DNA from: an uncultured Mailhella sp. | Lineage (GTDB): Bacteria > Desulfobacterota > Desulfovibrionia > Desulfovibrionales > Desulfovibrionaceae | Length of the DNA stretch: 54,859 bases | Direction of reading: 5' to 3' | Assembly: GCF_944324615.1 (NCBI RefSeq) | Contig: NZ_CALUWY010000013.1 | Coordinates: forward strand, 1 to 54,859 | Shown here: positions 1-54,859 of the stretch, piece after piece | Layout of the letters: each line of letters begins with the position of its first letter | Position numbering within the stretch: the first letter of the stretch is position 1 | Notes under the pieces: model-generated | Database searches by the model: none | Seen by the model: only the letters and a program-made list of their open reading frames with translations | Told to the model about the DNA's origin: nothing | Made by a program: the position numbers and the translations under genes

Positions 1-41
1 TGCTTGCAACGCCTGAAATATAAGGATAAAAAAAGACAAGC

Positions 42-687
42 CCCACAGGGGTGTTCACGGCCGGCCGTGGTTGTGACTTGCCATCGACGAATTCCTTCAC
101 CATAACCCCCACAGGGGTGTTCACGGCCGGCCGTGGTTGTGACAAAAACTATTTACACGAAATCCTAGTATAGAAACCCACAGGGGTGTTCACGGCCGGC
201 CGTGGTTGTGACCTTCCAAGACGTCTTCCAGCCAGAGCCACGATCCCACAGGGGTGTTCACGGCCGGCCGTGGTTGTGACCCATAGAGGTTGTATGGGAC
301 GCTTATCCAGTAAACCCACAGGGGTGTTCACGGCCGGCCGTGGTTGTGACTCATATGAGGCGGATATCCAGTATCGATAGGCCCACAGGGGTGTTCACGG
401 CCGGCCGTGGTTGTGACATCTTGTTCAGGTTCTATAAACGGGATAATCCCACAGGGGTGTTCACGGCCGGCCGTGGTTGTGACACAAAGGAAAGTTTTTC
501 GTACTCGTCACAGTCCCACAGGGGTGTTCACGGCCGGCCGTGGTTGTGACTTCTACCATCACTCCTGGTCATCAACCTCAAACCCACAGGGGTGTTCACG
601 GCCGGCCGTGGTTGTGACTCATCGCCTTTGATTCAAAAGGCATCTTGAACTGCCACAGGGGGCTTCACGGTCGGCCGTGGTTGCCGG
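42..687 (+). CRISPR. CRISPR array 1, 36-bp repeats, truncated by window edge
   Basis: Ten repeats start at 42, 108, 177, 245, 315, 382, 448, 515, 583 and 652. The first nine are identical 36-mers that begin CCCACAGGGG, contain the 14-bp palindrome CACGGCCGGCCGTG and end GTTGTGAC. Nine spacers of 30-34 bp are unique. The tenth repeat (652-687) is degenerate, with changes at both ends, so it is the leader-distal end. The array therefore reads left to right and its leader, and probably more repeats, lie before base 1. No cas gene adjoins it here. The repeat is longer and more complex than the 28-bp type I-E repeat at 18261, and spacer length varies, so a second system is likely. Its type cannot be set from this window. 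Confidence 0.95.
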
Positions 688-696
688 AAAAACGCC

Positions 697-1074
697 ATGG
701 AAGATTTTCTGCTGTTTGAAGAATACATCCGTATTCCGGGAATGGAGCCTTACCGCCTTGTCATGACGGATGACTTTCAGGTGGTTCTGGAACTGCTGAA
801 TCCCCCGCTGGACGATTTCCAGACGCCCCTTCCGGGAACGGCCTATGTCCCCGCCCGCAACAAGATTCTCGGCATGCTTGTCTACCGCAGGGCGGCACGG
901 ATCCTTCTGCATTTTCTGAAGACGCATCCCATCCGCTATTTCTGGTTCGGAACAGGCGCAGAGCCGCGGCGGGGGAATCTTTATCTCGCGCTTGCCGTGC
1001 TTGCGGAATCCTACGGCTATACCTGCACCTATTCCGACGACTGCAATTTTTACTTTACCAGAAACGACGGGTGA
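697..1074 (+). CDS. Hypothetical protein, 125 aa, adjoining CRISPR array 1
   Basis: This ORF starts 9 bp after the degenerate last repeat of array 1. The product is a compact globular-looking protein with no signal peptide, membrane segment or motif that I recognise. Its composition, rich in aromatic residues and arginine with a patch FLKTHPIRYFWFGTG at about residues 73-87, is that of a real folded protein. No clear ribosome binding site precedes the ATG. The bases just before it, GGAAAAACGCC, also precede cas3. It may belong to array 1 or be an unrelated neighbour. The function is unknown. Confidence 0.5.
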   Translation: MEDFLLFEEYIRIPGMEPYRLVMTDDFQVVLELLNPPLDDFQTPLPGTAYVPARNKILGMLVYRRAARILLHFLKTHPIRYFWFGTGAEPRRGNLYLALAVLAESYGYTCTYSDDCNFYFTRNDG

Positions 1075-1628
1075 GCGGCCCTTCCCGGCCCGCCCTGCCG
1101 GTGAACGCGGCACAGGGCGCTGCCGCTTCTCTGTGCCCTGCTTCTATTATCAGGAATTATTCCTGGAAAACTTCTCATAAGGCCCGCCGTTCCCAAGCTC
1201 CGGGGAAGCGTTCTTCCCCAGGAAAGACAGCCCTCATGCCTCATCCGCCGCGCCGCAATGTGCCGCAGCAGGGCCGCCCGGAGCGGGAAGGCACGTTTTT
1301 CCCACAAGCGTGCAGAACGCCCTGTATGGAGAAAAAAGTGCTTCCCCCGGGCGTCTGCGCCGCAGGGCGCGGCCCTCCCCTGCATGGAACAGGGCGGCCT
1401 GCCGGAGCGCCTTTCCGGTGATGAATCCCATGCCGGGGGTAAAAAAACGCCTCTTTGGAGAAAGGCGTTTTTTTGTGCAGCGTTTTTCACCACAGGCGCC
1501 GCATCCCTTATTTCCGGGCATGGGGCAGGCCGCGCCTTCTGCGCTCTGAGACGGCAGAAGGCGGAAAAGGCGCCGTTTTTGCGCGCTCCGGCGGCCATGG
1601 GCGTTTCCCGGAACAACCGCCGCCGGAT
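1075..1628. other. Intergenic region, 554 bp
   Basis: This GC-rich stretch lies between two converging genes. Reading frames in it are short or are shadows with no ribosome binding site. The only clear element is the bidirectional terminator at 1441-1474. Confidence 0.5.
1441..1474. terminator. Bidirectional intrinsic terminator
   Basis: A 12-bp inverted repeat, AAAAAAACGCCT with AGGCGTTTTTTT, encloses a 10-nt loop and has an A-run on one side and a T-run on the other. It can stop both the minus-strand addB-addA transcript and any plus-strand transcript from the 697 gene. Confidence 0.8.
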
Positions 1629-4600
1629 TCAGGACTCCCGCCCTTGTTCCGTCAGCCGCAGTTCCAAAAACCTGCCTTCCAGCGGCAGGTGGAGCAGGCA
1701 GCGGCATTCCCGGCCCATGGCGCGCAGGGCAAGCATGTAGTCGCGCTGACGCGCCCCGTAGGCCTCCTTCAGGCGCTCCGCCAGCACCGTTTCATCCATC
1801 TCTTCGTACCGGCCGCACTTGTGATCCACCATGAGGCAGGGGCCGCAGGTTCCGTCGGCGCGGCGCACCTCGGCCAGAAGGTCGAGGCGCATGGCATCGG
1901 TGCGGAAGGAAGCCTCCCCGTCCGGCAGGTGCTCCACGGGCCATTCGGTACGGATGACCAGCGCATCGCCCGGCCTTTTGTCCGCGCGCCCTTCAAACCA
2001 GCGCTGCAGGGCCGTGCCCAGGTGTTCGCTCAGCTCTTCCAGGTACAGGGCGGCATCCGGCCAGAGCGGTTCCGGCTCGTTCCACAGCGCGCAGAAGCGT
2101 TCAAGCCGCTTCTGCATTCTGCCGCAGGCGCGCTCCTCGCTGCGCCGCTCCCCGCTCATGCCGAACCACACGGCAAACCAGCCGTGCAGCATGTCGCCGA
2201 GCCTGTCGCGCGGGGCATCCTCCACAATGCCGCGCACGGGTCTGTACCCCGGCACATCCTCCTGCCACCGGGCAGTCACGGAAAAGGTCTTCTCCGGCAG
2301 GGAGGAAGCTGCCGGGGCCGGGCCGCCTGCGGGAAAGCTCCGCTTTTCAGGCTCCGCTGTCTGCTCCCCCGTCTGCACCTCTTCGGGAAGCATGCGCAGA
2401 ACACGGCAGGGCCTGCCGAGCAGGTACCCCTCGCCCTCATGTTCCACCAGCGCGTCAAGCTCGCGCCCCGCCTGCGGGCTGAAGATGCGGAGCGCAGGGG
2501 CCGCAATGTCGACCTTATGTTCGGAAACGGTTTCCGTCACCAGGGCAAGAATGCTCTTCGGCCGCGTCATGGCCACATAGAGCAGGCGCAGTTCCTCCTC
2601 GCGCAGGGTCTGTTCCGCCTCCCGGAACGCCTTCTGCAGACGTTCCGGATCCATGAAGGGCGGAACCTGAAACCTTGCCGGGGGAAATGCCTTTTCCAGA
2701 ATATCGGGCAGCCAGCGGAAGGAGCAGCGCTCCAGCGGGTCTTCCTCGCCGGTGAAGTCCGCAAGGTCGCAGGTGCGGCGCACGCCCCACGGGGAAGGTT
2801 CGCGCGCCTTGCCCGAAAGCCCGTAGAGCACCACCATGGGGCTTTCCAGCCCCTTGGCTTCGTGGCATGTCCACACGCTCACGGCATCTTCGCCCACGCA
2901 GGCGCGTTCGGGATTTTCCTCTTCCAGCGCGTCGAGCCAGCCCTGCACGGTGAGCGGACGGCGCGCGGCCCGGGCCGTTTTTTCATAATGGCGCACAAAG
3001 TCGCGCAGAAGCTCGATATTGGCCGTGCGTTCCTGCCCGTGCCCCCACGCGCACACCCTGCGGTACACGTCCATGTCGCCTATCACGGCATCCAGAAGTT
3101 CCGAAGGCGAAAGACGGGTCATGGCCGCGTGCAGCCGCCGGAGCGGCTCGAAAAGGGGAGGAAAAAGCCCCTCCCCGCCGGAAGAGGCGGCCGAAAACCA
3201 GTCGCCGCCCACCAGCAGACGGTACAGGGAGGCCATGGACAGGGTGTCGTGCAGGTCGGCGGCAAGACGGCACGCATACAGGCAGAGCCGCACCTCATCC
3301 TGTTCGAGCAGTCCCCTGCGCCTGAGCTTTGCGGCAATGCCCAGAGCGCTCAGGGCATCGGCCACGGCGCGGCACTGCACGTTGGTGCGGCAGAGCACGG
3401 CAATGTCGCCGGGCGCAAGAGGACGCAGGCCCGTGATGTCCTGCCCGGACTTTCTGTCCACAGGCAGCCCTTCCTCCAGCGCGCGCTTCACCAGCGCCGC
3501 CACGGCAGAGGCGCGGCCGGTATTGTTCCACCTGCCCTTTTCCGACAGGGCGAGATGCCAGAGCTGAAGAGAAGGCACGGCCTCTGCAAGGGCCAGCTGC
3601 CCCGCGCGGGAAGCGCCCTCCTTCTCGCCGCTTTTTCTGCGCTGTGCGGCGGCCTCGTCGCTCAGCGCATGCCGTATGTCGAGCCTGCCCCCCGGCTCCT
3701 GCGCCAGAAAGCCCCGGCCGAACCTTTCTTCCAGCGAGGAAAAGAAGGCGTTCACGAAACCGGTGACCGCAGGCAGAGAACGCCAGCACACACAAAGCGT
3801 GTCGTGCTTCCACCGCGCCCTGCCGCCCACGGTGCGCGGCGTGCCCGCGCGGGTCAGTTCCGGCACCGCCCCCCGGAAACCGTAGATGGACTGTTTGTCG
3901 TCGCCCACATAGATGACGCGGCCCGGCTTTTCGCCGCCTTCGATGATCTGCCCCAGCAGCTGAAAAATCCGCAGCTGCAGCGGGCTGGTATCCTGGTATT
4001 CGTCCACAAAAAGCACGCGGAAGCGCCCCCGCAGAAGCGCCTGCACCCGCGGCAGGGAAAGAAGCTCCACGGCCTTGCGCTCCATGTCGGTGAAATCCAG
4101 CACGCCTTCCTCTTTTTTGAGCTGCTCAAAGCGTTCCACCACTTCGGAGGCGGCCCGGAAGCTCTCGCGGATGAGGCGGCGCACATCTTCCCCGAACTCC
4201 CGGCTGCGGCATGCGTCGAAGGCGATGTGGTGCAGGATGTCGGCAAAGGGAGGGGCGCTGTCCCCGCCTTTCGGCCTGGGATCGGCGCCGGCCAGAAGAA
4301 ACCAGTCCTTCCAGCGCATGTCTTCAAGGCGCATGGTATCGAGCTTTTCCAGCAGGTCGAAATGTTTCTGCGTGCTCGCGCTTCTTGCGCCCCTGTAGGG
4401 CCGGTACAGCTCGTCGCGGCACTGTTCCCGCCGCGCCCCGGCTATGCGCTGCTTGAGATCGGCAAGCCGGGGAACGGCCGCCCCCGGCACGATGAAGGAA
4501 AAAAACTCCGCGCAGGAGGCTTCGGCCGCCTCCTCCATGTCCCTGCGGTCGAAGCCGTGCACGCGCGCCGTTTCGGCCAGTTCGCGCACCACGGCCTGCC

Positions 4601-5090
4601 ATACGGGTTCGCTCTCCACCCCCTCGTCCGGGTTGCTCCGGGTATCGTACAGGCCGAAGGCATGGTAAAGGGAAGGCAGGTCGTGCTCCTCTTCTCCCCG
4701 GCTTTCCAGCACGGCCGCCTGCGCCCTGTCAAAGAGGCTGCGCCCGTCTTCCTCCGCAACTTCGCGCAAAAACGGGGAAAATCCGGCGTCCAGGGCGTAT
4801 TCCTGAATGAGCCTGAGGCAGATGCTGTCCACCGTGCCGATGAAGGCGCCTTCCGCCTTTTCCGCAAGGTCGCTCCTGCCCGCCCGATGCAGCTTTCTGC
4901 GCACGCGGTCGCGCAGTTCCGCCGCCGCCTTGCGCGTGAAGGTCACGGCAATGATTTCCTCGGGGGAACAGGCTCCTCCGTGCAGGGTGCTCTCTCCCAG
5001 GCCCAGGGCGTTGCCGTATTCCTGCACCAGCCTGAAGGTCTTTCCCGTGCCTGCGGCCGCCTTGATGACGATTCTTTCCAGAGCGCTCAT
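1629..5090 (-). CDS. addA: AddA/RecB-like UvrD-family helicase-nuclease
   Basis: The product is a 1153-residue superfamily 1A helicase with a C-terminal nuclease, the catalytic motor of double-strand-break end resection for RecA loading. Motifs seen include Walker A AAGTGKT near residue 12, Walker B FVDEYQDTSPLQ, the GDDKQSIYGFRGA motif, and late helicase motifs before a C-terminal PD-(D/E)XK nuclease with LLAEVRR and LMVDHKCG. The start is set at the ATG at 5090-5088, which gives MSALERIVIKAAAGTGKT. The longer upstream frame has no support. The ATG overlaps the addB stop as ATGA, so the two genes are translationally coupled. The family partner is AddB. In other bacteria AddAB or RecBCD also provides DNA fragments for CRISPR spacer uptake, which fits its place between two arrays. 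Confidence 0.9.
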   Translation of the reverse strand: MSALERIVIKAAAGTGKTFRLVQEYGNALGLGESTLHGGACSPEEIIAVTFTRKAAAELRDRVRRKLHRAGRSDLAEKAEGAFIGTVDSICLRLIQEYALDAGFSPFLREVAEEDGRSLFDRAQAAVLESRGEEEHDLPSLYHAFGLYDTRSNPDEGVESEPVWQAVVRELAETARVHGFDRRDMEEAAEASCAEFFSFIVPGAAVPRLADLKQRIAGARREQCRDELYRPYRGARSASTQKHFDLLEKLDTMRLEDMRWKDWFLLAGADPRPKGGDSAPPFADILHHIAFDACRSREFGEDVRRLIRESFRAASEVVERFEQLKKEEGVLDFTDMERKAVELLSLPRVQALLRGRFRVLFVDEYQDTSPLQLRIFQLLGQIIEGGEKPGRVIYVGDDKQSIYGFRGAVPELTRAGTPRTVGGRARWKHDTLCVCWRSLPAVTGFVNAFFSSLEERFGRGFLAQEPGGRLDIRHALSDEAAAQRRKSGEKEGASRAGQLALAEAVPSLQLWHLALSEKGRWNNTGRASAVAALVKRALEEGLPVDRKSGQDITGLRPLAPGDIAVLCRTNVQCRAVADALSALGIAAKLRRRGLLEQDEVRLCLYACRLAADLHDTLSMASLYRLLVGGDWFSAASSGGEGLFPPLFEPLRRLHAAMTRLSPSELLDAVIGDMDVYRRVCAWGHGQERTANIELLRDFVRHYEKTARAARRPLTVQGWLDALEEENPERACVGEDAVSVWTCHEAKGLESPMVVLYGLSGKAREPSPWGVRRTCDLADFTGEEDPLERCSFRWLPDILEKAFPPARFQVPPFMDPERLQKAFREAEQTLREEELRLLYVAMTRPKSILALVTETVSEHKVDIAAPALRIFSPQAGRELDALVEHEGEGYLLGRPCRVLRMLPEEVQTGEQTAEPEKRSFPAGGPAPAASSLPEKTFSVTARWQEDVPGYRPVRGIVEDAPRDRLGDMLHGWFAVWFGMSGERRSEERACGRMQKRLERFCALWNEPEPLWPDAALYLEELSEHLGTALQRWFEGRADKRPGDALVIRTEWPVEHLPDGEASFRTDAMRLDLLAEVRRADGTCGPCLMVDHKCGRYEEMDETVLAERLKEAYGARQRDYMLALRAMGRECRCLLHLPLEGRFLELRLTEQGRES

Positions 5091-7816
5091 GCCACATCCT
5101 TCCCCTTTTCCACCTTCCGCCCGCACAGCAGGGGAAACATGCAGTACCGGCACACGGAAGCGGCCTGCGCGGCCGCGGCCTTGCTGCACGCTTCCTCATC
5201 TTCCTCTTCCGCAAGCCTGCACGCCCATTCCGGGGCCGAAAGAAGCTCTCCCGCCGCAAGGCAGGCCCTGAGCTTCTTCCAGCGCGCCGCAACGGCCGCC
5301 CACTGTTCATCCAGCGTCAGGGGCGAATCCTCGCTGCTGCGCACCATGTCCGCCTTTTTCATGAGAAAATAGCACACTTCCTCGATATCGTGCCCGGCGG
5401 GACGATGCAGGCGCGAGGCGGGAACCGCCCTCTTCCCCGGCTGAAGCGTGCCGTGCCGGAGCAGATACCTGTAGGAGGCCAGCTGTACGGAACCTTCCTT
5501 CATCTCCCTGAAAAAAACATCGCTCGACGACCATTTCAGATCCACGATGACGGCCGGTTCCTCCGGCGCCCCGGCCCGGGCAAAGGCCATGTCGTAGCGC
5601 CCCCTGTAGGCCACGCCCTGTTCCAGCTCGCCTTCATAGGAGCGTTCCGTATCCAGAAAAAGCAGCTTTTCCCGCTCAAGGAAGCGGCACAGTTCCCGCA
5701 CGCTCCGGACAAGCCTTGCGGCCATGTCATGCAGAAGCACCTGCCTTTCGGGCAGGCTGAAGCGCGCGGCCTGCCTTTTCGCCGCGCGTTGCAGGCGGCG
5801 GAACATCTCCTCCTGCGTCAGGCTCATCCGCTTCATGCCCTCGCCGTATTCCGTGAAAAGCTCTTCCACCACGCTGTGGGCCAGGGTGCCGAGCAGCGCG
5901 GCATCGCCCTGAAGGGCGCGCCCGCCGTCCCTGATGCCCAGGCTGTTTTCCAGATACCAGCGCAGGGGGCAGCCGAGCAGCGTTTTCAACGAGGAAGGGG
6001 AAAGCTCCGCAGGCAGGCTCAGGGGCCGCGCCGCGCCGCCCTCCCAGGGAAGCACGGGCACAGGCGCGGGCAGTTCCTGCATGTCCACCGCCCAGAAGGC
6101 TCCGCCCTCCGCGCCGCCCTTTCCCGCAAGCACGCTCTGCGCCTTCACCCTTCTCAGGCCTTCCTCTTTCAGCAGCGCCATGACGGGATGGGGCGAAGTC
6201 TCCTCCCCCCCTGCCGTGCGCGGCGTGACGAGAATGAGCCTTTCCGCATACAGAAAAGGCCGCCGCATGGCCGCATTGCGGGCGCGCAGCCGCAGGGCCG
6301 CGCCTTCCGGCAGAACGCCCTGCTCCTCAAGCCAGGCCCGTTCGGCGCAGCTCCATGCCGTGCCTGCGGCCGGGGCGTCGCTGTCCACGCAGTTCCACCA
6401 GATCACGGTGAGAGGCCCGCCGGCCTCCCAGAGCTGCCCCGGGGAGGCAAGCACGATCCACGGCCGCTCTTCCGCGCAGGGGGCGCTTCTCTCCCCCCGG
6501 CCGGTCACGTCGTCGATGAGCATATCCAGCCTTCTGCGCGTCAGCGTTTCCGTTCCTTCCAGAAGCTGTTCCAGCGCGCGGCAATGGGCCGCCGTCACGG
6601 CAAGTTCCGGCCGGTCCGCCTCCGCCGCCCAGCGGCGCAGTTTCGCGGCACAGGCGCGGGCACGGGCGGCAAGGCCCTCCTCTTCCGCATCCATGCGCTT
6701 CTCGGGCACAATCCATTCCAGCGCCTCGCGGCGCTCCTTTGCGGAAAGGGGGCACGTTCCCTCCCCGTCTTCTTCCAGAAGGTTCCGCCAGGCCTTGGGC
6801 CACGCCGATACGCCCGACCAGTCCTTCCCCCGCTCCGGCAGCACCTCGGAAAAGCGCAGCGCCGCAAGCACCTCTGCCGCAAACGTCTCCTCCAGCGGAC
6901 AGAGCGGCAGAAGCAGCAGCTGACGCAGCAGCTCCGGCTCAAAGGCGGACAGACTGACCCGCAGATACAGGGAAAAAAGCTGATCGGCCGGACGGGCCGC
7001 GGAACGGCGGCGGCATCCCGTGCCGGGCAGGCCGAAGGCGTGCAGCGCCGTATCCAGTTCCCCGTCCTCTTCCCGGCGGATGATGAGCACCCGGCCCGGA
7101 GCGCCCCGCCGCTGCTCACGCCCAAGCACCGCGGCCAGGGCCAGCGCCGCTTCCGAAGGGTTCTCCGCCTCCAGACGGAAGCTCTCTCCGGGGAGCTTCA
7201 GCGCGTCGCACGCAGGCTCCTTTGCCTCGTGCAGGCGCACGCCCTCCTGCACAAGGGCATCGAACAGGACGTTCCATGACCGGCTCCAGCAGGAACGCGG
7301 CTCTGCAAGACGCAGTTCCTCAAGGCCGCCCATGCCCCATTCCCGGATATGCGCGCAGAGAAAAGGCACGCGGTCGGCCTCATCCGGCCCGCCCTCCGCC
7401 TCAAGAGAAAACAGCGCCGCAAGGCGGAAAAGCCCCGCCGCGGCGCAGTCTCCGGCGCTCTTCCAAAGCGCGGCCTCTCCCCCTTCCAGCGCCCCGGCAT
7501 CCTTCAGCTCGTCGCGCATCGCAATAAGGCGCTTTGCCGTGTTCCAGCCGTCCACACGGAAGGAGGCGGCATAAAAAGGCTCCCCTTCCTCCGGTTCCGC
7601 CGGAACATGCCGCGCAAGGCGCGCCTCCCACGCCGCCGTGCGCCTGCCCGCCGCATCCTCCCGGCCGGGAAGACCGAGCTTTTCCTCCAGCACGGAAAGA
7701 AAGCCCGCCGGACCGCAGATTTTCACGCCGTCCACGGCGTTTCTCCCGCCTCCGAAGGCCGTCACCGCATCCGGCCACGCGCCGCCGTCCATGTACCTGC
7801 CGAGTATGACCTGCAT
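5087..7816 (-). CDS. addB: AddB-like helicase-nuclease subunit
   Basis: The product has 909 residues and is the partner subunit of AddA. The N-terminal part has a divergent UvrD-like fold without a good Walker A, as in known AddB. The C-terminal part is a PD-(D/E)XK nuclease domain with VIVDLKWSS and ends with a cysteine set CRYCMFPLLC, matching the iron-sulphur cluster that staples AddB nucleases. The start is the ATG at 7816-7814 (MQVILGRYMDGG), preceded on the minus strand by GGGAGA at good spacing. A frame extending to 8017 lacks a ribosome binding site and overlaps the divergent control region. The gene is first in a two-gene operon. Confidence 0.85.
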   Translation of the reverse strand: MQVILGRYMDGGAWPDAVTAFGGGRNAVDGVKICGPAGFLSVLEEKLGLPGREDAAGRRTAAWEARLARHVPAEPEEGEPFYAASFRVDGWNTAKRLIAMRDELKDAGALEGGEAALWKSAGDCAAAGLFRLAALFSLEAEGGPDEADRVPFLCAHIREWGMGGLEELRLAEPRSCWSRSWNVLFDALVQEGVRLHEAKEPACDALKLPGESFRLEAENPSEAALALAAVLGREQRRGAPGRVLIIRREEDGELDTALHAFGLPGTGCRRRSAARPADQLFSLYLRVSLSAFEPELLRQLLLLPLCPLEETFAAEVLAALRFSEVLPERGKDWSGVSAWPKAWRNLLEEDGEGTCPLSAKERREALEWIVPEKRMDAEEEGLAARARACAAKLRRWAAEADRPELAVTAAHCRALEQLLEGTETLTRRRLDMLIDDVTGRGERSAPCAEERPWIVLASPGQLWEAGGPLTVIWWNCVDSDAPAAGTAWSCAERAWLEEQGVLPEGAALRLRARNAAMRRPFLYAERLILVTPRTAGGEETSPHPVMALLKEEGLRRVKAQSVLAGKGGAEGGAFWAVDMQELPAPVPVLPWEGGAARPLSLPAELSPSSLKTLLGCPLRWYLENSLGIRDGGRALQGDAALLGTLAHSVVEELFTEYGEGMKRMSLTQEEMFRRLQRAAKRQAARFSLPERQVLLHDMAARLVRSVRELCRFLEREKLLFLDTERSYEGELEQGVAYRGRYDMAFARAGAPEEPAVIVDLKWSSSDVFFREMKEGSVQLASYRYLLRHGTLQPGKRAVPASRLHRPAGHDIEEVCYFLMKKADMVRSSEDSPLTLDEQWAAVAARWKKLRACLAAGELLSAPEWACRLAEEEDEEACSKAAAAQAASVCRYCMFPLLCGRKVEKGKDVA

Positions 7817-7836
7817 GCCGTCTCCCTTGTCCGAAT

Positions 7837-7890
7837 GTCGGCTGTTCTGAAAAAAACAGCCGGCAGCATACCCCGAAACCGGCTTTTTTT
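7837..7890 (+). promoter_or_regulatory. Mutually exclusive hairpins, possible attenuator
   Basis: GTCGGCTGTT (7837-7846) pairs over 10 bp with AACAGCCGGC (7855-7864). The second segment can instead pair through AGCCGG (7858-7863) with CCGGCT (7879-7884), which is followed by seven T. In the plus direction, towards the GmrSD-like gene, this is an antiterminator/terminator layout. In the minus direction it could also act as a terminator ahead of addB. Only the pairing is seen; the regulation is inferred. Confidence 0.4.
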
Positions 7891-8088
7891 CCATAGCGTC
7901 CGTCACACCGTCCACCACTGTGTGGACAAAAAATGCCCCCGAAGGACGTTTTCCGGCAGAAAACAGGGGGAAAGGAGACAGGCGCGGGGCGTGAGACCGG
8001 GGCAGACGCCCCTTCATCTTGTCATGCCGTGCAAACTGACATACCCTGCCTCCATGACCCGGAGCCGACGCATAGAAAGGAGTTCTCC

Positions 8089-10644
8089 GTGAAAGGCGAC
8101 GCCATTTCTCTTCTTGAATACATGAGTTCCAAAAAACGCTTCGTCATTCCCGTATATCAGAGAAATTACGACTGGAAGAACGAACAGTGCAAACAGCTCT
8201 TCGACGACCTTGTGCGGCTGAAAACATCCGGCCGCAAAAGCCATTTCTTCGGCTGCATCGTTTCTTTCTACGATGCGGAAGCCGACAGTGAGCAGTTCCT
8301 CATCATCGACGGTCAGCAAAGGCTGACGACTGTTTCTCTTCTTCTGCTTGCGCTCCACGACCTTCTCGCGTCCGGCGAGCTTGTGTCGGACTCTCCGCAC
8401 CTCGCCTCCATGATTCAGGAAGAATATCTCATCAACAAGTGGAAATCGAACGACACGCGCATCAAGCTCAAGCCGGTGAAAAACGATCAGAAGGCCTTTC
8501 AGAAACTGTTTGAAAGCCCCGCCGACCACATCAGGGATTCCAATCTCACGGTCAACTACGACTATTTCTGCAAAAGGCTCCGTGAAAAGACGCTTCCCGT
8601 CGATGCCCTGTTCGACGCCCTGAAGCGCCTGGTCATCATTCATATCAGACTGAGCGCTTCCGAAGACGACCCTCAGCTCATTTTTGAAAGCCTGAACTCT
8701 ACGGGCCTCGCCCTGAGCGAAGGCGACAAGATACGCAACTTTATTCTGATGGGGCTGGATTCCCTCACGCAGGAAACATTCTACGAACAATACTGGAACA
8801 ATATCGAAGAATGCACCCGCTATGACGTGAGCGCCTTCGTGCGGGATTTTCTCAGCATCAAGCAGCAGGTCACTCCCGTCATCAGTAAAACCTACCTTGC
8901 GTTCAAAGAATATGTCTACAAGACATGGCCGTCCCCCTCGCGACATGACATTGAGGAGCTGCTCAAAGACCTGCTCACCTATGCCAGGTATTACAGGCTC
9001 CTTCTGACGGGAGGCACCAAAAGCAGAACGCTCAACGACTGCATATTCCGCCTGAACTGGCTGGAAAGCACGGTAAGCCGGCCTTTCCTGCTGGAAATTC
9101 TGCGCCTTCATGAACAGGAAAAGAGCCTCAGCCTTGCGGATATTGAAACAATCTTCCAGATTATCGAAAGTTTTCTTTTCCGGCGCATCATCTGTGAAGT
9201 ACCTGCCAACTCCCTGAACAAAATATTCCTTACGCTGCACAAGGAAATCCTGCGCTTTGACGGAACGGCAGCACAGTATGTCGAAAAGCTGAAATATGTG
9301 CTTTCCGTACGGCGTGAAAGCGGGCGCTTCCCGGATGATGAGGAATTCGGTGCCGCCTTCACCACCAGAAACATTTATCAGATGAAGGCCAAGAACAAGA
9401 CCTATCTCTTTGAACGGCTGGAAAATCACGGCACGCTGGAAACCCGGGACGTATGGCAGCACCTCACGGACGGGGATTACAGCATTGAACACATCATGCC
9501 GCAGACGCTCAGCCCGGAATGGAAAAAACACCTCGGCCCGGACGCGGAACATATCCATGCCGCATGGCTGCACCGCATCGCCAACCTCACCATAGTGGCG
9601 AAAAGCTACAATTCCGCGTACAGCAACCTTTCCTTCACCGACAAGAGGGATGTGAAAAACGGCTTTCGTGATTCCGGCCTGCGCATGAATCAGCTCATCG
9701 CCCAGAAGCATGCGTGGGGCACGGCCGAACTGGAAGAGCGCAGCGAGGCGCTCCTGCAACAGGCGCTTCACATCTGGCCGCGCTGTGAATCGACGTTCCG
9801 GCCGAAAGAAAAACAGCTCGAACTCTGCGACCTTGGCGAAGACCGCAATCTGACCGGGCGGCAGCTTGTGGCTTTCCGCTGGCGGGGCGAAGAACACTGC
9901 ACCTCCCAGTGGTCGGAAATGTATCAGAACATCCTTTCCTGGCTCCATGCGGACGATCCTTCCGTGCTGCTCAGGCTGACGCAGTCGGCAGACAGCGACG
10001 CCCTTCTCGGCAATGCCGTTGCCGCCGCAAAGCCCGATGAACGCAGCTGGGTGGAAATTGCGCCGGACATCTGGCTTCTCACGCACATGAGCACGCAGGC
10101 AAAAATCGTGCGCCTGCGCCGCTTCTTCCAACTTTACGGCGTCGACGAGGGAGAGCTTGTCTTTTCCCTGAAGGAAGAAAGCGAACAGCCCCTGAACGAA
10201 GCCGCACGCTATACTACCCGCCGCCGCTACTGGGAATACGCGCTGGAAATTCTGCGCGAATCCCATACAGACGGCCCCTTCCGCCATGCCGCAGCCTCCC
10301 GACGAAACTATCTGGGCGCCAGCCTGGGCTATGCCGGTATCCAGATTCTCTGCGTGGCCAATCAGGACGAAGCGCGCGTGGAGCTGTACCTCGGCTCCGG
10401 CAAAGAACGCAACAAAAGGATATTCGACCTTCTCCATGCCCATCGTGCGGACATAGAAAAGGAAACCGGTGTGCTGCAATGGAAGCGCAACAGCGAGCTC
10501 AAACACTCAAGCGTGGTGCTCGTCCTCGGCGGCGTCAGCATTTACCACGAAGCCGACTGGGAGCGCATCGCACAGTTTCATGCACACGGGAGCCTCAGCT
10601 TCTGCCGAGCCTTCCTGCCCCTTCTGCATGACATTGCAGGCTGA
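8089..10644 (+). CDS. GmrSD-family (DUF262/DUF1524) type IV restriction protein with C-terminal DUF4268-like domain
   Basis: The 851-residue protein resembles fused GmrS-GmrD enzymes, which restrict phage DNA carrying modified bases. The N-terminal DUF262 (ParB/Srx-like) domain shows FVIPVYQRNYDW near residue 19 and LIIDGQQRLTTVSL, the nucleotide-binding DGQQR motif. A middle helical part leads to a DUF1524 HNH nuclease with YSIEHIMPQTL and RIANLTIVAKSYNS. The last roughly 130 residues (RRNYLGASLG to the end) look like a DUF4268 domain. The start is GTG at 8089, preceded by GAAAGGAG at 8075-8082. An ATG at 7933 would run through the hairpin region. It stands alone between addB (divergent) and cas3. 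Confidence 0.85.
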   Translation: MKGDAISLLEYMSSKKRFVIPVYQRNYDWKNEQCKQLFDDLVRLKTSGRKSHFFGCIVSFYDAEADSEQFLIIDGQQRLTTVSLLLLALHDLLASGELVSDSPHLASMIQEEYLINKWKSNDTRIKLKPVKNDQKAFQKLFESPADHIRDSNLTVNYDYFCKRLREKTLPVDALFDALKRLVIIHIRLSASEDDPQLIFESLNSTGLALSEGDKIRNFILMGLDSLTQETFYEQYWNNIEECTRYDVSAFVRDFLSIKQQVTPVISKTYLAFKEYVYKTWPSPSRHDIEELLKDLLTYARYYRLLLTGGTKSRTLNDCIFRLNWLESTVSRPFLLEILRLHEQEKSLSLADIETIFQIIESFLFRRIICEVPANSLNKIFLTLHKEILRFDGTAAQYVEKLKYVLSVRRESGRFPDDEEFGAAFTTRNIYQMKAKNKTYLFERLENHGTLETRDVWQHLTDGDYSIEHIMPQTLSPEWKKHLGPDAEHIHAAWLHRIANLTIVAKSYNSAYSNLSFTDKRDVKNGFRDSGLRMNQLIAQKHAWGTAELEERSEALLQQALHIWPRCESTFRPKEKQLELCDLGEDRNLTGRQLVAFRWRGEEHCTSQWSEMYQNILSWLHADDPSVLLRLTQSADSDALLGNAVAAAKPDERSWVEIAPDIWLLTHMSTQAKIVRLRRFFQLYGVDEGELVFSLKEESEQPLNEAARYTTRRRYWEYALEILRESHTDGPFRHAAASRRNYLGASLGYAGIQILCVANQDEARVELYLGSGKERNKRIFDLLHAHRADIEKETGVLQWKRNSELKHSSVVLVLGGVSIYHEADWERIAQFHAHGSLSFCRAFLPLLHDIAG

Positions 10645-10809
10645 ACACCGCATGCGCGTGCCGCAGGGGCATGAAAAGCCTCCGGACACACGGCATGAAA
10701 GGCCGGACAGTTCCATAACGCAGAACAAAAGCCGCCCTTTCCCCCAGAGTAGTCTCTCCTTTTCCTCCTCCCGCCGGGGGAGGGCCAACCTGTTCCCGGG
10801 AAAAACGCC

Positions 10810-13281
10810 ATGATTCGCCGCAAAAGCACTTCCCCCGCCATGGAACCCCTGCCGCTGGAACAATGTCTGGCCAAAAGCCGCGTCAAGGACGGGGAAACGC
10901 TTCCCGGCCGCACGGTGGAAGAGCACTGCCGCATCACGGGAGCCGTGGCGCAGGCGCTGCTTTCCGCCTTTCCGCTCTGCACGGCAGGGCTTTTTCCCGA
11001 AGGGAGCGATCTGGCCGTGGCCGTGCACGACACAGGCAAGGTCTTTCCCTTCTTTCAGGCCATGATCCACAAGGCGGCGCACGATGCGCAGCGCTTTCCC
11101 CAGCTTGCGCCCTTTCTGGATGCTCCCCGCCCCCTTTCCCACGCCTCCGTAAGCCGGGCCGCGCTCCTGAAGGAATCCTTTGCTCTGGCGGAGGTGGCGG
11201 GCTGGCATCACGGCTTTGCGCCGGAAGCGTGTTCGGCCCTTGACGAGATATGCGGGGGCGAAGGCTGGCAGCAGCTGCGGCTCGAACTCATCCGCCGCCT
11301 GCGCGAAGGCCGCCCCCTGCCGAGCCTGCACACGAAGGAGGAAAAAACGCTGCTCAAGGGGCTTACCGCCGTGGCCGACTGGATAGGCTCAGGCTCCCTT
11401 TTCGACGATCCGGGTCAGCCCTGGCCGCCCCTTGTGCCCCGCGCCGTGGAGGAGGCGGGCTTCTTTCCGCTCCGTTTCGTGCCGGACCTTGCTTTTCAGG
11501 ATATTTTCGGTTTTGCGCCGAACGCCGTGCAGAAGGCTCTGGCGCAGGCCGTCACAGGCCCGGGCGTGTATGTGCTGGAAGCGCCCATGGGCACGGGCAA
11601 AACCGAAGCCGCGCTCTTTGCCGCCTACCGGCTGCTTGCCGCGCAGAAGGCGCGCGGTCTGTACTTCGCCCTGCCCACGCAGCTCACCTCCAACAACATC
11701 TTTGCCCGGCTGCTCCCCTTCCTGCACACCGTGCTTGCCCCGGAAAGCCGCCAGGCCTCCGCACTGCTGCTGCACGGCATGGCCTGGCTCTACGCCACGC
11801 ACAACGAGGAAGGAAAAAACGCCGCTTCGTGGTTTGAACAGAGCCGGCGCGGCCTTCTCGCGCCCTTCGGCGCGGGCACGCTGGATCAGGCGCTCATGTC
11901 CGTCATCAACGTGCGTCATGCGGCGGTGCGCAGTTTCGGCCTTGCAGGCAAGGTGGTCATTCTCGATGAAGTGCATTCCTACGACGCCTACACCGGCACC
12001 CTGCTCGATGCGCTGGTGGAACATCTGCGCGCGCTGGGCTGCACCGTCATTCTGCTGAGCGCCACGCTCACGCGCCTGCGCCGCGCAAGCATCATCGGCA
12101 GAGAAGGCCGGAAGGACGCCTATCCCCTCATCACCGCCCTTCCGGCAGGCGAGTCCCCCTTGCTGGAAACCGGGGCGGGCGCCATGCCCTGCAGCACGGT
12201 GCAGCTTCGCCAAAACGCCGCGGAGGAGGAAGCCCTCAACGAGGCCCTGCTCCGCGCCGGACAGGGCCAGCAGGTGCTGTGGATAGAAAACAGCGTGACC
12301 GAGGCCCAGAGGCTCTTCCGCATCATTGCCGCACGCGCGGCAGGCATGAACGTGGAAACAGGCCTGCTCCACTCCCGCTTCACCCCTGCGGACAGAGAAC
12401 GCAACGAAAGCCGCTGGACGGCCCTTTACGGCAAGAACGCCGGCCATCGCGCGCAATGCGGCCGCATTCTTGTGGGCACGCAGGTACTGGAGCAGTCCCT
12501 CGACATCGACGCCGACTTTCTCATCACCCGCCTCTGCCCCACGGACATGCTCTTCCAGCGCATGGGCCGACTGTGGCGGCATGCAGGCACGCCGCGCCCC
12601 GCAAAAGCCGTGCGCGAAGCATGGGTGCTCGCCCCGGACAAGGAAGAGGCCCTCGCCTGCCCGGCCACGACCTTCGGCATTTCCGGCCTTGTGTACGCAC
12701 CCTATGTGCTTGCCCGCACCCTTGAGGTGTGGAGCGGCAAGACAAGCGTCAGCCTTCCTGCCGACATACGCCCCATGCTGGAAGCCACCTATGCGGAAAG
12801 GGAGGAGACCGCCGCCCTGAACGCCGTGAAGCGCGACCTTCTGCGCAAGGTGGAACAACTGCGCACCCTGGCCCTTGCCAGCCGGAGCGACGGCAGCCAG
12901 AGAAGCGGACAGACCCGCCTTGTGGAAGAGGAAACCTGCCCCGTGCTTCTGGTACGCAGCCTTTCCCGGGAAGGCTGCACCCTGGCCGACGGCAGGGTCA
13001 TCCGCTTCGACGCCGCCCCGCGCAGGGAAATTTCCGCCGCGCTCTTTTCCAGCATCGTGCGCATCCGCAAAAAAAGCAGCGCCTTCACGCAGTCCGTCAA
13101 CACCTCGGAGGAAAAACGCCGCCTTTTTCAGCCCTATCTGCCGGTGAAGGAAAACTACGAGCCCCTCTTCCTTGCCCGCATACGCCCCGACGACGTTCTG
13201 GAAGACCTCTGCGCCGCAGGCCATACCTGCGGCCGCTACACCTCGCGCACAGGCTGGGAAAAGGAAGACTTGCCAGAATAA
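10810..13281 (+). CDS. cas3: Type I-E CRISPR-associated helicase-nuclease Cas3
   Basis: The 823-residue Cas3 is recruited by DNA-bound Cascade to nick and degrade target DNA. The HD nuclease is N-terminal: H39, the HD pair of AVHDTGK (73-74), GWHHGF (133-134) and ADWIGSGS. The helicase has Walker A MGTGKT near 260, DEVH near 386, LLSATLT and the late motif GTQVLEQSLDID followed by QRMGRLWRH. The length is normal for the family. The ATG at 10810 follows CCCGGGAAAAACGCC, a weak ribosome binding site. It heads the cas locus but is followed by a 484-bp gap with its own terminator and promoters, so cas3 is probably transcribed apart from the Cascade operon. Confidence 0.97.
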   Translation: MIRRKSTSPAMEPLPLEQCLAKSRVKDGETLPGRTVEEHCRITGAVAQALLSAFPLCTAGLFPEGSDLAVAVHDTGKVFPFFQAMIHKAAHDAQRFPQLAPFLDAPRPLSHASVSRAALLKESFALAEVAGWHHGFAPEACSALDEICGGEGWQQLRLELIRRLREGRPLPSLHTKEEKTLLKGLTAVADWIGSGSLFDDPGQPWPPLVPRAVEEAGFFPLRFVPDLAFQDIFGFAPNAVQKALAQAVTGPGVYVLEAPMGTGKTEAALFAAYRLLAAQKARGLYFALPTQLTSNNIFARLLPFLHTVLAPESRQASALLLHGMAWLYATHNEEGKNAASWFEQSRRGLLAPFGAGTLDQALMSVINVRHAAVRSFGLAGKVVILDEVHSYDAYTGTLLDALVEHLRALGCTVILLSATLTRLRRASIIGREGRKDAYPLITALPAGESPLLETGAGAMPCSTVQLRQNAAEEEALNEALLRAGQGQQVLWIENSVTEAQRLFRIIAARAAGMNVETGLLHSRFTPADRERNESRWTALYGKNAGHRAQCGRILVGTQVLEQSLDIDADFLITRLCPTDMLFQRMGRLWRHAGTPRPAKAVREAWVLAPDKEEALACPATTFGISGLVYAPYVLARTLEVWSGKTSVSLPADIRPMLEATYAEREETAALNAVKRDLLRKVEQLRTLALASRSDGSQRSGQTRLVEEETCPVLLVRSLSREGCTLADGRVIRFDAAPRREISAALFSSIVRIRKKSSAFTQSVNTSEEKRRLFQPYLPVKENYEPLFLARIRPDDVLEDLCAAGHTCGRYTSRTGWEKEDLPE

Positions 13282-13298
13282 ACAATGTCAGATAAAAG
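13270..13298 (+). promoter_or_regulatory. Candidate promoter for the crRNA-like RNA
   Basis: TTGCCA (13270-13275), a 17-bp spacer and TAAAAG (13293-13298) overlap the end of cas3. Start of transcription near 13305 would give an RNA that enters the degenerate repeat at 13347. The match is modest. Read-through from cas3 is the alternative. Confidence 0.3.
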
Positions 13299-13346
13299 AA
13301 CAGGATACATTCCGCAGCCTGCCCGCCTTCCTCTTCGGAACGGGAT

Positions 13347-13443
13347 GTCTCCACCCAGGTGGAGGTGTTTCCATGAATTAGGTCATGCGGAAGGACTTCC
13401 CCTCATCCGGGGGGGCAAAAGGGAAGATTTCTTCCCTTTTTTT
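13347..13443 (+). ncRNA. CreR-like crRNA-resembling RNA (degenerate repeat, pseudo-spacer, degenerate repeat, terminator)
   Basis: Pseudo-repeat 1 (13347-13371) starts GTCT, forms a CTCCACC/GGTGGAG stem and ends GTGTTTC. This is the same 3' handle as the 28-bp array repeats, with a different but still paired stem. The next base is C, as in the array. The pseudo-spacer (13373-13393) begins ATGAATTAGGT. Pseudo-repeat 2 (13394-13421) aligns with the first 22 bases of the array repeat at about 17 positions and lacks the handle. An intrinsic terminator follows at 13417-13443. The 11-base start of the pseudo-spacer recurs with an AAC in front at 13466 and 13712, beside TTGACTTAA elements upstream of cas8e. 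A Cascade loaded with this RNA is inferred to bind there and repress the operon, as known cas-regulating RNAs do. Processing by Cas6e is untested. Confidence 0.75.
13417..13443 (+). terminator. Intrinsic terminator of the crRNA-like RNA and cas3
   Basis: Perfect 11-bp stem AAAAGGGAAGA/TCTTCCCTTTT with a TT loop, ending in a run of seven T. It separates cas3 and the crRNA-like unit from the Cascade operon. Confidence 0.8.
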
Positions 13444-13508
13444 CTGCACCGCTTGACTTAACAACATGAATTAGGTGTCTCCGATTCATCCTCCTTCTTC
13501 CAGAGGAG
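13421..13508 (+). repeat. Direct repeat copy A of the cas8e promoter region
   Basis: Shares in order with copy B (13678-13765): the palindrome GGGAAGATTTCTTCC, CTTGACTTAA, ACATGAATTAGGT, ATTCATCC and CTTCTTCCAG then GAGGAG. It lacks a good -10 box 17 bp after TTGACT (13453-13458) and leads into no open frame, so it looks like a decayed duplicate of the cas8e control region. Confidence 0.7.
13463..13476 (+). promoter_or_regulatory. Protospacer-like site 1 for the crRNA-like RNA (PAM AAC)
   Basis: AAC at 13463-13465 is followed by ATGAATTAGGT (13466-13476), identical over 11 bases to the start of the pseudo-spacer at 13373. Complementarity ends there, which would allow Cascade binding without a full R-loop. 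Confidence 0.65.
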
Positions 13509-13677
13509 CACCAGAACCCCATGCCGGACCGGCCGGGGATACCTGCTTTTCCCCAAAACCGGGAAAAACGCCTTCATGCGCCTGCCGGAAAGGCATGTTT
13601 CAAGGGCGGGAGGGCTTCTTTCCGCCTGCACAGGGGGCCTGCCGGGAACAACACGGCAAAGGAACGTTCCACAACGA
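13509..13677. other. Non-coding remnant between promoter copies
   Basis: No gene is supported. It contains CCGGGAAAAACGCC (near 13556-13569), the string that precedes the cas3 start, so it may be debris from duplication of cas 5' regions. Confidence 0.4.
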
Positions 13678-13700
13678 GGGAAGATTTCTTCCTCCGCTAC

Positions 13701-13731
13701 TTGACTTAAACATGAAATAGGTAAATATAAA
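13701..13731 (+). promoter_or_regulatory. Promoter of the Cascade operon
   Basis: The -35 box TTGACT (13701-13706) is followed by an AT-rich -10 region; TAAATA (13722-13727) and TATAAA (13726-13731) are alternatives with 15- and 19-bp spacing. The same TTGACT hexamer serves the CRISPR leader at 18226. The predicted start lies about 30 bp before the cas8e GTG. Confidence 0.55.
13709..13722 (+). promoter_or_regulatory. Protospacer-like site 2 inside the cas8e promoter (PAM AAC)
   Basis: AAC (13709-13711) then ATGAAATAGGT (13712-13722) matches the pseudo-spacer start at 10 of 11 positions. The single mismatch is position 6, which is flipped out and unpaired in type I-E Cascade. The site lies between the -35 and -10 elements, so binding would block RNA polymerase. 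Confidence 0.65.
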
Positions 13732-13765
13732 TTTCAACCATCCATCCTTTTTCCAGGGAGGAACC

Positions 13766-15784
13766 GTGACGAAAAACCGCTTCAATCTTACTGCCGAACC
13801 GTGGATTCCCATTGCCGACCATGGCCGGGTATCCCTCCGGCAGGTCTTTTCCGAAGCTCTGCCCCCCTCGCCGGGGGGGCCTCCGCTCATCAGGATAAGT
13901 GTGTTCAAACCGCTTCTGGCCATTGCGCAGGCCGCGGCCACGCCCAAAAACGACGAGGAGTGGCTTGCCCTCGGCCCGCAGGGGCTGGCGGAACGCTGTC
14001 TGGTCTATCTGGACAGGCATGCCGACGAGTTCTGGCTCTACGGCGACCGGCCTTTTCTCCAGTTCCCGGCCTGTGCCAGGGCCGAACTCAAAAGCTACGG
14101 CACGGCCATGCCGGAAGTGGCCTCCGGCAACACGACGTGGCTTTCCCATCAGCAGCTTGAACCGGAGCTGGATGATGCGGAGAGGGCGCTGCTTCTTCTG
14201 GAGCAGATGTCCCTCTGCCTCGGCGGCAAGAAGCCGTACAACAAGCTCGTGCTCAGCCCGGGCTATGAGAAAAAGGTCAGCGGCAAACCCGGCCCGGCTC
14301 TCTGCCACATGGGCCTGCTCCACTCCTTCCTTCTGGGGAGCAGCCTTGTGGAAAGCCTGTGGCTCAACCTGCTCACGCAGGAAGACATTGCCGGGCAGAA
14401 ACAGTGGGAAGCAGGACTCGGCACTCCCCCGTGGGAAACCATGCCTCAGGGGGAGAACTGCCCCGCGGCGCGGGCGCTCAAGTCGAGCCTCATGGGCAGG
14501 CTTGTGCCCCTGGCGCGCTTCTGCCTGCTGGATGAGGGCGGCCTGCGCTTTACCGAAGGCATCGTGCACCCCGACTATCAGTCCGGCATGGTCGATCCTT
14601 CCGCCGCCATGGACGCTTCCCGGGCCAAACCCCGCATGTTGTGGACGGATCCGGAAAAACGGCCCTGGCGTCAGCTTCCGGCGCTGCTCTCCTTCCTCGA
14701 CGCGCAGCAGAGCAATTCCGGCTTTTACTGCCTCGGCCTTCAGAAGGGGCTGGACAGGGTGAAGAAGTACCGGGACCTGTGCCCTGTGGACACCATCGGG
14801 ATATGGAGCGGCGGGGTAAGGGTAAGCAGCAATGCGGGCGAACAGTACCTCACCGGCAAGGACGACGAGCTGGAATCGGAAGTCTGGTTTGAAAGCTCCC
14901 AGCTGGGCGAAATCTGGTTTTCCGCCTTCCGCGACCTCATGGAGGATGTGGAAAAGCGCGCCCAGATTCTGTACCGCGCGGTGAACAGCTACTGCAAGGC
15001 CATGAAGATGGACGAAAAAAGCGCGGCGGCTGCCGCAGCGGAAAGCGCCGGTCTTTTCTGGCAGATGGTGGAACCCCTGCTGCAGGACATCATTGACGGC
15101 TGCGAAGACAGCGCCTCCCGCACCGCGATTCTCGGCCGCTGCCACGGCCTGACGCTCATGCTTTACGACGAGGCCTGCCCCCACGGGACGGGGCGGCAGG
15201 CCGAGGAATGGATCATACACCGCCCCCTTTCCCGGGAGGAATATCGTATGGAACAACCAGGAAACGACCATGCCCGGCTTCTGGCGTGGGTTATGGAAAG
15301 GCTCGGCCCTTCGCCCAGCATCAGAGACACGGGCGCCATTGCCCGGCTGAAGCGGGCCGACGGCAGTGAACGCTTTGCCGTGCAGGCCTGGGAGCTGCTG
15401 ATCCGCTTCAACATTGCCGATGAGGACTTCACGCCCTGCCTCACCGTGCTTGCGCCCCTGTGCCGCAGGGATGATCCCGTCGACGGCAGGGCCTCTCTCG
15501 GCCAGGCTCTGGCCTCCTGCTTCGACGACAGGAAGGAGGGAAGTCTGCGCCTGCGCCGCCTTCTGAACTGCGACGGCACGGACGAGCTGTGCCTTCAGCT
15601 GCGGCCGCTGCTCTCCTTCATGGATGCCAAGGCCAAGAAAAAGCTCTCCTATGCCCGGCTTCTGGGCGACATTCTGGCCTTCCGCCATGCCGGACGGCGG
15701 CAGAACGTGAAAATGCGCTGGGCAAAGGAATACTGGAGCATGGAAAAGGAGGAAGCCCCCGCTCCCGACGGAGAAGCCGCATGA
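13766..15784 (+). CDS. cas8e: Cas8e-Cas11e (Cse1-Cse2) fusion, Cascade large and small subunit
   Basis: One 672-residue frame holds both subunits. Residues 1-494 are Cas8e (usual length about 500), which recognises the PAM and recruits Cas3; it opens RFNLTAEPWIPI and includes the conserved FLQFPACARAEL region. Residues 495-672 are Cas11e, which lines the R-loop, with RLRRLLNCDG, LRPLLSFMDAKAKKKLSY and WAKEYW. The start is GTG at 13766 after GGGAGG. At the junction there is a perfect second ribosome binding site, GGGAGGA (15234-15240), 7 nt before an in-frame ATG at 15248 (MEQPGNDH). Free Cas11e is therefore likely to be made as well, which would suit the usual 1:2 Cas8e:Cas11e ratio. The stop overlaps cas6e. 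Confidence 0.93.
   Translation: MTKNRFNLTAEPWIPIADHGRVSLRQVFSEALPPSPGGPPLIRISVFKPLLAIAQAAATPKNDEEWLALGPQGLAERCLVYLDRHADEFWLYGDRPFLQFPACARAELKSYGTAMPEVASGNTTWLSHQQLEPELDDAERALLLLEQMSLCLGGKKPYNKLVLSPGYEKKVSGKPGPALCHMGLLHSFLLGSSLVESLWLNLLTQEDIAGQKQWEAGLGTPPWETMPQGENCPAARALKSSLMGRLVPLARFCLLDEGGLRFTEGIVHPDYQSGMVDPSAAMDASRAKPRMLWTDPEKRPWRQLPALLSFLDAQQSNSGFYCLGLQKGLDRVKKYRDLCPVDTIGIWSGGVRVSSNAGEQYLTGKDDELESEVWFESSQLGEIWFSAFRDLMEDVEKRAQILYRAVNSYCKAMKMDEKSAAAAAAESAGLFWQMVEPLLQDIIDGCEDSASRTAILGRCHGLTLMLYDEACPHGTGRQAEEWIIHRPLSREEYRMEQPGNDHARLLAWVMERLGPSPSIRDTGAIARLKRADGSERFAVQAWELLIRFNIADEDFTPCLTVLAPLCRRDDPVDGRASLGQALASCFDDRKEGSLRLRRLLNCDGTDELCLQLRPLLSFMDAKAKKKLSYARLLGDILAFRHAGRRQNVKMRWAKEYWSMEKEEAPAPDGEAA
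15248..15784 (+). CDS. cas11e: Cas11e (Cse2) from internal translation start
   Basis: This 178-residue product is predicted from the in-frame ATG inside cas8e-cas11e. GGGAGGA lies 7 nt upstream. The length fits stand-alone Cse2 (about 160-180). Basic helical segments such as KRADGSERF, RLRRLL and KAKKKLSYARLL match the nucleic-acid-binding small subunit. Internal starts for Cas11 are known inside other type I large-subunit genes (I-B, I-C, I-D). In I-E, Cas11e is normally a separate gene. Whether the fused form, the free form or both enter Cascade cannot be told from sequence. Confidence 0.65.
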   Translation: MEQPGNDHARLLAWVMERLGPSPSIRDTGAIARLKRADGSERFAVQAWELLIRFNIADEDFTPCLTVLAPLCRRDDPVDGRASLGQALASCFDDRKEGSLRLRRLLNCDGTDELCLQLRPLLSFMDAKAKKKLSYARLLGDILAFRHAGRRQNVKMRWAKEYWSMEKEEAPAPDGEAA

Positions 15785-16380
15785 TGTACGTTCACCACTA
15801 TCTTCTCACCCTGCGCGACTGCCGCGCCCTGCGCCTTACGGACGGGTATTCCCTGCACCGGGCGGTATACGGGCTTTTCCCGGACGTGCGCGCGGGAGCG
15901 CCCGGCCCCAGCGGCATTCTTTTTGCCGACAAGGGCGGAAGCGACGGCCTGCGCCGCATTCTCATTCTTTCCGACAGGCAGGCCCTTGCGCCGGAACACG
16001 GCCGCCTGGAAAGCCGGGAACTTCCCGCTGAGTTTCTGAACTACCCCCGTTACCGCTTTGAACTTGTGGTGAACGCCGTGCGCAAGCAGAACGGCCGGCG
16101 CGAACCCGTGCGCGGCCGCGAAGCCGTGGAGGCATGGTTTCTGGAAAAGGCTCCTTCCTGGGGCTTTGACCCCCATGCCCCGTCGGTGCAGGTGGCGGAC
16201 ATTGCGGTGGACGTTTTTTCCAAGGCCGACGGCAAGAAGGTCACCCTCTCCAGGGCCCGCGTCACCGGCGCCCTCACCGTGGCGGACAAGGAACGTTTCA
16301 CCCACAGCTTCACCTGCGGCATAGGCCACGGCAAGGCCTTCGGCTGCGGACTGCTCCAGCTTTCCCCCCTTATTTTCTAA
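15781..16380 (+). CDS. cas6e: Cas6e (Cse3) crRNA-processing endoribonuclease
   Basis: The 199-residue protein cuts the repeat hairpin of the precursor crRNA and stays on the crRNA 3' end in Cascade. It has the N-terminal ferredoxin-like start and YSLHRAVYGLFP, whose His matches the family's catalytic histidine, and ends with the glycine-rich loop GIGHGKAFGCGLLQLSPL. The start ATG (15781) overlaps the previous stop as ATGA. A second ATG follows directly. It lies before cas7e and cas5e, unlike the E. coli order, where cas6e comes last. It should cut the array repeats and possibly the degenerate repeat at 13347. Confidence 0.95.
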   Translation: MMYVHHYLLTLRDCRALRLTDGYSLHRAVYGLFPDVRAGAPGPSGILFADKGGSDGLRRILILSDRQALAPEHGRLESRELPAEFLNYPRYRFELVVNAVRKQNGRREPVRGREAVEAWFLEKAPSWGFDPHAPSVQVADIAVDVFSKADGKKVTLSRARVTGALTVADKERFTHSFTCGIGHGKAFGCGLLQLSPLIF

Positions 16381-16400
16381 CCCTGCAGAAGGAACCCGTC

Positions 16401-17468
16401 ATGAACGATCTCAAAGGCTGCCGCATCGAATTCCATATTCTCCAGTCCTTCCCCGTCACCTGCCTGAACCGCGACGATGTCGGCGCGCCCAAAAGCGCCG
16501 TGGTGGGCGGCGTGCCCCGCGCCCGCGTCAGTTCCCAGTGCTGGAAGAGGCAGGTGCGCCTCCAGCTTCAGCAGCTGGGCGTGAAAACCGCCCTGCGCAC
16601 CAAGCAGGTGGCCGAAGTGCTCAAACGCGCCTGTGTGGAGGCCGGAGCCGCTGAGGAGCAGGCGAACACCTTTTCCGAAGCCTTTGCCAATACCCTTGTG
16701 GATGACACGCTGCTCTTCTTTTCCGAAAGTGAAGCCCGCGCCGTGGCCGAAGCCGCGCTTTCCGGCAACTTCTCCGTGGAGGCGGCCATAAAAAAGAACA
16801 CCCTCACCGCAGAATTCAAAAAAATCCATAAAAAATACTTCCATCCTGCCGAAGACGGGCTGGACATCGCGCTTTTCGGCCGCATGGTGGCGCAGGCGCC
16901 CGAGCTCAACGTGGCCGCGGCGGCAAGCTTTGCCCATGCCATTTCCACGCACCGGGCGGACAGCGAAGTGGAATTCTTCACCGCCCTTGACGACGACCCC
17001 ATGGGCATCATCAGCCAGGGTTCGGCCCACATGGGCAGTCTGGAATTCAATTCCGCCACCTATTACCGGTATGTGAGCCTCGATCTCGGTCAGCTTGCCT
17101 GCACGCTGGAAGGCTGCGGCCTCGCCCGCGCGGTGTCCGCCTTCGTGAAGGCGCTGTATCTGGCCGTTCCCTCGGCCCGGCAGACCACGCAGACCGGCCT
17201 GCACCTCTGGGATTACGCCCGGGTGCTCATCCGCAGGGGGCAGGGCATGCAGGTGAGCTTCGATACTCCGGTGCGTTCCCAGAACGGCTACCTTGCGCCC
17301 AGCATCGCGGCGCTGGATGCGGCCATAGCCCGCCAGGAAAAGCAGGCGGGTTCGCTCTACGGCAAAGAGGCCGGGTTCACCTTCGGCAGGGCCGATGCCG
17401 AAATCTCCATCGACGAACTGGCCGAAGGCCTCGCCGCCTTCGTGCGGCCCTTTGAGGAAAAGGCATGA
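16401..17468 (+). CDS. cas7e: Cas7e (Cse4) Cascade backbone subunit
   Basis: The 355-residue RAMP protein forms the six-copy filament that holds the crRNA spacer. The N-terminus HILQSFPVTCLNRDDVGAPK and the block GGVPRARVSSQCWKRQVR are family hallmarks, as is HRADSEVEFFTALDD in the middle. The length is normal. AAGGA precedes the ATG, 20 bp after the cas6e stop. The end overlaps cas5e by 4 bp. Confidence 0.96.
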   Translation: MNDLKGCRIEFHILQSFPVTCLNRDDVGAPKSAVVGGVPRARVSSQCWKRQVRLQLQQLGVKTALRTKQVAEVLKRACVEAGAAEEQANTFSEAFANTLVDDTLLFFSESEARAVAEAALSGNFSVEAAIKKNTLTAEFKKIHKKYFHPAEDGLDIALFGRMVAQAPELNVAAAASFAHAISTHRADSEVEFFTALDDDPMGIISQGSAHMGSLEFNSATYYRYVSLDLGQLACTLEGCGLARAVSAFVKALYLAVPSARQTTQTGLHLWDYARVLIRRGQGMQVSFDTPVRSQNGYLAPSIAALDAAIARQEKQAGSLYGKEAGFTFGRADAEISIDELAEGLAAFVRPFEEKA

Positions 17469-18175
17469 GAACCCTGCTTCTCTGGCTGGAAGCTCCCCTG
17501 CAGTCCTGGGGAGCCGGTTCCCGCTACGGCAGGCGCGACACGCTCCCCTTCCCCACCCGCTCCGGCATACTCGGCCTGCTGTGCTGCGCCATGGGAAGGG
17601 GAGGAGAACAGCGCGACTGGCTCGCCACCATGAAACACCTGCCGCAGACCGTCATGGCCTTCGCCCCCGCCGACCGGCAGGGCAGGCCCGCAAGGCAGCC
17701 GCTTCTGCAGGATTTCCACATGGTGGGCAGCGGGTACGATGCCGCCGACCCGTGGCAGGACATGCTCATTCCCAAAAAGGCGGACGGCAGGCGCCCCGTG
17801 GGTTCGGGCACCAAGCTCACCTACCGCTATTACCTTCAGGACATGGCCTATGCCTGCGCCCTTGCCGTGCCGGATGACATGGAAGAGGAAATCGCCTCCG
17901 CCCTCGTGGCGCCGGTGTGGCCCATCTGCCTCGGCCGGAAAAGCTGCGTGCCTTCCGACAGGGTGTACCGCGGCTTCTTCGACCATGAGGATGAGGCACT
18001 GGCCCATGCCGGCATCCTTGCCGGAGAAAAAAGGCGCGTTCCCGTCTTCAAGGTGCTTTCCGGCCTGCATGAGGAAGGCAACGCCCTCTGCGTGAACGAT
18101 GTGCCCGTCGCCTTCGGCCTGTACAAGCGCTACGAAGACAGAACCGTCACCGTCATCGACCTGCCCGTGGCGTAA
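17465..18175 (+). CDS. cas5e: Cas5e Cascade subunit
   Basis: The 236-residue Cas5 binds the 5' handle of the crRNA and caps the Cas7 filament. MRTLLLWLEAPLQSWG at the N-terminus and TLPFPTRSGILGLLCCAMGR are typical. The handle it must bind is GTGTTTC plus one pyrimidine in this locus. The start overlaps cas7e as ATGA. It is the last gene of the Cascade operon, 85 bp before the CRISPR array. Confidence 0.95.
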   Translation: MRTLLLWLEAPLQSWGAGSRYGRRDTLPFPTRSGILGLLCCAMGRGGEQRDWLATMKHLPQTVMAFAPADRQGRPARQPLLQDFHMVGSGYDAADPWQDMLIPKKADGRRPVGSGTKLTYRYYLQDMAYACALAVPDDMEEEIASALVAPVWPICLGRKSCVPSDRVYRGFFDHEDEALAHAGILAGEKRRVPVFKVLSGLHEEGNALCVNDVPVAFGLYKRYEDRTVTVIDLPVA

Positions 18176-18225
18176 GCGCCCTCCCCCGGCCCGGGGGCAA
18201 CTCCGGGCCCCGGGACAAAGCGCCT

Positions 18226-18254
18226 TTGACTCAGACTGAAAAGTTCAATAATAT
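18226..18254 (+). promoter_or_regulatory. CRISPR leader promoter
   Basis: TTGACT (18226-18231), a 17-bp spacer and TAATAT (18249-18254) form a near-consensus promoter ending 6 bp before the first repeat, so transcription should begin at or just inside repeat 1. The whole leader is only 85 bp (18176-18260) and includes a GC-rich hairpin near 18186-18214. No clear IHF site is visible. Confidence 0.75.
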
Positions 18255-18260
18255 CCCACT

Positions 18261-20180
18261 GTCTTCCCCACATGCGTGGGGGTGTTTCTCCTCAGCGGCG
18301 GCACCACCGGGCTTACTTTCTGTCTTCCCCACATGCGTGGGGGTGTTTCCGTGCACGCCGACCCCTCCGTGAAGAGTACACCGTCTTCCCCACATGCGTG
18401 GGGGTGTTTCCATTGTGGACGCCTGCGGGTATCTGGGGCTGTAGTCTTCCCCACATGCGTGGGGGTGTTTCCAAGAGCCTGATTCATACGAACCTCCTTG
18501 CCGGGTCTTCCCCACATGCGTGGGGGTGTTTCTAGCAGCCACTTCTTCGGCCGTGGTAGCCATAGGTCTTCCCCACATGCGTGGGGGTGTTTCTCCGTGT
18601 GGAGTCTGGCTTCGCGTCTGATGTCCGTCTTCCCCACATGCGTGGGGGTGTTTCTAGACATGGCTTCATCGCTTCCCTGAAAAGCACGTCTTCCCCACAT
18701 GCGTGGGGGTGTTTCTATGCTTGCCTCGTGGGGCTATAGTCCTGAAGAGTCTTCCCCACATGCGTGGGGGTGTTTCCACGCTACCCCTTTGAGGCGGACA
18801 GCCCCAGGGGTCTTCCCCACATGCGTGGGGGTGTTTCTTCGTGATGGAAGATTACAGCTGCACCGAAACCGTCTTCCCCACATGCGTGGGGGTGTTTCTA
18901 TGCGGGCGATTCTGGGATTTTTCCTTGTATTGTCTTCCCCACATGCGTGGGGGTGTTTCTGTTTACCGCTTCGTCCCCGCCCGCGATTCCGGGTCTTCCC
19001 CACATGCGTGGGGGTGTTTCCACGTTTTTGCCACCCCCGCCCTTGCCGGGAGCGTCTTCCCCACATGCGTGGGGGTGTTTCCTACAAGTTTTACCAGCCT
19101 GGCCAGGTGTCCGGGTCTTCCCCACATGCGTGGGGGTGTTTCCCGCCCTGGAAACCATGACCAAAACGGCGCGCCGTCTTCCCCACATGCGTGGGGGTGT
19201 TTCTCCGCGACGTGTGCCGTGAGTGCGGAAACCGCGGTCTTCCCCACATGCGTGGGGGTGTTTCTACACGCGCCCACGGCCGCAAGGGCAATCCGGGGTC
19301 TTCCCCACATGCGTGGGGGTGTTTCCGGTAGGAACAGCTTCGGGCAGCTTGTAGGCCGGTCTTCCCCACATGCGTGGGGGTGTTTCTGTGATCTATACCT
19401 GTCACAAAATGGCGGAAGCGTCTTCCCCACATGCGTGGGGGTGTTTCCGAAAGCGAGTTGCGCGTTGACTTCAAAAACGGGTCTTCCCCACATGCGTGGG
19501 GGTGTTTCTACACAGATCCTCTTGGACTTGCTGCGCATGGCGTCTTCCCCACATGCGTGGGGGTGTTTCCATATCGGACCCAATGGCGAAAATGGCGTTC
19601 TCGTCTTCCCCACATGCGTGGGGGTGTTTCTCTATGTCGTTACTTTGGGCGATGAGCTGAGAGGTCTTTCCCACATGCGTGGGGGTGTTTCCGGGCGTTC
19701 CGCCGCCGTCATCGCTTATGAGCTGTCTTCCCCACATGCGTGGGGGTGTTTCCTTTATGTAACTTTGCTTTTCTTGTCTTTATGTGTCTTCCCCACATGC
19801 GTGGGGGTGTTTCTGGATAAAGCCTACAAAGGGATGAAAGCTACGAGTCTTCCCCACATGCGTGGGGGTGTTTCCAGACCATACGGCGGACATTCATGCT
19901 CGACCAGGTCTTCCCCACATGCGTGGGGGTGTTTCTGTCAGGACAATGTAGCGCAGGCGGGGAGGAGGGTCTTCCCCACATGCGTGGGGGTGTTTCTGAC
20001 ATACGCAGGGGCATGGCCCCGGAGGCGCTGTCTTCCCCACATGCGTGGGGGGGAGACTAAAGATTGATAGAAAATGATTCAACAATATTAGTCTTCCCCA
20101 CATGCGTGGGGGGGAGACTCTTGGTAAGATGAATAGTACGGCCGATTCGAGTCTTCCCCACATGCGTGGGGGGGGAGACT
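18261..20180 (+). CRISPR. CRISPR array 2, type I-E, 32 repeats
   Basis: Repeats of 28 bp start every 61 bp from 18261 to 20030, then at 20091 and 20151. The repeat starts GTCTTCCCCACATGC, forms a CCCCAC/GTGGGG hairpin and ends GTGTTTC. One internal copy (19664) has a single C-to-T change. The last three (20030, 20091, 20151) have replaced the handle by GAGACT with extra G. After each of the 29 canonical repeats the next base is C (13) or T (16), so functionally the repeat is 29 bp with 32-bp spacers. Orientation is set by the promoter at 18226, the degenerate distal end and the E. coli-like repeat polarity. It sits between cas5e and cas1. Confidence 0.98.
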
Positions 20181-20240
20181 CGTTCCCGCCGGAAGAGCAT
20201 CAACGCATCTTTGGCAAACAATCCGTCCCAAGGAGGTCGC

Positions 20241-21131
20241 ATGCCCCCATGTTCCGACGCACAAGCCTCCCGAAGGCTGTTCATTCCCATCAAACGCGAA
20301 ACACTTCCCCGCGTTTCCGACAAATATCCCTTTCTCTATCTGGAACGCGGCAGGCTGGAAATCGACGACAGCAGCCTGAAGTGGATCGACGCCGACGGCG
20401 ACCGTGTACGTCTGCCCGTTGCCACCATCAACGCCCTTCTGCTCGGGCCCGGCACCAGCGTCACCCACGAGGCCGTGAAGACGGCGGCCGCCGCCAACTG
20501 CTCCCTGTGCTGGGTGGGAGAGGATTCCCTTCTTTTCTATGCTGCGGGCTGCTCTCCCACGGCGAACACCCGCAACCTGCTCAGGCAGGCGCGCCTTGCC
20601 GCACACCCCGAACATTCCCTGTCTGTGGCGCGCGCCTTTTTTGCCCGGCGCTTTCCCGATGCCGACCTGAACAAGAAAACCCTTCAGGAAATGATGGGCA
20701 TGGAAGGCCTGCGCGTGCGCAAGCTCTATGAAGAAAAAGCCCGGCAGTACAACGTGGGCTGGAAGGGGCGCTCCTTCACCCCGGGAAGGTTTGAACTGAG
20801 CGATCTTACCAATCAGATACTCACCTCGGCCAATGCCGCCCTCTACGGCGTGCTCTGTTCCTGCGTGCATGCGCTGGGCTATTCGCCGCATCTGGGCTTC
20901 ATCCATTCCGGGAGCCCTCTGCCCTTCATCTACGACCTTGCGGACCTGTACAAGGAAGAGCTTTGTGTGGATCTGGCCTTTTCCCTCACCCTGCATCTTG
21001 CGGGCGTATACAACAAATATACCGTTTCGGAAGCCTTCCGAAAGCGTGTTCTGAACATGAAGCTTCTGGAACGCATCCCGGAAGATATCGACTGCCTGAT
21101 AGGAGAAAGACATGCTCGTCGTTATCGCTAA
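20241..21131 (+). CDS. cas1: Cas1e spacer-integration nuclease
   Basis: The 296-residue Cas1 is the catalytic integrase of spacer acquisition. The start is ATG 20241, 5 bp after AAGGAGG (20229-20235). A longer frame from 20166 would start in the last CRISPR repeat. Metal-binding residues are visible as the E of MMGMEGLRVRKLYEE, the H of LGFIHSGSPLPF and the D of FIYDLADLYKEEL. It follows the array directly and overlaps cas2 by 20 bp. With cas2 it forms a separate adaptation unit from the Cascade operon. Confidence 0.96.
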   Translation: MPPCSDAQASRRLFIPIKRETLPRVSDKYPFLYLERGRLEIDDSSLKWIDADGDRVRLPVATINALLLGPGTSVTHEAVKTAAAANCSLCWVGEDSLLFYAAGCSPTANTRNLLRQARLAAHPEHSLSVARAFFARRFPDADLNKKTLQEMMGMEGLRVRKLYEEKARQYNVGWKGRSFTPGRFELSDLTNQILTSANAALYGVLCSCVHALGYSPHLGFIHSGSPLPFIYDLADLYKEELCVDLAFSLTLHLAGVYNKYTVSEAFRKRVLNMKLLERIPEDIDCLIGERHARRYR

Positions 21132-21423
21132 CGATCTGCCGCCCGCCGTGCGCGGCCGCATGAAACTCTGGTTTGTGGAGGCAAGGGCAAACGTTTTTGT
21201 TTCCGGCATCAGGGATGCTGTGGCAACAAGCGTCATCGACTATCTTTTTGCACACTGCCCTGCACGGAGCGGACTGCTGATCTTTCAGAAAATTTCTTCC
21301 GCTCCCGGGTACAGAATACACGGTATGGGAGACACACGCCGCCGCCTGAAGGAAATTTCAGGGCTTCAGCTTGCTCTGGAAAACGATGAACTCCCCTTTG
21401 CCCCCTCCCGGAATCTTTCATAA
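21112..21423 (+). CDS. cas2: Cas2e, adaptation complex subunit
   Basis: The 103-residue type I-E Cas2 (the CT1978-like branch) bridges two Cas1 dimers. MLVVIANDLPPAVRGRMKLW and the strand SGLLIFQKIS fit the family. The start lies inside the end of cas1. The promoter of a second mini-array (21398-21426) overlaps its last codons. Confidence 0.95.
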   Translation: MLVVIANDLPPAVRGRMKLWFVEARANVFVSGIRDAVATSVIDYLFAHCPARSGLLIFQKISSAPGYRIHGMGDTRRRLKEISGLQLALENDELPFAPSRNLS

Positions 21424-21426
21424 TAT
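21398..21426 (+). promoter_or_regulatory. Candidate promoter of mini-array
   Basis: TTGCCC (21398-21403), 17 bp, TAATAT (21421-21426), ending 5 bp before the repeat at 21432. The bases TTTCATAATATGCCA resemble TTCAATAATATCCCA at the main leader, with the same placement relative to the repeat, so this is probably a copied leader end. Confidence 0.55.
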
Positions 21427-21431
21427 GCCAT

Positions 21432-21520
21432 CATGTCCCCACATGCGTGGGGGTGTTTCCGGATGAGAATAACAGCAAGGACATGGGCGGCCCATGTCCC
21501 CACATGCGTGGGGGTGTTTC
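21432..21520 (+). CRISPR. One-spacer type I-E mini-array downstream of cas2
   Basis: Two repeats (21432-21459, 21493-21520) match the main array from base 5 to the end but start CATG in place of GTCT. They are 61 bp apart and each is followed by a pyrimidine (C, T). The one spacer is 21461-21492. A third repeat at 21554 keeps the 61-bp step but has lost its handle and has become the palindrome CCCCCCACGCGTGGGGGG. Confidence 0.85.
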
Positions 21521-21553
21521 TCCCGACATAGTCTTTTCCAAGAGCGGGGAGAA

Positions 21554-22190
21554 GTCTTCCCCCCACGCGTGGGGGGCTCTGCCCGTCTCCTCGATACTTT
21601 GGCGCTGCCCGTCTCCCCCGCACGCATATTTTTTCTGCGGCACGCTTTTCTCGCGAATATATCGAAAATCTTCCCCATTGGCGCGGGGTAATTCCGTAAG
21701 TCGTACAGGAGCAAAGGTACTCCTCATCCCCCACGCGCGGGGGCTGCGATACGGTTCCTCCATGGAGGTTCTGTTTCCCCGCACGCGCCGTGCTCCGGCA
21801 TGGCTGCCGTGCTGCTTTTCTTCATTTTTTTACAACAAGGGAGATAACAATATGGACATGCTGATCGTCATCGTGACCGTTGCCGTTACCTTGCTCATTT
21901 CTTTCATGGAACATGTTCTTTTCTGATGTTCCCCCGCGTCGGGGTTTCCCGAGTGGCGGAGGCTGTCCCCTGCTCCGTGCCGACATTCCCTGCACGCGCG
22001 GGGCATCGCCGCGAGCGGCGTGCTGCAGCGTCAGGCCTCTTCCCTGCACATGCGGAAGCCTGCATGCACACGTCCGCGGGGGTGAACTCATGCCGAGATA
22101 CAGGTGCAGGGCACTATCGAACCCTTTCCCACGCCCGCGGGGTGAGCCTGCGGCCTGCCCCTTGAATCCATAACGGCACGCCCGCGGCCC
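21554..22190 (+). repeat. Decaying CRISPR tail
   Basis: After the mini-array, repeat-like blocks continue near 21554, 21611, 21668 and 21723 at steps of 55-61 bp, with weaker ones near 21772, 21926, 21983 and 22124. Several keep a CCCC...GGGG hairpin around an ACGCG core (for example CCCCCACGCGCGGGGG near 21728) while the outer bases drift. The first four are convincing. The later ones are weak and may be chance in GC-rich DNA. Confidence 0.55.
21852..21926 (+). CDS. Small membrane peptide, 24 aa
   Basis: An ATG at 21852 follows AAGGGAG with 8 nt between, a good ribosome binding site. The product starts MDMLIVIVTVAVTLLISF and ends MEHVLF; residues 3-18 form one hydrophobic helix. The size and shape resemble small membrane toxins or regulatory micropeptides. 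It lies among decaying CRISPR repeats 425 bp after cas2. The start region is similar to the spacer of the mini-array (see findings). No homology is claimed. Confidence 0.5.
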   Translation: MDMLIVIVTVAVTLLISFMEHVLF

Positions 22191-22998
22191 CCCCCGTTGC
22201 CCCCCGCCTCCTCTCCCCGCCTGCCGCCCTGCGTGACGGAAAAATCCGGCAGGGGCTGCGGCCTCTCTTTCCTATCCGTATTAAAGCAACCGGGCCGCAA
22301 CGCCGCCCGCGCATCCTTCCGGGCGGATTTCTCCATAACCATGCGCAGAAACGCTTGTTCCGCCGCCATGCCGCATGTTCCGCCCCTCCTGCAGGGCCGC
22401 AGGCACGGAAAAAGCCGGCGGCAACGCTTTTTTCCGCCCCCGCAGCAGGCGGAAAACGCTGCTTTTCCCCGGCCTTCTTCCCTGCAGGGGCGGATATGGC
22501 CATCCGGCGGCTCAGGCCCCCACGGGCGGTACCCTTTTTCCCCTCAAGGGGCGGACATGCGCGAAGGCATGCTGTATCCAATGTATGTCATTGAGAAAAT
22601 TTCTGCTGTCCCGGACGCTCCGCATCCAAGAAGAGCACGTTATGCCGGCACAATGCGCCCCGGTTAAGCAGAACTTAAAAAAAATACGGCATCCGTTTCT
22701 TTCCCTGGCGTAATACTATGAAAATTATGGTTAAACTTTCTTTTTCCCTTAATAAATGAGGGTTTAACGGGGCACTCACGCTCATGGGAAATGAAGCGTA
22801 ATACTATGAAAAGACTTGTTTAAAGGTTCATTTCTGTTTTCATCATGAAAATTTGCTTACGCATTTTTACCATTTCAATCACTGAAATTGCGAAAAGTTC
22901 TGGACGCGACCGTTATTTTTAGATACCTCTTAGTCAGGTATTAAGGACAACATATTGTCAAACCACGCGCATCCGGATGGTGCAGATGGAGACAGCCC
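22191..22998. other. Intergenic region before the peptidase gene
   Basis: The first 470 bp are GC-rich with no supported gene. From about 22660 the DNA turns AT-rich and should hold the control region of the gene at 22999. A 17-bp direct repeat is described separately. No clear -35/-10 pair could be fixed. Confidence 0.4.
22708..22812 (+). repeat. Direct repeats GCGTAATACTATGAAAA
   Basis: The 17-mer occurs at 22708-22724 and 22796-22812, 88 bp apart, in the AT-rich region upstream of the C11 peptidase. TAATACT could be a -10 box in duplicate or the pair could be operator sites. TAATACTAT occurs again near 30043, upstream of the KAP gene. Confidence 0.5.
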
Positions 22999-25900
22999 AT
23001 GTTCGAACAACGTTCTCTTTCCATTGAGGCGACCTCTTCAGAAAAAAAGCGGAAAACACGGGGGCCCATGTTCTGCGTGCTTGTCTGTCTGCTGGCTCTG
23101 CTGTTCTGTCTCGGAGCATGCGAATCGGAAGACAGCTCGCCGCAGAAGGCAAAGGCAGGTCAGGCGTCCGACGTAAAGACGGAATGGACCGTCATGGTCT
23201 ACATGTGCGCGGACAACAACCTGGAATATCCGGCCATGCTGGACCTGTTTGAAATGGAGCAGGCCCTGCCGGAAGGCACGGAAGTCATTGTGCTGGTGGA
23301 CAGGCACGCCGGTTACACGAACATACTGGGCGACTGGAAGAACGCGCGCCTGTACCGCGTGCGCAAGGCCCCGCCCGTGGATCTGCTGCGGGCCAACATC
23401 GGCTATCCCGACGCACAGCTGCCCGCACAGCTGTCTTCCGAGCTTCTGGAAGAATGGGGCGAGGTGGACATGAGCGACCCCGCCGTGCTGACGCGCTTCA
23501 TCGAAACGGCGGCAAAACGTTTTCCGGCAAAGCGCTATGCGCTGATCCCGTGGAATCACGGCGGCGGCTGGACGGGCCTGCTGCAGGATGAGGACGGCGG
23601 CAACGGCGCTCCCGGCAAGGGGCTGATGAGCGTGGAGCAGTTTGCCGAAGCCGCGCGCCGGGGGGCAAAGGCTCTGCCGCGCGGACGCTTTGATCTGCTC
23701 AAGTACGAACTGTGCCTCATGGCGCAGCTTGACGTGCTGTCCAACAGTGCCGGGCTGGCCGATTATGTGGTGGCCTGCGCCCCTGTGGAACCCGGTCAGG
23801 GTTCGGACTATCTCACCGTGCTGCCTGAGTTCCGCGCCGGGGTGAGCACCCGCGATCTGGTGATGCACACGGTCAAATACAACACGGATTATTACACAAA
23901 ACTCGGCATCGCCGCCTCCTTCTCCGGTTTCGACATGGCGAAGCTGGAACCTGTTCTTGAGGCGCACCAGAAGCTGATGCAGAAGCTCACCACGCTGGCC
24001 CCGACCCGCTTCCGGGAACTGACCCGGGCCACGCGCTACACCGTGCGCCATGAGGGCACGGAAGATCTGAAGCGCGGCCGCGGTTCCTTTTCCAGCCTTG
24101 AGCTGTACGACTGGCTGGCACGCCTGGAAGCCGAAATGCCCGACGGGCCGGTGGAGGAGATCAAGGCTCTGCGCGACGCGCTCAAGCCCTTCCTGATTGC
24201 CACGGCCAACACGCCGAACATCCCCAGGTGCGGCGGCATCACCACCTATCTGCCCCTGCGCCGCGAAGATACGCACCCCATGTTTGCCGATTCGCCCGTT
24301 GCCACGACCTCGGGCAAGCTCGCCTATCTGAAGGAGCTGTTCAAGGCGCAGGAAACCCTCGGCAGTTCCAAGCCGGCCGTGCGCAACATCGTCATGGGCA
24401 GGCCCGAGGTGCGTGAAGGGCGCGACGGCACCATGCCCGAGGATTTCAACATCGTTCCTCTGACGAGTATCCGCCCCTTCGCCCACAGCGTGGTGCGCTT
24501 TGAGGTGGTCGGCTCCGACATACTCTGGACGACCATGACGCAGTATCAGCGGCGGGGCAACGAGGCGGTGCTGCACTTCACCGATCTGGTGGTGGATCAG
24601 AACGCCGTGAAAAAGCGCAGGGAAAAGGCCGGTTCGCTGCTGGAAGCGCTCTCGCCCGTGTACAACGACGGCACCACCATGCTCATGCGCGAGATCACAG
24701 GTCAGCGCTTCAAGGTGACCAACGGCTCGGAGCTGGCCGACATCACCGTGGACAACACGGACATTTCCTCCACCATGAACAAGGCCACGGCCACCGGCCT
24801 CTATACCGACCCCACCCTCGGCGGCAGGGAACTGTTCGTGCAGCTGGTCTTCAACACGGAATTCCGCATGGTGCAGTCGGTGACGGCCATTGAACGGGAT
24901 GCCCAGGGCCGCGTCAGTGCGCGCGCCATTCAGCCCCGGAAGGACGGATTCTTCCGCCCGGGCCAGACCATCATGAACAGGCAGGGAATCCGGACGGAAT
25001 TCGGGCAGCCCATGGCCTGGAATCAGGGCCTGCTGCTGACCCTCGGGCTGGTTGAGGAAGGCACGGAAATCGGCAACCTCATCGAAGTGGAAACCGTGGG
25101 CGGACAGAAGGCCTCGGCCTGGAGCGACATTCTGCCCGTGTATCACGATCCGGCGCAGAAGGCGCTGCTGAACAACACGCGCACATGGGGCATGCAGGGG
25201 CTGGACGGCCGCTATGCCATGCTTCAGTACGCGACCACCAGGGACGGCGTGGAAATCCTGCCCACCTTCCACACCCTGCGTCTTTCCACCCAGGGCCCGG
25301 AATGGGAACTGGAAGGCAAGGGCACCGGGCCGTTCACATGGACATCCTTTGCCACGCCCATGCTGACGCTGTACGAAGCCGCGCCGCAGGAATGGCTGCC
25401 CGCCAAGGTGATTGCCTCCTGGTACACCTTCCTTGACGGCACGGGCCCGACAAGAAGCTGGTACTTCATCAGCATCGGGGACGGTACCCGGTGGGCGCTG
25501 TATCCCATGGAATACTATCAGAACGGACTCGAAGGCACCTGGGTCAGCAAGACGGAACGCTGGGTCTTCAAGGGCAACACTGTCACCCTGACCCGGGACG
25601 GACAGACCGGCTCGGGCACCATCAAGGTGGACGGCAACCGCTTCAGCGCCACCGGCATGCCCTTCAAGGACTATGCGTTCCATGTGGACCGTGCGCGCGG
25701 CAAGCTGGTGCTCATGTCCCGGGAAGGCGTGGCCTCCATGCTCACAAGAGAAGGCGCCCCGGTCTCCGCGCAGCCTGCGGCCGCGCCTGCCTCCCCTGTG
25801 GGAGAATGGCGTGCCGCCGCCGGCGCGGACCACAGCGGCGTCACCATTCAGGAGGTATCCGGCACGCCCTGGTTCAACATGCGTCTGGTGGGAAGAGACG

Positions 25901-26058
25901 GCCGGGTGACGGTGGGCACCTTTGCCGTCAGAAACGACAGGTTCCTGGTCACGCTGCGCGACGGCTCGCATCAGCAGATATACTTCTCGCTGACGGCAAC
26001 GACGCTGACCCTGAAGTTCCCCGACGGGCGCAGCACGGTCTTTTCCCGGGTGCGGTAA
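22999..26058 (+). CDS. Clostripain-family (C11) cysteine peptidase lipoprotein
   Basis: The 1019-residue protein carries a signal peptide with a lipobox LFCLGAC (Cys41 would be lipidated), so it is probably an outer-membrane or periplasmic lipoprotein. WTVMVYMCADNNLEY (62-76) is the usual opening strand of C11 peptidases. PWNHGGGW carries the likely catalytic His (about 187) and YELCLMAQLD the catalytic Cys (about 239). Family members cleave after basic residues. From about residue 820 the chain has beta modules with GTWVSKTERWVFKGNTVTL and GEWRAAAG, similar in style to those in the next gene. The start follows GATGGAG. The substrate is unknown. Confidence 0.85.
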   Translation: MFEQRSLSIEATSSEKKRKTRGPMFCVLVCLLALLFCLGACESEDSSPQKAKAGQASDVKTEWTVMVYMCADNNLEYPAMLDLFEMEQALPEGTEVIVLVDRHAGYTNILGDWKNARLYRVRKAPPVDLLRANIGYPDAQLPAQLSSELLEEWGEVDMSDPAVLTRFIETAAKRFPAKRYALIPWNHGGGWTGLLQDEDGGNGAPGKGLMSVEQFAEAARRGAKALPRGRFDLLKYELCLMAQLDVLSNSAGLADYVVACAPVEPGQGSDYLTVLPEFRAGVSTRDLVMHTVKYNTDYYTKLGIAASFSGFDMAKLEPVLEAHQKLMQKLTTLAPTRFRELTRATRYTVRHEGTEDLKRGRGSFSSLELYDWLARLEAEMPDGPVEEIKALRDALKPFLIATANTPNIPRCGGITTYLPLRREDTHPMFADSPVATTSGKLAYLKELFKAQETLGSSKPAVRNIVMGRPEVREGRDGTMPEDFNIVPLTSIRPFAHSVVRFEVVGSDILWTTMTQYQRRGNEAVLHFTDLVVDQNAVKKRREKAGSLLEALSPVYNDGTTMLMREITGQRFKVTNGSELADITVDNTDISSTMNKATATGLYTDPTLGGRELFVQLVFNTEFRMVQSVTAIERDAQGRVSARAIQPRKDGFFRPGQTIMNRQGIRTEFGQPMAWNQGLLLTLGLVEEGTEIGNLIEVETVGGQKASAWSDILPVYHDPAQKALLNNTRTWGMQGLDGRYAMLQYATTRDGVEILPTFHTLRLSTQGPEWELEGKGTGPFTWTSFATPMLTLYEAAPQEWLPAKVIASWYTFLDGTGPTRSWYFISIGDGTRWALYPMEYYQNGLEGTWVSKTERWVFKGNTVTLTRDGQTGSGTIKVDGNRFSATGMPFKDYAFHVDRARGKLVLMSREGVASMLTREGAPVSAQPAAAPASPVGEWRAAAGADHSGVTIQEVSGTPWFNMRLVGRDGRVTVGTFAVRNDRFLVTLRDGSHQQIYFSLTATTLTLKFPDGRSTVFSRVR

Positions 26059-26314
26059 CGCGCAGCGGCGCGGCGGGCATGACGCCCGAAGCGCCGGGCG
26101 GCCGGACTTCCGGCCCTGTACGGGAGCCGTCATGACGACGGCTGAGGATGAAAAAAAGTCTGCCCGGCAGAAGGTCATTCCCTCTGATGACAGGCTGTCA
26201 CCCTTTCTCCGGGGCCGTTCCGCCTTCTGGTACATACGGCAAAACACGGAACGCGCCCCGGATCAGGCCCTTGCAAAGCATGGTTTTCGTCATTTTTAAC
26301 CTGAGGTACTGCAT
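26059..26314. other. Intergenic region
   Basis: 256 bp between two probably co-regulated secreted-protein genes. A small GC-rich hairpin (GCGGGCATGACGCCCG) lies near 26074. No gene is seen. Confidence 0.4.
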
Positions 26315-27517
26315 ATGAACAAACGGGTATGGCTTTTTTCCCTTCTGATCGCGCTGTTCGCCTTCTGCGTTCAGGTGTCCGACGCCGGGGCCGGGGACAA
26401 GGAACCGCAACAGTCCGTGGGGCTTGCGGATATGGCTCAGAAGTCCACCGCCAACGGGAACCTCGGTGCCCGCATAACGGATCAGTTCAAGGCAATGCCG
26501 CGCGCCGGGGAATCGGAGTATCCGCCCTTCTTCGGTGATGACAGCCAGGCCCAGCCCGGTGCCCAGCCCGGAGGGCAGGCCGGAGGGCAGCAGCCCGCCG
26601 GCAGCGGATCTGCGGAACTCACCGGCACCTGGGCCGCCAGCGACGGCACGACCACGGTCATCATGATGTTTCAGGGCAATGTCTGCTGCGTGAGCTACAA
26701 CACGCAGCGTCTCTGCGGCACCTACACCGCTTCCGGAGGCAAGCTGACGTTGCAGCTTCAGAACGGCAAGACGTTCAGCTTTACCTACAAGGTGCAGGGC
26801 AATCAGCTCATTCTGGACAATGGCGACACCATACTCATCAGGCAGCAGATGCCTGCGGCTCAGTCTCCTGCACCCGCACAGCAGGGCGGCAACTGGGGCG
26901 GCGCGCCTGCCGCCTCTTCCGGCCAGTCCATCGACGGCACCTGGACGGGCGGAGGCATCACGCTGATGTTCCAGGCCGGACAATATCAGGTACTGCGCGG
27001 CGGACAGGTCATTGAATCCGGTTCCTACCAGGTCGCGGGCAGCACGGTGCAGTTCCATCCCGCAGGCATGGGACCGTATGTCAAGCAGCTGCGCATGGAC
27101 GCCCAGGCCATCTATCTCGACAACCAGCGTTACGACCGTCAGGGCGGCGGCTCGGGCGGAAACTGGGGCGGCGCACCCGCTCAGCAGGGTGGCAACTGGG
27201 GCGGTGCTCCCGCACCTCAGGGCAATACCTGGGGTTCCGCTGCTCCCTCGGGAGGGAGCACGATGCTGGAAGGCTGCTGGGTCAGCACCAACCTGCCCGT
27301 CATCACCACCTTCTGCTTTACCGGCAATCAGTATCGCTGCACCATGGGCAACTTGGTGGAAACGGGCACCTTTGTGCTTCAGGGGGATCAGCTGCACTAT
27401 ACGATTGTTTCCGGCTCCGCTCCCGGTCAGCGGGGCACCAACCGCGTCTACGTCAACGGCAATATGCTGAGCATAGCGTTCCCCCAGGGCGGCGTGGCCA
27501 TGTTCAGAAAGCAGTAA
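26315..27517 (+). CDS. Secreted protein with three lipocalin-like beta modules and NWGGAP linkers
   Basis: The 400-residue protein has a signal peptide (MNKRVWLFSLLIALFAFCVQ, cleavage near VSDAGA) and no lipobox. Three modules follow, each starting with GTW or GCW: about 105-185 (LTGTWAASDGTTTVIMMF), 205-270 (IDGTWTGGGITLMFQ) and 310-400 (LEGCWVSTNLPVITTF). They resemble small beta-barrels or lipocalin-like DUF domains. The linkers are low-complexity repeats of GGNWGGAP and glutamine. The last modules of the upstream peptidase are of the same type, so this may be its partner, inhibitor or substrate. The function is unknown. Confidence 0.8.
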   Translation: MNKRVWLFSLLIALFAFCVQVSDAGAGDKEPQQSVGLADMAQKSTANGNLGARITDQFKAMPRAGESEYPPFFGDDSQAQPGAQPGGQAGGQQPAGSGSAELTGTWAASDGTTTVIMMFQGNVCCVSYNTQRLCGTYTASGGKLTLQLQNGKTFSFTYKVQGNQLILDNGDTILIRQQMPAAQSPAPAQQGGNWGGAPAASSGQSIDGTWTGGGITLMFQAGQYQVLRGGQVIESGSYQVAGSTVQFHPAGMGPYVKQLRMDAQAIYLDNQRYDRQGGGSGGNWGGAPAQQGGNWGGAPAPQGNTWGSAAPSGGSTMLEGCWVSTNLPVITTFCFTGNQYRCTMGNLVETGTFVLQGDQLHYTIVSGSAPGQRGTNRVYVNGNMLSIAFPQGGVAMFRKQ

Positions 27518-27873
27518 CCTTCCCTTGTCCGGCGTGTCCTTCCGATGCGCCGGACCGGGAAAGCCGGCGTACGGCAGACCGAACCACTCCGTACCCCGGA
27601 AAACCTCCTTTCAGGCATCACCCCGGTCATCCTCAGCGGGTGCTGTTCCCACCGCTTCCCCACCCTCGGCAACCTGAGGGTTTACAGAAAGGCCCGCGCA
27701 TTGCACGGGCCTTTCTTTTCCGATTCCGCAGACGAAAAGAGAACTTCTCTGCTGCATCCGAAGGCAGAAGAAACTTCCGCCTTTTCTCATCACTCCGGGA
27801 ACACACGGAACTGACGGCTTTTCTCCCTCGCCCGCCCGGTTCCTTCCCGAAACAAGGCAGAAAAATCCTGATT
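27518..27873. other. Intergenic region between converging genes
   Basis: 356 bp with one strong terminator (27687-27717) and no supported gene. Confidence 0.5.
27687..27717 (+). terminator. Intrinsic terminator
   Basis: Stem AAAGGCCCG/CGGGCCTTT with loop CGCATTGCA, followed by CTTTT. It ends the secreted-protein transcript and may also serve the converging KAP gene. Confidence 0.8.
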
Positions 27874-29982
27874 TTATCTCCGGGAAGGCAGCGCAACAGA
27901 CTTGCTCGAAATCTCCGCGTTGAAGTAGTCAATGAGCTGGGGCCACTCGCCGAGAAGAGGCTCGATGGAATCGGCGAGATACAGGGTTTCATCCCCACAC
28001 GTTATTTTCAGCCGCTTTTTGACGGACTTCTTCATGGGAACACAGGACAGGAAAACAGGCGGCTGCCCCTTGCCCTTTCTGCGGTACACGGGGCGGACAT
28101 TGATCGTGCCGTCTTCCTTATACTCATGCTGGATGAACTCCTGACCGAAGATTTCGTCGAGCTTATTCTTTACTTCTCTGAACAGCTTCAGCGAAACTTC
28201 AAAGCCTTCCGAAAGATGCTTCTCATATTCTTCCAGAGAGTCATAAATGGTCTGCCTGGTATAGGTGCGCGGCTCGCTCTGCCTCGCCGGAGTCGCGGAG
28301 CCGGACTCGACACTGGTCATGCCGGAGATGGAGAGGAATTTATCGAGAGCACGGAAAATAATATTGTGCAACACGCTCCACAGATCTTCCTTCTCCTGCT
28401 CGGAAAGATCCTGCAACGGGCCCTCATCTGCATTTTCATCCCCGTCCGGATTCTCATACAGCATGGTAAGATCGTATTTTTCAATAAGTTTAATATTATC
28501 AATCTGTTCTGTGCCGAACAATTTCCTGTGATCGGAAGAAAGAATGATGCCGCCGAGGATCTGGAACATCCCCAGGATATTGCGGCTTCTGAACTTGAGG
28601 TAGGGATCGTTCCGGCAGAGCTGATAAATGACATGTGAGAAGCTCTGCTCGTACGGGCTGTCTTCCTTATTCAGAAACTCGTTCTCCTCATCAGTCAACC
28701 TTTTATATCCCTGCGTCACCGCGTCGTCTTCATTCCACATGGTGAATGCGGGATTGGTCGCCAGGAATTCATAAATACTGGGATACGCCACCTGCAGGCA
28801 GACCAGCGCGTACAGAATGACCTTTTCCGTCACCCTGCCCGTATCAGATACATATTCCGTTGCCGGCTTCTGGTTCGTCAAAGACTTCTTCCGCTGTATC
28901 TTGTCGAGCAGAGAAAGGAGGTTCATGAGGCGCTTGATGGATCTGGGATTATTTTTCACGGAGCATTCCGTCAAATACACCAGGATGTCCATGGCAAATC
29001 TTTCTCTGCTTTTCTCCCCGGTCTCCGAAGAGAAGGAAAAGTCTCCGGCACCCTTCAGCGGAATGAGGGTACACTCCTCTTCTTCCGTCAAAAAGCCGAT
29101 GCTTCTCAGCGACTCATCCAGATAATTCCGGAGATTGTAGTCCGACATGGGAATGGTGAAAGGCATCTGTATGATTTTATCGAAGAAAGAACGGAACTCC
29201 CGGTCGTTCTTTTCCGTCCTTTCACCGAACCGGGGCTTGAGCCCCCTCACCACCACGTCGTAGTCGATGGCGAGCACGAAAATACATTTCGGCAGGTCAA
29301 AGATATTCTTCAGCAGTTCGAGAAAATTGACGGCAATGACAGGGTCGAGTCTGTCCAGATCGTCGACAAAGAATATGAACCCCTTCTTTTTCGGGAGCGC
29401 GGCACGGCCCGCAGAGATGGCCTCCCGCAGCGCCTGCTTCAGCTCGCTTATGTCGACCTCATTTTCTTCTTCCCTGTTCCTGCCGCCCAGCACACCGCCC
29501 ACGGACTCCCCCGGCACGCCCACATAGGCGGCGGCCACATAGCAGGTTGCCGTTGCCAGCTTTTTGGTAATGTCCAGCGCACGCTGACAGAATTTGTTCA
29601 CATTGGAATTATCGGAAGTGTATCTGCCCACCTCGGCACGTATCTCGCGAATGATGCCGCTCATCAGGCCGACCAGTATGTTGGTCTGCGCGCTCAGCAG
29701 GGCATATTCCCAGGCATGTACCCAGATACCGAAGTACGGCGCTTCCTCCGGTCGGCCGCCGTCGGGCCAGGTTCCTTTGCTGACGGAGCTCATGCACAGC
29801 TCCTCGGAAAGCTGATTCATGAACGATGTCTTGCCGCTGCCCCATTCACCCTGTATGGCGATGGTCAGCGGGGTATCCGCCTCTTCCAGAAATTCCTTGA
29901 GAGCGTCCACATAAACACCGACCTCCAGCTGGTCGTTGTCTTTACTGGCAATAGGGACATCTACAAGACAGGTTTTCGCCAT
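27874..29982 (-). CDS. KAP family P-loop NTPase
   Basis: The 702-residue protein has Walker A IQGEWGSGKTSF (about 43-54) and Walker B FIFFVDDLDRLDP (about 205), the signature of KAP NTPases. These often sit at the membrane and occur in phage-defence or surface-protein settings. Weakly hydrophobic segments around 145-170 (ATATCYVAAAYVGV) lie where KAP proteins carry inserted membrane helices. The start is ATG 29982 (MAKTCLVDVP), preceded by GAGGAAAGGGAACA. A longer frame starting at 30012 is less likely. It stands alone on the minus strand. Confidence 0.8.
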   Translation of the reverse strand: MAKTCLVDVPIASKDNDQLEVGVYVDALKEFLEEADTPLTIAIQGEWGSGKTSFMNQLSEELCMSSVSKGTWPDGGRPEEAPYFGIWVHAWEYALLSAQTNILVGLMSGIIREIRAEVGRYTSDNSNVNKFCQRALDITKKLATATCYVAAAYVGVPGESVGGVLGGRNREEENEVDISELKQALREAISAGRAALPKKKGFIFFVDDLDRLDPVIAVNFLELLKNIFDLPKCIFVLAIDYDVVVRGLKPRFGERTEKNDREFRSFFDKIIQMPFTIPMSDYNLRNYLDESLRSIGFLTEEEECTLIPLKGAGDFSFSSETGEKSRERFAMDILVYLTECSVKNNPRSIKRLMNLLSLLDKIQRKKSLTNQKPATEYVSDTGRVTEKVILYALVCLQVAYPSIYEFLATNPAFTMWNEDDAVTQGYKRLTDEENEFLNKEDSPYEQSFSHVIYQLCRNDPYLKFRSRNILGMFQILGGIILSSDHRKLFGTEQIDNIKLIEKYDLTMLYENPDGDENADEGPLQDLSEQEKEDLWSVLHNIIFRALDKFLSISGMTSVESGSATPARQSEPRTYTRQTIYDSLEEYEKHLSEGFEVSLKLFREVKNKLDEIFGQEFIQHEYKEDGTINVRPVYRRKGKGQPPVFLSCVPMKKSVKKRLKITCGDETLYLADSIEPLLGEWPQLIDYFNAEISSKSVALPSRR

Positions 29983-30012
29983 TGTTCCCTTTCCTCCTCG
30001 TAAAACGGGCAC

Positions 30013-30606
30013 AAAAACGTATTAAAAAACAAAATTTGGTTAATACTATACTTGAACCCGGCCCCGCGCAACCAGGTTCGCCCCCATCATCCCCAAAAAC
30101 ATCGTACTCACATCGTGTTTTTCGTGCCTGTTGCAACAACATGTCATGAACAACAAAGCCTGCGATGCTCCTGTTCCCTCATGCCCCTGCCTGAAAAGGG
30201 AAACCTTGCGGCACGAGCATGCACAAGGCTCCTTCTGTTGCCATGGTTCCTCCATAGAGGCCCCCTCCCCGGCCCGGAACACCGGCCGCGCCTCAGCCTG
30301 TTCTCCCGCCTCACGCCGGAAAGGCGAAAGCCGCCGGGGCGCACCCGCACCATGCCGTTTGCCCCTCACGCACAGAAACATCTCCGTCTGCCGTGCGCCT
30401 TGCCGCATGTCAGATGCGCATGACTGATGGATCTTGCAGAATTCCATTGCTTCTGCATGCAAAATGGAACATATTTACGGAGCCGGATGTTCCGGGAAAG
30501 CCCGCGCATGCTCCGCCGTATCGGCGCAGGCGCCCGGAACCATGTGCACCCGGGGAAAATTTTATAACGGCCGCCCATGGCAGACAACACAAAAAGGAGC
30601 GTTCTC
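30013..30606. other. Divergent intergenic region
   Basis: 594 bp between the KAP gene (minus) and the repeat protein (plus). An AT-rich patch at 30013-30056 probably holds the KAP promoter. The rest is GC-rich with no supported gene. Confidence 0.4.
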
Positions 30607-32193
30607 ATGGACAAATCCACACTGATCGGCATTCTCTGCGAATATCCCGGCCTCCTGTCCTACTTTCCCGATCTCGGAGAGGAGGATCTCCTTTTCGTGG
30701 TTTCCAGCAACGCCAGCGCCTTGGAATACATCACAAACCAGACCGATGCCCTCTGCCTTGCCGCAGTGAACGAATACGGCGAGACTCTGAAGTTCGTGAA
30801 AAACAAGACGCCCGAAATCTGCCGGGCTGCGGTCATGAGCGACGGCGATGCCCTGGAGTACGTCCCCGCAGAGCTGAAAACTCCCGAACTGATCCGTCTG
30901 GCCCTGGGCCTGTCGGGAAAAGCCGCCACCTGCTGCCATCCCCTCACCGCGGAAGCGCGCTTTCTTGCCGGCAACAACTGCAACTACGGCTCGTTTGAAG
31001 TGCCTGCCGAAGAAGCCGATTTCTTTCTCTCCTTTCCCAGCACCTGCGGCAATGCGCTCCGGGCGCTGAAGGCTCCTACGGAAGAACAATGCGTGCGGGC
31101 CATCATGGCGGACAGCGACTGCCTGCTGTCGATCCCCGAAAAGGACCGGACCGAGGCCATGTACTTCGCCGCCATAGGGAAGAATGCGGACCTGCTCCGC
31201 TTCGTGCGGCATCAGACCGAAGCCCTCTGCCTCGCCGCCGTGACCCGGGACGGAAGAACGCTCCGATTCGTGAACGAACAGACTCCGGCCATCTGCGAAG
31301 CCGCCGTGCGCTCCGATTCCCGCGCGCTCTGCTATGTCCGCGAACAGACGGAAGCCCTCTGTCTTGCGGCCGTAAACGACTGCGGCGAAGCCCTGTGCCA
31401 TGTTCGTGACAAAACCGAAGCCGTATGCCTTGCCGCGGTCATGGATAACGGCGAAGCCATACGCTTCGTCCCCGCCCCTTCCGAAGCCATGCAGCTTTGC
31501 GCCGTGCGTCAGAACGGCCTGGCCCTGCGCTACATTGAATCGCCCTCGCGGGAGGTACAGATGGAGGCCGTGAAAAACAACGGCCTGGCCCTTCAGTATA
31601 TCTTCGATCAGGACGAGGAAATCTGCATGGCCGCCGTGAAAAACGACGGTTCGGCCCTGTGTTCCGTGCGCAACCAGACCAATGCCATCTGCATGGCCGC
31701 GGTAAAGAACTCCGGCGAAGCCCTGGCCTATGTGCGCCATCAGACGCCGGCCATCTGCATGGCCGCCGTAAAGCAGAACGGCTACGCGCTTGAGTACGTC
31801 ATCAAGCAGACCGAAGCCATCTGTATGGCCGCCGTGAAATCCTCCGGAGACGCCCTGTGTTTCGTGCAGCATCAGACCGATGCCATCTGCCTCGCCGCAG
31901 TGAAGTCCTCCGGAGACGCCCTGCGTTTCGTGCAGCATCAGACCGATGCCATCTGCCGTGCAGCAGTGAAATTCTCAGGGAATGCCATCCGTTTCGTGCA
32001 GGATCAGACCGAACAGCTCTGCCTGCTGGCTGTGAAGAACGGCTGGGGCACCATACTGCGTTACATCAACAATCCTTCCGAAAAAGTGATCAGGCTTGCC
32101 GTGAATATGGACAGGGACAACCTCCCCTATGTGAAGGACAAAGCCCTTATCGCCCGGCTCGGACTCGACAGGGAGGAGGACGACCGGGACTGA
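30607..32193 (+). CDS. DUF4116-type tandem-repeat protein
   Basis: The 528-residue protein is built almost wholly of about 20 tandem units of roughly 23 residues, with consensus ALxFVxxQTxAICxAAVxxxG. Late units are nearly identical, for example AVKSSGDALRFVQHQTDAIC. This is the DUF4116 type of helical solenoid, probably a protein-protein interaction scaffold. The start is ATG 30607 (MDKSTLIGILCEYPG) with AAAAGGAG 7 nt upstream. An earlier ATG at 30577 lacks a site. There is no signal peptide. It is divergent from the KAP NTPase; a link is only suggested by position. Confidence 0.8.
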   Translation: MDKSTLIGILCEYPGLLSYFPDLGEEDLLFVVSSNASALEYITNQTDALCLAAVNEYGETLKFVKNKTPEICRAAVMSDGDALEYVPAELKTPELIRLALGLSGKAATCCHPLTAEARFLAGNNCNYGSFEVPAEEADFFLSFPSTCGNALRALKAPTEEQCVRAIMADSDCLLSIPEKDRTEAMYFAAIGKNADLLRFVRHQTEALCLAAVTRDGRTLRFVNEQTPAICEAAVRSDSRALCYVREQTEALCLAAVNDCGEALCHVRDKTEAVCLAAVMDNGEAIRFVPAPSEAMQLCAVRQNGLALRYIESPSREVQMEAVKNNGLALQYIFDQDEEICMAAVKNDGSALCSVRNQTNAICMAAVKNSGEALAYVRHQTPAICMAAVKQNGYALEYVIKQTEAICMAAVKSSGDALCFVQHQTDAICLAAVKSSGDALRFVQHQTDAICRAAVKFSGNAIRFVQDQTEQLCLLAVKNGWGTILRYINNPSEKVIRLAVNMDRDNLPYVKDKALIARLGLDREEDDRD

Positions 32194-32531
32194 TTTCACG
32201 CTGACGGCCGCGAAGCCCCCGGAGCCGCACGCTCCGCCCTTCCCGCCTTTGAAGCCGCGCCTCGTCCGGCGCAGGGAGCTTCCCTGCCTGAACGGCGCGG
32301 TTTCGTTTTTGATGAATGCCGCAAAAGGCCGGAGCCGGAAAGCGTCGTCCCGGAAACCCTCCCGGCGGAGGGGGGACGTCCTCAGGGCTCCGGGAGTTTT
32401 TAACGCAGAAAGGGCTTACGATGTTCATCGTAAGCCCTTTTCCGTTGAAAACGATGTCCCGGAAGATCCGTGCAACCGATAGAAAACCATAAATTATTCT
32501 TTCACCTTTCTCCACTTACAGAAACAGTGCG
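32194..32531. other. Intergenic region with repeated hairpin
   Basis: 338 bp after the repeat protein. It contains the hairpin at 32407-32440 and no supported gene. Base composition drops sharply to AT-rich after about 32450. Confidence 0.4.
32397..32444. terminator. Hairpin element, copy 1
   Basis: The segment from GTTTTTAACGCAG to CCTTTTCCGT contains the stem AAAGGGCTTACGATG/CATCGTAAGCCCTTT with a short loop and T-run. The same roughly 47-bp block recurs at 33507-33554. It ends transcripts from the right (43- and 153-aa genes) and probably from the left. Confidence 0.75.
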
Positions 32532-32663
32532 TCACAAAGCAAGACTGTAATCATGACCACATATTTTATACATATAAGGATCAAAAGTATACAAAGACCA
32601 TAGACAAAGAATGACAGACGCCATTATCTGCATTAATGCAGTGACATCATACTTCTTTTCCAT
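32532..32663 (-). CDS. Small hydrophobic protein, 43 aa
   Basis: The ATG at 32663-32661 is preceded on the minus strand by GAGGTGATATCC, a good ribosome binding site. The product MEKKYDVTALMQIMASVILC continues LWSLYTFDPYMYKIC and ends SLAL. Residues 8-25 form a likely membrane helix. It lies downstream of the 153-residue gene and before the terminator at 32407, so the two may be co-transcribed. No family is recognised. Confidence 0.45.
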   Translation of the reverse strand: MEKKYDVTALMQIMASVILCLWSLYTFDPYMYKICGHDYSLAL

Positions 32664-32779
32664 GGATATCACCTCATCAATGTTTTTAAAAATAATATCC
32701 ATGTTACAGTCAATGCTCAGGATACAGCCATGCTTTATAACACACGCTGTTTCAATATTTTCACATCAAAAATAATTAG

Positions 32780-33241
32780 TTACTTCTCTGCCAGGGATGA
32801 AAGTTCTTCCAGAAGAGGACTTCTTATCTTTTCTGCCTTCTTCAAAAGGATCGTTGCATCAGGTGTTTCATCATTCATAAGACTTCTGTCCTCACCATCT
32901 ACGGTAACAATGATACATGGAGGAATTTCATCATAAGTCTTTACTTTTAAAACATCCATAAGCCCCCACTGGGGAGCAATATCCTCAGATGAATTATATC
33001 TGAGGTTTCTTATATGGTCACAGACTTTGACTTCCGGATTTTTAACATTTGTAACTTCTTTTATTATCTTCACCAGTTCAGCATAGCCAGGCTGATTTTC
33101 TACTATATATTTATTTATTGCCAGGGAACCGCCTCTGACTGCGAGGAAGCCGTTTATTCTATAACTGTCACTGTGATGACGGTGTTTCTCGACTTTCGCA
33201 TATTTCTCAAACAATTCTACGGGAGAATGAAATTTCCTCAT
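32780..33241 (-). CDS. Unknown protein, 153 aa, paralog of the gene at 38662
   Basis: The start is set at ATG 33241 (MRKFHSPVELF) because AGGATGG precedes it and because the paralog at 38662-39123 starts the same way (MAKFCSP) and is also exactly 153 residues. Shared blocks are SEDIAPQWGL (SPDIAPQWGL in the other), DEIPPC/NELPPC and EKIRSPLLEE/DKIRSPLLEA near the C-terminus. No signal peptide or membrane helix is seen. The gene is AT-rich. The function is not recognised. Confidence 0.7.
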   Translation of the reverse strand: MRKFHSPVELFEKYAKVEKHRHHSDSYRINGFLAVRGGSLAINKYIVENQPGYAELVKIIKEVTNVKNPEVKVCDHIRNLRYNSSEDIAPQWGLMDVLKVKTYDEIPPCIIVTVDGEDRSLMNDETPDATILLKKAEKIRSPLLEELSSLAEK

Positions 33242-33506
33242 TGTACCATCCTGTATGAAAAAATATCTCGTCATCAAATATCAGTATGTTTACTATAATA
33301 TTTTTTCATTAAAAGTCAAGATCATATCTCCATAAAAACCTGTACGCATCCTGCCTGTTATCAAATAGAGAGATATTTCCGCAACATCTCTCTGCCATTA
33401 TTAAAATAACCATAAACGTATTCCCCCGGAAGGCTGCCGGAGGTAAAAACTTCTGCTTCATCAGCAAAGCTTATGCTGTTGCCTGTAGCGCATTTCTACA
33501 AGAAGT

Positions 33507-33554
33507 TTTAAACGCAGAAAGGGCTTACGATGTTCATCGTAAGCCCTTTTCCGT
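33507..33554. terminator. Hairpin element, copy 2
   Basis: Near-identical copy of the block at 32397-32444, placed directly before the att-like core. The 1.1-kb segment between the copies holds the 43- and 153-residue genes. Confidence 0.75.
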
Positions 33555-33557
33555 AAA

Positions 33558-33575
33558 TTTGGCTCCCGAGACGGA
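33558..33575. other. Candidate left attachment core of the genomic island
   Basis: TTTGGCTCCCGAGACGGA differs from the tRNA-Asn 3' end at 54783 (TGGCTCCCCGAGACGGA) by one missing C, and both follow a hairpin and a C-C-purine-TAAAT string. The integrase-type ATACCCACA repeats lie just inside both ends. This is probably an old or partial attachment site. Confidence 0.5.
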
Positions 33576-33636
33576 TAAATTTTCAAGGGGTAATTTTGCG
33601 AAATTACAGGATATTTCAAGTTTTTAAAATCCAAAA

Positions 33637-33660
33637 TACCCACAAAAATACCCACATTCT
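33637..33660. repeat. Integrase arm-type repeats, left end
   Basis: Two copies of ATACCCACA separated by a few A. The right end has the same pair at about 54648-54669. Further shared words are TTGGA, TGGACG and GAATCCCAAA in the same order, so both ends carry matching integrase-binding arrays. Confidence 0.5.
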
Positions 33661-33752
33661 GAAAATATTTTGGTGGACGTAGTTGGACGTTCTGAATCCC
33701 AAAAGAAAATGGGTGTAATCGGGTGGAATTTTGGCTTGCTAAATGGGTGTAA

Positions 33753-34820
33753 ATGGGTGTAGTTTTGGATATGATCAATACCAATTCTCTTACCATTACT
33801 CCAGAACTTCTTAATCTCATCTCTGAGATCGACGAGTTCAAGGGCTCGTGGAAAGCTCTTGGCACTCTAGCTCCTGATCGACTTTCCGCGCTTCGCCGTG
33901 TCGCCACCATTGAAAGTGTAGGCTCTTCCACGCGTATTGAGGGAAGTCGTCTTTCCGATCGCGAGGTCGAAAAGCTTCTGAGCAATATCGCTATCAAAGC
34001 TTTCAGCACTCGAGATGAGCAGGAAGTAGCAGGTTACGCTGACACAATGGAGCAGATATTCCAATCCTGGGAGTATATTCCGCTGAGCGAAAATCACGTC
34101 CGACAGCTCCATCGTGATCTTCTGCGCTACAGCGATAAGGACGAACGGCATCGCGGCAGCTATAAGCATAGCTCGAACAGTGTTGCTGCCTTTGATGAGA
34201 ATGGCCAGCAGATAGGTATCGTCTTTGAGACGGCTACTCCCTTCGATACGCCGCGCCTCATGTCAGAGCTCATCGAATGGACAAACACAACTCTTGAGAC
34301 AAAGGCTCTTCATCCGCTTCTGGTCATCGGTATTTTTACGGTGGCGTTTCTGGCTATCCACCCATTCCAAGATGGCAATGGACGCCTATCTCGCATCCTA
34401 ACCGCGCTTCTTCTGCTTCGCTGCGGCTATGCCTACACGCCCTACAGTTCCCTTGAAAGTGTGATTGAGAACAGCAAACAGGGGTACTATCTCGCCCTAC
34501 GCCAGACGCAGCAGACAATCCGCACCGACAGCCCCAACTGGCAGCCGTGGCTGGTATTCTTCCTGCGAGCACTCCAGCAGCAGATGTGGCGTCTCAAGAA
34601 AAAGGTCGAGCGCGAGCACCTCGTGCTTGCCGAACTGCCCGCTCTCTCCCTTCAGATTTTAGAATTTGCCCGAGAGCATGGACGCGTCACGATGGGTGAA
34701 ATTCTTACCTTGACAGGAGCAAATAGGAATACCGTTAAAGGTCATCTTCATAAGCTCGTTGATGGGAAGTACCTTGAAATTATCGGTAAGGGACGCGGTG
34801 TGTGGTATAGGATAATATAA
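33753..34820 (+). CDS. Fic family protein (AMPylase-type) with C-terminal winged helix
   Basis: The 355-residue protein has the active-site motif HPFQDGNGRLSR (about 203-214), whose His catalyses transfer of AMP or a related group to a target hydroxyl. An N-terminal inhibitory helix motif SSTRIEG fits class II Fic proteins, in which a Glu blocks ATP placement. The last 80 residues look like a winged helix-turn-helix, suggesting DNA binding or autoregulation. The start may be ATG 33753 or 33771 (MINTNSL); no site is strong. The cellular target is unknown. Confidence 0.85.
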   Translation: MGVVLDMINTNSLTITPELLNLISEIDEFKGSWKALGTLAPDRLSALRRVATIESVGSSTRIEGSRLSDREVEKLLSNIAIKAFSTRDEQEVAGYADTMEQIFQSWEYIPLSENHVRQLHRDLLRYSDKDERHRGSYKHSSNSVAAFDENGQQIGIVFETATPFDTPRLMSELIEWTNTTLETKALHPLLVIGIFTVAFLAIHPFQDGNGRLSRILTALLLLRCGYAYTPYSSLESVIENSKQGYYLALRQTQQTIRTDSPNWQPWLVFFLRALQQQMWRLKKKVEREHLVLAELPALSLQILEFAREHGRVTMGEILTLTGANRNTVKGHLHKLVDGKYLEIIGKGRGVWYRII

Positions 34821-34981
34821 CCCCCATCTCTGATGTCTGACACCAATTGAAGGGATGGCTTTTAGCAGATCAGGCTTTATCGTTGGCAAAGATGAAGGAT
34901 TCCTGAAGGTCGAATAATGACCAAGCTGTTTGGTATGGGAATCAGAAGATACAACCGTAATGCATAAGGATGGTGAAAACG
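34821..34981. other. Short intergenic region before the ABC-3C operon
   Basis: 161 bp. AAGGA (34966-34970) is the likely ribosome binding site for the next gene. The promoter is not resolved. Confidence 0.3.
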
Positions 34982-36196
34982 ATGTCCACGCATCAAGCAT
35001 CAGAGCAAATGCTAGGATATCTGTATCAAGTTCGATGTGCTCTTGATCTATTGCTAAATACTGACAACGAAGATTATCAAATAAGTATAGAACAATTTGA
35101 TGATGTCGATTTCAGGCAAAACGGCACACCGAAGCAACTGATTCAGTTAAAGCATCATGTTAGACAGCATGGAAATCTAAGTGATGCAAGCACTGATATC
35201 TGGCGCACCCTAAATGTATGGATAGATAAAATTTCTGCAAGTCCAAGTCTACTACAAGATACCAATTTTTTAATTATAACAACTGCAACAGCACCTGAAA
35301 ATTCAGCGGCATCATTACTAAAATATGGTATAAGAAATGTAGATTTAGCTTATGAAAAACTAAATGCTATTGCTACATCCTCTGAAAATAAAAATCACAA
35401 AAAATATTACGAAGCTTTTTCCAGTCTTGATGTAGCAACCATAAAAAACCTTTTAAATCATATTTATATTATTGACAAATCAAGCAATATTAATGATATT
35501 TCAAATAATTTACGAAGGGCGATACGTTATAGTTGTAAACCAAACCACGAGGATCAAATTTGTGAACAAATTGAGGGATGGTGGTTTCAATGCGTAATAG
35601 AAGCACTATGTTCAGACACTCCTGTATTCTATACCCAGCGCCAGCTTCGAACAAAAATTGTATCTATAAGTCATCAATTTACAGACGAGACCTTACCAAT
35701 TGATGTATTTAGAGATGATGACTTTATCAATGATGATATTATTTCTAATAAAAAAAATTTTTGTGAACAACTAAAACTCATACGCTTAGGTGATAACAGC
35801 GTTAAGATAGCGATAAGAGATTACTATCGCTCTTTTACACAAAGAGCAATTTGGGTTAGAAACGAATTGCTTTATACGAACGAGTTAGATGATTACGACT
35901 ATCGTCTAATTGATGAATGGGAGCATCACTTTGCTTCTATGGAAGACAATTTGTCCATACTCGCTATACCCGCCACCGAAGAAGATAAAATTAGAGAGGG
36001 ACAAGCATTATTTAAAAAAATTAGAGAGGGAGATATTCGTATTCGTCCCAAGGTACAGGATGCATTTGTAATGAGGGGTAGCTATCATATATTAGCAAAC
36101 CAGTTAAAAGTTGGTTGGCATGTTGATTTTCAAGAAAGAATAACTCAAAATTTATCAATTCAGAAAAGAGGCACTACACATGAAGAGCTGGAATGA
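34982..36196 (+). CDS. ABC-three-component system effector-like protein with Cap4/DUF4297-like nuclease domain
   Basis: The 404-residue protein begins STHQASEQMLGYLYQVRCAL. A nuclease-like segment follows with IEQFDDVDF and QLIQLKHH; this D...QxK spacing is that of PD-(D/E)XK enzymes of the Cap4/DUF4297 type. The C-terminal half is helical and probably contacts the partners. The start ATG 34982 is chosen for its spacing to AAGGA. It is the first of three overlapping AT-rich genes (with 36180 and 36665) that match the ABC-3C defence layout of effector, middle component and SMC-like ATPase. Assignment rests on context and motifs. Confidence 0.75.
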   Translation: MSTHQASEQMLGYLYQVRCALDLLLNTDNEDYQISIEQFDDVDFRQNGTPKQLIQLKHHVRQHGNLSDASTDIWRTLNVWIDKISASPSLLQDTNFLIITTATAPENSAASLLKYGIRNVDLAYEKLNAIATSSENKNHKKYYEAFSSLDVATIKNLLNHIYIIDKSSNINDISNNLRRAIRYSCKPNHEDQICEQIEGWWFQCVIEALCSDTPVFYTQRQLRTKIVSISHQFTDETLPIDVFRDDDFINDDIISNKKNFCEQLKLIRLGDNSVKIAIRDYYRSFTQRAIWVRNELLYTNELDDYDYRLIDEWEHHFASMEDNLSILAIPATEEDKIREGQALFKKIREGDIRIRPKVQDAFVMRGSYHILANQLKVGWHVDFQERITQNLSIQKRGTTHEELE

Positions 36197-36668
36197 AAGA
36201 ACTCGTGAAGTTGCATATCTGCTAAATCCTGCTTTTTGCGGAAGATTGCTCTATGCCGCAATAAAAGAATATATACATAAAACTCAGCTTGATTTTCCTT
36301 TTCCACTTGTGTACTTAATCCTACCTCTTGTCTTGCACAAACAAACAAGAATTACAATTAATAGTCGTACGCAATTACTGCTTTGGACAAAGAACTATCA
36401 GCATTTATTAATTGGCTTTGCAAGAAGAACTAAAGAATTAGTTGTAATTACAAATGAAGCTCTTGAGTTACTTCTTCAATCAGAAACAGTTCAGATTACC
36501 ACAACTGGAAAACTTAGCATTACTGCTGCCCAAAAATCTCTTAGCAAAACACGATTTGTAAATTCAGAAATAAGTGAATGTATTCAAAAAAGCGAACATG
36601 TTGCGCGTTGGTTTGCCAATACTGGTAGAATTGAAACTATATACATAAGCTTAGGAGTAAGACCATGA
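36180..36668 (+). CDS. ABC-three-component system middle component
   Basis: The 162-residue protein overlaps the upstream gene by 17 bp and the next by 4 bp, so all three are translated as a unit. It is helical, with no catalytic motif, and fits the small adaptor that links effector and ATPase in ABC-3C systems. A stretch RTREVAYLLNPAFCGRLLYA opens the fold. Identified mainly from position and size. Confidence 0.65.
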   Translation: MKSWNERTREVAYLLNPAFCGRLLYAAIKEYIHKTQLDFPFPLVYLILPLVLHKQTRITINSRTQLLLWTKNYQHLLIGFARRTKELVVITNEALELLLQSETVQITTTGKLSITAAQKSLSKTRFVNSEISECIQKSEHVARWFANTGRIETIYISLGVRP

Positions 36669-38581
36669 TGCAGATACGGGAATTAGTTTTATACGGACAT
36701 AATGGCAAGGTCCGTCATCTTACTTTCTCTCTTGGCAGTATAAATATTATTTCTGGGCGTTCAAAATCAGGAAAATCTATAGTTGGTGATATTATTGATT
36801 ATTGTCTTGGTAAAGAAACGTGCAATATTGCAGAAGGTGTAGTACGTGAAAAAGTTGCATGGTACGGAATTCTTCTACAGTTTTCAAATGATCGTGTTTT
36901 TGTTGCTCGCAAAAATCCTGACCCAGGTCATCAGACAACCAGCCTCTGTTATATAGAAATTGGAACAAAATTAGAAGTTCCGCCAGTATGCAATTTTGCA
37001 CCAAATATTAATGTTGATGGCGTTATACAAATTTTGTCCAATAGACTTGGTATAGCAGAAAACCTGCATACTCCTACTGAGGGTCAAAGTCGTGATGCTT
37101 TGACTGCCAATATCCGACATGCTCTTTTTTATTGTTTTCAAAGCCAGGAAGAGATTGCTGCCAAAAACAATCTTTTTCATAATCAATCAGAAGACTTTAT
37201 TACACAAGCAATAAAAGATACTTTGCCTTATTTTCTTGGTGCTATCGATGACGAGTCTCTTTCTCTTTCAAAGGAACGAAGCAGATTAATGCGCCAACTT
37301 ACATTAAAGAAACAAAAACTTAAAGAAAATGAATTACTATCTGGAGGAAGCGAGCGAGCCATAAAACTGCTTGGTGAAGCAGTCAAAGTTGGGCTTATAG
37401 AAAATACTGAATCTGTTAACTATTCAGATTACAAAGCTATGCACTCTCTTTTGAAGAATACAACCAATTGGATCCCACTAGATGTAAGCGCTTCGGGAAT
37501 GGATCGTCTCAGCATGCTACAATCCAAGTTAGCTCAAGCTAATGACGAATTGGATGAAATTAGACTAAATATTTCAGAGGCTAAACTCTATAGTGGAGAA
37601 ACCAATGACTTTACCACGGAAGCACTACATCAAAAAATACGTCTTGAATCTATCGGACTATTTAAATCGCTAGATTTTGATCCAGAAAGATGTCCGCTAT
37701 GTTCTGGAAGGCTGAACTCTCCTCTTCCATCTGTTGAGGCAATGAAAAAATCTATCTTAGATTTGGACAATGCAATTTCTAACGTCACAAAAGAACAACC
37801 AAAGCTTCGTAGCTACATAGATTCTCTTGAACACGAATATCAAAATAAGCGAGAACTGATTAGAGGTCTGAAGTCAGAAATAGATGGATTGTATGAGCAA
37901 CAGGATGCAGCTCAAAAAATACGAGATTTAAACTCTCGTCGAGCAAAGGTTGTTGGACGCATTAGCCTGTGGCTTGAGAGCGTTAAAAATGATTTCGACT
38001 CAGAGCTTCAGTTACAATTGATAAAAAATTTAGAAAATAGAATACAAGCAATAGAGGAACAACTCAGTGCAGAATTGATTGAGGAGCGCAAGCAGTCTGC
38101 TTTATCTCGCATACAAGTCGATATGACAAATTGGGCAAAAAAATTAGAGCTTGAATACAGCAATAGTCCCTATCGCCTTGATTTAAAAAAAGTCACCGTT
38201 GTGGTGGATAAACCTGAACGACCTGTTCCCCTTAAACAACTAGGGAGTGGCTCAAACTGGGTTGGTGTACACCTCATTACTTATTTTGCCCTTCATAAAT
38301 ATTTTATTGAAGGCAAACGCCCTGTGCCTAATTTTTTATTTATAGATCAACCATCACAGGTTTATTTTCCGTCAGAAACAGACGAATTGAGAACTGATTG
38401 GAAAGAAGTAGACAAGATGTATCAGTTTATTTTTGATCGAGTACAAGAGTTGAAGGGAGAACTTCAGGTTATTATTGTTGACCACGCCGCCCTCGATAAT
38501 GAAACATTTCGTGAGAAAACAATTGAGTCTTGGCTGTCTAACGATAATAGCCTTATCCCTAATGATTGGTTTATTGAATAG
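36665..38581 (+). CDS. DUF3732 ABC-type ATPase of the ABC-3C system
   Basis: The 638-residue SMC/Rad50-like ATPase has an N-terminal Walker A IISGRSKSGKSIVGDIIDY (about 30-48), a long coiled coil (about 200-480) with a central zinc-hook-like CPLCSGRLN, and C-terminal signature and Walker B elements around LGSGSNWVGVHL and FLFIDQPSQVYFP. It matches the DUF3732 family. It probably senses DNA ends or a phage signal and controls the nuclease partner. The gene is AT-rich, unlike the flanking island genes, which suggests separate acquisition. A terminator follows at 38626. Confidence 0.8.
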   Translation: MMQIRELVLYGHNGKVRHLTFSLGSINIISGRSKSGKSIVGDIIDYCLGKETCNIAEGVVREKVAWYGILLQFSNDRVFVARKNPDPGHQTTSLCYIEIGTKLEVPPVCNFAPNINVDGVIQILSNRLGIAENLHTPTEGQSRDALTANIRHALFYCFQSQEEIAAKNNLFHNQSEDFITQAIKDTLPYFLGAIDDESLSLSKERSRLMRQLTLKKQKLKENELLSGGSERAIKLLGEAVKVGLIENTESVNYSDYKAMHSLLKNTTNWIPLDVSASGMDRLSMLQSKLAQANDELDEIRLNISEAKLYSGETNDFTTEALHQKIRLESIGLFKSLDFDPERCPLCSGRLNSPLPSVEAMKKSILDLDNAISNVTKEQPKLRSYIDSLEHEYQNKRELIRGLKSEIDGLYEQQDAAQKIRDLNSRRAKVVGRISLWLESVKNDFDSELQLQLIKNLENRIQAIEEQLSAELIEERKQSALSRIQVDMTNWAKKLELEYSNSPYRLDLKKVTVVVDKPERPVPLKQLGSGSNWVGVHLITYFALHKYFIEGKRPVPNFLFIDQPSQVYFPSETDELRTDWKEVDKMYQFIFDRVQELKGELQVIIVDHAALDNETFREKTIESWLSNDNSLIPNDWFIE

Positions 38582-38625
38582 TCGCAAACAGTAATTAATG
38601 ACAGCGACACAACTAAATATAGTTT

Positions 38626-38665
38626 ATGAGTCGCTCTTCAAAAAGTGAAGAGCGACTCATTTTAT
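38626..38665. terminator. Bidirectional terminator
   Basis: A 14-bp perfect stem ATGAGTCGCTCTTC/GAAGAGCGACTCAT, with a 7-nt loop and TTTTA after it. It separates the ABC-3C operon from the converging 153-residue gene. Confidence 0.85.
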
Positions 38666-39123
38666 ATCATTGCCTTATTACTCATAGCTTCTAAGAGAGG
38701 ACTTCTGATCTTATCCGCTATTTTTATTAGCTTCATGTTATTATCGTCATAATCATCTCTGAAAACAAATACTCTTCCTCTTGCTTCTATTTCAAAGCAG
38801 GGCGGAAGCTCATTAGTACTTTTTAAATTTAAAGCACTCAATAAGCCCCATTGGGGAGCGATGTCGGGCGACGCATAGTATAGCATATTTTTCAGGTGAA
38901 CCTCTATTCGCGACGATGGATTCTTAACCTTTGGCTGGACTGAAATTTTCATTTTCATTTCCTCATACCCAGAGGGCTCTTCCACGAGTAATCTATTGAT
39001 TTCTAGGGCCGCATCTCGCATCGCGCGAAATGCATTATTATGGTAATCTCTTCCAACTCTGCGATGGTTGGCTACTTCAAGGGTCAGATTAAGTATTTTT
39101 CTGGGGCTACAAAACTTAGCCAT
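38662..39123 (-). CDS. Unknown protein, 153 aa, paralog of the gene at 32780
   Basis: Same length and block pattern as the 32780 product: MAKFCSP start, SPDIAPQWGLLSALNLKS, ELPPCFEIE and DKIRSPLLEAMS near the end. The overall identity is moderate, so the two are not a recent duplication. It lies between the ABC-3C and Hma-like operons on the minus strand and may be the last gene of the latter transcript or independent. The function is unknown. Confidence 0.7.
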   Translation of the reverse strand: MAKFCSPRKILNLTLEVANHRRVGRDYHNNAFRAMRDAALEINRLLVEEPSGYEEMKMKISVQPKVKNPSSRIEVHLKNMLYYASPDIAPQWGLLSALNLKSTNELPPCFEIEARGRVFVFRDDYDDNNMKLIKIADKIRSPLLEAMSNKAMI

Positions 39124-39205
39124 TTTTCTTCTCCTCTCATGTTTTTATCAGGCCGCCAATGGGCGGCCTGATGCGTTTAAAACTTCCCTTAGTTCTTTCC
39201 CTTTT

Positions 39206-42200
39206 CTACTCTTCCACAAAGCCGAAGTTGGTGATCTTCAGCGTACGGCAGTTTTCGGAAACAGCGCGTATCGTGCTTGGCTGGAGGCCTTTCGGAGCAG
39301 AGGCCTGCACGTCGAAGCGTAGTTCCACGGTGACGCCGTTTTCCTGCGTGAGGACGGAGACCACCTCTTCGAGGATCTTCTGCACGGCGCGGTTCACGCG
39401 GGTGGTGTCGAGCTGAGTCGAGAGGTAGAAGCTCATGCTCTTCGGCGCAGGCGGGGTGGGCTGAACCGGCTGGGGCGCGGGAGGCGTAGGAGTAACAGGA
39501 GCTGGCCTGTCAGGAGTAGGCACGACAGTTTCAACGACAGGCGGCTGTACCGGCGGAGTCGTGGCTTCCTTCTCCCGCCCTATCTGCGTCTTGGCGGCCT
39601 TCACCTTCACAAGGTAGCCGCTCTTTTCGGGGCGGACACTCTGGCCGAGCTTCAGGCTGATATAGCGGTCTTCGCCCACGGCGGCGGCATAGCCAAAGAA
39701 TTCCTCTTCGCTGAGGCCGCTGACAATAGCCTCTTCCAGAACGTCATAGCTCGCCAGTCTAGGCAGATAGCAGTAGGTGCAGAGCCATTCCCAGAGCTGT
39801 TTGATGGCAATATGGTTCACGCCCTGCCACAGCAGGTTATCCAGTTCCATGAGCAGGAGCGCCGGAGCCCACTTGGTCACAGCCCATTCATTTTGCAGGA
39901 GCTTTTTAGCCGCGCGGCTGATGAGTCCGTCACCGCTCAGGCGGGTACGTTCCCAGTCCAGCGTTTTGCGGTCGTAGGTGTCAACGCTCGGCACGAGGAG
40001 CCAGCACCACGCTTCCTTGAGCAGTAAGTCAACGGTCTCGTCACTGCGCTTGAGGCTGACTTCTGTTTCGCGGTTCTGCGCGGCATCGAGGTTCAAGTCC
40101 TGACTGTCTTCCTTAATAGATGTCCACGCGATGAAGCGCCGCACTTCCTGCTCGAGGTTGGCCATAAGGGCCTGATCTGCCGCAAGGAAGACCAGCATAT
40201 TGCGGTACATACGCGGGGCAGTGCCGCGCTTTTCAAACATTTCGGAAACCGCACGCATGGCGGCGCAGTCCTGAGCCGACTGGGCGTAGCTTTCCGCCGG
40301 GCGCAGAACCACCAGCCGCACGGCCTGTTCATCCGGCACGTCCAGCGACGACGCCGGGCAAACGTGAATACCCGCAAACGGCGCTTCCTTACGCAGTTTC
40401 TTGAGGCGGCGTTCGATTTCAAACTCTACGTCCGAGGCCGCAACCTGCGTGGCGCGGTCTTCCACAGTTTTTCTCAGCGTGGGCCGCGTGTCGTACCAGA
40501 AGCGGTCGCCGGAAGGATTGGTGTAAAGGTAGGCCAGCTTGTTCTTGAGCGTATTGCAGGCGTCGTTGAACAGCGCCACCTGCTCGCCGGGCTGGGTCAC
40601 GCCAAGGCGCACGCGCGACGCCTCAAGGCCACGCACGTTCTGCTGGCGCACCGTGGGCGCACTGCCCAGCATGATGGCGCGGGCCACGCGGCGGGCGGCG
40701 AGGATCTTGCCGTAGCGCGAGTTGGCCTTGTCCATCAGGTAGGGCACGGACTGCTTGCCGTCCACTTCCTTGTCCACGAGCGGGTTCCAGCCTTCGGAGA
40801 GGTGGCGGGTCAGCTCGTCGCGCACGTTGGGCACGTCCATGGGCAGGGAACCGGGCATGATGAGCAGGCCCGCGTCGTTGCCCATCCACAGCTCGTGGAT
40901 GACCGCCGCCATGAGGCGCAGAACGCCGCGCGTACGCTGGAAGCGCTCCAGCGTGGCCCAGTCGTCGTAGAGGCGGTCGAAGACTTCAGGATGGATGGGG
41001 TAGCAGGAAACGAGGCGGTTCTTGTATTCAAGTTCCTTGGTTTCCAGCGGAAAATCCGACGTGTTCTCGCGGTACATGGCGCTGAAATGTTCGCACACCA
41101 TGTCGCGCGCGGCGGGATTCTTGCAGTCGAGGAAGAGGCGGCGGCGCACGACCTCAAAACCTTCGTTGGCGGCCACGGGCTTCCAGATGGATTCCATGCG
41201 GCCGAAGGTGTGCTCGATGGCTTCCAGCGCGGTCTGCCCGGCCTCGCCGCCGATCTCGATGTTCGATTCGGGGATGGAGGCCACCACAAGGCTGTTGCGG
41301 CTGGCGCGGGCGGCCTCGGTTATCTCCTGAATAAAGGTGATGAAATTATCGAAAGAGCCGGACGGCAGGCCGTTCACGCCATAGATGCGCTTGGCGTAGG
41401 CCACGAGTTCGTCCATGAGGATGAGGCAGGGGCCGCAGGCGTCGAAGAGACCTTTCAGGGCCTCGGAACCGGGGGAAATGCCTTTCTTGTCGGCTTCTTT
41501 TACGAAGTCGTAGAGCTTGGGATTCTGGGCCGAGAGCGCGAGCTGGTAGGCCATTTCGCCCCAGAGCGTGCTCACGGTGATACCGGGCAGATTCTGCGGG
41601 CGCTTCACCTTGCTGGGGTCGAGCGCAGTGCCGACCAGCACTGCCGCGTGGACTTTGGGCAGGCTGGCAAGCCCTGCGGCCTCCAGAACCGGGCGCACGG
41701 CGGGAATTTTGTCCACGGAAACTGTGCCGCGCAGAAGGTGGTAAAGGGCCAGCATACTGTGGGTTTTGCCGCCGCCGAATGCTGTTTTGAGCTGGATGAC
41801 GGGTTCGCCGTCCTTGCCGGAAACGCGTTTCAAGGCCTGCACCAGAAGGCCGGCCATGCCTTCCGTGACATAGGTTCGGGCGAAGAATTCCACCGGGTCG
41901 CGGTATTCGTAGGAGCCTTCGCCGCGTGCCACCTGCGAGAGGTCGGCGGCGAACTCGGCGTTGCGGTAGCGGCCCTGCGCCACGTCGGGATGCGGTTCGA
42001 TGACATCGCGCCAGCTCGGCAGGTTGGCCGGGGATTCCGCAAGTATGCCGGAAGCCTTGGGCGCGGCGGGCGCGGCCTGCGGAGCGGCCTGAGCGGTGAC
42101 AGCCGTAGAACCGGCGGCCGAGCCGTAGCGGGATTCACGCAGGAGAGCGCGAATCTCTTCGGTGGCTTCGGCGTCTATCTGCTCGCAGAGGCGAGACATG

Positions 42201-42568
42201 GTGTCGAGTGCGCGCCAGGTGTCGCTGTCGTTGAAATCGTCCGCGCCGATGTGAGCCAGCTTGTTGCGCACGCCCATGAGTTCCTTGGCCCATGTGCGGT
42301 GGTCGATGGAAAGACGCTTGCGGAACACGTCGCCCCACAGCGCATCGAAAAGTATGAGACAGCGCTGGATATCCAGCGATTCCATAAGCTTCTGATCCGG
42401 CCCTTCGAGAGGCAGGCCGCGCCGTTGAAGCTCATGCAGGGTGGTGAGCACAGCCTGCCGCCACCAATCCGGCCCATACTCCACACGGAGGGCGGCGCAG
42501 ATGTACGGAGCAAAGCCCATGAGCAGGGCACGGAAACCGCGGAAAACGAGTTCGTTATTATTGGTCAT
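39206..42568 (-). CDS. Hma-like ATPase: N-terminal HEPN (Swt1-type) plus DUF499 AAA domain
   Basis: The 1120-residue protein is the third gene of a helicase-methylase-ATPase defence operon. Residues 1-150 form a HEPN domain with RNKLAH, an Rx4H motif typical of HEPN ribonucleases. The DUF499 ATPase has P-loop FGGGKTHSML (about 265) and LILMDELVAYAKR. A proline-rich linker (TPPVQPPVVE and onwards, about 1000-1050) leads to a C-terminal domain. Such DUF499 proteins accompany DUF1156 methylases in anti-phage islands. The ATG at 42568 lies 12 bp after the methylase stop. Confidence 0.8.
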   Translation of the reverse strand: MTNNNELVFRGFRALLMGFAPYICAALRVEYGPDWWRQAVLTTLHELQRRGLPLEGPDQKLMESLDIQRCLILFDALWGDVFRKRLSIDHRTWAKELMGVRNKLAHIGADDFNDSDTWRALDTMSRLCEQIDAEATEEIRALLRESRYGSAAGSTAVTAQAAPQAAPAAPKASGILAESPANLPSWRDVIEPHPDVAQGRYRNAEFAADLSQVARGEGSYEYRDPVEFFARTYVTEGMAGLLVQALKRVSGKDGEPVIQLKTAFGGGKTHSMLALYHLLRGTVSVDKIPAVRPVLEAAGLASLPKVHAAVLVGTALDPSKVKRPQNLPGITVSTLWGEMAYQLALSAQNPKLYDFVKEADKKGISPGSEALKGLFDACGPCLILMDELVAYAKRIYGVNGLPSGSFDNFITFIQEITEAARASRNSLVVASIPESNIEIGGEAGQTALEAIEHTFGRMESIWKPVAANEGFEVVRRRLFLDCKNPAARDMVCEHFSAMYRENTSDFPLETKELEYKNRLVSCYPIHPEVFDRLYDDWATLERFQRTRGVLRLMAAVIHELWMGNDAGLLIMPGSLPMDVPNVRDELTRHLSEGWNPLVDKEVDGKQSVPYLMDKANSRYGKILAARRVARAIMLGSAPTVRQQNVRGLEASRVRLGVTQPGEQVALFNDACNTLKNKLAYLYTNPSGDRFWYDTRPTLRKTVEDRATQVAASDVEFEIERRLKKLRKEAPFAGIHVCPASSLDVPDEQAVRLVVLRPAESYAQSAQDCAAMRAVSEMFEKRGTAPRMYRNMLVFLAADQALMANLEQEVRRFIAWTSIKEDSQDLNLDAAQNRETEVSLKRSDETVDLLLKEAWCWLLVPSVDTYDRKTLDWERTRLSGDGLISRAAKKLLQNEWAVTKWAPALLLMELDNLLWQGVNHIAIKQLWEWLCTYCYLPRLASYDVLEEAIVSGLSEEEFFGYAAAVGEDRYISLKLGQSVRPEKSGYLVKVKAAKTQIGREKEATTPPVQPPVVETVVPTPDRPAPVTPTPPAPQPVQPTPPAPKSMSFYLSTQLDTTRVNRAVQKILEEVVSVLTQENGVTVELRFDVQASAPKGLQPSTIRAVSENCRTLKITNFGFVEE

Positions 42569-42580
42569 GGCTAACTCTCA

Positions 42581-45373
42581 TCAGATAAGGGAACCCTGCT
42601 GGGCGGAGCGGCGCACGGCGCGCAGTTCGGAAACCTTCTGCTGTATCTCGGGCCACGAGACCACGAGCGAGTTGTAGGCGTAGGCTTCGGCGTTCCAGCC
42701 CTTGCGCTCGGCAAGGGAGAAGAGGCGGTAGGCGAGGTCGCGGGCGCGTTCGGCGTCGGAGGGGTAGTCCATGCAGAGCATGGCGCAGGCCTCCACGCCG
42801 CCTTTTTCAAGGAACTGGCAAAGGTACTGGGTGAGCATCCAGAGGCAGCGGCCCGTGGAGCTTCGCGCCTCGGCTTTGAACTCAGGCAGTTCGGAGCGGT
42901 CGAACAGATGCACCACGCCCTTTTCGGAATAGACCAGCCCCATTTCGGCCAGACGTTCCACGGATGTGTTCTTGGCGCGGGCCAGCACGTCGGCCTCGCC
43001 GAACTTCATGTTGTTAAAGGCGAACTGCGTGTAGAGATCCACGCAGAAGCGGCTTTCGGCATCGAGCACGCCGTCCTGTTCCGAGAAATACAGGTCGAGC
43101 TCGGCGTTGATGGTTTGCAGGGCACTGCGCACGTTCATGGGCGAGCCGTCCGCCTCCAGCACGCGGCTGTAGCGAGAATACACGCCCATGCCCGGGCCTA
43201 TGGCGGCCTGCGCCATATCCACCGGGGCGATGTTGCTGGACTGGAGCTTCTTCAGCGCTGTGCGGAGTTCGCGCTTCAGCTCGGCAATGAAGGAACGCCG
43301 CGTGCAGGAGGGGGCATCTTCCGGCCTCTTGCGGCAGACCAGCACGATGGAGGACGCGAGCGCGTTGGTGTTCATGCTTACAGAACGATACGCCTGCTCA
43401 GTACGAAGTGGCCAAGTGCCAGTGATGGAAAAGCCAGCTTGAATGATAGCGGAAAGCATGGTTTCCCAACCGGTAGATGCTGTTTGGCTGTCGTTTTGAC
43501 TTTCATCAGAGTCGCTTTGTTTATACGCATAATAGATAGTGACAGGCACATCTTCCCGAGAATATTTGTAAAGCTGACAGCAGGTTTTGAACATGCCGTC
43601 TTCAAAGAATTCTCGGGCCTTTTCTTTGCTTCCTTCAAAACGGTAAGGAGTAGCCACCAGTTCTTCCGTCTTGGGAACGAGCATGGTGCGGAAAAGCTGA
43701 GGATAGGTAGCTTTCAAAGAACGCCGCAACCAGACATAAAAGAAGTCTGAAAGGTCGGCGTAGCCAATATTATCGTAATACGGTGGATCTGTAGATATGA
43801 CTATACTACGAAGGCCGCAATCACTCTGAGCATCATGCTGTGTTGCGAAACCCCTTGTGGATGTTTTGGGGAGTTTTAAAATACAGTCTGCTACATATTG
43901 AACAATAGGTGAGAATCCACCAACAGCTTCGCCTAGTATATTAGTCTCAGGAAAGTCCCAAGTCATAGGGATTGCCTGTTTGCTAAACAAGTTCATCGGC
44001 TTTTCATTAGATGCAGACCATCTGGAAACAGAGGTCGAGAAATCAGCAAGACGATCAACTGCATTAGCCAAATATGTCCCTACAGCCTGCCCATAGGCCA
44101 ATGCTCCAGAACCACCTTCGGCAAGAGATGTTTCATCGCTGTCCATTCCAGCAACCAGTGCATCACTCATGGCCTTCTTTTGGGCTTCGGTTACAAGGGT
44201 GCTAAATGTAGTGAGTGCTGTAAGTTGGCGATCTGTGAATAGGTCAGAAAAATTACTTAGACCATAATTGGGAGTGTTAAAATTTCTAGGATTCTGCGGC
44301 AGAAGAGCATCGGGATAATCTTCTGGTCTTCCGGTTTGGGCAGCATTTGCATGAATACTATCTGCGGAAAGATATAAACGACCATTTTTTCCATCGACTA
44401 CGACAGCCATAAGATGAGCAGACATAGCTCCGGCTCTTCCCTGTTCGCGAATATAGGTAAACGGTACAGGGGTACCGCAACAAGCGCATACTGCCCCCTT
44501 ACGGTTTACCGTTCCTTCAATGTTTGGTTTGCCGCTATGGTGCACTTCATAGGATGCCGTCCCATTTTCAAAGTGCGGTTCAATCCAAGCCGCCTTGCCC
44601 TTCTTTTTGGAAAGTACAAAATTATTCACCAGTGGGACTTCACAGCCACAGGCAGGATTCGAGCATTTTATTGTCCTCGCCCAAATCCATGCGATAACGG
44701 TCGCCTTACCTCCTCCCAGTTCAATGGGGACTTGTACCGTAGGATAAAGATGACCTATACGCTTGACAGCTTCCTGCTTTATCCATTCGCCGTAGTAACG
44801 CACGTCTTCGGCAAGGCCGGTGGCACCGCGCCACGAGCGATCCTGCCCCAGCTTGGCGCGGGCTTCGGGGTTCACGGGAGCCTGCCCGGCAAAGCGAGGG
44901 GGGATCTCAATCATGGCCTTGTTTATCATCACGGCCACGGGGTTCAGGTCGTGGGCATGAGCTTCAAGCCCCAGCCTCTGGGCTTCCAGCGGGATTGCAC
45001 CGCCACCCGCGAAGGGGTCGAGGAACACCAGCGGCTCTTCGCCCATGTACTTCTTTATTTCGGCGCGAGCCTCGTCCATCAATTCCTCGTCATTGACATT
45101 TTTCCAGTTTGAAAGACGCGCCAGGAGGGAGTGCAAACGCTGTCGTTCTTTTTCCTGCTCCTGTTCCGTGGGGAAAAGTTCAGGGTGAGAGGAAGGATCG
45201 TCCACCAGAGAAGACCAGATAACAGCGCGGGCGGCGGCCAGCGGACGGCGGGCCCACCAGTGATGAATGCCGCGAGGATGTGGGCCAATGCCAGGCATTT
45301 TTTCATAAGCAGATGCGTCATTTATCGCTTCCAGCGGAAGTGCGACTTCGATGAGTTTCTTTATCTGGCTCAT
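42581..45373 (-). CDS. Anti-phage-associated DUF1156 DNA methyltransferase
   Basis: The 930-residue protein starts with the DUF1156 signature (VALPLEAINDASAYEK, HHWWARRPLAAARA). Methylase motif I is DPFAGGGAIPLEAQRLG (about 120) and motif IV is STDPPYYDNIGYADLSDF (about 480), typical of amino-methyltransferases acting on adenine or cytosine N4. A zinc-finger-like set with CSNPACGCE and CACCGTP lies between. It probably marks host DNA so that the helicase and ATPase spare it. The stop of the upstream helicase is 3 bp away, so translation is coupled. Confidence 0.85.
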   Translation of the reverse strand: MSQIKKLIEVALPLEAINDASAYEKMPGIGPHPRGIHHWWARRPLAAARAVIWSSLVDDPSSHPELFPTEQEQEKERQRLHSLLARLSNWKNVNDEELMDEARAEIKKYMGEEPLVFLDPFAGGGAIPLEAQRLGLEAHAHDLNPVAVMINKAMIEIPPRFAGQAPVNPEARAKLGQDRSWRGATGLAEDVRYYGEWIKQEAVKRIGHLYPTVQVPIELGGGKATVIAWIWARTIKCSNPACGCEVPLVNNFVLSKKKGKAAWIEPHFENGTASYEVHHSGKPNIEGTVNRKGAVCACCGTPVPFTYIREQGRAGAMSAHLMAVVVDGKNGRLYLSADSIHANAAQTGRPEDYPDALLPQNPRNFNTPNYGLSNFSDLFTDRQLTALTTFSTLVTEAQKKAMSDALVAGMDSDETSLAEGGSGALAYGQAVGTYLANAVDRLADFSTSVSRWSASNEKPMNLFSKQAIPMTWDFPETNILGEAVGGFSPIVQYVADCILKLPKTSTRGFATQHDAQSDCGLRSIVISTDPPYYDNIGYADLSDFFYVWLRRSLKATYPQLFRTMLVPKTEELVATPYRFEGSKEKAREFFEDGMFKTCCQLYKYSREDVPVTIYYAYKQSDSDESQNDSQTASTGWETMLSAIIQAGFSITGTWPLRTEQAYRSVSMNTNALASSIVLVCRKRPEDAPSCTRRSFIAELKRELRTALKKLQSSNIAPVDMAQAAIGPGMGVYSRYSRVLEADGSPMNVRSALQTINAELDLYFSEQDGVLDAESRFCVDLYTQFAFNNMKFGEADVLARAKNTSVERLAEMGLVYSEKGVVHLFDRSELPEFKAEARSSTGRCLWMLTQYLCQFLEKGGVEACAMLCMDYPSDAERARDLAYRLFSLAERKGWNAEAYAYNSLVVSWPEIQQKVSELRAVRRSAQQGSLI

Positions 45374-45376
45374 GGC

Positions 45377-48300
45377 TTACCCTTCGTAGATGATTTCCGC
45401 ATTGCTCATCAGCGCGGAAAGGTTGAAAATACTGCCTTCCGAGCTGAAGTCCGGCGAATTCACAAAGGGCCGTTTCAGGTAGGTCGTGCGGGTGCGCGGG
45501 CCGTCCACTTCCACAAGGGCAAGGATGAACTGCTCTGGCTGGTTCAGTGCGGTAAGGATCTCGTTGCGTGAAACGATGACGTTGGTCGCCCCGGCGGCGC
45601 GGCCCTTCACCTCGATGAAACGCAGGCTGGGCACGCCTTTGGCGAGGGCGTCCGGCACGGAGCTTTCGATGTCGTAGCCGCATTTTTCCGCGCTCACGTC
45701 GCGGGGCAGGAAGCCCTGCGCGCGTTCGGCTTCCATCACCGCCTGCATGGCCGCCATTTCTATGGTTTTGCGGGCGCGGGCGTCGGCGCAGAATTCCGGT
45801 GTGGCGCGGCCCGTGAGCTTCGCCATCAGTCCGCCGGGAATGATGAGCGCCCCGCCGATGATGACCGGCGGCAGGGCCGAGATGGTGCGTTCGGCGGCCA
45901 GCTCGTCCATGCGGCGCTTGAGGCGGGCGGCCAGCTCTTCGGCGCGGCGTTCCGCCATCTGGGAATTGAGCTGGGAGTTGCGCTTGCCCGCGTTCTCCTT
46001 GAGCTTGAGGTCGGCGGCGCGGTAGTCCCAGTATTGTATCTCGGTGGTGAGGCGTTCCTTGACGGCCTTCTCGGTCTTGTCGATGAGCCGTTCCTTGCGG
46101 GTGCGAACCTCGTTCAGGTGGCCGGGGATGAGCCGCGTCACGGCGTGGCCGAGGGCGAGGCTTTCCACGCCGCCCGCAAGCCAAGCCTTGCCGCTGGCGT
46201 GTTCGAGCGCGGCCTGCCGCTCTTCGCCAGAGGCGGGGCGATAATCGAGGTACGGCGCATAGCCTGCGTTGGAGGCCGTGCCGTCTTCGCTGATTTCCAC
46301 AAAATGGATGTTGCGCGAGATGACGCGGCGGCTCCCATCGGCAAGGAGCGTGCCGTCCTGAATGGTGTGCTCGATGTAGAAGAGCAGGCGCGCGGATTCG
46401 CCACTGTCGTTCTCGTCCACCAGCACGGCCCCGCGCTTCAGAAGGTCGCCGGAGCGTTCGCGCATCACATCGAGCACGGCTTCGAGCAGGGGATGCCCGG
46501 GGCAGATGAACGCGGCAGGCACAGCGCCCTGAATGTTGCGGTAAGCCTTGTCGAAGCAGATGCGCTCGTAGCGGGTGAGCACGGGCTCGCCGTTGCCCAC
46601 CTGCATATCGCGGCTCCGCACGGCGTGGGGAACGAAGGTGATTTCCCAGCGGCCCTTCTCGCGCGGGGACATGCGGCCGCCCAGTTCGCGGAACGCCTCC
46701 TTGAAAAAAGCTTCGATGAAATGCGGCTGGAGGCGGCGGGCTTCCATGCGCTCCATGTTCTCGCGGATGACGGCCACGGTTTCGGCGTCCATCACGTTCT
46801 GCGTGAGCGCGTGATCCTGCACCAGCTTGCGTATGGCCTCGCGGTCGAAGGCAGAGTCCATGTCGGCATCGAGGCGGGTCTGCACGGCGGGGTCACTGCC
46901 GTGGCGCACGGCTTCGATGAGCAGTTCGCGCAGGGGGCGGTTGTTGAACGTGACCTTGCCGAGTATGTCGAAGACCTTGCCGCCCAGCGCCTGCTTCTCC
47001 TGCTCCAGCTTTTCAAAGAGCTTTTTGAAGACTTTGCCTTCGCGGGTCTCGGCGGCAACGAGGTTCCAGAGCCAGCAGTCCTTGGTCTGGCCTATGCGGT
47101 GGATTCGGCCGAAGCGTTGCTCTAACCTGTTGGGATTCCAAGGTAAATCATAATTCACCATAAGGTGTGCCCGCTGGAGGTTGAGACCTTCGCCTGCGGC
47201 GTCCGTAGCGATGAGGATGCGCACGTCCTTGTCCTGCTTGAAGCGTTCTTCCACCTTGCGGCGCTCGTCGCGGAGCATTCCGCCGTCGATGACCACCACG
47301 GCTTCCTCACTGCCGAGGAGCGAGCGAATCTTGCCGGTGAGGTAGCGGAGCGTGTCGCGGTGTTCCGTGAAGATGATGAGCTTTTCGCGTAAGCCGTCCG
47401 AATCGAACATGCACTCTTCGTCCTGAAGCAGGCCGGAGAGTTCTTCCCATTTGCGGTCTTTGCCGCTGGCGCGCACGCGGGCTGCCATAGCTTCCAGCAC
47501 CTTGAGCGTGGCGATTTCCGCTTCCAGTTCCGCGATGGTGGACGCGGCACTGGCGCGGTCGGCCACCTGCTCTTCGGCTTCTTCCAGCTCGGAGGAGGGC
47601 AGGTCGTCGTCATCGAACTCCGCGTCGGCAAGGTCGAGGAGGGCGTGGTCTCGCTCCCACATCTGGGCGCGCTGGCCGAGTCGTTCTTCTTCAAGGCGGC
47701 GTTCAAGGCGTTCCTTGCGGCGGCGCAGTGACTGGAAAATGGCTTCCGGCGAGGACGCGAGGCGGCGCTGGAGAATGGTGAGCGCGAAGCCCACGGTAGT
47801 GCGGCGTTCGTTGTTCAGCTTGTCCGCGCGGTTGAATTCGTTCTCCACGTACTCGGTCACGGCCTTGTAGAGTTCGGCTTCCTGCGGCGAGAGGCTGTAG
47901 TCCACCGTGGCGGCGTGGCGGTCGGGGAAGAGTTTAGAGCCGTCGAACTTCAGGAGTTCTTCCTTCACCAGGCGGCGCATGACATCCGACACGTTGACGG
48001 ACTGTGCGCCGGTGCGGGAGGCACCGCCGAAGCGATCCTGATCCACGAGCGCGAGGAAGAGCTGGAAATCTTCTTCCTTGCCGTTGTGCGGCGTAGCGGT
48101 GAGCAGGAGGAAGTGCCGCGTGATGCTGGAAAGCAGGCGGCCGAGCTGGTAGCGGCGCGTCATTTTCACGTCGCCGCCCCAGACCGTGGCGGACATCTTG
48201 TGGGCTTCGTCGCAGACTATCAGGTCCCAGTCGGTGACGCGGAGCTTGTCGAGCAGGTTCTCGTTGCGGGCCAGCTTGTCGAGCCGCGCAATGGCGAAGC

Positions 48301-48898
48301 CCGCTTCCTGAAACACGTTGCCGGAAGCGGCGGCTTCGATGCGCTCGTTATTGAGTATCTCGAAGCGCAGGTGGAACTTGCGGAAAAGCTCGTCCTGCCA
48401 CTGCTCGGCCAGCGAACCGGGGCTTACGATGAGGCAACGCTTCAGATCGCCGCGAGCGATAAGTTCCTTGATGAACAGGCCGGTCATGATGGTTTTGCCC
48501 GCACCGGGGTCATCCGCAAGGATGTAGCGCAGGGGCAGGCGGCCCAGAAGTTCCTGATAGACAGCGGAAATCTGATGCGGGAGCGGCTCGACATCGGATG
48601 TGTGGACGGCGAGGTACGGGTCGAAGAGGTGGGCGTAGTGGATGCGCCACGCCTCGGACGCAAGGCGGAGCTGTGCGCCGTCGGCATCGAAGCTCCACGG
48701 CAGTTCGGCCTTCTGGAGCGTGAGCGAGGGCTCGTCTTCCCGATAGAGAAGGCGAGTGCCCGGCGTGCCCCGGCTGTCCTTATAGGTGATGTCCAGAACG
48801 GCGTTGCCGTACCACTGGGCCGCCACGATAGTTACGGCTTCCTGCGGTGCGATGCCGAGAACACTGCTGCCGACGGTGAGTTCTTCAAGCTTTGCCAT
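45377..48898 (-). CDS. SNF2-type helicase with C-terminal DUF3883-like domain (Hma/DISARM DrmD-like)
   Basis: The 1173-residue helicase is first in the operon. Walker A is DDPGAGKTIMTGLF (about 115), the DEAH box VCDEAHKMS (about 220), motif III LLTATPHNG, and the late motif LNLQRAHLMVNYDLPWNPN with RIHRIGQ. A C-terminal restriction-like DUF3883 region shows YDIESS and FIEVKGRA. The start is ATG 48898 (MAKLEELTVGSS) with GGAGGTTCC before it; a longer frame to 49141 runs through the inverted repeats. The combination with DUF1156 and DUF499 partners fits Hma; DrmD of DISARM is the related alternative, but no DrmA or DrmB is present. Confidence 0.85.
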   Translation of the reverse strand: MAKLEELTVGSSVLGIAPQEAVTIVAAQWYGNAVLDITYKDSRGTPGTRLLYREDEPSLTLQKAELPWSFDADGAQLRLASEAWRIHYAHLFDPYLAVHTSDVEPLPHQISAVYQELLGRLPLRYILADDPGAGKTIMTGLFIKELIARGDLKRCLIVSPGSLAEQWQDELFRKFHLRFEILNNERIEAAASGNVFQEAGFAIARLDKLARNENLLDKLRVTDWDLIVCDEAHKMSATVWGGDVKMTRRYQLGRLLSSITRHFLLLTATPHNGKEEDFQLFLALVDQDRFGGASRTGAQSVNVSDVMRRLVKEELLKFDGSKLFPDRHAATVDYSLSPQEAELYKAVTEYVENEFNRADKLNNERRTTVGFALTILQRRLASSPEAIFQSLRRRKERLERRLEEERLGQRAQMWERDHALLDLADAEFDDDDLPSSELEEAEEQVADRASAASTIAELEAEIATLKVLEAMAARVRASGKDRKWEELSGLLQDEECMFDSDGLREKLIIFTEHRDTLRYLTGKIRSLLGSEEAVVVIDGGMLRDERRKVEERFKQDKDVRILIATDAAGEGLNLQRAHLMVNYDLPWNPNRLEQRFGRIHRIGQTKDCWLWNLVAAETREGKVFKKLFEKLEQEKQALGGKVFDILGKVTFNNRPLRELLIEAVRHGSDPAVQTRLDADMDSAFDREAIRKLVQDHALTQNVMDAETVAVIRENMERMEARRLQPHFIEAFFKEAFRELGGRMSPREKGRWEITFVPHAVRSRDMQVGNGEPVLTRYERICFDKAYRNIQGAVPAAFICPGHPLLEAVLDVMRERSGDLLKRGAVLVDENDSGESARLLFYIEHTIQDGTLLADGSRRVISRNIHFVEISEDGTASNAGYAPYLDYRPASGEERQAALEHASGKAWLAGGVESLALGHAVTRLIPGHLNEVRTRKERLIDKTEKAVKERLTTEIQYWDYRAADLKLKENAGKRNSQLNSQMAERRAEELAARLKRRMDELAAERTISALPPVIIGGALIIPGGLMAKLTGRATPEFCADARARKTIEMAAMQAVMEAERAQGFLPRDVSAEKCGYDIESSVPDALAKGVPSLRFIEVKGRAAGATNVIVSRNEILTALNQPEQFILALVEVDGPRTRTTYLKRPFVNSPDFSSEGSIFNLSALMSNAEIIYEG

Positions 48899-49005
48899 GG
48901 AACCTCCGATCGGGGATGGAGGTTTCCTTCCTGTATGTTTCCAACGACTTATCTCTGCTGACCATGCCGTTATCCCTTGGGAATACGCCCGCCGGCCTTG
49001 CAAAA

Positions 49006-49143
49006 AGGTGTACTTTCTTGCAAGCCGTGAGCGCAAAATTGAGCACTCCATTTTTGCCATAAATCTAGCAAAGTTACAACTCCGCCTCTTCTGACTGGCC
49101 TGCCAGCATCCTCCCAATTTTCCCTTTGCAAGAAAGTACACTT
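49006..49143. repeat. Inverted repeats between resolvase and helicase genes
   Basis: GTGTACTTTCTTGCAA (49008-49023) and its complement TTGCAAGAAAGTACAC (49126-49141) are perfect over 16 bp and about 100 bp apart. The setting suggests a resolvase res-like site or an operator pair for the helicase operon. Confidence 0.6.
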
Positions 49144-49157
49144 AGCTACAGAAATCT

Positions 49158-49808
<651 letters not shown>

Positions 49809-50171
49809 TTATTCGGTCTCGCTGGGCGTGGCGGGAGCATAGGCTTTTGCGGAGCTGGTAGGCTGGGAGGCAGGCTTCCTTACGCGGCGCGTGGAGCTGG
49901 CCTTGCTCTTCTGGGACGTCTCCTGCGCCATATCGTGCATATACTTGGAGAGCGTGGAGAGTTCGATATACACTCTGTACTCCTTCAGCTTTTCAGCGAT
50001 TTCTCTGGTGGTGAAGCCGCGCTTTTTCATGTCTCGAAGTGTCGGATAAAGGGCACGGATAGCCTCGCGGAACGTCATTTCGTGGTTGCCTTCCAGCGTC
50101 TTTTTCTCGTGCTGAAGGTTGGGAAATTCCGCTATGATCTTGCGGACAGTCTCAGTATTGGTTTTGATCAT
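49809..50171 (-). CDS. Small basic mobilisation-associated protein, 120 aa
   Basis: The 120-residue protein has a helix-turn-helix-like core (RDMKKRGFTTREIAEKLKEY, about 46-65) and a lysine/serine-rich tail with SSTRRVRKPASQ. Lying 143 bp downstream of the MobV relaxase gene, it could be an accessory DNA-binding protein of mobilisation (MobC/TraK-like), but no family is certain. Confidence 0.6.
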   Translation of the reverse strand: MIKTNTETVRKIIAEFPNLQHEKKTLEGNHEMTFREAIRALYPTLRDMKKRGFTTREIAEKLKEYRVYIELSTLSKYMHDMAQETSQKSKASSTRRVRKPASQPTSSAKAYAPATPSETE

Positions 50172-50314
50172 AGATTCATCCTTTCGACGTATGCATTGCG
50201 TCGGGTTAGAGGTTCACCGATTCCCGGTCGAGCGGGACGGTCGCCCACGCTTTGCTCCTGCAAAGCATAGTGGGCTATATCTTGGGCCTTGGGCCAAGGT
50301 TTGGGGAGTGCCGA
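50172..50314. other. Candidate oriT or control region
   Basis: 143 bp between the relaxase and the 120-aa gene. It contains the palindrome CCTTGGGCCAAGG near 50289. MobV origins usually lie upstream of mob, so this is only a possibility. Confidence 0.25.
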
Positions 50315-51481
50315 TTAGTGAAAAGAGAAGGAAGGCCCATCGTCTTCGTGGGCAGGCGTAGATTTGCGTGTGGTGAGGCAGGGTTGCCGCTCCATTTCGG
50401 CACGGAGTTCCTCTTCCTGCTTGTCAGCGAGGAACCTCTCAAAGCGCGGCTTTTCGTCCGGTTGGGCAATGAACTCTTTGAGCGCATGAGCCTCCCCTTC
50501 GGCTTTTCTCTTTTGTGCTTTGACTTCCTCAAGTTCTCGGAGGAGGCGGTCGATCCTACGGGCCTGTTCTTTCAGTTCGCGATTTCGCTCGGCAAGAAGT
50601 CCATCAACGATTTCCTTCCGTCCCTCCAGAATGGCCTTTTCGGCTAGAGCCTTTTTCTGCTCCTCAATGACGCGCCGCGCCTGAGCCAGCACAGTCTTGA
50701 AGTTGAAGAGCGTGGCTTCGGGCAGTTCTTCGTTGCGGCTGAGATAACGCTCGGCCACGCGGGCCTGCTTCTCGTAGTCCTTGATCTTGCCCTTGAGATG
50801 CTCTTCGAGTTCGTTCGCGGCGTAGAGCGTATCGAGCGCATGGCGCAGGACTTTCACGTTATCGGCGGCGATGCGCTCGCGCTCTTCCTTTTCCTGCTTG
50901 AACTCGCGGGTGTTCAGGTGGATGCGCCGCGCGCCGGGAACCTGCTCTACGCCGCGCTCAATACGGAAACCGCAGGATTGGAGATGTGCGGGTAGCTCAC
51001 TTTGCAGGCGGCGCAGGCTTTCCCGCGTGTAGATGGCGTTGGCGTTGAGCCGACCGTCCGGCGTCACCGGGACGTGCAGGAAGTGCATGTGCGGCGTTTT
51101 TTCGTCCATGTGGATCATGGCCGAAATGACATTCTCACGCCCCACGAAACGGGTGAGAAAGTCGCGGCTCTCCTCGAAGAATCGCCGCTGTTCCTCTGGT
51201 GGCAGGCGGGCAAAGAAAGGCAGGTCGGAGGTGACAATCAGGCCGCAGAGCACAACGGCGTCTTTGCGCACGGCCTTGGGCAGGTTGAGTGCCTCGATTC
51301 TGGCCTGCACCGCGCGGGCGTAGTCGCGCAGTTCCGGCTGGTGCAGGTCGTAGTTTTCGTGGCTCTTCTCGTGCCGGATGTCGGGATTGGAACGGCTTCT
51401 CCGCTCGCGCCTGTTGTGGCTCTGGATGCCGCGCAGCGACTCGCGCTTGAACTTATCCATATGAAGGACGAGGTACGACAT
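50315..51481 (-). CDS. mobV: MobV family relaxase
   Basis: The 388-residue protein nicks a transfer origin to start conjugative mobilisation in trans. The N-terminal relaxase domain has NYDLHQPELRDY and the metal-binding motif HMDEKTPHMHF (124-134). From about 200 to 370 the chain is a charged coiled coil, as in Pre/Mob proteins. The start is ATG 51481 with GGGAGCC upstream. With AlpA, integrase and resolvase it marks the island as mobilisable, needing a helper's mating apparatus. Confidence 0.9.
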   Translation of the reverse strand: MSYLVLHMDKFKRESLRGIQSHNRRERRSRSNPDIRHEKSHENYDLHQPELRDYARAVQARIEALNLPKAVRKDAVVLCGLIVTSDLPFFARLPPEEQRRFFEESRDFLTRFVGRENVISAMIHMDEKTPHMHFLHVPVTPDGRLNANAIYTRESLRRLQSELPAHLQSCGFRIERGVEQVPGARRIHLNTREFKQEKEERERIAADNVKVLRHALDTLYAANELEEHLKGKIKDYEKQARVAERYLSRNEELPEATLFNFKTVLAQARRVIEEQKKALAEKAILEGRKEIVDGLLAERNRELKEQARRIDRLLRELEEVKAQKRKAEGEAHALKEFIAQPDEKPRFERFLADKQEEELRAEMERQPCLTTRKSTPAHEDDGPSFSFH

Positions 51482-51490
51482 AGCGGCTCC

Positions 51491-51706
51491 CTAGTCATAG
51501 GCGATGCTCGCCGTGTTGATGCGCTCCATGAGGGCACGGATGTCCCCCACGCGCCACGCTGACGTGCGCGGCCCGAGCTTCACGGGCTTGGGAAAGACGC
51601 CGCTTCGGCAGCCCTCCCACCATGCGCTCTTGCTGATGGGGAAGATCTTGAGGAGCTGGGGCAGGCGGACATAGCCGACTGCGGGAAGTGCTATTGTTTT
51701 TTGCAT
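51491..51706 (-). CDS. AlpA-like excisionase/regulator
   Basis: The 71-residue winged-helix protein starts MQKTIALPAVGYVRLPQLLK, with GGAGGTTTTTCCTT before the ATG (51706), and contains FPISKSAWWEGCRSGVFPKPVKLG, the usual AlpA/MerR-like fold. Such proteins activate island integrase genes and promote excision. The stop is 9 bp before the relaxase start on the same strand. Confidence 0.8.
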   Translation of the reverse strand: MQKTIALPAVGYVRLPQLLKIFPISKSAWWEGCRSGVFPKPVKLGPRTSAWRVGDIRALMERINTASIAYD

Positions 51707-51826
51707 AAGGAAAAACCTCCTTGGTGGATTTAGCACCTCGGAGGTTAGGAAAAACGGCGGGAAATGTTCGGGAAGAAATCGGGAATTTTCCGGGAATTTT
51801 GTGGAAAACCGGGAAGATAACGGGAA

Positions 51827-52768
51827 TCACTCCTGACGGATGCTCAGGCGGGCGGCGCGAAGCAATAGTTTATCCACGTGATTGCGATAGGATTTGTCGT
51901 CACCGAACTCCTTCGGGGAGAGCAACCTGCCGACCTGAGTTTTGCCAAGCTTGCACCAGTTCAGGAGAACGTGGGCAGTGACGCACTCGTCGAAGTCTTC
52001 CTTCATGGCATCGCGCACGGAGGCCGGAGCTTTGCCCATCCAGAGTGAAGACGGAACAACGATGTTTTCGGCAGAGGGCAAGGACGAGACGGAGGCTTCA
52101 ACGGGAATTTCGGGCTGGATTTCAAGCTGAATGTTAGCGGCAGACGTGACGAGTCTGTCCAGAATGGAGTTCACCACGCGGTGCGTTAGCCCCTTGACCT
52201 CGCGCTTCAACGGATAGTCGCCAAGAAACTCGATGACCGCGTCACGGTCGGCCATCAGCGTTCCCGTCATATTTCTGGAAATAAAACTTACGAGATAGGG
52301 TTGGCCGGCCTTGAAATGCCTGTAATAATCTTTTCGGGGAGGCTTACGGTCAAGCTCCGTGAACTCGAAATATTTATAGAGGATGTCGCGCTCTTCTGCG
52401 GCAACGCTGTGACCATCCTCGAAGGCCGTATCGAAGAGGTAATCCAGTCCTAGCCGGAACGGCTTGTAGGAAACAAGTTTGATGAGCTGCATGAGGTAGC
52501 GCACCATCTGCGTGCCGTAGAATATGGGATAAAAGTTGGACTGGTGACGGCTGTCGGGCTCGGGAAGCTCGGAAAGTTTTTCCTGCGTGGACGGCAGAGA
52601 TCCAGTGGCGGCGAAGTGCCAGTACTTTTCGTAGGTTTCTGCCCAGAGTTCTTTATAGAAGAGCTGCTTGCGCTCCCATAGCTTCTGGATCAGGTCGTAG
52701 AGTTCGTCGTCAGTCAGGCCGTACGCGGCCTGGACTTTGCCAAGGGGAATGTGGACGTTTTCGGGCAT
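51827..52768 (-). CDS. Unknown island protein, 313 aa, possible replication or maintenance factor
   Basis: The 313-residue soluble protein begins MPENVHIPLGKVQAAYGLTD. It is helical, with aromatic stretches (YWHFAATGSL, FYPIFYGTQMVRYLMQL), and has no motif that I can name. It lies just downstream of an array of 15-bp repeats and an AT-rich palindrome (52890-52976), the usual layout of a replication initiator or autoregulated maintenance gene. The role is inferred from position only. Confidence 0.6.
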   Translation of the reverse strand: MPENVHIPLGKVQAAYGLTDDELYDLIQKLWERKQLFYKELWAETYEKYWHFAATGSLPSTQEKLSELPEPDSRHQSNFYPIFYGTQMVRYLMQLIKLVSYKPFRLGLDYLFDTAFEDGHSVAAEERDILYKYFEFTELDRKPPRKDYYRHFKAGQPYLVSFISRNMTGTLMADRDAVIEFLGDYPLKREVKGLTHRVVNSILDRLVTSAANIQLEIQPEIPVEASVSSLPSAENIVVPSSLWMGKAPASVRDAMKEDFDECVTAHVLLNWCKLGKTQVGRLLSPKEFGDDKSYRNHVDKLLLRAARLSIRQE

Positions 52769-52889
52769 GTCTATAGAGCCTCCTTTTGTTAGAGAGGAAT
52801 GAAAAGAAAGGGAATGTGTCGGGAGAAAAAGAGCGCGGCGGGAAGTGCCGCGAGAGAAAGAAGGGGCGAAGAAGAGAAGAAGCGCGGGG

Positions 52890-52976
52890 AGCCAGATTCT
52901 GACTACAGGTAGCCAAAATCTGACTGCTCCCAGTCAAAATCTGGCTACTCATTAATATTAAGAAGTTAATATTAAT
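52890..52976. repeat. 15-bp repeats and AT-rich palindrome (operator or origin)
   Basis: Three 15-bp units, AGCCAGATTCTGACT (52890), AGCCAAAATCTGACT (52911) and AGTCAAAATCTGGCT (52932), lie 21 bp apart, so on the same helix face. Next is ATTAATATTAA-GAAG-TTAATATTAAT (52951-52976), a perfect 11-bp inverted repeat. The set looks like iterons with an AT-rich unwinding element or an autoregulatory operator. Confidence 0.65.
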
Positions 52977-53082
52977 ACTCCCCCTACCCCCTCATAGAAA
53001 TAAGAACTGGTTCACACTTGTCCAGTATCAGAAGGGGAATTTGTAAGGGGGATTTTTTGATGCTTCACGAGGAAGCGATAAG

Positions 53083-53131
53083 AAAAAAACGCGGACTTCC
53101 AGAGGCCATAATTCAGCTTCGGGAAGTCCGC
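53083..53131 (-). terminator. Terminator of the integrase transcript
   Basis: On the minus strand GCGGACTTCC pairs with GGAAGTCCGC over 10 bp and is followed by GTTTTTTT. It lies after the 58-residue gene and the integrase. Confidence 0.75.
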
Positions 53132-53159
53132 CCATTATTTAGGGTAAGAGGATGGGGGC

Positions 53160-53336
53160 TTAGCCGAGCCACGCTCTCAGCATATCCATGCTGTCGTAGC
53201 CGTGTTGGAGCATGGCGTTCCGTTCTTCGTCCGTCCAGCCGTTATCGGCGATAGAGAGTTGGGGATAGCCTTCGGTCTCATAGGAGGGAATCTCTGCAGG
53301 AGCGTAGATTCTCGTTTCGTCAGCGGTATTGTTCAT
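53160..53336 (-). CDS. Small acidic protein, 58 aa
   Basis: The ATG at 53336-53334 has GGAGGG upstream on the minus strand. The product starts MNNTADETRIYAPAEIPSYE and ends MLQHGYDSMDMLRAWLG; it is acidic, soluble and of no known family. It lies 16 bp after the integrase stop and before the terminator, so it is co-transcribed with the integrase. A recombination accessory role is possible. Confidence 0.6.
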   Translation of the reverse strand: MNNTADETRIYAPAEIPSYETEGYPQLSIADNGWTDEERNAMLQHGYDSMDMLRAWLG

Positions 53337-53352
53337 TTGTCGTCCCTCCGTG

Positions 53353-54540
53353 TCAGGCGGCGTTCTTGAGTTCGTCGAGGTAGTCGGCCCATTCCTGCAT
53401 CATGCAGCGGCGTTCGGGTAGATATTCCGCGTAGTTGTAGGCCGCCCGAACGCCGTTCCGTTCCGAGTGCGCAAGCTGGCGTTCTATCCAGTCGCGGTTG
53501 TATCCACGTTCGTTAAGGAGCGTGGATGCCAGCGAGCGGAAGCCGTGCACGCTCATTTCATCCTTCTCGTAGCCCATGCGGCGCAGGGCATTGAGCATGG
53601 TCACTTCGGAGATGGGGCGCACGTCGGTGCGAATCGAGGGGAAGAGGTATTTGCCTTCGCCGGAGTAGAGCCGCAATTCTTCCAGAATCGCCACAGCTTG
53701 TCGGGACAGCGGGACGATGTGGGCCGTGCGCATCTTCATGCGTTCGGCGGGGATACGCCATTCAGACTTCGAGAAGTCAAACTCCTTCCATTCGGCGGCA
53801 CGCAGTTCGGTGTGGCGAGTGAATACCAGCGGGGCGAGCTTCAACGCACAGACTAGGGGGAAATAGCCCTCGTAGCGGTCGATGTCGCGCAGAAGCTGGC
53901 CGACTTTCGGCGGCGAAGTCACGGACGCCCGATGCACCACCTTGTGAGGTTTCAGCGCACCGCGAAGTTCGCTCACGGGGTTCTGCTTCACCTTGCCGAG
54001 AATGATCGCGTAGCGGAAAATCTGCCCGATGATCTGGAGAATACGGCTGGCGGTCTCGTGATGGCCCTTGTCGTCCAGCGGCTTGACCACGCCAAGTATG
54101 TCCATGGGCGCGAGGCGCGTCACGGGCGTCTTGCCGATGACCGGGAACACATACGTTTCCAGCCGATAGAGGATGGCCTTGCCGTAGGCCTCGGAATAGG
54201 CGGCCGTGCGGACTTTGTGCCACTCGCGGGCGAAGAGCTCGAAGGTGTCGCGGGTCACAGCCTCGCGTTCCTGCTTCTGCTGTTTCTTGACCGCCGAAGG
54301 GTCTGCGCCCTTGTCGAGCAGGGATTTTGCCTCATCGCGGCGGGCGCGGGCATCCCTCAGGGAAACGGTGGGATATTTGCCGAAGCTGAGGAGCTTTTCC
54401 CTGCCCTCGAAACGGTAGGCCATGCGCCAGAGCTTGCTTCCGGCCGGGGTGACGTAGAGGAAAAGACCTTCGCCGTCGAAGTGCTTTTTCGGCGTGGAGG
54501 CGGGTTTTAGATTGCGGATCTGGGTTTCTGTCAGAGGCAT
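53353..54540 (-). CDS. int: P4-type tyrosine integrase
   Basis: The 395-residue phage-P4-like integrase has an N-terminal DUF4102 arm-binding domain (FDGEGLFLYVTPAGSKLWRM), a core-binding domain and a catalytic domain. Residues are R242 (TRHTELRAAEW), H332 and R335 (HGFRSLAST), H358 and Tyr368 (AYNYAEYL). It integrates islands at tRNA 3' ends, which fits the tRNA-Asn fragment 240 bp away. The gene is intact, so the island may still be mobile. Confidence 0.93.
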   Translation of the reverse strand: MPLTETQIRNLKPASTPKKHFDGEGLFLYVTPAGSKLWRMAYRFEGREKLLSFGKYPTVSLRDARARRDEAKSLLDKGADPSAVKKQQKQEREAVTRDTFELFAREWHKVRTAAYSEAYGKAILYRLETYVFPVIGKTPVTRLAPMDILGVVKPLDDKGHHETASRILQIIGQIFRYAIILGKVKQNPVSELRGALKPHKVVHRASVTSPPKVGQLLRDIDRYEGYFPLVCALKLAPLVFTRHTELRAAEWKEFDFSKSEWRIPAERMKMRTAHIVPLSRQAVAILEELRLYSGEGKYLFPSIRTDVRPISEVTMLNALRRMGYEKDEMSVHGFRSLASTLLNERGYNRDWIERQLAHSERNGVRAAYNYAEYLPERRCMMQEWADYLDELKNAA

Positions 54541-54781
54541 GTAGGTACTCCTTGGATCTTATTGGATTGGAAGATACCCACATGGACTGAAAAAGCTTTA
54601 TTTTCTAACCGGTTAACCTGTGGGTATCGGAATATGCATAGCACATTCATACCCACAGATATACCCACAAAAAAATTGGATGCAAATGCACGCCCTTGGA
54701 TTCCGCTGGACGCTGAAAAAAGCTTAAAACAAAGAATCCCAAAGCCTTATTGGACTTTGGGATTCTTCTTCAGAGCCATAA
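54541..54781. other. Right-end integrase arm sites and hairpin
   Basis: ATACCCACA-type repeats occur at about 54573 and 54648-54669, with the complement CTGTGGGTAT at 54619. A hairpin AAGAATCCCAAAG/CTTTGGGATTCTT (54732-54768) precedes the att core. This is the standard attachment-site region of a P4-like island. Confidence 0.6.
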
Positions 54782-54782
54782 A

Positions 54783-54829
54783 TGGCTCCCCGAGACGGAC
54801 TTGAACCGCCAACCTAGTGATTAACAGTC
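54783..54829 (-). pseudogene. tRNA-Asn 3' fragment, attachment-site duplicate
   Basis: On the minus strand this reads from GACTGTTAATCAC (anticodon loop with GTT) through the T arm GGTTCAAGTCC to GGGGAGCCA, the 3' end with encoded CCA. The bases further 5' (54830-54859) do not form the D arm or acceptor 5' strand, so the tRNA is incomplete. It is the att repeat left by integration; the intact gene should lie beyond the right edge, perhaps after another tandem island. Confidence 0.8.
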
Positions 54830-54859
54830 TATAAAATTATACTTTCATCCATTCTCACT

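What the first reader, a model, noticed from the sequence alone, without database searches (positions are those of the whole stretch)
13347..13722. Type I-E cas-regulating crRNA-like RNA (CreR-like) aimed at its own cas8e promoter
Between cas3 and cas8e is a lone degenerate repeat with a re-paired stem (CTCCACC/GGTGGAG) and an intact GTGTTTC handle, followed by ATGAATTAGGT, a second degenerate repeat and a strong terminator. The 11-base start of this pseudo-spacer recurs twice downstream, each time after AAC: perfectly at 13466 and with one mismatch at 13712. The mismatch is at position 6, the base that is flipped out in type I-E guide-target pairing. Site 13712 lies between the -35 and -10 elements of the likely Cascade promoter. 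AAC agrees with the AAY PAM inferred separately from the array. Matching stops after 11 bases, enough for binding but probably not for Cas3 attack. Cas-regulating RNAs of this logic are known in some CRISPR systems; this instance, with a compensated repeat, its own terminator and two targets, appears new.
Basis: partly seen in the sequence, partly recalled or inferred. Interest (0 to 1): 0.93.

Follow-up and report, generated by a model that had tools for sequence, protein, structure and literature searches.

The report
CRISPR guide RNA aimed at itself
Between two CRISPR genes of a bacterium of the genus Mailhella lies a short stray CRISPR unit whose guide matches the control region of its own defence genes, and in three related species guide and target have changed together, so it likely makes a small RNA that would lead the defence complex back to turn its own genes down; RNAs of this kind are already known.

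Summary
Window 13344-13443 holds a two-repeat mini-CRISPR between cas3 and cas8e of a complete type I-E locus (genus Mailhella). The first 11 guide bases recur after AAC at 13466 (11/11) and 13712 (10/11, mismatch at position 6); these are the only exact AAC+seed sites in the 3.12-Mb genome. Seed positions 1-5, 7 and 8 match 7/7 in 5 of 5 own pairs and in 0 of 15 cross pairs. A gammaproteobacterium (Methylomicrobium sp. RS1) has a further instance. Best reading: a cas-regulating RNA (CreR) that leads Cascade to repress the cas8e operon. CreR autorepression of type I-E is already in print, so this is a new member of a known kind. Corrections: the two targets are copies of one duplicated control region, not independent; only 13712 is close to cas8e; the promoter's -10 is unclear. 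New details: a 21-nt spacer (array 32) and a conserved helix between the RNA's leader and the guide's 3' part (4 of 4 species, two compensatory pairs; moderate evidence). Transcription, processing and repression are untested.

The parts
13270..13298 (+). predicted promoter of the regulatory RNA: TTGCCA, 17 nt, TAAAAG
   Evidence: By eye; TTGCC(A/G/C/G)-17-TAAA(AG/CA/AT/CA) at the same place in all 4 Mailhella genomes. The strict scan lists it only in L025 (not).
13310..13316 (+). 5' arm of helix P1 (TTCCGCA) in the RNA's leader, pairs with the guide's 3' part
   Evidence: Complementary 6-8 bp in 4 of 4 species, two pairs changed on both sides, present in 4 of 4 minimum-energy folds.
13344..13372 (+). 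degenerate repeat 1 with re-paired stem CTCCAC/GTGGAG and intact handle GTGTTTC(C)
   Evidence: same element in L014, L015, L016 and L045.
13373..13393 (+). 21-nt pseudo-spacer (guide); seed 13373-13383 ATGAATTAGGT
   Evidence: array spacers are 32 nt between the 29 intact repeats.
13386..13392 (+). 3' arm of helix P1 (TGCGGAA) inside the guide
13394..13414 (+). degenerate repeat 2, hairpin kept, handle lost
   Evidence: 17 of 21 bases like the array repeat, handle 1 of 7; hairpin in fold.
13417..13443 (+). terminator-like hairpin AAAGGGAAGATTTCTTCCCTTT with T-run
   Evidence: Sequence and fold; not listed by the strict scanner in the window.
13463..13476 (+). target site 1: PAM AAC (13463-13465) + seed, 11 of 11
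   Evidence: Upstream copy of the duplicated control region.
13709..13722 (+). target site 2: PAM AAC (13709-13711) + seed, 10 of 11 (mismatch at position 6), 54 nt before the cas8e start
13701..13731 (+). presumed cas8e-operon promoter: TTGACT 13701-13706, TATAAA 13726-13731 (19 nt apart)
   Evidence: By eye; no strict sigma-70 match. Inferred because creR ends in a terminator and cas8e follows.
13420..13518 (+). upstream copy of the duplicated control region (around site 1)
   Evidence: Local alignment with 13677-13766 scores 88.5, best of 200 shuffles 44; right part 0 of 2000 shuffles.
13677..13766 (+). downstream copy of the duplicated control region (around site 2), reaching the cas8e ribosome-binding site
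13766..15784 (+). cas8e fused in frame to cas11: first gene of the operon thought to be repressed
   Evidence: TIGR02547 at residues 7-481 and TIGR02548 at 520-658; PF09481 and PF09485.
18261..20058 (+). CRISPR array (29 intact repeats from 18261 to 19996, then altered ones)

Best explanation
The mini-CRISPR at 13344-13443 is likely a cas-regulating RNA (CreR) of the type I-E system: its guide, whose first 11 bases match AAC-flanked sites upstream of cas8e, is predicted to lead Cascade there and hold down transcription of the Cascade operon. Proposed steps. (1) A short RNA starts near 13305 and ends at the hairpin and T-run (inferred). (2) Cas6e cuts after the two hairpins, leaving an 8-nt handle, a 21-nt guide and a 3' hairpin (inferred from the kept stem, handle and second hairpin). 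(3) Cascade carries it to AAC plus seed at 13712, within the presumed promoter, and to 13466 (match shown, binding inferred). (4) Pairing ends after about 11-13 bases and the guide is only 21 nt, so Cas3 would not be triggered; bound Cascade would block RNA polymerase (inferred). (5) Repression would be strongest when Cascade is in excess and ease when crRNAs or anti-CRISPR proteins take Cascade away (by analogy with published CreRs).
For: Guide-target co-variation in 4 species: seed positions 1-5, 7, 8 match 7/7 in 5 of 5 own pairs and 4-6 of 7 in 15 of 15 cross pairs. PAM AAC in 6 of 6 pairs including L045. 0 of 3000 shuffles per species. Only two exact sites in the genome, both here. 9 of 11 mismatches in positions 1-13 at the flipped positions 6 or 12, and pairing resumes at 13 in 5 of 6 pairs. 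The AAC+seed unit stays whole while its distance from TT(G/T)ACT varies. Repeat 1 keeps stem and handle, repeat 2 only its hairpin, the pattern of CreTA repeats. Terminator-like hairpin with changed sequence in relatives. Complete I-E genes. Independent case in L045. Literature: CreA represses through an 11-bp seed and 21-24-nt spacers repressed without priming in a type I-B system (PMC10989794 passages; those spacers matched their target fully); CreR autorepression reported for I-E (PMC13131331 passage).
Against: No expression data. In E. coli type I-E, partial matches bound Cascade but were transcriptionally inert, and a cited study found repression greatly reduced by 6 mismatches at the far end (PMC5904413 passages). 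The strict scan finds no cas8e promoter, and -10 candidates lie at different distances in the relatives. Only 4 of 288 family genomes carry the element. G004's seed has an extra mismatch at position 9. The PAM is inferred, not shown.
Confidence: 0.85

Rival explanations
1. A CreTA- or CrePA-like addiction module: site 1 (13466) is the promoter of a toxin RNA or small toxic protein in 13477-13680 that Cascade with this RNA keeps silent; site 2 is a by-product.
For: Site 1 matches the guide perfectly and is followed by a ribosome-binding-like stretch and ORFs of 62 and 81 aa. The stretch has no counterpart in the relatives, as would fit a fast-changing toxin.
Against: No Pfam family for either ORF. 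Site 1 has no -10 at normal spacing. Its surroundings are a copy of the cas8e control region. In 3 of 3 Mailhella relatives the only site lies 137-140 nt before cas8e.
Confidence: 0.06
2. A decayed remnant of a CRISPR array whose resemblance to the promoter is left over from a duplication and has no function.
For: Both repeats are degenerate; the region has a real duplication.
Against: Guide and target co-vary in four species, the stem is re-paired and the handle is unchanged. A remnant would drift independently.
Confidence: 0.03
3. The shared 11-mer is a binding site for a protein regulator, present once in the RNA gene and again at the cas8e promoter.
For: TAGGT (positions 7-11) is kept in 4 of 4 Mailhella guides and in 4 of 5 of their targets.
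Against: A protein site would be the same across species, but positions 2-4 differ between species and match only within each genome. The shared stretch begins at the handle on one side and after AAC on the other. L045 has an unrelated seed with the same layout.
Confidence: 0.03

Closest known systems
CreR, cas-regulating RNA (Liu et al. 2023, Cell Host Microbe; not held, known here from passages of the reviews PMC13131331, PMC12737573, PMC12948488)
   Same: Mini-CRISPR inside a cas locus; crRNA-like RNA; short complementarity to a cas promoter; type I-E is one of the reported types.
   Different: Here: a guide of 21 nt in 3 of 4 Mailhella species, a duplicated target region in the window's species, and a leader-guide helix. 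I could not check whether published CreRs share these features, since the primary paper is not held.
crRNA-like elements / regulatory mini-arrays (Shmakov et al. 2023, NAR; not held; content recalled, title seen in the reference list of PMC10651486)
   Same: Recalled: two repeat-like sequences around a spacer partly complementary to cas gene promoters, cas8 in particular.
   Different: Could not compare case lists.
CreA of CreTA toxin-antitoxin RNA pairs (type I-B haloarchaea; PMC9458426, PMC10989794)
   Same: First repeat more diverged with handle kept, second with handle lost; 11-bp seed match at a promoter.
   Different: No toxin found here; the gene after the target is cas8e; type I-E with hairpin repeats.
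Racr, RNA anti-CRISPRs of phages (PMC10651486)
   Same: Stand-alone repeat made into a crRNA-like RNA.
   Different: Those are encoded by phages and inhibit the Cas proteins; this lies inside the cas locus and has a guide with a target.

Membership tests
Type I-E CRISPR-Cas (host system) | cas3, cas8e, cas11, cas7, cas5e, cas6e, cas1e, cas2e | tested here: met
   NCBIfam and Pfam; cas8e and cas11 are one gene.
CreR | mini-CRISPR of degenerate repeats beside cas genes | tested here: met
   conserved in 4 Mailhella species.
CreR | guide with limited complementarity to the cas control region, next to a PAM | tested here: met
   11/11 and 10/11 after AAC; co-variation in 4 species. That the site is the promoter is inferred (negative).
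CreR | not coupled to a toxin | tested here: inconclusive
   No Pfam family in the ORFs behind site 1; relatives have a single site before cas8e. A novel toxin in the window's 13477-13680 is not excluded.
CreR | RNA is made, processed by Cas6 and bound by Cascade | not testable with these tools
   Only sequence signs: stem, handle, second hairpin, terminator-like hairpin.
CreR | Cascade with the RNA represses cas transcription; relief by crRNAs or anti-CRISPR proteins | not testable with these tools
   Needs reporter assays.
CreTA / CrePA | a toxin RNA or toxin gene behind the repressed promoter | tested here: not met
   In relatives the site precedes cas8e; in the window no known toxin family behind site 1.
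Racr (phage RNA anti-CRISPR) | solitary repeat unit encoded in a viral genome | tested here: not met
   Lies between cas3 and cas8e in 4 species; no viral contig with handle+seed pattern.

The most novel reading that the evidence does not exclude
The Mailhella RNA is a self-locked CreR. Its own 5' leader pairs with the guide's 3' half (TTCCGCA/TGCGGAA here, CTTCGCA/TGCGAAG in relatives), holding the guide shut until Cas6e and Cascade open it, so that it loads last, only when Cascade exceeds the supply of ordinary crRNAs, and becomes a true sensor of spare Cascade. It then acts on two tandem operators and, with a 21-nt guide, builds a shortened Cascade that can block but not recruit Cas3.
Probability: 0.2. 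Interest if true: 0.75.

Novelty: new member of a known kind. Interest (0 to 1): 0.5.

Why it matters
Four species offer a natural compensatory-mutation experiment for CRISPR self-regulation: seed changes in the guide are mirrored at the site before cas8e, and most mismatches sit on the bases that type I-E pairing flips out. That makes repression of cas genes by a short match directly testable in a lineage for which one search of the held papers gave no publication (0 papers). It also bears on an open tension, since short matches were reported as transcriptionally inert in E. coli (PMC5904413 passages). The leader-guide helix, if real, offers a testable idea of how such an RNA could give way to immune crRNAs.

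Tried and rejected
Rejected: decayed array, because guide and target co-vary. Protein-binding site, because the sites differ between species but match within each. Phage mimic: 0 viral contigs with handle+seed. Toxin module behind site 1: no Pfam family, no counterpart in relatives. Two independent targets: they are a duplication. Whether the 158 nt between the copies (13519-13676) are a decayed piece of cas8e stayed undecided: score 23 against own cas8e, reached by 5 of 300 shuffles, but the cas3 end scores 22, also 5 of 300.

Led nowhere: PAM check through protospacers (array against phages; 3 of the array's spacers in viral contigs: no match); Rfam (one match far below its gathering score); structure of the cas8e leader (z -1.4 in the window; -0.6, -1.1 and -3.4 in L024, L025, L026); named-genome search with a single protein (none; repeated with an alignment, which kept 80 of 131 relatives).

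Scans of other loci. One search scanned 94 upstream regions: the window, L014-L016, 75 loci and 15 loci. Left out were L024-L026 (same contigs as L014-L016) and L049 and L076 (too little upstream DNA); a few of the 94 are one genome twice (L006/L027, L007/L079). Hits in 9 of 94: 4 Mailhella, L045, and four (L072, L087, L091, L096) that I judged chance because no repeat handle precedes them; L015 has one further chance-like hit. For minus-strand loci among the 15, read the wrong side. re-scanned all 15 by coding strand (reverse strand on ties, which complements) and gave 1 chance-like hit (L113) and no repeat handle with a target. One search has the same fault for G006 and G202, so those two rows are void. 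(stand-alone stem+handle with the locus's own repeat; 54 array detections) recovered 3 of the 4 Mailhella species but missed G004 and L045; its 20 other look-alikes had no target.

Full report
THE LOCUS. The window carries a complete type I-E CRISPR-Cas locus: cas3 (10810-13281), a fused cas8e-cas11 gene (13766-15784), cas6e (15781-16380), cas7 (16401-17468), cas5e (17465-18175), an array (from 18261), cas1e (20166-21131) and cas2e (21112-21423), by NCBIfam and Pfam.

THE ELEMENT. Between cas3 and cas8e lie a degenerate repeat (13344-13372), a 21-nt spacer (13373-13393), a second degenerate repeat without handle (13394-13414) and a terminator-like hairpin with T-run (13417-13443). Repeat 1 is 12 of 21 like the array repeat but keeps the handle 7 of 7 and re-pairs its stem; repeat 2 is 17 of 21 and keeps 1 of 7 handle bases. 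This is the pattern described for CreTA repeats: the first repeat keeps the Cas5-binding nucleotides, the second has largely lost them (PMC9458426, abstract and section 13 seen). Spacers between the 29 intact array repeats are 32 nt.

THE MATCH. The first 11 guide bases recur at 13466 (11/11) and 13712 (10/11, mismatch at 6), each after AAC. Of bases 12-21, 3 of 10 match at either site. In the 3.12-Mb genome held (126 contigs) the exact AAC+ATGAAWTAGGT occurs only at these two places; two further places match with 1 mismatch. In the window AAYATGAANTA also occurs only there; shuffles hold 0.06 on average and 1 of 100 reaches two. In each of four species, 0 of 3000 dinucleotide shuffles of the gap reach the observed match. 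Using every 11-mer of each gap as a pretend guide gives, besides the real guide, 4 hits in the window (all from the duplicated block), 2 in G014 (C/T runs) and none in G010 and G004.

RELATIVES AND CO-VARIATION. Of 19 genus genomes, 7 have a cas8e match, and 3 besides the window have the close type. These 3 of 3 carry the element in the same gap. Guide / target: window ATGAATTAGGT / ATGAATTAGGT and ATGAAATAGGT; G010 ATAGATTAGGT / ATAGAATAGGT; G014 ATGGATTAGGT / ATGGATTAGGT; G004 AGTAAGTAGGT / AGTAATTAAGT. All targets follow AAC. Seed positions 1-5, 7 and 8 match 7/7 in 5 of 5 own pairs and 4-6 of 7 in 15 of 15 cross pairs. The distance between TT(G/T)ACT and AAC differs between species while the AAC+seed unit stays whole. 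The spacer is 21 nt in three species and about 31 nt in G004, where about 10 nt are inserted right after the seed. A covariance model of the element scores 105-131 bits in these 4 genomes and under 38 bits at every other place listed among 288 family genomes; of those weak matches one lies in the window's own array, and the rest were not examined one by one. Distant cas8e relatives in the family show no such element by eye or scan.

OUTSIDE THE GENUS. A scan of 94 cas8e upstream regions (limits told under Tried and rejected) found one more convincing case, L045 (Methylomicrobium sp. RS1). It has repeat 1 with the same weak stem CTCCAC/GTGGAG and handle GTGTTTCC, guide GATAGACTTGG, and target AAC GATAGACTTGG just after the presumed cas3 stop. 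There the target lies upstream of the RNA, so the RNA sits between that site and cas8e and might control its own making as well. Over six pairs (the five Mailhella ones and L045), 9 of 11 mismatches within positions 1-13 fall at 6 or 12, the flipped-out positions, and position 13 matches in 5 of 6. Ending the match at 11 partly selects for a mismatch at 12, so the weight lies on position 6 and on the resumption at 13.

WHY TWO SITES. The blocks around the two sites are copies of each other. Left: AGGGAAGATTTCTTCC ... TTGACTTAA. Right: CATCC-TCCTT-TTCCAG-GGAG-GAACC, which 0 of 2000 shuffles reach. The whole alignment scores 88.5 against a maximum of 44 in 200 shuffles. The three relatives have one site, 137-140 nt before cas8e; in the window the sites lie 300 and 54 nt before it. 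So the window's species most likely duplicated its cas8e control region. Site 1 keeps the -35-like bases, PAM and a perfect seed but lost the AT-rich stretch. It may be a second operator, a roadblock behind the terminator, or a remnant; one genome cannot decide.

PROMOTERS. By eye the RNA has its own promoter (TTGCCA-17-TAAAAG, 13270-13298), present at the same place in 4 of 4 genomes; the strict scan lists it in L025 only. For cas8e the strict scan lists candidates over the site in L024 and L026 and none in the window and L025. That the site is the operon's promoter rests on position: it follows a terminator-like hairpin and precedes cas8e.

A HELIX BETWEEN LEADER AND GUIDE. In 4 of 4 species the guide's 3' part, which does not match the target, is complementary to the leader: TTCCGCA/TGCGGAA here, CTTCGCA/TGCGAAG in G010, CTTCGC/GCGAAG in G014, GCTTCGCA/TGCGAAGC in G004. 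Two pairs change on both sides; 27 of 28 cells pair, against 36-56% in slid versions; but 32 of 500 shuffles reach the same co-variation, so with four sequences this is moderate evidence. Per species the helix alone is weak: 213, 263, 527 and 29 of 5000 shuffles reach it. The 4 minimum-energy folds contain it (z -2.1 to -2.6), though the centroid of G004 does not. In G004 the motif survives the insertion in the guide. It might fold the precursor, shield the guide or delay loading; the last is my most novel reading.

HOW IT LIKELY WORKS. An independent short transcript would be cut by Cas6e and taken up by Cascade, which returns to the AAC+seed site in front of cas8e and blocks it. For it: PMC10989794 (passages) says that CreA matches 11 bp at its promoter, and that spacers of 21-24 nt (fully matching their target) cut expression of a gene to about 9-13% of control in H. 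hispanica, or 10-29% in a strain without array, with no priming. PMC5904413 (passages) says that 5 bp suffice for type I-E Cascade binding in E. coli, more than 18 bp are needed for interference, and position 6 matters less. Against it: the same paper saw no transcription effect at such partial sites and argues that they are too unstable; and PMC6828817 (passages) lists a paper by title in which shortened spacers still interfered in E. coli. The published CreR model (competition by crRNAs, relief by anti-CRISPRs) is known to me here only from reviews (PMC13131331, PMC12737573, PMC12948488; passages); the primary papers are not held or were not found.

NOVELTY. Type I-E CreR is in print (PMC13131331 passage). 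A search for Mailhella with CRISPR terms gave 0 papers. I file this as a new member of a known kind. The duplicated target region, the short spacer and the leader-guide helix could make it a variant, but I could not compare them with the published cases.

Noticed in passing
window 13766-15784 (SD 15234-15239, in-frame start 15248): cas8e and cas11 are fused in frame in the window and 3 Mailhella relatives, and all four keep GGGAGG plus an in-frame ATG/ATG/GTG/GTG at the start of the Cas11 part. This suggests that free Cas11 may also be made from an internal start, as recalled for Cas11 inside cas8 of other type I systems. One paper search for such a fusion found nothing relevant.
   Followed up: partly
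window 20030, 20091, 20151: The last three array repeats share an altered handle (GGGAGAC-like instead of GTGTTTC), so their crRNAs may be non-functional.
   Followed up: no
window 21432-21695: A short decayed second array behind cas2e: two good repeats (21432, 21493) and two worse ones (21554, 21668).
   Followed up: no
L045:3671-3930: Methylomicrobium sp. RS1 carries a creR-like element of another layout: the target site comes first, the RNA follows between it and cas8e, with a 32-nt guide and an intact second repeat.
   Followed up: partly
window 7933-10644: The gene before cas3 (903 aa) matches PADLOC 'Orf5' models (best E 1e-164) and restriction-type defence models, so a second defence gene adjoins the CRISPR locus.
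   Followed up: partly
L026:532-667: The cas8e leader of G004 forms a strong long hairpin (z -3.4); G010 and G014 have weaker ones (z -0.6, -1.1).
   Followed up: no
window 13519-13676: 158 nt of unknown origin between the two copies of the control region; a weak likeness to the own cas8e start (5 of 300 shuffles) hints at a tandem duplication.
   Followed up: partly
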